Shown one piece after another: positions 1 through 35,113 of a DNA stretch of 35,113 nt. Position 1 is the stretch's first letter; every line of letters begins with the position of its first letter. Origin of the DNA: Candidatus Cloacimonadota bacterium (GTDB lineage: Bacteria > Cloacimonadota > Cloacimonadia > Cloacimonadales > JAFGVF01); NCBI GenBank assembly GCA_016838885.1, contig JAEKNW010000296.1:1-35113 (forward strand). The letters are read 5' to 3'. A program made the position numbers and the translations under genes. The notes under the pieces were generated by a model. The model was not told the origin of the DNA, made no database searches, and saw only the letters and a program-made list of their open reading frames with translations.

Positions 1-134
1 AAGAGTGCAGATTCTTTTAGCAAAATAACTTACAGAATTCTGACGCATATAATATATATATTCGGGAGAATTATGGAAGTTACTTTTGCAAAAGAATATA
101 GTGCTATTCTCAAAGATCTACTGTATTATTTGGG
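1..134 (+). repeat. Element A, right part (cut by the window edge)
   Basis: This stretch aligns without gaps to 10104-10237, with about nine mismatches by eye. It ends in the same right terminus, reading TATTTGGG at 127-134, and is followed by TTAAAA. The left part lies outside the window. No reading frame of note is present. It belongs to a small non-coding element family with imperfect terminal inverted repeats, described at 10047-10237. Confidence 0.85.
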
Positions 135-227
135 TTAAAATGTCAAGAAACCTTAAGATGGGCAATATAATAACTTTCCTTAAAGATAAGTTATCCGAAA
201 AGCTAGCTTGATACTTGAACAGTCTCA

Positions 228-249
228 CCACTCTACTTGAGAGAGAGCC
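228..249 (-). repeat. Element B terminal repeat, single end
   Basis: This 22-bp sequence differs at one position from the perfect inverted ends of element B (23869-23890 and 24117-24138). The sequence to its left, read on the minus strand, shares a TTCAAGTATC-like subterminal stretch with the end at 35016-35037. It therefore looks like the outer end of a B copy running leftwards and interrupted or cut by element A. No partner end is visible. The rest of 135-368 holds only this repeat and a candidate promoter. Confidence 0.75.
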
Positions 250-260
250 ATATTTTTTTA

Positions 261-289
261 TTGACACTATATCCTTGTTTTGATAATGT
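261..289 (+). promoter_or_regulatory. Candidate sigma70-type promoter of the hybrid kinase gene
   Basis: TTGACA at 261-266 matches the -35 consensus exactly. A -10 box could be TAATGT at 284-289 (17-bp spacer) or GATAAT at 282-287 (15-bp spacer). The start codon is about 80 bp downstream. Confidence 0.45.
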
Positions 290-368
290 TAATTTAAATT
301 AGATTGGGTTAAACTATTTTCAAATGTAGTGTTCTTGTAAAATTTACAAAAGAAGGTTTTAATTAATT

Positions 369-3300
369 ATGATAGATAAAGGGATTGAAAATCCGGTGTT
401 GGATAACATAGAGTTTGAATTAGAGTTGGAATTTTTACAAACTGAGCAAAATTCAGTTGATTATCTCATTTATTCTTTTCATTATACCAATCTTCTGGAA
501 CACGAAGAAACATCGACTCCCGATGAGAATATACCAGATGAGATTATCAAAGCTGTGGCTGAACTGTTAAATCCTGAAAATACATTAAAATATTTCCTAA
601 CCACAAATCAAAATCTGATAATTAATGAGAATATCTATTTACCACTAGCGGAAAAATATTTGCATTTATCAGTTTTACCCTTGAATTACAATAAGGCTAA
701 GATAGTTTTTAAAGTTTGTCTGCATAATAATAATCATGAGGAAAATTCTGTTCAACTCCAAAATAAATATTTTCTCATGTTGGAAAATTCTTGTGATGCT
801 GTTACTGTTATTGATGAAAACTGGGTTCCTCTCTACTCTAGTCCGGCAACAAAAGAACTCTTGGGTTGTTCTCCAAAAGAAAAACTCACACTTCATCCTT
901 TTGATGTTATTCATTATGAGGATGTACCACTGGTCTTGGAAAAATTCAAACAAGTAAAAAGTCATGATAATCAAGTAATTAGTCTCAAGTGTCGCTTAAA
1001 AAGATCCAATAACACTTATGTTAAGGTGGAAATTAAAGCTAAGAACTGTCTTAATACTGGCGATATTAAAGGCATTGTGATTAACATGAGAGACATTACT
1101 GAGCAAGAACAAATATCCCAAAAAATTGATTCTCTTATAAATCAAAGAGGAGATACTTCACAATTAGAATTAATAGACTTGATTGATTTTGAAGAATTAC
1201 ATAACTTAATGGAGATTTTTTATCAATTTAATAATATACCTATTGGTCTTGTAGATCTAGAAGGAAATATTTTAACATCAATTGGTATGACTGAGATATG
1301 CAAACAATACCACCGAGAGAACAAGATTGCAGCAAAAAGATGTTTAGAAAGTGATCTTAAGTTAACTAAGGTGCTGGAGAAAGATGAGATAAGGGCTTAC
1401 AAATGTTTAAATAATATGAATGATCTTGTTTCCCCAATAATCGTAGCTGATAAGCACCTAGCTAATTTGTTTATAGGTCAATTCTTCTATGAGGATGAGG
1501 CGATAGATAGGGAAGTCTTTAGGCAACAAGCTAAAGATTTCGAGATAGATGAAGAAGACTATCTGACAGCTCTTGATAAAGTCCCTAGGTTGAACCGAGA
1601 AAAAATAATACTTGTTGCAAAATTCTATCGAGATTTTTTAAGAGTAATCACTAACTCTGCTCATTCAAGACTTAAGTTATTAACTCTTAATCATCAGATT
1701 GAACAAAGAGAAGAAAAATTACAACAGATTACTGATAATATGACTGATGTAGTATTTACTACAGACTTTGAGTTCAATATCAAATATATTAGCCCTTCCA
1801 TCAAGAAGCTAACAGGTTATAGTCCTAGAGAATATATAAAATTATCTATGGAAGAAAGATATCCACCTTTAGCTGTTAAAGAGATCAGAGAAGCCATAGC
1901 ATTGGAATTAGAACAGGACGATCAAATAGCTAATAAGAATAGAACAAATATAAATATGTTAGCTATGTATAATAAAGAGAAAAGCTTAGTTATTGCCTCA
2001 ATTCACTCAAAATTTATAAGAGATAGGGATGATAAACCTATTGCAGTTATTGCTAATATTCGCGATATTACAAAACAGTATCAAGTTGAGAAAGAGCTAG
2101 AAAAACAACTTAAACTTCAATCTCTACTTAGTACTATAGCTGTTAATTATATTAATATTCCAACAAAAAATATTGATGTAGCAATAAATGAGTCATTAGC
2201 TCAACTGGCTACTTTTGTAAAAGCTGATCGGGCCTATATTTTTAGATATGATTGGGAAAACAAGATTAGTATTAACACTTATGAATGGGTAGCCGATGGA
2301 GTTACAAGGGAAAAAGAGAATCTCCAAGAGGTTCCTTTAAGTGAAATGGAGTACTGGCCTGAAACTCATAAGCAAGGCAAGACTATCTTTATCGATGACC
2401 TTGATAAACTAGTTGAATATCCTAAGGTTCAACAAATTCTTAAGGCCCAAGGAGTTAAAAGCTTAATCACTATCCCCTTGATGAAAGATAAGAAATGTGT
2501 GGGATTTGTTGGTTTTGATTCTGTAAAATCAAAAAATATTTACAGTGATTCAGAACAGACTATTTTGGCTATCTTTGCCGAGTTGCTAGTTAATATTAGT
2601 CATAGAATTGACCTTGAAAATGATTTAAGAACTGAACGTGAAAAAGCTCAAAATTCAGATATTCTAAACTCTAACTTACTCAAAAATATAAGCCATGAAT
2701 TTAGGACTCCCCTTAATGGGATTGTTGGATTTTCTGAAATGCTCCAACATAAAAGCAGTGATTTTGAAACGGGCAATATGGCAGGAATGATTTACTCTTC
2801 AGCTATGAGATTGAATCATGTCTTAGATTCGATTATGCTCCTAACTCAACTTGAAGACATTGAAAAGAGAAAGAGTATTTGTTTAAAATTAACAAATGTT
2901 AGTAAGATTATTTATGAGTTAAATAGTCTGTTTAAAGATCAGTTTTCTGATAAAGGCTTATCCTTTTACTCGGAGATAGAACCAAATCTATATAGCCAAC
3001 TTGATGAAAAGTTATTAACTCAAGCTTTAATTCATCTTTTAAATAACGCCTTAAAGTTCACTCATAACGGAGGAATCCAGCTATTATGTTACACCCAAAG
3101 AAAGGATATTGTAATTGATGTCATTGATAGTGGGATTGGGATTCCTAATGAGTTATTAAAAGTAATTTTCTCAGAGTTCAGACAGGCGAGTGAAGGCTAT
3201 AATAGAGCTTATGAAGGGGTGGGACTAGGGCTTACTATTGCCAATAAGATAGTCAGTTTAATGCATGGTGAGATTCAGGTAAAAAGCAAAATCTTATCAG

Positions 3301-3773
3301 GCTCAACATTCACAATAAAATTACTCAGACAAGCAGCTCCTGACATAAATCTCCTGGAAAATCAAACAAAAATTAATCCCGGATTAAGTCATATTCATTG
3401 CGAAAAACCTAAAGTTCTCATTGTTGAGGATAATATCATTAATCAGAAATTAATTATCTCAATACTGAAAAATGACTATCTAACAGACTTAGCTGTCAAT
3501 GGGGAAGTTGCTGTAATTTTAGCTGAAAAGAAAAAATATGACACAATTCTGATGGATATTCATTTGGGAGAAGGCATTGATGGTTTAACAGCTACACGCA
3601 TTATCAAAAGTAATTCTAAGAATATTACTACTCCTGTTATTGCGGTAACAGGATATACCATGATCGGAGATAAGGAGAGAATCTTAGCTGATGGGTGTAA
3701 CTATTATATTAGTAAACCCTACAAAAAAGACCTATTGCTTGATACTATTAACAAAGCAATGACAGAGCATTAA
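369..3773 (+). CDS. Hybrid sensor histidine kinase with PAS-PocR-PAS-GAF sensor domains and a receiver domain
   Basis: A cytoplasmic-looking 1134-residue sensor kinase with no clear membrane segment. Domains in order: PAS at about 131-245; a PocR-type ligand domain at about 268-435, with the family's cysteines (ICKQYH, KRCLESD, YKCLNN) and the SPI...FIGQFF strand; PAS at about 447-575; GAF at about 586-747; a DHp helix with SHEFRTPLNG, phospho-acceptor His776; a HATPase with the N box at Asn892-893 and DSGIGIP and GVGLGL motifs; and a receiver near 1015-1134 with phospho-acceptor Asp1063 in LMDIHLGEG. PocR domains are known or predicted to bind small diols or hydrocarbon derivatives; the ligand here is unknown. 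No response regulator or output gene lies beside it, so it probably signals to a distant partner. A 16-nt match to the end of element A spans its stop codon. Confidence 0.9.
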   Translation: MIDKGIENPVLDNIEFELELEFLQTEQNSVDYLIYSFHYTNLLEHEETSTPDENIPDEIIKAVAELLNPENTLKYFLTTNQNLIINENIYLPLAEKYLHLSVLPLNYNKAKIVFKVCLHNNNHEENSVQLQNKYFLMLENSCDAVTVIDENWVPLYSSPATKELLGCSPKEKLTLHPFDVIHYEDVPLVLEKFKQVKSHDNQVISLKCRLKRSNNTYVKVEIKAKNCLNTGDIKGIVINMRDITEQEQISQKIDSLINQRGDTSQLELIDLIDFEELHNLMEIFYQFNNIPIGLVDLEGNILTSIGMTEICKQYHRENKIAAKRCLESDLKLTKVLEKDEIRAYKCLNNMNDLVSPIIVADKHLANLFIGQFFYEDEAIDREVFRQQAKDFEIDEEDYLTALDKVPRLNREKIILVAKFYRDFLRVITNSAHSRLKLLTLNHQIEQREEKLQQITDNMTDVVFTTDFEFNIKYISPSIKKLTGYSPREYIKLSMEERYPPLAVKEIREAIALELEQDDQIANKNRTNINMLAMYNKEKSLVIASIHSKFIRDRDDKPIAVIANIRDITKQYQVEKELEKQLKLQSLLSTIAVNYINIPTKNIDVAINESLAQLATFVKADRAYIFRYDWENKISINTYEWVADGVTREKENLQEVPLSEMEYWPETHKQGKTIFIDDLDKLVEYPKVQQILKAQGVKSLITIPLMKDKKCVGFVGFDSVKSKNIYSDSEQTILAIFAELLVNISHRIDLENDLRTEREKAQNSDILNSNLLKNISHEFRTPLNGIVGFSEMLQHKSSDFETGNMAGMIYSSAMRLNHVLDSIMLLTQLEDIEKRKSICLKLTNVSKIIYELNSLFKDQFSDKGLSFYSEIEPNLYSQLDEKLLTQALIHLLNNALKFTHNGGIQLLCYTQRKDIVIDVIDSGIGIPNELLKVIFSEFRQASEGYNRAYEGVGLGLTIANKIVSLMHGEIQVKSKILSGSTFTIKLLRQAAPDINLLENQTKINPGLSHIHCEKPKVLIVEDNIINQKLIISILKNDYLTDLAVNGEVAVILAEKKKYDTILMDIHLGEGIDGLTATRIIKSNSKNITTPVIAVTGYTMIGDKERILADGCNYYISKPYKKDLLLDTINKAMTEH

Positions 3774-3874
3774 TTGGGTTAATGCATCTATAGAAAAGCA
3801 ACCGATTAACTAAGTTATAATCTGGGCATAATGCTCATGATCGATTTTTTATCAAATAAATTAGTGGAGGAAAT

Positions 3875-4972
3875 TTGACAAAGGAAATTTCTTATCAATT
3901 ATCAAGAATTAAGGGTTTTATAAGTGTCATTGCTATTGTAGTCTTGATTTATGGGATGAAGCAAGCTCAATCGATTCTGGTACCCTTAATTTTAGCTCTA
4001 TTCTTATCGTCTGTAGTAGCTTACCCTATGGAGTGGTTAATAAGAAAAAAAGTTCCTAAAGCAATTGCGCTAACTTTGGTTGTTGTAACAGTTTTTGGAA
4101 TTATAGCCTTAATTGGAACTGTGGTCGGAAATTCTATTAATGAATTTACCCAAAAAACAGGCATCTATGAGAAGAACCTCACCGAATGGTATAACCAGAC
4201 CTTTATTGACCATGCTGCAGAAGATTATGGAGATTCAACTGAAATTGCAGGAGTAACTTCGCGTGATATTATTAAGCAAGTTGCCAGTTATATCTCGCCA
4301 ACAACCCTGATGAACTGGTCAAAATTTATTCTAACAAGTCTTCAGAATATCTTCAAAAATATCTTTCTAATTCTCATTGCTATGATATTCATGCTTATTG
4401 AAACGGGTAGTTTTAAGTATAAACTTAATCTGCTCTCTGAAGCTAATCCGGAAACAAAGAAATCCGTAAGTAAGTTTATGTATGGCTTATGGAGGTATAT
4501 TGGTTTTAAGACCTTGATTAGCTTAGGAACAGGCATAATAATTACATTATGGGTATCAGTTTTAGGATTAGACTTTCCTTTACTTTGGGGCTTAATCGCT
4601 TTTCTTCTTAACTTTATTCCAACAATAGGTTCTATAATCGCATCTTTACCCGCTATTTTGATGGCTTTAGTGCAGTTAGGCCCGGGCTATGCTGGTCTTG
4701 TTGCCATTGGTTATTTCCTTACCAATGTTATAATTGGGAATATTTTAGAACCAAGAATTATGGGTTATAGTTTAGGCTTATCAACTATCGTTGTATTTAT
4801 TTCCTTGCTTTTCTGGGGCTGGGTTTTCGGATTTACAGGGATGCTCTTGGCTGTTCCGCTTACAATGACAGTAAAAATTGCCTTAGAGTCTTCAAAAAGG
4901 TCAAAGAATATTGCTATTCTGATGAGTTCTAATAGAGAAATAATGCAAAGGAAAACAAAAATAAATGACTAG
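3875..4972 (+). CDS. AI-2E family transporter (PF01594-type membrane protein)
   Basis: A 365-residue polytopic inner-membrane protein. Hydrophobic segments lie near residues 14-50, 62-85, 150-172 and 205-340. The C-terminal half has the typical family run LDFPLLWGLIAFLLNFIPTI, followed by NIILGNILEP-like sequence (here NVIIGNILEPRIMG). Members have been linked to autoinducer-2 export or Na+/H+ antiport; the substrate cannot be read from sequence. The start is TTG at 3875, chosen because GGAGG at 3866-3870 lies four bases upstream and no better ATG exists. Its last 8 bp overlap radA, so it heads the radA-phoH-alr operon. A TATAAT sits at 3816-3821 without a convincing -35 box. Confidence 0.9.
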   Translation: MTKEISYQLSRIKGFISVIAIVVLIYGMKQAQSILVPLILALFLSSVVAYPMEWLIRKKVPKAIALTLVVVTVFGIIALIGTVVGNSINEFTQKTGIYEKNLTEWYNQTFIDHAAEDYGDSTEIAGVTSRDIIKQVASYISPTTLMNWSKFILTSLQNIFKNIFLILIAMIFMLIETGSFKYKLNLLSEANPETKKSVSKFMYGLWRYIGFKTLISLGTGIIITLWVSVLGLDFPLLWGLIAFLLNFIPTIGSIIASLPAILMALVQLGPGYAGLVAIGYFLTNVIIGNILEPRIMGYSLGLSTIVVFISLLFWGWVFGFTGMLLAVPLTMTVKIALESSKRSKNIAILMSSNREIMQRKTKIND

Positions 4973-6320
4973 TGGCTATGTTTGTAGTAACTGTGGATAT
5001 GAATCCGCAGGTTGGGCCGGGAAATGCCCGGCGTGTGGTGAGTGGAATTCCTTTAAAGAAGTAAACAGAATTATCGGGAAACCCAAAAAGAATAATAATA
5101 TTGCTAATAAAACCTCAATGAATCATAACAAAGTAACAAATTTGACAGATATTGAAGTTAATTCTGAACACAGGCTTAAGAGTGGTTTTAGTGAATTTGA
5201 CTGTGTTTTAGGAGGAGGCTTTGTCGCAGGCATGGTAATTCTTTTAGGGGGAGAACCAGGGACCGGCAAATCAACTTTAATGCTACAGGTTGCTGCTAAA
5301 GTAGCTGCCCAAAATAAGAAAATACTCTATGTCTCTGGAGAAGAGAGTAATGAACAGATTAAACTGAGAAGCATAAGGTTAAAGATTAATCCTAAAGATA
5401 TTCTTCTTCTTTGTCATAATAATATTGAGCAAATAGACTTAGCTATCTCTGAACATAAACCAGATCTTCTAATTATAGATTCTATTCAATCTGTTTATTC
5501 CTCGGAAATAGATAATTATCTGGGAAGTGTTACTCAGCTCAGAGAGTGCAGTAGCTATCTTACAAAAATAGCTAAGAGAGAGAATCTTCCAACCATTATC
5601 ATTGGTCATGTTACTAAAGATGGTTTAGTAGCAGGCCCGAAAACTATCGAACACATGGTAGATACCGTACTCTATTTTGAAAGCGAAAAAGAAGGTTTTT
5701 TTAAAATATTACGAACAACAAAGAATAGATTTGGTTCAACTAATGAGATTGGTATATTTGAGATGAATACTAGAGGATTGGCGGAGGTTATTAATCCTTC
5801 AATTATTTTTCTAAGTAGAAATGATAACCATTCCGGAGATGTGATCTCCTGCGTTAGTGAAGGTTCACGTAATTTCTTCATTGAAATCCAAGCCTTGCTT
5901 AACAAGTCTAATTTTGGTAATGCCCAGCGGGTATCAGTAGGATATGAACAGAAAAAACTGGCTATGCTATTAGCTGTGATAGAAAAACACACTGGTATTC
6001 CAGTCAGCTCAAATGACGTTTTTATCAATATTATTGGTGGCTTCAAAAGTAAAGATGCCTCCATGGATTTAGCCGTTGTTGCAGCTATCTTCTCTGGTTT
6101 TACTGATATTTCTATCCCTAAGAGCAGTGTATTTATTGGAGAAGTAGGATTGAATGGAGAAATTAGAGTCTCCAAAGGAATCAATGAGAAAATTAAGGAA
6201 TCTGTCAAATTAGGCTTCCTAAAAGTAGTAGTATCAGATAAAGCTGAAGTTGCTAAAAAGCTAGAATCCTACTGCATTAAAGTTAATAATATTAATGATT
6301 TATTCAAGACTTTCTTCTAA
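4965..6320 (+). CDS. radA: DNA repair protein RadA (Sms)
   Basis: RadA is a hexameric RecA-like helicase that promotes branch migration during recombination and repair. All hallmarks are present in 451 residues, the usual length. There is a four-cysteine zinc finger at the N terminus (C7, C10, C21, C24), a Walker A motif GEPGTGKS at 96-103, the RadA-specific KNRFG motif at 253-257, and a C-terminal Lon-like domain (VFINIIGGFKSKDASMDLAV). The ATG overlaps the end of the upstream membrane-protein gene, with AAGGAAA at 4948-4954 as ribosome site. Nine bases separate it from the PIN-PhoH gene, so the two are almost certainly co-transcribed. Confidence 0.97.
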   Translation: MTSGYVCSNCGYESAGWAGKCPACGEWNSFKEVNRIIGKPKKNNNIANKTSMNHNKVTNLTDIEVNSEHRLKSGFSEFDCVLGGGFVAGMVILLGGEPGTGKSTLMLQVAAKVAAQNKKILYVSGEESNEQIKLRSIRLKINPKDILLLCHNNIEQIDLAISEHKPDLLIIDSIQSVYSSEIDNYLGSVTQLRECSSYLTKIAKRENLPTIIIGHVTKDGLVAGPKTIEHMVDTVLYFESEKEGFFKILRTTKNRFGSTNEIGIFEMNTRGLAEVINPSIIFLSRNDNHSGDVISCVSEGSRNFFIEIQALLNKSNFGNAQRVSVGYEQKKLAMLLAVIEKHTGIPVSSNDVFINIIGGFKSKDASMDLAVVAAIFSGFTDISIPKSSVFIGEVGLNGEIRVSKGINEKIKESVKLGFLKVVVSDKAEVAKKLESYCIKVNNINDLFKTFF

Positions 6321-6329
6321 GGAGTAAGA

Positions 6330-7676
6330 ATGGAGAAAATATTTGTTTTAGATACTAATGTCTTAATTCACGATCCAGATGCAATGTTTCATTTTGCAGA
6401 TAATAGAGTGGTCATACCCATGACAGTAATTGAAGAGGTTGATCAGTTTAAAAAGGGTGTTGATGAAAAGAGTCGGAATGCTCGTCTAATCGGAAGATAC
6501 CTAGATAAATTAAGAACTTTAGGTTCACTGAAAACAGGAGTTGTTACAGATAGAGGGGGAATAGTCCAAGTTACAATACTATCCGCTGACCTCAACATAG
6601 AAGGGGTTAAACTCCTTGATAATAATGATAATCGCATTATTGGAACTGCTTCATACTTCCAAAAAGAATACCCCGATAGAGTTGTTACTCTTGTTTCCAA
6701 AGATGCCAATGTAAGAATCAAAGCCGATTGCTTAGGGATTAAGACAGAAAACTATGAACCTGAAAAAGTAAATTTCGAAGAGATTTATACCGGTTTCTCT
6801 CTTCTAAAAGCTACTCGGAAACAGATTGAGAAAGTTCAGGAAAAAGGATATTTCACTAATAAACTAGGTGAGATTCCTCCAAATCATTTTCTTAAACTTG
6901 TAGATAAACTAGATAATCCAACTCATAAGATAATCTTGAGATATTCTCAAAGCGATAATAAATTCTTTCCTTTAAAATATTATACAGGACAAGAGATTTT
7001 TGGTATAGTCGCTCGTAATGATGAACAGGCCATGGCCTTGGATTTATTACTTGATAGTTCCATAAGACTTGTCTCCCTCTCAGGAATTGCGGGAACTGGG
7101 AAAACACTGATTGCTATTGCCTCAGGACTAACCCAAGTTGTTGAAGATGATACTTATAACAGACTTGTTGTCTCCCGTCCCATCTCTCCCTTAGGTAAAG
7201 ATTTAGGTTACCTGCCAGGTTCAAAAGATGATAAGTTTACTCCTTGGATGCAACCTATCTATGATAATATGGAGATTCTCATTCAGGGACATAACGATTA
7301 TAATCATAATGATAATGGCAAAATCTTTGGAAAAAAGAACCCCTCAATCAATGATTATTTAGATTTTAATTTCATCGAATTAAAACCTCTAACATACATT
7401 CGGGGAAGAAGTTTGCCTAATCAATTTATGATTATAGACGAAGCCCAGAACTTAACTCCTCATGAAATGAAGACCATTATTACCAGAGCAGGAGAGAATA
7501 CTAAAATTGTTCTTACCGGCGACCCTCATCAAATTGATATTCCTTATTTGGATTCAGAGTCAAACGGACTTTCCATTGCTGTTGAAAAGATGAAGAATGA
7601 ATATCTTGTAGGTCATATTACTCTCATGAAGGGTGAACGCTCTAAATTAGCTGAAATTGCTGCTTCATATTTTTAA
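6330..7676 (+). CDS. PIN domain-PhoH family ATPase (YlaK-type, PhoH2)
   Basis: A 448-residue fusion of an N-terminal PIN ribonuclease domain and a C-terminal PhoH ATPase. The PIN domain begins FVLDTNVLIHDPD, with the first metal-binding acid at Asp8. The PhoH part has Walker A GIAGTGKT at 252-259 and Walker B MIIDEAQNLT with Asp370-Glu371. PhoH2 proteins of this layout have been shown in other bacteria to unwind and cleave RNA; that activity is inferred here. AAGGAG at 6319-6324 precedes the ATG. It sits 9 bp after radA and 27 bp before alr. Stress or RNA-quality control is a reasonable role, but neighbours do not specify a target. Confidence 0.93.
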   Translation: MEKIFVLDTNVLIHDPDAMFHFADNRVVIPMTVIEEVDQFKKGVDEKSRNARLIGRYLDKLRTLGSLKTGVVTDRGGIVQVTILSADLNIEGVKLLDNNDNRIIGTASYFQKEYPDRVVTLVSKDANVRIKADCLGIKTENYEPEKVNFEEIYTGFSLLKATRKQIEKVQEKGYFTNKLGEIPPNHFLKLVDKLDNPTHKIILRYSQSDNKFFPLKYYTGQEIFGIVARNDEQAMALDLLLDSSIRLVSLSGIAGTGKTLIAIASGLTQVVEDDTYNRLVVSRPISPLGKDLGYLPGSKDDKFTPWMQPIYDNMEILIQGHNDYNHNDNGKIFGKKNPSINDYLDFNFIELKPLTYIRGRSLPNQFMIIDEAQNLTPHEMKTIITRAGENTKIVLTGDPHQIDIPYLDSESNGLSIAVEKMKNEYLVGHITLMKGERSKLAEIAASYF

Positions 7677-7703
7677 AAATCACAATAATAGATAGGATTT
7701 AAG

Positions 7704-9599
7704 ATGAATAACGAAAGAAGCTGGATTGAAATAAACTTATCACACTTTGAATATAATCTTGCTCAAATCTCAAGATTTCTTACACCAGACCAATATATCC
7801 TACAAATCATTAAAGCTGATGCTTATGGTCATGGTGCTTATCAAATAGCCAAACAAGCTCTCCTGAATGGTGCTACTATGCTGGGTGTGGCTAATGCTGA
7901 TGAAGCTCTACTGATTAGGTATAACAATATAAATGCCCCAATTCTCATTCTTTCTCCCTCTCTGGAATCTGAAATTGATAACATTGTTAAACATGATCTT
8001 ATTCCAACTATAAATGATCTAGTTTTTGCCCAAAAGTTGAATAAAATGGCTCAAAAAAGTGAAAAGCTGATTAACATTCACTTAAATATAGATACAGGGA
8101 TGAATAGAAGTGGTATAAGAGCTGATGAAGCTTTAACTTTTTGCCATGAACTGTCTCATCTTTCCAACTTAATTATCGATGGTATCTTCACCCATTTTGC
8201 GGAAAGTGAGAGTAATTATGACTTCACTAATCAGCAATATAAGCTATTTTGTTCAATCTTAGATAGTTTATTAACTCATATCCCAAAGCTAAATCCATCC
8301 TACCTTCATTGTTCAAACAGTTGTGCTGTAATTAACTACAACTACGAAAGGATGAATCTTGTCCGAATTGGTATCCTCTCCTTCGGAATTTATCCGCATC
8401 AGTCATTAAAAGAAAAAATTACTCTCAGACCTGTAATGAAGTTTCTAACTAAGATCAGTCAACTTAAAACTGCAAAACAAGACGAATTTATCAGTTATAA
8501 TCTTACCTATCAAGCTAAGCAAAATCTTAAGTATGCAATCTTACCTATCGGTTATGCTGATGGATATAATTATCTATTATCTAATAAGGGATTTGTGCTT
8601 TATAAAGATAAATTACTTGCAATCCTAGGCAAAGTAACTATGGATATGATTATAGTCGATGTTACAACATTAGCTAATCCTAAAATTGCTGAAGAAGTAA
8701 TACTCTTTGGTGAAGACGCTCTTAGAATTGAAGATTTAACGCAACTCTACTCTGGTTCTCCTTATGAACTGGCTACTCAGACAGGTAAAAGAGCTAAACG
8801 TTATTATCATTATAATAATGAAGTTCTTGCTACAGAACCAAGGCTTAGAAGAGAATTTTATTCTCCTGATTATTCAGCTAATAAGCTATCATTGATTATC
8901 AAAAATGCCCTGAAAACAAGAATTAATAGTAGTGAATTATCTCAAGTTCTTTTCTCTGAAATTATCACTGACTTTATTAATGAATCTGATAATAACATCT
9001 CATATCGGACTTCCTTTGAGCATCATATTAAGTTCTCAAACTCTTCTGATTATCCAGACTTTTATCTTGTAGATACAGAGCTATCTTATACTAAGACTCT
9101 AACTATGCAGGATTTTATCATTGCTTGTGCTTCAGATGCTCAAACTTTGGATAACTACTTTAAGAACCCTCAAGTTGAATACCGCTGGCTATTAACTTCT
9201 GAACTTACCTTGAATACAAACTCCTTCTTCATTAAAGAAGTAAGCGTAAATAATATACCTGCTACAATCTCACTTCTTAATAAAGCTAATGTCTTAGAAT
9301 ACCACTGCGCTAATCTCTCTTATCTTACTCTGATAGGCTCTAAATGTAATTTCATTATTAAAACGAAAACTCTTTATCCTAAAGATTCCCACCAGCTAAG
9401 TGTCTTTATTTCCGAGCCTACTAAGGGTGTTAAAATCAGCTTCGAATTCCCTGAAAATATTAAAAAGATTGATCCTGTTACCCTCTTTTCCGGAGAATCA
9501 AAATATCCAACCATCACTCAAAAAAATAGGATTATAAGTGTGGAAAGTGAAAGAGATAAGTGGATTTTACCCAATAGTGGAGTTATATTTTCTTATTAG
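7704..9599 (+). CDS. alr: Alanine racemase with a long C-terminal extension of unknown function
   Basis: Residues 1 to about 370 form a complete PLP-dependent alanine racemase, which makes D-alanine for peptidoglycan. The PLP lysine is K37 in IIKADAYGHGA, the catalytic tyrosine is Y265 in ISYNLTYQ, followed by ILPIGYADGY, and the substrate loop VTMDMIIVDVT is present. Family members are about 360-390 residues, but this one is 631. Residues ~372-631 are extra: a charged linker (ATEPRLRREFYS), a helical segment, then a mostly beta region ending SERDKWILPNSGVIFSY. I do not recognise this domain. There is no membrane segment or signal in it. The frame is open throughout with the same codon use, so it is a genuine fusion rather than a missed stop. 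Last gene of the operon starting at 3875. Confidence 0.92.
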   Translation: MNNERSWIEINLSHFEYNLAQISRFLTPDQYILQIIKADAYGHGAYQIAKQALLNGATMLGVANADEALLIRYNNINAPILILSPSLESEIDNIVKHDLIPTINDLVFAQKLNKMAQKSEKLINIHLNIDTGMNRSGIRADEALTFCHELSHLSNLIIDGIFTHFAESESNYDFTNQQYKLFCSILDSLLTHIPKLNPSYLHCSNSCAVINYNYERMNLVRIGILSFGIYPHQSLKEKITLRPVMKFLTKISQLKTAKQDEFISYNLTYQAKQNLKYAILPIGYADGYNYLLSNKGFVLYKDKLLAILGKVTMDMIIVDVTTLANPKIAEEVILFGEDALRIEDLTQLYSGSPYELATQTGKRAKRYYHYNNEVLATEPRLRREFYSPDYSANKLSLIIKNALKTRINSSELSQVLFSEIITDFINESDNNISYRTSFEHHIKFSNSSDYPDFYLVDTELSYTKTLTMQDFIIACASDAQTLDNYFKNPQVEYRWLLTSELTLNTNSFFIKEVSVNNIPATISLLNKANVLEYHCANLSYLTLIGSKCNFIIKTKTLYPKDSHQLSVFISEPTKGVKISFEFPENIKKIDPVTLFSGESKYPTITQKNRIISVESERDKWILPNSGVIFSY

Positions 9600-9635
9600 T
9601 AATTATTCTGCTAATCACCTTTTTTTATTTTTTTC

Positions 9636-9663
9636 TTGTTATCAACAAAAAAACTACTATTAT
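9636..9663 (+). promoter_or_regulatory. Candidate promoter of trxA
   Basis: TTGTTA at 9636-9641 and TATTAT at 9658-9663 are separated by 16 bp. TATAAT at 9663-9668 is an alternative -10 box at a poorer spacing. The 89-bp gap after alr, with a T-rich run at 9620-9634, suggests trxA is expressed separately. Confidence 0.4.
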
Positions 9664-9688
9664 ATAATAAAATTGATCTGGAGGATAT

Positions 9689-10000
9689 ATGTCTTTGATG
9701 TCACTTACTAATGAAAATTTCGAAGATTCAGTTAAAGAAGGCGTGAGTATAGTTGATTTTTGGGCTATTTGGTGTGGTCCTTGCAGAATAATGACACCTG
9801 TAGTCGAAGATATTGCTAAAGAGATGCCTAATGTAAAAGTATATAAATTTAATGTAGATGATTATCCTGAACTGACTGCTAAATTCAATATCATGAGTAT
9901 TCCTACAATTCTAATTTTTAAAGATGGCGAGGAAGTAGACCAAACAGTCGGTGTAGTATCAAAAAATGTACTAATTAACAAGATTAAAACTTTCCTGTAA
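9689..10000 (+). CDS. trxA: Thioredoxin
   Basis: A 103-residue classical thioredoxin, the general cytoplasmic disulfide reductase. The redox motif WCGPC is at 28-32 (C29, C32), preceded by the IVDFWA strand, with buried Asp23. The cis-proline follows in MSIPTILIF. GGAGG at 9680-9684 lies four bases before the ATG at 9689; an in-frame ATG at 9698 is possible but further from the ribosome site. No thioredoxin reductase is in the window. A complete element A begins 46 bp after the stop codon. Confidence 0.96.
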   Translation: MSLMSLTNENFEDSVKEGVSIVDFWAIWCGPCRIMTPVVEDIAKEMPNVKVYKFNVDDYPELTAKFNIMSIPTILIFKDGEEVDQTVGVVSKNVLINKIKTFL

Positions 10001-10046
10001 TAAAAAGAAATTAAGATGGTTGTGAAGTTTCTTTACGAAAATTTAT

Positions 10047-10237
10047 CCCGAATGGTGCAGTAGAGCTTTAGTAATACTTCGCTAAAGCTACGTATCACAG
10101 GCGAAGAGTGCAGATTCTTTTAGTAAAATAACTTACAGAATTTGAAGGCATATAATATATATATTCCTGAGAATTATGGAAGTTACTTTTGCAAAAGAAT
10201 ATAGTACTATTCTCAAAGATCTACTGCATTATTTGGG
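10047..10237 (+). mobile_element. Element A, complete copy: 191-bp non-coding element with terminal inverted repeats
   Basis: The element begins CCCGAATGGTGCAGTAGAG at 10047 and ends in TGCATTATTTGGG at 10237. The two ends are imperfect inverted repeats, about 19 of 23 positions, with the shared core GCAGTAGA-CTTT. It is flanked on both sides by TTTAT (10042-10046 and 10238-10242), a probable 5-bp target duplication. Just inside the left end AGCTTTAG (10064-10071) pairs with CTAAAGCT (10082-10089). No significant open frame exists. Related copies or ends lie at 1-134, 23822-23862 and 34923-34999. It looks like a MITE-like, non-autonomous transposon; no transposase is in the window. Confidence 0.8.
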
Positions 10238-10269
10238 TTTATCAGCCATCCTTTTTTAATGATAAATCC
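10235..10269 (+). promoter_or_regulatory. Inverted repeat in the 5' leader of the outer-membrane gene
   Basis: GGGTTTATCA at 10235-10244 pairs with TGATAAATCC at 10260-10269 with one mismatch, and a 15-nt loop contains a T6 run. It overlaps the right end of element A and ends directly before the ribosome site (GGTGG at 10272-10276). It could hinder translation or act as an operator; that is inference. Confidence 0.35.
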
Positions 10270-10280
10270 AAGGTGGTATT

Positions 10281-10964
10281 TTGGTTAGAATCTTACTAAT
10301 TATATTTTATCTGGCTTTTACCAGTGTCATGTTCTCAACTGATTTTGGCCTAAGTCTTGGGGGTGGTTTAGCCCAAGCTTATGGTTCCAAGGAACAAGCA
10401 GTTGATTATGATATCGATATTAAACCTTATCCTGTTTTTAGAGCAGGATTATTTGCAGAGTATCTAATCACAGATAATATGTCTCTAGTGCAAGAAGTCA
10501 TATATTCCCAAAAAGGCTCTAAGCAGACTATCAAAGTTAAGGATCAGCCTGTTAACTTTGATCTCCAATATGACTTATATTACATTGAAGTGCCTTTTCT
10601 GATTAAATATGACTTGTTTAAATTAAATCAAACACAAATAAGAAGTTTTGTCGGTTTCTCTTTCTCATATTTGCTAGATGCCTACTATGACCTTGATGGA
10701 AGTGTTCAAATTGGAACTGATGATGACATGTCAATAGTTACTTTACAAGATTCTTACAGAATGAAGAATTTGGATGAGTTTGATTATAGTCTCTTATACG
10801 GTTTTTCAACTGATTTACAGCACTTAGGAATTCCAATAGGGTTAGAATATCGATTTTCCCTAAGCTGGTATAAGATAAATTTCCCCACCTACTCAGATAT
10901 GGAACCGGTTGTGCTAAGCAACCAAAGCCATATTTTAACATTTAATTACAAATTCTGGAACTAG
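10281..10964 (+). CDS. Outer-membrane beta-barrel protein (PorT / OMP_b-brl_2-like)
   Basis: A 227-residue exported protein. The first 20 residues (MVRILLIIFYLAFTSVMFST) form a Sec signal peptide. What follows alternates polar and apolar residues in strands typical of small barrels: GLSLGGGLAQAY, FRAGLFAEYLITDNMSLVQE, YIEVPFLIKYDL, RSFVGFSFSYLLDAYY, ending SHILTFNYKFWN. The pattern 'glfaey...l..e..ysqkG......YieiPlllky' is that of the OMP_b-brl_2 family common in FCB bacteria. The start is TTG at 10281, four bases after GGTGG. The stop lies 8 bp before the next gene, so the two are likely co-transcribed. Specific function unknown. Confidence 0.75.
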   Translation: MVRILLIIFYLAFTSVMFSTDFGLSLGGGLAQAYGSKEQAVDYDIDIKPYPVFRAGLFAEYLITDNMSLVQEVIYSQKGSKQTIKVKDQPVNFDLQYDLYYIEVPFLIKYDLFKLNQTQIRSFVGFSFSYLLDAYYDLDGSVQIGTDDDMSIVTLQDSYRMKNLDEFDYSLLYGFSTDLQHLGIPIGLEYRFSLSWYKINFPTYSDMEPVVLSNQSHILTFNYKFWN

Positions 10965-10972
10965 GAGATGAT

Positions 10973-12451
10973 ATGAAGATTACAGCCATGATAATGTTTT
11001 TCTTGCTTTCTTTTACTATATTGTTAGCGACACCATTAATAGATAATCTAAGATTCAGTGCGCCTACAAGTGATGAACAAATTATTACTAGAGGTGAATT
11101 AGGATTTTACTACGATGTATCCTTTTATTATAATGGAGATAATGGTTGGGTTTACCAGACCTTTGATGCTATTGAGGATTCTTATAATAGTTATCAAAGC
11201 TCCCTTCCTGCCCCTATAGATGATACCCTTAAGATTGGAATAAGAGCATATAATGATGTGATTTCAGAGACTGACGCAGGTGTGGCTATTCAAGCAATTC
11301 CTTGGGAAAGCCAAGCAATGCCCTTGTTTAATGACTTAAACTGGCTTGTTAATGACACAACTGAAGATACCACTGTTGATGAGACTTTCTTAGATATTAC
11401 AGCCACTTATTTTACTTTTAATGATGAAAAACTATACTTCAGTATACAAAATAATGGGGGAGGATTCCCTGTTAGTGAAGCTATCTGGGGACCTTTCTAT
11501 TCTTATATCTCTCTAATAATTCCTACTGATATTAACTTAACTCCCTTTGGACTACTCTACACCGTTAATCAAGCCGGGATTATCCAACCAGGTTTGTATA
11601 AGATAGTTGGAACAGGGATGAATGATATACAACTTATTGGTTCAATTGAAAGCACTATTGATGCAACGAATAACCTCCTTACCTTAAGCTGTAATTGGTC
11701 TGACCTCTATGCGGATGATGATTTTAATTCATGGTTTGACCCTGAAGAACCTATGTTCAGCACTGTATCAGGCACAGGTAGGATTACTTTGGCAGGCGGG
11801 ATGCAAGAAACAGACTTTACCTATCCTGCAGTTGTTTTTCTTGACTCAATTACTTTGGATCCTCTAGATAATGCACTTCCACAGATTACTGATCTCCATG
11901 AGGATTCGGAAGCTGGTCTTGTTTACGCTACCTATTTAGATGAGAATGGTAATTTCCCACTTACTGCTCAAGCCCTTATTAATGGCGAGATAAGCGTAGA
12001 ATTACAAGCTCAATCTTATGACTTTTCTCAAGAAGTAGTATTTGTTAGTAATCAAGTTGATGAAATACTCAACGCTGACTGGACAGATATTACTGTTATC
12101 TTCTCTGATAACAATATTGATTACACTGAGATGACTATTTACCCGGTATCAAACCTAGATTCTGATCTTGCTCCTGTGCTAACTTCTTTCACAAATTATC
12201 CTAATCCCTTTAATCCTGAAACTACAATCTCCTTTGCTCTGCATGAGGGTTCTCAAGTCAAATTAGAGATATATAATCTCAAAGGACAGAAGCTCGTAAC
12301 ACTATTAGAGGGTCTCTATCCTGCCGGTAAGCATGAAGTGAGATGGGCAGGAAAGGACCAAAATAATAAAGATGTCGCTTCAGGAATCTATTATGTATTG
12401 CTAAAAACTGAAAGTGAAAAACATACCCATAAAATGGTCTTGATGAAATAA
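10973..12451 (+). CDS. Secreted protein with C-terminal sorting domain (T9SS / FlgD-like)
   Basis: A 492-residue exported protein with signal peptide MKITAMIMFFLLSFTILLAT. The body (residues ~20-400) is rich in acidic and aromatic beta-strand sequence and matches no enzyme I know. The last ~85 residues form the sorting domain: TNYPNPFNPETTISFAL, KLEIYNLKGQ, AGKHEVRWAGKDQNNK, VASGIYYVLL, KMVLMK. This domain directs export through type IX secretion or surface attachment in Bacteroidota and is common in Cloacimonadota. The same domain ends the M6 protease at 21094-23748. It follows the barrel gene by 8 bp, with GGAG at 10964-10967 as ribosome site. A 15-nt match to the terminus of element A begins at its stop codon. 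Confidence 0.8.
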   Translation: MKITAMIMFFLLSFTILLATPLIDNLRFSAPTSDEQIITRGELGFYYDVSFYYNGDNGWVYQTFDAIEDSYNSYQSSLPAPIDDTLKIGIRAYNDVISETDAGVAIQAIPWESQAMPLFNDLNWLVNDTTEDTTVDETFLDITATYFTFNDEKLYFSIQNNGGGFPVSEAIWGPFYSYISLIIPTDINLTPFGLLYTVNQAGIIQPGLYKIVGTGMNDIQLIGSIESTIDATNNLLTLSCNWSDLYADDDFNSWFDPEEPMFSTVSGTGRITLAGGMQETDFTYPAVVFLDSITLDPLDNALPQITDLHEDSEAGLVYATYLDENGNFPLTAQALINGEISVELQAQSYDFSQEVVFVSNQVDEILNADWTDITVIFSDNNIDYTEMTIYPVSNLDSDLAPVLTSFTNYPNPFNPETTISFALHEGSQVKLEIYNLKGQKLVTLLEGLYPAGKHEVRWAGKDQNNKDVASGIYYVLLKTESEKHTHKMVLMK

Positions 12452-12498
12452 ACCCAAATAATGGTTCTTTTGGTAAGTGGGGAATGTAGAAACTTATC

Positions 12499-12527
12499 TT
12501 GACATAATATCAAGGTTAAAATATAAT
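12499..12527 (+). promoter_or_regulatory. Consensus sigma70-type promoter of the giant kinase gene
   Basis: TTGACA at 12499-12504, a 17-bp spacer and TATAAT at 12522-12527 match the housekeeping consensus at all twelve positions. Transcription would start near 12534, leaving a leader of about 109 nt before the start codon. Confidence 0.8.
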
Positions 12528-12642
12528 TATTTAATCTAAATAAAGCAGTAAAACTCAGCTAAAATGGGCAACATTAATAGTAGGCAAGTTTTTCTGTATA
12601 TATTTAGGTAAGAGTGTCAAATATGACTATGAGAGGATAATT

Positions 12643-15600
12643 ATGATATTAGATTCAAGATATGAAGTAATTGAAGAGTTAGGTTCAGGAATTTGGGCAA
12701 CTGTATATAAGGTCAGAGATTTACGAACAGATCAATTTTATGCTTTAAAATATTTTAATCAAATTGATGCAAAAGAGTTTTATAAGAAACTGCCTGCTAA
12801 TAATATGCATCATTTAACCCAAATCAATCATCCTAATTTGATAAATATCGTTGATTTTGGGAATATAGGTAATAATGTTTATGCTCTTAGTGAGTATTAT
12901 GATGGGCATCCTCTCAACAGATTTCCCGTGAATAGGGATAACATTTCTGAACTTTATAATATCGTTACTCAAGTTTGTTATGCTCTTCATGCCCTTCACA
13001 CCCATGGGATGATCCATAAAGATTTAAAACCTCATAACATTCTCTTTAGATTCACAGGATCCGGGCCACAAATTAAAGTTATGGATTATGGTTTTTCCAA
13101 GATAGATTTAGATGGTGATCCTCAAAAGGTTACAGGCTCATTACCGTTTATTGCTCCCGAAGTATATATGGGAAATGAACCAACACCTGAAAGTGATTTC
13201 TACGCCTTAGGGGTTACTCTTTATAGATTAACAACAGGAGCCTTCCCTTTTTCCATAAAGCAAATCATGGCAGTAATTCAGGGGAACAAAGACTATCTTC
13301 TTCCCAAGCTACCAAGGCAGGTTAATAGTGATATACCTGAGGATTTGGAAAAGCTAATTATTAGATTATTAGAGAAGAACCCTGAGAACAGATTTCAAAG
13401 CGTTCCTGAAATTATAGATTTCATTAATCAGATACAACTAAAAAAATATTCTTTTTCTTATCAATGGTCCACCGTAAATTTCTTGAAATTTAACAGTTAT
13501 TATGTGAATGAGGATATTAGTAGAAATTTAACTGAATATCTGAATGCAGTTGAGAATAATAATGGTAAGTTAATCTCTTTGGTTGGAGGTAAAGGCTTAG
13601 GAAAAGGTGATATTTTAACCCTCTTTAAGTATCATATTCTGACTGGGAAATACTTTATTTTTGATTATGAGTGCAGTATAGATAATAAAGACCCATTCTA
13701 TGCTTTAACAAAAGAGTTTCACACTTCGATGAGCAAGAACACTTCTACATCATTGTTGGAGGAAGACTTAAACAAAATTTCAGATAAGTTTAAGAAGTAT
13801 CTTTATGATTCTGAAGATGCCTCTAAGTTGACGAATTTCTCTAAAGAGGACATGTTAGGTGATTTTACCTCCTTGAAGAGTTATTTAAAGCACCTCTCTC
13901 AGGAGAAGCCATTAGTTTTTATCATCAGGCATGCTGAGTTATTAGAAGATAGCAGTATTGAATTTATAAACTTTTGTGCTGATATTGTTTCAACATCCCA
14001 AATTATTATAGCTATGGCTTTTAATAATTATAGACAAGTCAGAAAGTTGACTGAGTCTGTTATCATTAAAGTCCCCTTTTTAGAATATGAAGAATCAAAA
14101 AGTTACATTTTAAAACTGATAAAAGGCCATGTTCCTGAAGAAATGATAGATAAGCTTCATAAAAGGACTTGTGGAAAGCCACTTTTTATTCAAGAATTTC
14201 TGATAGATTTAATTGAAAGAAAAAAGATTTGGGATGAGTCTGGTTTCAACTTCACTTATAACATTGATCATGCAACCCTTCCTGAATCTATTCTTAATTC
14301 AATTTATGTGAGAATGAGTTATTTATCTGAACAGAGCTATCGTTATTTAATGCAGTTATCTATCGTACAAACTCCTTTAAGTAAGGATTTAATCAAGTAT
14401 TTCTTTGATATAAGTGATTTAGAATTGTATCATTTTATTACAGATACTCTTAATAACGAAATTTTAATCAAGATTAATGATTATTATTATTTCACTTTCC
14501 CTGAAGCTCAAAAAAGATTGATACGAGAGTGTCCCAAAGAGAAATTGATTGAATATTCCAAAAGATTAATCTCCTACTTCCAAAATATTGATATTAATGA
14601 TAGAGAAATTTGCCAAGGTGTGATTGAGAATGCTAAGATTGCCAAAGATTACACTGCTATTAGGAAGTTTAATCTAAGATTATACAAGTTAAATGATGAG
14701 CAACATAATCAAGAAGCTGCTTTTGAGAACTTAATAAACGTGCTTAAGATTAATATTGCTGACTCTATAACTCATATTGATAAAAACATGATTGAAGATG
14801 CTGCTCTAATAAGCAAAAAACTAGACATAGTGGTCTCAATTTCTAAATCTGAGCAGTTAACGCGAATTATGGAAGATTACCCACAAATCTTTGAGAAGTA
14901 TTTAATTTTAATCAAATTATACTACTTGTTTGAAGATTTTGATAAAGCTCTTGAATTATTCCCTCTTGCTTTTTCTTTGATTAGAACAGCCAAGCATTCA
15001 CTGGAATTGAAGCTCTTGGCAACAAAGATATATCAAAGATTGGGCAGGGTTACTGAAGTTAAAGAGATTTTGGATGAGATTGATTATTCAGCCTTAGATG
15101 AGAAGTATTACCTACTTTTTCAAGATAGAAAGAGTGTATTCTTTTTTAAAAATGCCAAAATTATGGATGCTATAACAATTGAAGAATCGTTAATAGAAAA
15201 ATTCCCCGCTACTCCGGATAATGAAATGATGATAATTATCGCCATTATCTACAATAATTTAGGTACATATTATTCTTCTATTAAACGATTAGATGAAGCA
15301 AAAAATTATCTATCAAAAAGTATTTCTCTCTTCGAAAAGTTCAACATTGAAAAACAATTAGTCCTAATTTATAATAACCTCGGAGATCTTTATCTTAAAC
15401 AGGGACTTACCAATCAAGCATATAAATTGTTTAACAAGTCAGAAGAGTTATTAGAAAAGAATTACAACTCATCAACAGCAGTTCTAACTTATATTAACAT
15501 TGCTGAGGCCAAACTTAAGTTTGGTGATTTTGCAGAAGCAAAAGAGTATTTAGTCCAAGCAAAAGAGATTTCAGATAAAGTAGAAGGTATTAAGAGTGAT

Positions 15601-18123
15601 CCTAGTATAAATCGAAATTTAGCTTTAGCGATGAGTAAAACTTCTTCTTATAAAGAGTATACGGACTTCATCTATTCTAACAACCCAGAATTGCAAGATT
15701 TAAGATTTAAGACTTTAGATCCATTAGTAAAGACTTATTTCTATTTTCTATATGAGATTTCTGCCACAGAATCCTTAGAGAAACTAATCTATAATAATTC
15801 CCATATCAGCTACAGTAAACTCAAGGAAGAAGAGTTTTACTATAATGCTTTGAACTTATTAGCAATTACAAAAAGTAATTATGAAGTAGCTTATCGGAAT
15901 ATTGAATTTGCAAAAGAGTATGCTCAGACTTCCAGGAATAAGTATGCTTATACCATTTTTAGAATTAGGGAGATAGAATGTTTAATCCATTTAGATAAGA
16001 TTGATGAAGCAGAAGCTATATATCATGAAGTTCTTCCTATTTGCCAAGAGTATCATTATAAATATTGGGAAAACGTTTTAAAGCTCCACAAGTGCAAAAT
16101 TGATTTGCTAAACCCTAATATTCATCTAAGAATAGTCTTAAGAGAGCTTATTTCTCTGGCCAAAGTATGTGCTGAGAATAAATATCTATTATTAGAGATT
16201 AAAACTATCGGGCTGATTATCCAGGTGTTAAATCAATTTGGTGCTATAGATATGAATTCTGATTATGTCATAAACTTTAAAAAGAAAATTGAGTATTTAG
16301 TAGATTTCGATAATATTAGTATCTACAAAGACTTCTTAGCTAAGAAACACTATTATAGTAAGAAAATAAGTAGTTTTGTTTTTGAGAAAATATCTCCTCG
16401 TAAAAGATTAACAAAACAAAATTTAAATAAGAAGATTGCTGAGTTGTTACAGATTAAAGATATGAACAGAATTATCTTTTTCTTTGCTAAGTTGTTAGAC
16501 ACATTAGTCTCTCCAACCTCCTTCACCATTGCAATCTATAATCAAGAGTTGATGAATTATGAAGAGTTTACTTCCGAAAACTTTGATTTTGAGACTATTC
16601 AGTCAAAAGAATATACTAGCCTAATTAAAAAAACCTTCACCAAGAATCTAGTTTCTACAAAAAGAATTGAAGACCACCATGTTGCTATAATTCCACTCCA
16701 GATTGAAAAGAATAGAGTTGGCTTTATTTTAGTTAGAGATAATGGTGATGTTCCATATACTAAGAATGAGATTTTAATCTTAAATAGTATAAGTCTGCAA
16801 GCAACAACTATTTTATTACGAGTTATTGATTTCTTAGAGAATCACAAACGATTGACTCTTATGAATAGGCTAATGACCGTAACTAACAAACTTATCGGCA
16901 CTTATAGTCTAGATAAATTAGAATATGAAGTTGTTGCTGAAGGGATCAATTTCTTAAATGCATCTCGTGGTTTCTTTATCCAAATTGAAGATTCAGGAAA
17001 CTATAAATTTACTATTGCTTTAGATAATGACAATAATATTGTTAAGCAATATACTTCCTTGGATAATAATGCCTTGTTGAAAGTACAACAGCTTAAGAAA
17101 CCTCTCTTTTCCAACAATGTTAGCGTAGATTCTTTTGAAAGAAATAGGAAAAATGATAAATTTCTCCTCCTCTCCTATTATTGTGCTCCAGTAATTATTG
17201 AAAATAAGATCTACGGGATTATCTATTTTGATAACTACTTGGATATTCAGAACCAACTCTATGTAAATAAAGAGATTATGAAGTTATTCCTACTCCAAGT
17301 TAATACTAGTATTAAGAATGCTGTCAGCTATAATAATCTTTTCAAGAAAAATATGGAACTGGTTAAATTAGATTCACTTAAAGATGATTTTATTAACATC
17401 GTATCCCACGAACTGAATACTCCACTTACGAAACTTTCTACCTATGTTAGAAAACTTAAGAATAATCTTTCTGAGAACCCAGCAAAAAGAGACGAACTTC
17501 TCAAAAATGTTGAAAGCAGTGTTTATAAACTAATAAATACTACTAATGATATTATCACTTTTAACAAGTTTAGTATCACTAGTGCTCTTCATTTAACAGA
17601 GATTGAAATAGATGAATTGGTGAACTTATCTGTTCAAGAGGCTACTCCTCTAGCTGACAAGAGAAAGCTAACTCTCAAAACTGATATTGAAGAGAATATT
17701 CCTACTATTTTCGGAGATTGGGAATCGATTACTATTATGCTTAATCAGGTAATTCTTAATGCAATTAGATTCACTAATGACTTCGGAGAAATAAGTATAG
17801 GAGTAAGAAGATCATCATTCCAGAACGAAAGAATCAATAATCAAGAATCAGTAGTCATCTATGTTAAAGATAATGGTATAGGTATTCCAGAGAAAGAGTT
17901 AGATAATGTCTTTAAGAAGTTTTATGAATTAAATGATATTTATGCCCATAAATCAGGAACTATAGAATATCGCTCATCCGGACTAGGCTTAGGGCTATCA
18001 ACTTGTAAACGGATAATTGATCTTAATAAAGGAAATATTTGGATTCAAAGTAAGGAGCACGAGGGAACAACAGTTTTTGTCTCCTTAGCCATATTTAAAA
18101 AGAAAGAAGATGATAAGAATTAG
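12643..18123 (+). CDS. Giant Ser/Thr protein kinase-(degenerate ATPase)-TPR-GAF-histidine kinase fusion (HstK-like)
   Basis: An 1826-residue signalling protein without membrane segments. Residues ~7-265 are a Hanks-type kinase: GSGIWATV loop, Lys36 in ALKYF, HKDLKPHN with catalytic Asp127, DYG at 148-150 in place of DFG, and APE. Residues ~285-540 resemble the AAA/STAND module usual in this family. Its P-loop reads GGKGLGKGD (315-323), lacking the Ser/Thr after Lys321, and the Walker B position reads FIIRHAE (426-432) without acidic pair. Helical and TPR repeats follow (clear at ~865-985). Two GAF domains lie at ~1265-1395 and ~1405-1565. The C terminus is a histidine kinase: SHELNTPL with His1589, N box ILNAIRF, KDNGIGIP near 1742, GLGLGL. 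There is no receiver domain. HstK-type hybrids are known from cyanobacteria and other phyla; the input signal here is unknown. The last 14 bp overlap uvrC. Confidence 0.93.
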   Translation: MILDSRYEVIEELGSGIWATVYKVRDLRTDQFYALKYFNQIDAKEFYKKLPANNMHHLTQINHPNLINIVDFGNIGNNVYALSEYYDGHPLNRFPVNRDNISELYNIVTQVCYALHALHTHGMIHKDLKPHNILFRFTGSGPQIKVMDYGFSKIDLDGDPQKVTGSLPFIAPEVYMGNEPTPESDFYALGVTLYRLTTGAFPFSIKQIMAVIQGNKDYLLPKLPRQVNSDIPEDLEKLIIRLLEKNPENRFQSVPEIIDFINQIQLKKYSFSYQWSTVNFLKFNSYYVNEDISRNLTEYLNAVENNNGKLISLVGGKGLGKGDILTLFKYHILTGKYFIFDYECSIDNKDPFYALTKEFHTSMSKNTSTSLLEEDLNKISDKFKKYLYDSEDASKLTNFSKEDMLGDFTSLKSYLKHLSQEKPLVFIIRHAELLEDSSIEFINFCADIVSTSQIIIAMAFNNYRQVRKLTESVIIKVPFLEYEESKSYILKLIKGHVPEEMIDKLHKRTCGKPLFIQEFLIDLIERKKIWDESGFNFTYNIDHATLPESILNSIYVRMSYLSEQSYRYLMQLSIVQTPLSKDLIKYFFDISDLELYHFITDTLNNEILIKINDYYYFTFPEAQKRLIRECPKEKLIEYSKRLISYFQNIDINDREICQGVIENAKIAKDYTAIRKFNLRLYKLNDEQHNQEAAFENLINVLKINIADSITHIDKNMIEDAALISKKLDIVVSISKSEQLTRIMEDYPQIFEKYLILIKLYYLFEDFDKALELFPLAFSLIRTAKHSLELKLLATKIYQRLGRVTEVKEILDEIDYSALDEKYYLLFQDRKSVFFFKNAKIMDAITIEESLIEKFPATPDNEMMIIIAIIYNNLGTYYSSIKRLDEAKNYLSKSISLFEKFNIEKQLVLIYNNLGDLYLKQGLTNQAYKLFNKSEELLEKNYNSSTAVLTYINIAEAKLKFGDFAEAKEYLVQAKEISDKVEGIKSDPSINRNLALAMSKTSSYKEYTDFIYSNNPELQDLRFKTLDPLVKTYFYFLYEISATESLEKLIYNNSHISYSKLKEEEFYYNALNLLAITKSNYEVAYRNIEFAKEYAQTSRNKYAYTIFRIREIECLIHLDKIDEAEAIYHEVLPICQEYHYKYWENVLKLHKCKIDLLNPNIHLRIVLRELISLAKVCAENKYLLLEIKTIGLIIQVLNQFGAIDMNSDYVINFKKKIEYLVDFDNISIYKDFLAKKHYYSKKISSFVFEKISPRKRLTKQNLNKKIAELLQIKDMNRIIFFFAKLLDTLVSPTSFTIAIYNQELMNYEEFTSENFDFETIQSKEYTSLIKKTFTKNLVSTKRIEDHHVAIIPLQIEKNRVGFILVRDNGDVPYTKNEILILNSISLQATTILLRVIDFLENHKRLTLMNRLMTVTNKLIGTYSLDKLEYEVVAEGINFLNASRGFFIQIEDSGNYKFTIALDNDNNIVKQYTSLDNNALLKVQQLKKPLFSNNVSVDSFERNRKNDKFLLLSYYCAPVIIENKIYGIIYFDNYLDIQNQLYVNKEIMKLFLLQVNTSIKNAVSYNNLFKKNMELVKLDSLKDDFINIVSHELNTPLTKLSTYVRKLKNNLSENPAKRDELLKNVESSVYKLINTTNDIITFNKFSITSALHLTEIEIDELVNLSVQEATPLADKRKLTLKTDIEENIPTIFGDWESITIMLNQVILNAIRFTNDFGEISIGVRRSSFQNERINNQESVVIYVKDNGIGIPEKELDNVFKKFYELNDIYAHKSGTIEYRSSGLGLGLSTCKRIIDLNKGNIWIQSKEHEGTTVFVSLAIFKKKEDDKN

Positions 18124-19927
18124 TCCTGAACTAGCTAAGAAGTTAGAAAGTCTCCCTGATAATCCGGGAGTTTATCTATGGAAAGATAAAGATAAAGAAG
18201 TTATCTATGTAGGCAAAGCTAAGAATCTTAAAAACAGAATTAGGTCTTATTTGCAGGACCATAAAGATCGCAAGACTCGTCAACTCCAGAAGCATATCTA
18301 TGATTTAGATTATATCGTAGTAGGTAGTGAAAGCAATGCCCTTATCTTAGAAGCTTCCATGATTCGCAAGTATTCTCCCCGTTATAATGTCATGCTCAAG
18401 GATGATAAACGCTACCCATTTATCAAGATAACTAATGATCCATTTCCTAAAATTGAAAAGACGAGAACCTTGGTTAAAGATGGCGGGAGTTATTACGGAC
18501 CATATTCACGTTTTCCTGATATTAGAAAAATACTCTCTCTATTAGAGTGGATATTCCCTCTTAGAAACTGTAATCGAGCTATTCCCAAAGATGAGATAAA
18601 ATACCAAAAGGCCTGCATTAACTATCAACTTAAAAAGTGTTTAGCCCCTTGTATTGGCAATATTTCTCATCAAGATTATTTGAAGTTAGTAAAAAATGTT
18701 AAAGACTTTCTCCAAGGCAAGCATTACTCCCTCATGAATACTCTCAAAGAAGATATGCAAAAAGCCTCAGATGATTTGAAATTTGAGCTTGCAGGAGAAC
18801 TAAGAGATAAAATTAGAGCTTTAGAAAAGTTTTCAGAAAAACAAAATATGTTCTTTTCTGATTTAAAGAACAGGGATATTATTGCGGTTTATAGAGAAGA
18901 AACAATTGCTGCTGTAGTTGTTCTTAAGATGGTAGAGGGAAGGGTTAATAACAAGGAGCTTTATCCTTTAAAGAACGTGGAAGATGAAGCAGATGCTTCT
19001 CTGATCTCATATTTCATAATAGATTATTACTCTCAAAAAGAAGAGCTCCCTGATGATATCATCGTTTCTACTGAACCTGATGATATGGATACTCTTAATG
19101 AGTGGCTGAAAAATAGAATAAAAGTCCCTCAAAAAGGGGAGAAAAACAATCTTGTTCTACTTGCCCGTAAGAATGCCTTTATGTATGTGGAAGAAAAAAA
19201 ACTCCAAGGGATTAGAAGTAAGAATAGGACTATTTTCGCAGTTCAAGAACTTAAGGATATTCTCAAGCTAGACAGACTTCCCCGGAAAATGGTCTGTATG
19301 GATATATCCACAATTCAAGGCGAAGATACTGTCTCTTCTGCTGTCTATTTCGAGAATGGAAAACCTCTCAAAAGCAAATATCGCCATTTTATTATCAAGA
19401 GTGTTGTAGGACAAGATGATTTTGCCTCCATGGCTGAAACTATAACCAGATTCTTAAATAATTGTCGAGAAAACAATGATATGACTCCAGATTTAATAGT
19501 CATTGATGGAGGTAAAGGACAACTAAACTCTGCGAATGCTATCCTAAAAAATTATCCTGACCTTAACATCCAAATCATCTCTCTGGCAAAAAGAGTTGAG
19601 GAAGTATATCTTCCCCAACATGAAGATTCTATTATTATCCCTAAAACAGCCTCAGCCCTCAAGTTACTAACTCATATTCGTGATGAATCTCATAGATTTG
19701 CTATCACCTTTCATAGAAAAAGAAGATCTGCCAGAACCCTTATTAGCAAGTTAGATGGAATAAATGGCATATCAGAGCAACTAAAATTCTCCCTCCTGAA
19801 AGAATTTGGTTCAGTCGATGTTATCAAAAACACTTCCATCGAAGAACTTACAAAGATTAAAGGCATTGGAGAAAATACTGCCAAAAATATTATTGATTCT
19901 CTAAATAAGCAGGATAATGAGGATTAA
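18110..19927 (+). CDS. uvrC: Excinuclease ABC subunit C (UvrC)
   Basis: UvrC makes both incisions in nucleotide excision repair with UvrA and UvrB. The 605-residue protein has the normal architecture. An N-terminal GIY-YIG nuclease (NPGVYLWKD, IYVGKAKNLKNRI, with the metal-binding Glu in ILEASMIRKYSPRYN) does the 3' incision. A UVR motif at ~220-245 (FELAGELRDKIRAL) binds UvrB. An RNase H-like domain (MDISTIQGED, LIVIDGGKGQLN, RDESHRF) does the 5' incision. Tandem HhH motifs end the protein (LDGINGI, IKGIGENTAKNI). DIST replaces the frequent DISH; the catalytic acids and the His of DESHRF are kept. The ATG lies inside the end of the giant kinase gene, so translation is probably coupled. uvrA and uvrB are not in the window. 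Confidence 0.97.
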   Translation: MIRISPELAKKLESLPDNPGVYLWKDKDKEVIYVGKAKNLKNRIRSYLQDHKDRKTRQLQKHIYDLDYIVVGSESNALILEASMIRKYSPRYNVMLKDDKRYPFIKITNDPFPKIEKTRTLVKDGGSYYGPYSRFPDIRKILSLLEWIFPLRNCNRAIPKDEIKYQKACINYQLKKCLAPCIGNISHQDYLKLVKNVKDFLQGKHYSLMNTLKEDMQKASDDLKFELAGELRDKIRALEKFSEKQNMFFSDLKNRDIIAVYREETIAAVVVLKMVEGRVNNKELYPLKNVEDEADASLISYFIIDYYSQKEELPDDIIVSTEPDDMDTLNEWLKNRIKVPQKGEKNNLVLLARKNAFMYVEEKKLQGIRSKNRTIFAVQELKDILKLDRLPRKMVCMDISTIQGEDTVSSAVYFENGKPLKSKYRHFIIKSVVGQDDFASMAETITRFLNNCRENNDMTPDLIVIDGGKGQLNSANAILKNYPDLNIQIISLAKRVEEVYLPQHEDSIIIPKTASALKLLTHIRDESHRFAITFHRKRRSARTLISKLDGINGISEQLKFSLLKEFGSVDVIKNTSIEELTKIKGIGENTAKNIIDSLNKQDNED

Positions 19928-19950
19928 CAGAATAAGTTAGTGGTAAAAGC

Positions 19951-19983
19951 TTTCTATTTATATAGATTTTTAAAAAATAGAAA
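19951..19983. terminator. Possible bidirectional terminator between uvrC and glsA
   Basis: TTTCTATTT (19951-19959) pairs with AAATAGAAA (19975-19983), and an inner TCTAT/ATAGA pair is followed by T5. It lies at the junction of two converging genes, overlapping the last codons of glsA. The stem is AT-only, so this is weak. Confidence 0.3.
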
Positions 19984-20881
19984 CCTCTGTTATTGTAGTA
20001 AATTCTTCCAAAAACTTCATACCCAAGACAGAATTTCCCTTATTATTAAGTCTGGGACTATAAACAGTGATAACATAATTACCTGGATGAACAGCAACTA
20101 TCCCACCCCCAACACCACTTTTTCCCGGGAGTCCGATTTTGTAGGAAAATAGTCCTGCTTGATCATAAAATCCACATGTTTGCATAATAGCATTTATTCG
20201 TTTTGATTGGCTTACGGTTATAACTCTCTCTCCTGTGAGTAATTTACCTCTATTGGCAAAGAGTATAAAGGCATGGCAAGCATCTCGGCAAGAAAGTTCT
20301 AAGGAACAGATAGCAAAATAAAAATCCATAACATCATCTATTTTATGTTTAATGTTATGTTGAGCTTTCATAAAGTGGGCTAAGGCATAATTTCGGAATC
20401 CGTTAGCTTTCTCTGATTCTGAAATACGCTTATTATAACTTACCTTGGGGTTATTAGTTAATCTTCTCACGAAGCCTAAAAAGTTTTCAGCAGGGTCTTT
20501 GAGGTGGTCTAAAAGTATATCACAAACTACAATGGCTCCTGCATTAATAAAGGGATTTCGGGGGATGCCATTTTCATACTCAAGCTGTACCACAGAATTA
20601 AAAGGATTTCCTGAGGGCTCCATATTGACCCTGTCCCAGAGTTTATCTTTTTCGAATTCTAATGCTAAAGTCAGGGTTAATACTTTCACTATACTCTGAA
20701 CTGAGAATATATGTTCATTTTCTCCCAGATGATAATTATCTCCCTCAACTGTAAGAAGATGAACAGCAAAAATATCTTGATTAACCTTTGCCAGTTCCGG
20801 GATATAATTTGCGACTTGACCTTCCTTAGGTAGATTCTTTATCATTTCATATACTTCATCTATTGCTTCTTGATAACTCAT
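19970..20881 (-). CDS. glsA: Glutaminase (GlsA family)
   Basis: A serine-dependent amidohydrolase with beta-lactamase-like fold that converts glutamine to glutamate and ammonia. The catalytic SxxK is S63-K66 in SVQSIVK. Other family motifs are present: PRNPFINAGAIVV, SESEKANGFRNYALAHFMK, SYKIGLPGKSGVGGGIVAV. The start is set at the ATG at 20879-20881, because GAGGTG lies 3-4 bases upstream of it. An in-frame ATG 27 bp further upstream lacks a ribosome site. With this start the length is 303 residues, usual for bacterial glutaminases. It stands alone, converging on uvrC and divergent from the M6 protease gene. The 212-bp gap 20882-21093 is AT-rich and must hold both promoters, but I see no convincing boxes. 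Confidence 0.95.
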   Translation of the reverse strand: MSYQEAIDEVYEMIKNLPKEGQVANYIPELAKVNQDIFAVHLLTVEGDNYHLGENEHIFSVQSIVKVLTLTLALEFEKDKLWDRVNMEPSGNPFNSVVQLEYENGIPRNPFINAGAIVVCDILLDHLKDPAENFLGFVRRLTNNPKVSYNKRISESEKANGFRNYALAHFMKAQHNIKHKIDDVMDFYFAICSLELSCRDACHAFILFANRGKLLTGERVITVSQSKRINAIMQTCGFYDQAGLFSYKIGLPGKSGVGGGIVAVHPGNYVITVYSPRLNNKGNSVLGMKFLEEFTTITEVSIF

Positions 20882-21093
20882 TTTCACCTCATTCAAATTT
20901 GAATTCATATTATTTATAGTTGATTATCTGGCAAGAATATTTTTGTTAAAAAAGACACAAAACTAAAAGATTCACATAGTTAAATGGTATTAAATTTGCA
21001 TACTATCAAATTATAACTAAATTATTAATAAAAATATGGACATAAATGTAATAACTGAAAATTTGTAATAAATATCAAAAGGAAGGATGATAT

Positions 21094-23748
21094 ATGAAGA
21101 GGATTATAATTATAGGGCTGATAATAATGGCTTGTTATGGATTAGTGGCAGTGCCGGCAGCTCCTTATTTAACGACTTATACCCAGGAAGATGGTTCAAC
21201 TTTAGAGATTTATGTAAGAGGTGATGAACGATTAAATTGGTCTGAAACCTCAGATGGATATACTCTTTTAAACCACAATAAAAGTAAATTTTATGCCATG
21301 AAAGATCAAGATGGAGATTTAGTTCTTTCCCAAGTAAAAGCAAATGACCCTGAAAATAGATCAAGAGAAGAGAGAGACTTTCTTAGTTCCATCTCTAAGC
21401 ATCTTAGATATAGTGAGGCTCAAGTAAATATTGCTAATGAAGTTAGAAACAGTAGATTAGGTGGATTTCCCACAAGCGGAGAGAATAATCTATTAGTCAT
21501 TTTAGCTAACTTCTCAGATACAAATCCTACTTACACTCAAGCCAATTTCAATAATATGATGAATCAAAACAACTATAGTGGAGTCGGTTCTTTTAAACAA
21601 TACTATTTGGAAGTATCTTACGGGCAACTAACAGTTAATACGACTGTTATCGGCTGGGTCGATGTCCCTAACACTCATGACTACTATGGACCCCAAAATC
21701 GCTGGGCAGAATTTGCTCGCGATGCTGTTTATGCAGCTGACCCTTTAGTGGACTACTCTCAATTCGATAATGATGATAACGGAAGAGTCGACGGAGTTGC
21801 TATCTATCATCAGGGTAGAGGACAAGAAACAACCGGTGATCCAACTGATATCTGGTCTCATAGCTTCTCTCTATCTGGTGCAGGATACTATGTCAATTTA
21901 GATGGTGTCCAAATAGCAGAATATACAATGCAAGCTGAAAGGCAATATTGGTCAATGGCTGGAATCGGAGTTATTGCCCATGAGTTTGGTCATAATTTAG
22001 GTACTCCTGATTTCTATGATACAGATTATCAAACCGGTGGACAACAAGATGGAACCGGCGAATGGGATATTATGGGATCAGGAGCTTATAACGGTGGGGG
22101 GGATAGACCTGCTCACCATAACATGTGGACTAAAAAATATTTTGGTTGGGTTGACCTGCAAGAACTCTATTATGATGGTAATATATCTCTTCCAAGCTCT
22201 ACTACAAATCCCGTAGCCTACTATTTTACAACCCCTGTTAATGGTGAATATATGCTATTAGAAAACGTTCAACAAACTGGATTTAATGCCTCAGTTCCGG
22301 GTAATGGATTATTGATTTGTCATGTTGATGAGCCTTGGATAATGTCTCATTTAGGACAAAACAATATTAACACAACATCTCATCAGGGATTATATATTGT
22401 CCCTGCTCAAGGTGGAACAAATAGCTCAAGTGCACCTTTCCCAACTTATTCGGTAACATCTTTTACAGATAACAGCTACCCTTCAATCCCTTCTTGGGGT
22501 AACTATGATGTTTCTAAAGGCCTAACCAATATAACTAAAACCGGTGGAGTAGTTAATTTCAATTTCTTTGATAATTCTGCCTATACTCCTAAAGTTACTT
22601 TCACTAATCTCATGAATAATCAGTACTTTGTTCCCGGACAAGAGGTAAATCTGGACATGGAAATTGAAATGTCAATTGCCCAAATGAATATTGATATGGT
22701 AGAAATTTTTGTTAATGGTGTTACTCAATATGTTCATTTAACTGAACCTTATAATTATTCCCTTGAAACAACTATAGAACATGCGGATAATAACTCAGGG
22801 CAGAATGAAATAAAAGTTAGAGTCTATACTAATTTCCAGAATTACGATAGTTACTATTATTTCAATGTTAATTGGGAACCTCGCTTCCTAGACCAATTTG
22901 AAGATTATGAAGATTTCTCCTTAAGTTTTGGAGAATGGGAAGTTATAGATAATGATAATCAAGATACTGTCTATCTGCCATATTATGATTATCCAAATCT
23001 GTCAGATCCTAAGTCTTTTATGATCTTTAATCCAAATGAAACTAACCCCTATAACCGAGAGATCCAGGCTTACTCTGGCGATAAGATGGCTGTGGCCTTT
23101 TCTAACTCAAGCCAAGTTGCTAATGACGACTGGTTGATTACTCCACAACTTGACTTGTCAGTAGTACTTGATGAATATAATAGACAGATGAATCTCAAGT
23201 TTAATGTTCTGGGAACAGACGAAGATGGTGAATTATTCAATGTCTTATACGCAACAGATTATCCTGAATTTGAAGACTTTATAACCCTTAATGAGAGTCC
23301 TATTGAAGCTGAAGAAGAGTGGGCTAACCTATCTTATATCTTGCCTAGTGGGGAAGTCGCAAAAGTGGCTATCCAAGTTGTCTCTACCGGTGGTATGTTT
23401 GTAATGGTAGATGATATCTCAGTCTTCGAAACATTCCCTGTCAGTAATGATGATAACGATATTTCTCAAGTAACCTCTCTCAAGGCTACTAATTATCCGA
23501 ATCCTTTCAACCCTGAAACTACCATTAGTTTCAATATGCCTCAAGCAGGCAAGGCTCAAGTTCAAATCTATAATCTCCGTGGTCAGTTAGTTAAGACTAT
23601 TCTTAATGAAAATATCTCTCAAGGGAAACAAGAAATTGTCTGGAAAGGTTTAGATAAAAATAATAATAAAGTTGCCAGTGGCATCTATTTATACAGAATT
23701 TTAACAGATTCTCAGACTATTCAGAAAAAAATGATACTCTTAAAATAG
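21094..23748 (+). CDS. Secreted M6-family metalloprotease with C-terminal sorting domain
   Basis: An 884-residue extracellular zinc protease related to immune inhibitor A (InhA). A signal peptide (MKRIIIIGLIIMACYGLVAV) is followed by a propeptide-like region to ~125. The M6 catalytic domain has HEFGH at 296-300, preceded by VIA and followed by NLGTPDFYD, and the downstream Met-turn WDIMGSGAYN. Residues ~500-790 contain beta-sandwich modules, one of them a jelly-roll-like stretch (DDWLITPQLDLS...MVDDISVFE) typical of adhesion/MAM-like domains. The last ~85 residues are the sorting domain NYPNPFNPETTISF ... ASGIYLYRILT, shared with the protein at 10973-12451. It is probably used to degrade extracellular protein. 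AGGAAGGA precedes the ATG. A strong hairpin follows at 23784. Confidence 0.93.
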   Translation: MKRIIIIGLIIMACYGLVAVPAAPYLTTYTQEDGSTLEIYVRGDERLNWSETSDGYTLLNHNKSKFYAMKDQDGDLVLSQVKANDPENRSREERDFLSSISKHLRYSEAQVNIANEVRNSRLGGFPTSGENNLLVILANFSDTNPTYTQANFNNMMNQNNYSGVGSFKQYYLEVSYGQLTVNTTVIGWVDVPNTHDYYGPQNRWAEFARDAVYAADPLVDYSQFDNDDNGRVDGVAIYHQGRGQETTGDPTDIWSHSFSLSGAGYYVNLDGVQIAEYTMQAERQYWSMAGIGVIAHEFGHNLGTPDFYDTDYQTGGQQDGTGEWDIMGSGAYNGGGDRPAHHNMWTKKYFGWVDLQELYYDGNISLPSSTTNPVAYYFTTPVNGEYMLLENVQQTGFNASVPGNGLLICHVDEPWIMSHLGQNNINTTSHQGLYIVPAQGGTNSSSAPFPTYSVTSFTDNSYPSIPSWGNYDVSKGLTNITKTGGVVNFNFFDNSAYTPKVTFTNLMNNQYFVPGQEVNLDMEIEMSIAQMNIDMVEIFVNGVTQYVHLTEPYNYSLETTIEHADNNSGQNEIKVRVYTNFQNYDSYYYFNVNWEPRFLDQFEDYEDFSLSFGEWEVIDNDNQDTVYLPYYDYPNLSDPKSFMIFNPNETNPYNREIQAYSGDKMAVAFSNSSQVANDDWLITPQLDLSVVLDEYNRQMNLKFNVLGTDEDGELFNVLYATDYPEFEDFITLNESPIEAEEEWANLSYILPSGEVAKVAIQVVSTGGMFVMVDDISVFETFPVSNDDNDISQVTSLKATNYPNPFNPETTISFNMPQAGKAQVQIYNLRGQLVKTILNENISQGKQEIVWKGLDKNNNKVASGIYLYRILTDSQTIQKKMILLK

Positions 23749-23783
23749 TTTTCTTTGCCACAAATAACACAAATAAACACAAA

Positions 23784-23813
23784 TATAAAGCCTCGCTGAT
23801 GCGAGGCTTTATA
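23784..23813 (+). terminator. Terminator-like hairpin after the M6 protease gene
   Basis: TATAAAGCCTCGC (23784-23796) pairs perfectly with 23801-23813 around the tetraloop TGAT, a 13-bp stem. The right arm ends in CTTTATAATTT rather than a pure T run. It lies 35 bp after the stop codon, just before a cluster of repeats. Confidence 0.8.
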
Positions 23814-23821
23814 ATTTAAAA

Positions 23822-23862
23822 CCGAATGGTGCTATTCGCAAAGGTCTACTGCATTATTTGGG
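23822..23862 (+). repeat. Element A, internally deleted 41-bp copy
   Basis: The first 10 bases (CCGAATGGTG) match the left end of element A. The next 31 match its right end (CTATTCGCAAAGGTCTACTG, then CATTATTTGGG) with two changes, so about 150 bp are missing in between. TTAAAA flanks it on both sides (23816-23821 and 23863-23868), consistent with target duplication of 5 or 6 bp. Element B begins at the next base. Confidence 0.75.
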
Positions 23863-23868
23863 TTAAAA

Positions 23869-24138
23869 GGTTCTCTCTCAAGTAGAGTGGGTAGCGAGCA
23901 AATTCAAGCTTCTCCTTATACTAAACACTGTCCATTATTCCAGTTCCAGAAGAAGGATACCTTTGTAGAATGAGAATGACAAACTTCTTTCCAAGCTCCA
24001 GAGGAGCGACATCTTTCACTGGGAGCGCCAGCATCCTGCTGGCAAACTTGGAGCTCCACAAGGAGCTCCAAGTGAAGATGCCGACAGGAATGTCGGCGAT
24101 CCCAGTAGATTTTTTTCCACTCTACTTGAGAGAGAACC
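23869..24138 (+). mobile_element. Element B: 270-bp non-coding element with 22-bp perfect inverted ends
   Basis: The left end 23869-23890 and right end 24117-24138 are exact reverse complements over 22 bp (GGTTCTCTCTCAAGTAG... inward). The interior is clearly richer in G+C than the surroundings and carries a series of perfect hairpins: GCTCC/GGAGC at 23995-24007, then the cloverleaf module at 24018-24106. Short frames cross it on both strands, but they only read through palindromes and have no ribosome site. Further ends of the family are at 228-249, 24417-24438 and 35016-35037. No transposase is present. It is probably a MITE-like or REP-like mobile element; target duplication is unclear (A-rich flanks). 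Confidence 0.8.
24018..24106. other. Cloverleaf-like four-way junction sequence inside element B
   Basis: A closing 7-bp stem, ACTGGGA (24018-24024) with TCCCAGT (24100-24106), encloses three perfect hairpins. The first is GCCAGCA/TGCTGGC (24027-24043, loop TCC). The second is a 12-bp stem, 24046-24057 with 24062-24073 (loop ACAA). The third is GCCGACA/TGTCGGC (24080-24097, loop GGAA). Linkers are GC, AA, GAAGAT and GA. Only 12 of the 89 bases are single-stranded linker and 11 are loop. It is not a tRNA: no T-loop consensus, and the middle arm is 12 bp. It may act as folded RNA or as extruded single-stranded DNA; function unknown. Confidence 0.75.
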
Positions 24139-24226
24139 AAATTAATTTTATATTGTAAATAGATTTATAAAAAAAGTAATAAAATATTAACTTTGCTCTT
24201 TATCTGAAAGCAGGCTAAATTCCACA

Positions 24227-24361
24227 TTTTCTTAGTGCCTCAAATAGGCATTACAAAAGGGTTTGCCTAGTGATGCCTTTAAGTATCTCGATGAATCATT
24301 GGGATTTCATCGAGATACTCAAAGGAATGATTAAGGTTTCCCTAGGATAAGACTAAGAAAT
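24227..24361. other. Structured intergenic segment, candidate small RNA or further small element
   Basis: TTTCTTAGT (24228-24236) and ACTAAGAAA (24352-24360) form a perfect 9-bp closing stem. Inside, AGGCATTAC (24246-24254) pairs with GTGATGCCT (24270-24278) with one mismatch. AGTATCTCGATGAA (24282-24295) pairs perfectly with 24306-24319. The loop bases TCATT (24296-24300) can pair with AATGA (24326-24330), giving a possible pseudoknot. The segment sits between element B and the purA promoter. I see no match to a known riboswitch, 6S or SRP RNA, and no clear promoter for it. Confidence 0.4.
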
Positions 24362-24416
24362 ATGATATCATTATTGTAAAACATATTTTCAGAAAAATAA
24401 GATATTTTTTAAGTTA

Positions 24417-24438
24417 CCACACTACTTGAGAGTGAGCC
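24417..24438 (-). repeat. Element B terminal repeat, diverged single end
   Basis: The 22 bp match the right end of element B with three mismatches. It has the same orientation as the end at 24117-24138, so 24139-24416 is not a simple second B copy. A palindromic AAGAATTCTT and T-rich runs follow, up to 24485. Confidence 0.6.
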
Positions 24439-24537
24439 AAGAAGAATTCTTGAAAGAGACTTTTTTAACTTTTTTTTAACTTTTTGTGGAAAAACCGGGA
24501 CAATTTCGAAAAAGTGGACCCTATATATAAATGGAAG

Positions 24538-24599
24538 GTCAACGAAAATAAATAAAAACTCTCTTTTTCGTTGACAGGCTAACATCATCAAATTATAAT
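24538..24599 (+). promoter_or_regulatory. Consensus promoter of purA with an overlapping inverted repeat
   Basis: TTGACA at 24571-24576, a 17-bp spacer and TATAAT at 24594-24599 match the consensus fully. The -35 box is embedded in an 11-bp perfect inverted repeat: GTCAACGAAAA (24538-24548) and TTTTCGTTGAC (24565-24575), 16 bp apart. A repressor binding this repeat would block RNA polymerase, so an operator is a reasonable inference. The start codon is 37 bp after the -10 box. Confidence 0.75.
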
Positions 24600-24617
24600 G
24601 ATTTTTAGATATAATAA

Positions 24618-25886
<1,269 letters not shown>

Positions 25887-25936
25887 AAAAATGAAACTCA
25901 GAAAAAAACTGATTTATGTAAAAAAAACAGTTGCCA

Positions 25937-25942
25937 TATAAT
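25937..25942 (+). promoter_or_regulatory. Possible -10 box for the barrel gene at 25990
   Basis: TATAAT at 25937-25942 would give a start near 25949 and a short leader. The -35 region (near 25914-25919, TTATGT) is a poor match, so this is tentative. Confidence 0.3.
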
Positions 25943-25989
25943 CAAAAGTTTCAAGAATAGATAAAAAACTAATATTGTAGGAGTTCATA

Positions 25990-27171
25990 ATGAAAAGGTC
26001 TATTTTGTTTTTAATAGGATTATTGATAATTATTGGATTATCAAGTACAGAAATACCTTATAGTGCACCAGAGTTTATGCAAGCTTATTACGATGCCTAT
26101 TCGAATAATTATATTAACACTTTGGCTTCTGGACGTGGTAACACAGGTGTAGCTAAAATAGAAAATGTAGAAAATGTCCTACTTAATCCTGCAGGATTCT
26201 CAACAGATCACACAGAAATGTATATTGAATTTCTTATAAAACCGGAACAAAAAGAGATTGGTCATCTTGGTGAAGAAAATTATTTATCCAATAAACCTTT
26301 TTCATTTGTGGGTTTTGGCTTTAACTTTGTTGATCAGCTTAGTAGTGCAATTTATTATTCCATGCCTAAAAGTATTGAATACCAAAGATATACTATTGAT
26401 TTAGAAGCAGGTACGATTTTTGACAGAAAACCAAAATATAATCATTATAGCTTTGGCTTTGCTAACTCTTATGAATTTTATAATTTGAGAGTAGGTTTCG
26501 ATGCAAACTATAATATTCATAGCATTTCTGATATGTTCATTAATGGAGCTCTTGCAAAGATTAATATCAAAGAAGGAGCTTTCAATTTTAACACAGGACT
26601 ACTATATTCAGTCAATGATAGGCTTAACTTGGGAGCTTCTTATAATCATAATTATGAGATTGATTTTAATACTGATTACTGGGATTGGGAAGTAACAGTT
26701 CCCGCTAAAGTTACAGCAGGAATATCATATTATTATCTAAAAGATAGTATAGTTAACTTCGATTATGAAAGAAGAATGAACAGCCAAATGAGTGAACACT
26801 ATGATGACTTAAATATATATAAAATTGGGTTAGAACAACAAATTAGAAATAATATAATTCGATTTGGTGCAATGCATATTCCTTCAACCTTCTCGGGTGA
26901 TGTTAGAATTCCTTATGTAGATATTCCAGAAGCAGCTTATGACCAAACTGCAAACAACTATAATAATGGAATAGAGACTATAAAAAATAACAAACAAACA
27001 TTCTTGACTATTGGCTATACCTTGAACATGGAAGAACTTACTTTCAATCTTAGTGGAATGCAAGCCATCGCTTCTGAGATTAAGACAACTCAGCTCTCAC
27101 TTTCTATTGGAGTAAACTTAACTGATTTTGATATCACAAAATACACACCAAAGAGCCAAGATGAAGACTAA
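25990..27171 (+). CDS. Outer-membrane beta-barrel protein (FadL / PorV-like)
   Basis: A 393-residue exported protein with signal peptide MKRSILFLIGLLIIIGLSST. Early in the mature part the sequence GRGNTGVAKIENVENVLLNPAGF fits the 'alg.ggaG.A......a...NPAgl' entry motif of FadL/TodX and PorV-type barrels. Many alternating strands follow (SFVGFGFNFVDQLSSAIYYS, YSFGFANSYEFYNLRVGFD, LNLGASYNHNYEI), ending TTQLSLSIGVNLTDFDITKY. PorV-type proteins shuttle type IX cargo and FadL-type proteins take up hydrophobic compounds; sequence alone does not decide which. GTAGGAG precedes the ATG. Its end overlaps the DUF362 gene by 11 bp. Confidence 0.75.
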   Translation: MKRSILFLIGLLIIIGLSSTEIPYSAPEFMQAYYDAYSNNYINTLASGRGNTGVAKIENVENVLLNPAGFSTDHTEMYIEFLIKPEQKEIGHLGEENYLSNKPFSFVGFGFNFVDQLSSAIYYSMPKSIEYQRYTIDLEAGTIFDRKPKYNHYSFGFANSYEFYNLRVGFDANYNIHSISDMFINGALAKINIKEGAFNFNTGLLYSVNDRLNLGASYNHNYEIDFNTDYWDWEVTVPAKVTAGISYYYLKDSIVNFDYERRMNSQMSEHYDDLNIYKIGLEQQIRNNIIRFGAMHIPSTFSGDVRIPYVDIPEAAYDQTANNYNNGIETIKNNKQTFLTIGYTLNMEELTFNLSGMQAIASEIKTTQLSLSIGVNLTDFDITKYTPKSQDED

Positions 27172-28306
27172 GAATAAAGTTTTAATTAAGAGAATAGATG
27201 AATATGATTTAGAAAAGATTCTTGCTTTCTTTAAGAGAAGCCTGCTTCATAAAGATAGTGTCTTGCCTAGGTTAGTAAACAAAACTATTCTGTTAAAACC
27301 TAATCTTCTGGGTGCTTATGCTCCAGAAAGAGCAGTAACTACCCACCCGGTAATCCTAGAAGCTGTTATTCAAATACTTCAGACGATTGATTGTAAAATC
27401 TTAATTGGCGATTCTCCAGGAGGAGCCCTTAACTATGACCTAGTGCTAGAAAAATGTGGGATTCAAGAACTTGCCAGTAAATACAATGTCGAAATAGTTA
27501 ACTTGAATAAGTATAAAGTTTTAAATACTAACAATTCAGGTTATTCAATTGCCTATACCCAGCTTTATGAAGAGGTTGATTATATTATAAATTTGGCTAA
27601 GTATAAAACCCATAGTTTGATGCAATTTACAGGAGCAGTTAAGAATCTTTATGGTTTAGTTCCCGGCTTAAAAAAGGCTGATTATCATCGAGAATACCCG
27701 AATTCTCAGAAGTTTGCTCAATTCCTGACAAAACTCTATGAAACAGTAAAAGGAAAAGTCCTCTTTTCTGTAATAGATGGAATTGTTGGTATGGAAGGAA
27801 AAGGACCTAGTGGTGGTAACCCCCGTAATTTTGGTTATCTCTTTGTTTCTGAATGTCCTTCTTCATTAGATTATGTTGCAGCTTCAATGATGGGATTCAA
27901 AGCCTTAGACATCGATTTAATAAGACTTACAATGCAAGCTGATGGAGTTCTACCTTCCAGAATTGCCAGTAATTTTCTCTGGCAGGAGAATATTATTCCC
28001 AACGTAGATATTGGAGTAGTTAAATTAAGAAATAGAATTCTTAACAAAATACCTAACAGCATTAGTACAATTTTCCAAGCCTTTTTCTGGTATAAACCTG
28101 TAATAACTGACCGCTGTAAGAAGTGCAATATTTGCTTCAACAGTTGCCCGGTAAATGCAATCAAGATTGATGATGAGGGCAATCTTAAAATTGATGATAA
28201 GCTTTGTATTCGCTGTTTGTGCTGTCATGAATTTTGTCCTCATCAGGCTATTGAAATCAGGAAATCTTCCTTTGCAAATAAGATTATTCCTCAAGCTAAT
28301 AATTAG
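27161..28306 (+). CDS. DUF362 protein with two [4Fe-4S] ferredoxin motifs
   Basis: A 381-residue cytoplasmic protein. The N-terminal DUF362 domain (about 1-300) shows the family's TILLKPNLLGAYAPERAVTTHP-like opening (TILLKPNLLGA, then AVTTHPVI), IGDSPGG, INLAKYKTHSLMQFTGAVKNLYG and a GIVGMEGKGPSGGNPRN loop. The C terminus has two clusters: CKKCNICFNSCP and CIRCLCCHEFCP. Such proteins are common in anaerobes, and their electron partner or substrate is mostly unknown. The ATG at 27161 is chosen over an upstream in-frame TTG at 27128. It gives an 11-bp overlap with the barrel gene, and DUF362 homologues normally start close to this KVLIKR strand. No clear ribosome site is seen, which suits translational coupling. 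Confidence 0.88.
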   Translation: MKTKNKVLIKRIDEYDLEKILAFFKRSLLHKDSVLPRLVNKTILLKPNLLGAYAPERAVTTHPVILEAVIQILQTIDCKILIGDSPGGALNYDLVLEKCGIQELASKYNVEIVNLNKYKVLNTNNSGYSIAYTQLYEEVDYIINLAKYKTHSLMQFTGAVKNLYGLVPGLKKADYHREYPNSQKFAQFLTKLYETVKGKVLFSVIDGIVGMEGKGPSGGNPRNFGYLFVSECPSSLDYVAASMMGFKALDIDLIRLTMQADGVLPSRIASNFLWQENIIPNVDIGVVKLRNRILNKIPNSISTIFQAFFWYKPVITDRCKKCNICFNSCPVNAIKIDDEGNLKIDDKLCIRCLCCHEFCPHQAIEIRKSSFANKIIPQANN

Positions 28307-28342
28307 GTTAATTAAAAAAGTGAAATATTAATAAAAAAAGTC

Positions 28343-28371
28343 TTGACTGATATTCAGTTAACTCACTAAAT
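28343..28371 (+). promoter_or_regulatory. Candidate promoter of the FtsB/DivIC-like gene
   Basis: TTGACT at 28343-28348 and CTAAAT at 28366-28371 are 17 bp apart. The start codon is 28 bp after the -10 box. Confidence 0.45.
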
Positions 28372-28399
28372 TGTAAATACTAAACAAAGAGAGATAAAT

Positions 28400-28711
28400 A
28401 TGACTAGATTAAAGCGGAGAGTTCCCCTCTCTAAGAAACTTAAATATATGTTATTTGTTATCATAACCGGACTACTCTTTACCATAAGTTTTGTGGGAAG
28501 AGGAAGTTTTCTTAGTATTTACAGAAACAGGATTAAAGCAAACCAGAATAAAGAGCAATACCAAGAACTCTTAGTAAAAATTGATGAGACCGATGCTGAG
28601 ATTAATCGCTTTCTTAATGATGATGAGTATCTGGTAAAATATGCGCGAGAAGAATTTGGGATGCAAAGAAAAGATGAACATGTAATAAAGCTCATAGAAG
28701 CTGACCAATAA
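28400..28711 (+). CDS. Septum formation initiator, FtsB/DivIC family
   Basis: A 103-residue bitopic membrane protein. A basic N terminus (TRLKRRVPLSKKLK) is followed by one transmembrane segment at ~17-36, a coiled coil at ~45-75 (NRIKANQNKEQYQELLVKIDETDAEINRF, here given in overlapping parts: NRIKANQNKEQYQE, LLVKIDETDAEI) and the family's end motif DDEYLVKYAREEFGMQRKDE. FtsB/DivIC links FtsL and FtsQ in the divisome and helps activate septal wall synthesis. It is not in its common place beside eno; here it lies 24 bp before an ABC ATPase gene, with which it is probably co-transcribed. Confidence 0.85.
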   Translation: MTRLKRRVPLSKKLKYMLFVIITGLLFTISFVGRGSFLSIYRNRIKANQNKEQYQELLVKIDETDAEINRFLNDDEYLVKYAREEFGMQRKDEHVIKLIEADQ

Positions 28712-28735
28712 TAATCCAATAGGAGAACAATATAT

Positions 28736-29839
28736 ATGGCACAAGTGATTGTGAATAAAGTTAATAAAATATATGATAATGGCTTTCATGCAGTAAAAGA
28801 TGCCGATTTTATCGCTAAAGATAAGGAATTTGTGGTTTTAGTTGGTCCATCAGGTTGTGGAAAAACAACAACCTTAAGAATGATCGCCGGTTTAGAAGAT
28901 ATATCTGGTGGTGAGATCAAAATTGGAGAGAGAGTAGTTAATAATATTGCTCCTAAGGATAGAGATATTGCAATGGTCTTTCAGAATTATGCTCTCTATC
29001 CCCACATGACTATCTATGATAATATGGCCTTCGCTCTCAAATTACGCAAAGAATCAAAAAGTGAAATTGATAAAAAGGTTAAGGATGCAGCTAAACTATT
29101 AGGCATTGAAAGTCTTTTAGACAGAAAGCCAAAACAATTGTCAGGTGGACAAAGACAACGTGTTGCTTTAGGTAGAGCAATAGTTAGAAAACCTTCTGTC
29201 TTCTTATTTGACGAACCTTTATCAAATCTTGATGCAAAACTAAGAGTTCAGATGAGAGCTGAAATAATTAAACTTCATAAAACTCTTGAAACAACTATGA
29301 TTTATGTTACTCATGACCAAGTTGAAGCTATGACTATGGCTGATAAGATAGTAGTTATGAAAGATGGTATTATTCATCAAATAGATTCACCCTTAAATCT
29401 CTACAATAAGCCTGTAAATCTCTTTGTAGCCGGCTTTATAGGTTCTCCGGCAATAAATCAACTCATTGGTAAGATTGTCAAGAACGATGATGGATTCTGT
29501 TTTACAGATGGAGATGTTAATCTAAAAATTGATAAAGAACATGATCTTGCTTTGAAAGACTATGTCAATAAAGATGTAGTACTAGGTATTCGACCAGAAG
29601 ACATTTATGATTCCGATTATGATGAATTAGCAGAAAATCCAGAAAAGATAGAAGCATATTGCGATATTGTTGAACCTATGGGTAATGAATTTGTGGTATT
29701 TTTAAAGACTAAACATGCTAAACTTACTGCGCGTTTTGATCCTAAAAAGATGCCTAAAATCGACGAAAATATTAAAATTACTATTGATATGAAGAAAGTT
29801 AAAATATTTGATAAGGAGAGTGAACTCTCATTAGTCTAA
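28736..29839 (+). CDS. ABC transporter ATP-binding protein, sugar type (UgpC/MsmK/MsmX-like)
   Basis: A 367-residue ATPase of the CUT1 carbohydrate-import group. Walker A is GPSGCGKTT at 37-45, followed by the Q-loop [17 protein letters not shown], signature [17 protein letters not shown], Walker [17 protein letters not shown] and the switch His in [12 protein letters not shown]. The C-terminal ~130 residues form the TOBE/OB region ([10 protein letters not shown]) typical of MalK/UgpC. No permease or binding protein is nearby. Orphan ATPases of this type (MsmX, MsmK) energise several sugar importers, so a shared role is the likeliest reading. AGGAG at 28721-28725 is the ribosome site. Confidence 0.92.
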
Positions 29840-29854
29840 AAAATATATAGTATA

Positions 29855-29882
29855 ATAAGACTCCCGAATTTGGGAGTCTTAT
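29855..29882 (+). terminator. Hairpin between the ABC ATPase and barrel genes
   Basis: ATAAGACTCCC (29855-29865) pairs perfectly with GGGAGTCTTAT (29872-29882) around GAATTT. The stem is strong but the T run after it is poor (ATTCG). It lies only 12 bp before the next start codon, so read-through or a role in the leader of the next gene is possible. Confidence 0.6.
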
Positions 29883-29894
29883 ATTCGAGGTTAA

Positions 29895-30668
29895 ATGAAG
29901 TTAGTTTGGTTATTATGGTTACTTATATTTAACATTAGCTTATTTGCAGATGTTTATCTTAGCAGTGATGCTGATAGGGCAGGTCTTGCTAATCTCAGTA
30001 TCATTTCTAAGTCACCAATAACAAGTTATTACCAAGCCAGTATAACCAATGAAGGTCTTTCCTGCTCAATTTCCCAACCTTACCAATTTAGTGGAATTGA
30101 AAATGGTAACATCGCTATCTCCAAGAACGTTAAAAATTTTAATTTGTCTTTAGGTTCTCTTTATCTAATGAGTAACTACTATAATCAATTTTCTAATTAC
30201 CTTAATCTTAGTTATACTTTTCATGATGTGATTACTTGGGGGATAGGACAAAAGTTGATTAGTGTATATGAAGAAGAAAACTATTATTATACCACTACAG
30301 ATATTGGATTTCTGATTTCACAAAACAAAACTAAGCTTGCTGTTAGTTATACTAATCTCTTTAAAAGAAAAAGCTCAAAGCTTACACTTCCCAATATCAT
30401 ATCAACAGAAATCAGTTATAACCCTATTCCAGATGTTTACTTAGCCCTTGGACTGGAAAAAGAGAAGAATTTCAAAACATGTCCTAAAATAGCAATCAGA
30501 TATAAAGTCTTGAAATCATTAACCCTGCTTTCCGGATATTCTCTTGAACCGAATCAAATATCATTCGGAATAAGTGTGAATTATTACAAGTGCTTCATTA
30601 ATTATGCCATCATGACTCATCCTCAATTAGATTCAACCCATTATATTACCTTGATTTATGGACTATAG
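29895..30668 (+). CDS. Predicted outer-membrane beta-barrel protein
   Basis: A 257-residue exported protein with signal peptide MKLVWLLWLLIFNISLFADV. The rest alternates polar and apolar residues in strands (YYQASITNEGLSCSISQPY, FNLSLGSLYLMSNYY, IGFLISQNKTKLAVSYTNLF, ISFGISVNYYKCFINYAIM) and ends STHYITLIYGL, a barrel-type C terminus. The layout resembles small PorV/PorQ-like or UPF0164-type barrels, but I cannot assign a family. CGAGG at 29886-29890 is the ribosome site. Its last 11 bp overlap the next barrel gene, so the two form a coupled pair and may work in one complex. Confidence 0.65.
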   Translation: MKLVWLLWLLIFNISLFADVYLSSDADRAGLANLSIISKSPITSYYQASITNEGLSCSISQPYQFSGIENGNIAISKNVKNFNLSLGSLYLMSNYYNQFSNYLNLSYTFHDVITWGIGQKLISVYEEENYYYTTTDIGFLISQNKTKLAVSYTNLFKRKSSKLTLPNIISTEISYNPIPDVYLALGLEKEKNFKTCPKIAIRYKVLKSLTLLSGYSLEPNQISFGISVNYYKCFINYAIMTHPQLDSTHYITLIYGL

Positions 30669-32094
30669 GTCTAGGTTTCTCTGGCTCGTCTTACTAATTA
30701 TCACTTGCAACTTAATTCTTGCTTCAGAAATCTATGACTATCAAGAAATTGACGAGCTAATCGAAAAAGAAAACAATGAAATCGAAGAAAAATTATTTAA
30801 ACCTTGGCAAAGCCAATCACTTGTTATTAACTATCGATATGAGTTCTGTAATAAAGACGCCAATAGATTCTATTTCCATACTGATCTAGATGATTCTCAA
30901 GCTCTGCTTTATAAAAAAGAGAATCTTCCCATCAGAATCTTTGCTAGCTATAAAACCGACAAGTTAAACCTAGGATTCGGGAGTTATCGTCCTGCTTTCG
31001 GATTAGGAAACATCTACAAAAAGTATACTAACCAATCATTTTTGAATAAAGCAGGAGCTACATCGCAATTAGATTTAAGAGGAGCTTTTCTTAACTATCA
31101 AGCTTCTCTGGGTAAATTAAGTGTATTTTATTCAAATACAGATGTCAATACTGCCTTAGATTCAGAAGGTCAACGAAAAATAGTCTATTACCCAAGTGAT
31201 CCCGAGTCATTAGTGCAGAGTGGCTTAATCGCTACTATGAACTTTGATAATTTACTTATTAGTGTCCTAACAGCTAGATATAAAACCTCAAGTGAACTTG
31301 AACAACTTTCCCATCAAGTGAAATCCTACTTATTCTCGAGTTTTCTTCAGTATGAACATGAGAGCTATAGCCTTAACTACGAGACTAATTATCATTTTTC
31401 TGAGTTAAGTCATTACTTCAAAGCAAAGTTTATTAATGAATTTCTCACCTCTGAAATTATCTTTCAGGATTTACCCGAACACTCGCTAAACTGGTTTAAT
31501 TCAGGGATATCAAACAAGTTTAATGCCAATACGAGACTATATTCTATCAACTCTTCATTTGCATTGGCTACCATTGATGTTTCTATGGGGGCAGAACTTA
31601 AAAGTAATCACGAAATAAATCATTGGACAAGTAAAAGTTTTATAGAATTTTCTAAGAACAAACAAATTTCCTATTACTTACAACAAGATTTATATCGCGA
31701 TTATCAAAACACTGAACACGAAAAATATACCCATAAGCTTGCCTGCAAGCTCTTTGATTTCTCTAATTCGCAGATAAAATTTTCTTATACATTAAACAAT
31801 AAAGAAAGTTCAGGGATTGCAAATATGTACCAAGTGAATTATGACTTGAAGGGGGAGTATGGATATTTGAGACTTAACTTAAAGGTTTTGGATAACTATA
31901 AAAACGAAGAGATTGTGCAAGATATTGATGAAAATATCATTGAAACTTTTTATGACTTTTCTGAAGATGTGATAATCTCACTTAACTTTAGATCTAAAAA
32001 GTATAAAAACTTTATATTTAAGGGGAATCTCATCCATTCACTCTATAACGAAAATTTAAGTTCTTTAAAACTAGAATTGAGTTATCTGCTATAA
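30658..32094 (+). CDS. Predicted outer-membrane protein resembling the barrel part of HhH/ComEA-like proteins
   Basis: A 478-residue exported protein with signal segment FLWLVLLIITCNLILASE. After a short acidic helix (IDELIEKENNEIEEKLF) the remainder looks like a large beta barrel, ending LSSLKLELSYLL. The stretch LNLGFGSYRPAFGLGNIYKK ... LDLRGAFLNYQ ... LSVFYSNTDVNTAL recalls the barrel part of Bacteroidota outer-membrane proteins annotated as helix-hairpin-helix proteins, with their 'GlGlg ... RGa ... lt.F.S...id' pattern. The HhH repeats themselves are absent here. This relation is from memory of the pattern and is uncertain. It starts inside the end of the preceding barrel gene (ATG at 30658). 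Function unknown. Confidence 0.6.
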   Translation: MDYRSRFLWLVLLIITCNLILASEIYDYQEIDELIEKENNEIEEKLFKPWQSQSLVINYRYEFCNKDANRFYFHTDLDDSQALLYKKENLPIRIFASYKTDKLNLGFGSYRPAFGLGNIYKKYTNQSFLNKAGATSQLDLRGAFLNYQASLGKLSVFYSNTDVNTALDSEGQRKIVYYPSDPESLVQSGLIATMNFDNLLISVLTARYKTSSELEQLSHQVKSYLFSSFLQYEHESYSLNYETNYHFSELSHYFKAKFINEFLTSEIIFQDLPEHSLNWFNSGISNKFNANTRLYSINSSFALATIDVSMGAELKSNHEINHWTSKSFIEFSKNKQISYYLQQDLYRDYQNTEHEKYTHKLACKLFDFSNSQIKFSYTLNNKESSGIANMYQVNYDLKGEYGYLRLNLKVLDNYKNEEIVQDIDENIIETFYDFSEDVIISLNFRSKKYKNFIFKGNLIHSLYNENLSSLKLELSYLL

Positions 32095-32133
32095 CCTAAC
32101 AATGTACAAGTATTTTGTTAATTTGATTAATTA

Positions 32134-32814
32134 TCAAAACTCTATTACACTATTAGGCTCAAGATACTCGTCTAACAACTCTGGGTAGTTGTTTGAAACT
32201 CGATTTACTGCTTTTGAGACAGGATAAATCTTACATATATTATTTTGGGAAGTGTAGCATTTTTGCAACACTTCTTGATAATTTGAATTACATAGATAAT
32301 CGCTTATCTCATTAGTTGCTATAAGAATAGGCATCCTATGATGAATTTCAGCTATTTCTCTATTAGCGTCCTGAGTTAGTATTGAAAAACTGGGGTGAAG
32401 GGACCCATCTGCTGATGCCTTAACATCAAAAATTCCAGCCATGAACATCAGCTCTTCATTATTCATTTTAATAAAATAGGGATCTTTAGTTGTCTTGTGC
32501 CATTCATAAAAGCCTTGGGCGGGGATTACACATCGTTTATGTCTGAATATCCCTCTCCAGACCGGTTTCTCCGCTATTGATTCTATTCGCGTATTTATGA
32601 TGTTGTATTTAAAAGAATCATTAGCCCAAGCCGGTACTAACTTCCATTTCATAAAATCCTGAATAATCTGGCCATTATCCCTAAAAATCACACCAGCAAA
32701 TTGCGTTGGGGCAACATTGAAATTTATGGGTATTGTGAGTTCCGGATTAGCAATTTCATCAAGATACTTTTTCAGATAATTATGCTTGATGACTTGAGCA
32801 AATCTTCCACACAT
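32134..32814 (-). CDS. SRAP-domain protein (YedK / HMCES family), abasic-site DNA crosslinker
   Basis: SRAP proteins shield abasic sites in single-stranded DNA by a thiazolidine bond to the N-terminal cysteine exposed after Met removal. The start is set at the ATG at 32812-32814, because MCGRF must begin the protein. The frame stays open for 25 codons upstream, but this would bury Cys2. Key residues: C2, N33 in NFNVAPTQ, E104 in GFYEW, H159 in HHRMP. Length 226 residues, close to YedK (222). The start codon lies 2 bp after the pepT stop codon (TAA-TC-ATG), so translation is coupled to pepT. No promoter of its own is visible. It ends 39 bp from the converging barrel gene. Confidence 0.93.
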   Translation of the reverse strand: MCGRFAQVIKHNYLKKYLDEIANPELTIPINFNVAPTQFAGVIFRDNGQIIQDFMKWKLVPAWANDSFKYNIINTRIESIAEKPVWRGIFRHKRCVIPAQGFYEWHKTTKDPYFIKMNNEELMFMAGIFDVKASADGSLHPSFSILTQDANREIAEIHHRMPILIATNEISDYLCNSNYQEVLQKCYTSQNNICKIYPVSKAVNRVSNNYPELLDEYLEPNSVIEF

Positions 32815-32816
32815 GA

Positions 32817-34067
32817 TTAATCTGCCCAGATATTGGCAAGTCCGACAATCACTTTTACTGCTGTTACCATAGAGGAAACAGGTATCCATTCCCTAAGAGA
32901 ATGATATAGAAAACCTCCAGTAAAAATATTGGGGGTAGGTACTCCTAAAAAAGAGAGGGTTGCACCATCTGTTCCACCCCGGATTGGCCTTCTTTTAGGA
33001 CTTATATCTAATTGCTGAAAAACACTTTCAGCCCTGCCTATAACTTCAGGATGTCCATCTAAAATAGCTTTCATATTCCGATATGAATTAGAGTGCTCAA
33101 TCTTAATCTCAACTCCAGGATATTTCATTGCTAGAACTTCTGACAAAGTATGAATAAAATCAATTCTCTGGATATTAATAGCCTTATCAAAATCCCGTAG
33201 AATAATATCTACCCTGGCTTCTGATTCATTACCTTGGATATTGCGAATATGATAAAAACCTTCTCTACCTTCAGTTCTTTCCGGACTCTCATGTTCTGGG
33301 AAGAGAGAAACAAATTCTGAAGCTATCTTACCGGCATTAATCATAATGTTTTTTGCCTTACCCGGATGGACATTTCTTCCTTTGATGGTAACTTTCACAC
33401 TATGAGCATCAAAACACTCATCCTCAAGCTCTCCTAACTCTCCACCATCAATTGTGTAGGCTATCTTACCTAACTTATGTAGATCAATATGTGCTGTGCC
33501 AGCACCTACCTCTTCATCAGGGGTAAAACAAATCCTTATCTCCGGATGGGTGATTGCAGGGATTTCTTGCAATATAGCCAATGCTGTCATTATCTCAGCA
33601 ATTCCTGCTTTGTCATCAGCTCCTAATAAGGTATCACCCGAAGAAGTAATTATGTTACTTCCAATATAATCAAGTAAATTAGGACATTCTGCTGGTTTTA
33701 AATAAAGGTCATCATTGGAAGGATAAGCTAAATCTTCTCCTTGATAATCTTTACGAAGTAATGGCTTAACTTCTTTTCCTGATACTGCTGGACTTGTGTC
33801 CAGGTGAGCTAAAAAGCTGATAGCATCTGTTTTAATTTTGGGTGAAGCAGGCAAAGTTGCATAGACATAACAATATTCGTCAATTTCAACATTTGTTAAA
33901 CCTAACTCATTGAGCTCGGCTTTCAATAAATTTGCTAGGTCCCACTGGTTGGGGCTTGTAGGGTTTGGTGTGCCTTCATCATCTGAAGTTGTGTCTATTT
34001 GAACATATCTTAAAAAACGACTAACTACCGACATCTCTATTTTGTTGTCTAATGACTTATCGAACAT
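32817..34067 (-). CDS. pepT: Peptidase T (tripeptide aminopeptidase, M20B)
   Basis: A zinc-dependent aminopeptidase that removes the N-terminal residue of tripeptides in the cytoplasm. The 416-residue protein carries the M20 metal ligands: H88 and D90 in FLAHLDTSPAV, the bridging Asp in LLGADDKAG, the Glu-Glu of TPDEEVGAG, the Asp in YTIDGGELGELEDE, and a late His in GGFLYHSLREW. RGGTDGATLSFLGVP is the usual PepT substrate-site loop. AAGGA lies about 7 bases before the ATG. It is followed at 2 bp by the SRAP gene. A terminator of the upstream lipoprotein gene ends about 30 bp before its start codon, leaving little room for a separate promoter. Confidence 0.96.
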   Translation of the reverse strand: MFDKSLDNKIEMSVVSRFLRYVQIDTTSDDEGTPNPTSPNQWDLANLLKAELNELGLTNVEIDEYCYVYATLPASPKIKTDAISFLAHLDTSPAVSGKEVKPLLRKDYQGEDLAYPSNDDLYLKPAECPNLLDYIGSNIITSSGDTLLGADDKAGIAEIMTALAILQEIPAITHPEIRICFTPDEEVGAGTAHIDLHKLGKIAYTIDGGELGELEDECFDAHSVKVTIKGRNVHPGKAKNIMINAGKIASEFVSLFPEHESPERTEGREGFYHIRNIQGNESEARVDIILRDFDKAINIQRIDFIHTLSEVLAMKYPGVEIKIEHSNSYRNMKAILDGHPEVIGRAESVFQQLDISPKRRPIRGGTDGATLSFLGVPTPNIFTGGFLYHSLREWIPVSSMVTAVKVIVGLANIWAD

Positions 34068-34098
34068 AAAAAATCCTTTAATTGAGATTCAAATACCC

Positions 34099-34124
34099 AA
34101 AAAAATAGCGGTCATAGACCGCTA
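34099..34124 (-). terminator. Rho-independent terminator after the lipoprotein gene
   Basis: On the minus strand, TAGCGGTC and GACCGCTA form a perfect 8-bp stem with a 3-base loop (34106-34124). It is followed by seven T (34099-34105). It lies 19 bp after the lipoprotein stop codon. Confidence 0.88.
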
Positions 34125-34142
34125 AAAATAACTAGAGCAAGC

Positions 34143-34700
34143 TTAGTTGCCTAACTCTTTCTCCAATTCTTGGAATCTTTGAGAAGCTTTAAATTCATTA
34201 TACATTGCTTCTTCATTTTTTATTGCGCCCAATGTTTGCTTGTTAATTTCACTTATTGGGATTTTAACTCTTACAAAACACTTTATTTTGTTGTCTTTTA
34301 ACCTAATAGTTTCACTTTTATCAACAGATAGGCCTTGGAATTTTGCATCTGATACAACTTTAATAACTTTTGAAGTTAATGCTAATACTTGAGGATTATC
34401 AACACCTGATTCCTCCTCAAAGTTTTTTATCATACCTTTAACTTTTGTTTCTACAAAGTTTGCTGCTTGGAAAACTGCATTAGAATAAGCAGCATCTTTA
34501 GCAAGTGAACTTGTACTTTTTATACCTTCGCCATAAGTGTAGACAAATTCTGGATTATCTTGTAAATCCCACCATTCTGGATAATAGATAACTTCATGAT
34601 CTGCTTTCTCGTGCTTAGGTCCTTTGTTTGATGAACATGCGACTGACAATATTGCTATTGAAATCAACAAACATACTACAATAATTCTTGAAATCTTCAT
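34143..34700 (-). CDS. LPP20-like lipoprotein
   Basis: A 185-residue predicted lipoprotein. The start is set at the ATG at 34698-34700. It has GGAGG at 34705-34709 four bases upstream and begins a proper signal peptide, MKISRIIVVCLLISIAILSV. The frame is open 38 codons further upstream, but that part is basic and lacks a signal. The lipid-bearing cysteine is C22 in LSVACSS; the -3 residue is Ser, slightly off the classic lipobox. The mature part has EWWDLQDNPEFVYTYGEGIKS and a repeating-Ala helix (LAKDAAYSNAVFQAANFVE), then FVRVKIP. This is the layout of LPP20-family surface lipoproteins. A charged coiled-coil-like tail ends it. Function of the family is poorly known. Confidence 0.82.
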   Translation of the reverse strand: MKISRIIVVCLLISIAILSVACSSNKGPKHEKADHEVIYYPEWWDLQDNPEFVYTYGEGIKSTSSLAKDAAYSNAVFQAANFVETKVKGMIKNFEEESGVDNPQVLALTSKVIKVVSDAKFQGLSVDKSETIRLKDNKIKCFVRVKIPISEINKQTLGAIKNEEAMYNEFKASQRFQELEKELGN

Positions 34701-34733
34701 ATTTCCTCCGTTATTATTGAATATTACATTGCT

Positions 34734-34762
34734 ATTTTTTATTTTAGATATTGATATGTCAA
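34734..34762 (-). promoter_or_regulatory. Candidate promoter of the lipoprotein gene
   Basis: Reading the minus strand, TTGACA (34762-34757) and AAAAAT (34739-34734) are 17 bp apart. The -35 box is perfect and the -10 box matches at four positions. The start codon lies about 34 bp after the -10 box. Confidence 0.45.
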
Positions 34763-34922
34763 GATAAAATCTTCTTAAACTCATTTTTTTTTTTGTTTTC
34801 ATAATATTACTCACAAAAATATCTGTTTAACTTTCTGCATTTCTAGAATATACGCCTAATAACTCAAAGACTTATTAACACCATAATAACTAACATTGTT
34901 ACAGCATTATTATAATCAGACC

Positions 34923-34999
34923 CTAAAGCTCTACTGCACCATTCGGGTTAAACCCAAATAATGCAGTAGATCTTTGAGAATAGCACTATATTCTTTTGC
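34923..34999 (-). repeat. Element A ends, head-to-tail junction of two truncated copies
   Basis: 34923-34947 is the exact reverse complement of the first 25 bp of element A (10047-10071). 34953-34999 is the reverse complement of its last ~47 bp. The two are separated by five bases, TTAAA. Read on the minus strand, a right end is followed by TTTAA and then a left end in the same direction. Both copies are broken off on their inner sides. The rest of the 413-bp gene-free stretch 34701-35113 holds the lipoprotein promoter and an element B end; nothing else was recognised. Confidence 0.78.
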
Positions 35000-35015
35000 G
35001 CTATTACTAATATTT

Positions 35016-35037
35016 GGCTCTCTCTCAAGTAGAGTGG
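35016..35037 (+). repeat. Element B terminal repeat, single end at window edge
   Basis: The 22 bp match the left end of element B with one mismatch. The following bases (GTAGCTGACAAATTTAAG) resemble the B interior after its left end (GTAGCGAGCAAATTCAAG). The element probably continues past the window edge. Confidence 0.75.
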
Positions 35038-35113
35038 GTAGCTGACAAATTTAAGTATCCAAATGCTTGCAAAACCTTTAACCTGAAATACACAAAATCT
35101 TTATAACCATAAG

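Follow-up and report, generated by a model that had tools for sequence, protein, structure and literature searches.

A probable REPIN-like element with CTGGGARC-tagged REP units in a Cloacimonadota genome

What kind of element forms a compact, perfectly paired structure between two genes of a Candidatus Cloacimonadota bacterium? The window (the whole stretch of DNA analysed, 35,113 nucleotides, positions 1 to 35,113 of contig JAEKNW010000296.1 of assembly GCA_016838885.1) contains such a module between two long genes that are both on the same strand. A first-pass annotation, made from the sequence alone, had described it as four nested stems and had offered several explanations, among them a folded RNA, a hairpin recognised by a transposase in the manner of REP sequences and RAYT enzymes, and an integron attC site. 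Our explanation, in which we have good though not complete confidence, is that the module is REPIN-like, consisting of two inverted REP units (each 5'-CTGGGARCG followed by a short hairpin) that enclose a palindromic spacer, and that it was presumably moved by a RAYT and would now be an orphan. This reading is built on four direct observations, namely what the module is made of, how many copies there are, that the REP hairpin covaries and that in other genomes the REP adjoins one clade of Y1/HUH transposases.

Anatomy and copies of the module

Read from the sequence, the pairing at 24018-24106 is free of mismatches in all four stems over 89 bases, as had been described (Table 1). The fold energy of the module is -58.7 kcal/mol, compared with -26.9 +/- 3.3 for 200 dinucleotide shuffles, none of which equalled it. 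Under DNA parameters the energy minimum is a cloverleaf of the four stems, extended by one closing pair. Under RNA parameters the window copy slightly favours a long rod over the cloverleaf (-58.7 versus -57.2), and the consensus of the copies does so clearly (-65.4 versus -57.4). The rod competes as an RNA fold because the left and right halves of the module are inverted repeats of each other. The first-pass annotation had also held that the module is not a tRNA and that it is G+C-rich against an AT-rich background. Both statements are borne out, with no tRNA detected by ARAGORN, no family matched in an Rfam search of the module, and a G+C content of 58% compared with 33% for the window.

Table 1. 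Positions of the module, its parts and the flanking repeats in the window
Feature	Position	Strand	Remarks
Terminal inverted repeat GGTTCTCTCTCAAGTAGAGTGG	23869..23890	+	22/22 complementary to 24117-24138
Palindrome AGCTCCAGAGGAGC with linker GACATCTTTC	23994..24017	+	5' part of a larger repeated unit common to the copies
REPIN-like module ('cloverleaf'), 89 nt	24018..24106	.	z of the fold -9.5; seven copies genome-wide
Closing stem, 7 bp	24018-24024/24100-24106		no mismatch
Closing stem, 5' arm	24018..24024	.	pairs with 24100-24106
Left REP unit, CTGGGAGCG with hairpin GCCAGCA-TCC-TGCTGGC	24019..24043	+	
Left hairpin stem, 7 bp	24027-24033/24037-24043		no mismatch
Palindromic spacer of 28 bp, ACTTGGAGCTCC-ACAA-GGAGCTCCAAGT	24046..24073	.	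12-bp hairpin; in 7/7 copies
Middle hairpin stem, 12 bp	24046-24057/24062-24073		no mismatch
Right REP unit, inverted, CTGGGATCG with hairpin GCCGACA/TGTCGGC	24080..24105	-	
Right hairpin stem, 7 bp	24080-24086/24091-24097		no mismatch
Closing stem, 3' arm	24100..24106	.	pairs with 24018-24024
Matching terminal inverted repeat	24117..24138	-	22/22 complementary to 23869-23890

The two outer hairpins are a single type of unit in opposite orientations, in which the tag 5'-CTGGGARCG leads into a hairpin of 7 bp closed by a loop of 3-4 bases, the last G of the tag being also the first base of the stem. The tag and hairpin of the left unit occur at 43 strict sites of the genome that contains the window, and recur across many phyla. 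The right tag in the window, CTGGGATCG, carries one substitution relative to the CTGGGAGCG of the other copies. Between the two REP units lies the middle hairpin, a palindromic spacer distinct from them, and the closing stem reaches 10 bp in the copy consensus. Two inverted REP units with a short spacer are the arrangement expected of a REPIN, as is the presence of multiple dispersed copies. The latter were found in the genome to which the window belongs (3.34 Mb in 350 contigs, rated 99.3% complete), which holds seven copies of the module, that of the window included, dispersed over many contigs. The copies in C252, C260, C153, C316 and C58 are about full length and show 91-97% identity to the window copy, and that in C258 is shortened. 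In a search for ORFs of 60 aa, two of the six other copies overlapped none and four overlapped only short ORFs of 74-133 aa; several of these copies lie near contig ends.

The repeated sequence is larger than the module itself. The AGCTCCAGAGGAGC palindrome and its linker lie 5' of all copies (in shortened form in C258). C316 and C58 have a second AGCTCCAGAGGAGC palindrome 3' of the module, and C252 has an inverted one there. In most copies the repeated unit therefore exceeds a REPIN and another process may have copied the module. The view of the locus as one four-stem module selected for its structure found no support in the comparison of the seven copies, in which there are no compensatory changes in the 33 stem pairs and six of the 33 are broken in at least one copy. 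Nothing in this family indicates selection on the structure as a whole, and the copies look like decaying repeats.

Spread of the REP unit and its linkage to RAYT genes

The strict REP pattern matches 43 times in the window's own genome, where the reversed control has no match, and between 0 and 2 times in any one of 122 other genomes of the phylum. Elsewhere in the window's genome there are single units and further inverted pairs with different spacers, including a pair of 63 nt that is present twice in C215 and a pair in C121 that has further hairpins as its spacer. Among the matches listed, the tag pattern was seen in Acidobacteria, Verrucomicrobia, Chloroflexi, Proteobacteria, Binatia, Latescibacterota, Hydrogenedentota, Melainabacteria and others.

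Conservation of the hairpin was assessed in two sets of units. The first comprised 138 REP units from named genomes, fetched by a pattern that left two stem dinucleotides free, and in 119 of these the free dinucleotides are Watson-Crick complementary, compared with about nine expected by chance (1 in 16). The second was an alignment of 23 diverse units, hand-picked from those seen, for which reason the dinucleotide comparison is the cleaner test. In this alignment three stem pairs vary on both sides, 27 cells are changed on both sides (shuffled mean 8.3; 27 was reached in none of 500 shuffles) and 96.4% of cells pair, compared with at most 42.4% in slid controls. Because the stem pairs covary in both comparisons, the REP hairpin is seen to be kept by compensation across units, and the tag is kept as sequence. 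The check for compensatory change that the first-pass annotation had advised thus gave a divided answer, negative for the module, whose seven copies vary uncompensated, and positive for the single REP hairpins, which covary across many loci and phyla.

The analogy with REP hairpins and RAYT enzymes, one of several in the first-pass annotation, became the favoured reading when the surroundings of the REP unit in other genomes were considered. When a covariance model built from the module was run against the phylum, few foreign matches resulted. The highest-ranking (G003:C70) is located at the 5' end of a RAYT (Y1_Tnp) reading frame, and a further high-ranking one (G038:C116) is downstream of such a frame. 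The RAYT gene of G038 is bracketed by inverted CTGGGAACG-type REPs, which is the arrangement of a typical REPtron. Two loci, from Pyrinomonadaceae and Verrucomicrobia, that were fetched by DNA pattern alone contain a relative of this RAYT with an adjoining REP; on the Pyrinomonadaceae contig there are inverted REPs on both sides of the gene, and in further named contigs and genomes REPs directly flank RAYTs.

This association was surveyed in a sample of RAYT genes from this phylum and from motif-bearing genomes, the tag hairpin being scored within 300 bp. Among full-length RAYTs it was present beside 12 of 18 in the closer set and none of 37 others (Fisher 4e-8), the boundary of the closer set, at 38.5% identity, having been chosen after the data were seen. 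Three scrambled tags gave no matches in the same survey. Part of the genomes had been chosen for holding the motif, and the fairer control is provided by those RAYTs of the chosen genomes that belong to other clades, and these are without the tag. On the RAYT tree the tag label needs three changes, compared with 11 when shuffled. The palindromes beside other RAYT clades are different ones, and judged by eye their feet are often GTAG or GTAA. The RAYT genes examined within this phylum (L322-L345) mostly have distinct palindromic repeats of their own on their flanks, again often with such feet.

The consensus of the tag-linked RAYT clade contains the motifs PNHVH and YIENNPVK, and the two clade enzymes from this phylum deviate in the Y motif (YIKKNSIK and YIKNNNSK). 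One clade member scores above the NCBIfam cut-off for 'REP-associated tyrosine transposase' and the two from this phylum score below it; a PDB sequence search with the RAYT returned nothing useful. At two loci the REP is read in frame. In L128 (1416-2159) it lies within the RAYT reading frame, giving the peptide QAGCLRS (P0001), and in L351 the RAYT match is within an open frame of 1199 codons.

Linkage of the REP type to a RAYT gene, another feature expected of a REPIN, was thus found in other genomes and not in the window's own. There the linked transposase that the first-pass annotation had advised looking for did not appear, as Pfam family, protein and alignment-profile searches of the 99.3% complete assembly found no RAYT of the tag-linked clade. 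The only Y1 transposase found (C151; L087:1784-2251) is of the IS200 type, and was rejected as the partner of the module because its flanks hold CCCTTTCAGGGATA-type palindromes without CTGGGARCG. Palindromes, ACCCAGGGTTGCAATTCCTTTCAGGAATTTTACCCTGGGC and CCCTTTCAGGGATA among them, stand in inverted copies on either side of this gene, and part of its flank also adjoins the C258 module copy. It is because there are 43 strict REP units and no such RAYT was found that the copies look orphaned as well as decaying. Either the RAYT has been lost, or it is hidden in a repeat missing from the assembly, or the REPs were brought in from another source; many contigs of this genome end in repeats.

By analogy with the systems in the literature, a RAYT of this clade would bind the hairpin while the unpaired tag would guide strand cutting and rejoining, and an inverted REP pair might thereby move as one unit. 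The module would then spread as a non-autonomous element while in single-stranded form, as may happen on the lagging strand. An enzyme that was lost, is missing from the assembly or was only transiently active would leave copies such as these as decaying orphans.

The enclosing element and other explanations

The module had been placed inside a mobile element, and in the window it is indeed enclosed by a 270-bp MITE-like element with 22-bp terminal inverted repeats. These belong to an abundant IS/MITE family, with 98 matches in the genome compared with one for a control pattern. The module could be passive cargo, a REPIN-like segment copied along with GGYTCTCTCTCAAGTAGAGTGG-ended IS/MITE elements that are moved by a transposase in trans. 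The perfect complementarity of the repeats around the window copy and their abundance are in keeping with this, as are related arrangements in C336 and C316 and a MITE of the same family (L004) that has eight identical bases, TTCTTTTT, directly outside both ends. However, the copies in C252, C260, C153 and C258 have no terminal repeats beside the module, the terminal repeat in C58 is some 270 bases from it, the window element itself has no clear target duplication, and in other phyla the REP units adjoin RAYTs. Since most copies are without the 22-bp repeats, carriage by a MITE accounts for at most part of them, covering the window copy and perhaps those of C316 and C336 but not the family. 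We regard it as an unlikely explanation of the module, and favour a REPIN-like element of which the window copy may additionally lie within, or be transported by, a MITE whose terminal repeats are of IS type.

Other repeats are present in the vicinity. The IS-type terminal repeat CTCTCAAGTAGWGTGG is found in the window at 228-243, 23875-23890, 24117-24132, 24417-24432 and 35022-35037, and near the start or end of many contigs, that of the window among them, which suggests that a multi-copy insertion sequence has collapsed. Positions 24140-24438 are a second repeat of ~300 bp with about 35 copies in the genome; it has an inverted repeat at its centre (24268-24295/24306-24333), and its terminal repeat belongs to the family found at 23869-23890. 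A short intergenic repeat at 23826-23868 occurs beside many other repeats of the genome. The proteins encoded at 10973-12451 and 21094-23748 have a YPNPFNPETTISF C-terminal motif, as in type IX secretion sorting domains.

That the module is an RNA element (a terminator, an mRNA stabiliser or a structured RNA) retained for its folded transcript might be supposed from its strong RNA folding and its location between two same-strand genes, but this is very improbable. Rfam matches none, the copies show no compensatory change and several broken pairs, and a terminator-like hairpin at 23781-23816 already lies nearer the upstream stop codon. A single functional cloverleaf RNA is further disfavoured by the rod being the better RNA fold; the module may nevertheless have a side effect on transcripts. 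An attC site, suggested by the imperfect inverted repeat with hairpins and the many repeat copies, is almost certainly the wrong explanation, as the GTTRRRY/RYYYAAC core is absent on both strands and the copies are dispersed over many contigs with no gene-cassette array seen around them.

Relation to described REP systems

The REPINs of Bertels and Rainey (2011; PMC3116915) likewise consist of two inverted REPs and a spacer, are dispersed in the genome and are predicted to form a single hairpin. They are presumed to be non-autonomous and moved by a RAYT, and the same is presumed of the module. The module differs in its tag, CTGGGARC in place of GTAG, in having a spacer that is itself a 28-bp palindrome, in the extra repeat sequence that its copies share beyond the doublet and in that no RAYT was found in the same genome. 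The GTAG and CGTC super-families of Di Nocera et al. (2013; PMC3733652) also have a short hairpin after a conserved unpaired tag, and resemble the present REPs in their complementary stem variants, their dimers and their occurrence in several phyla. Neither strand of the module, however, contains GTAG or CGTC. The REP tags described in passages of three accounts (PMC3733652, PMC6006769, PMC8266576) are of the types GTAG/GTGG, CGTC and, for class 3, CnGA, and CTGGGARC is not among these. A literature search by sequence string returned unrelated subjects only, among the matches listed.

Two groups in the TnpA_Y1 classification of PMC6006769, with its motif table, offer further comparisons. REPtrons of subclass 2.4 (Bertels group 4) are likewise scattered over many phyla and have REPs in frame within the transposase, and the NH[IFV]H and YIxNNP motifs listed for this subclass are present in the consensus of the tag-linked clade. 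On a reading of its motifs only, this clade would appear to be fitting for subclass 2.4, whereas the REPs of that subclass have a GT[AG]G foot and those beside the clade have CTGGGARC. Class 3, from Planctomycetes and Acidobacteria, also has non-GTAG hairpins, a high copy number and overlapping phyla, but its foot is CnGA and its enzymes have a Y----Q type motif in place of the YI.NNP seen here. The CTGGGARC tag is set apart from the GTAG, GTGG, CGTC and CnGA tags described in these passages, and the anatomy and linkage are those of a REPIN.

It is conceivable, and we put it forward tentatively, that a REP-RAYT lineage extending over many phyla uses CTGGGARC rather than GTAG for recognition or guidance, that its REPINs can be amplified in a genome without the enzyme, and that palindromic spacers, as also in C121, turn them into multi-hairpin units. 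The rules of REP recognition have so far been derived from GTAG-tagged repeats, and with a differently tagged repeat, linked to one RAYT clade in many phyla, the guiding of the cut by the tag can be tested independently. A CTGGGARC REP type would account for a short GC-rich motif met repeatedly across draft genomes, and a genome with many REPs and no matching RAYT could help to show whether REPINs persist or spread enzyme-free.
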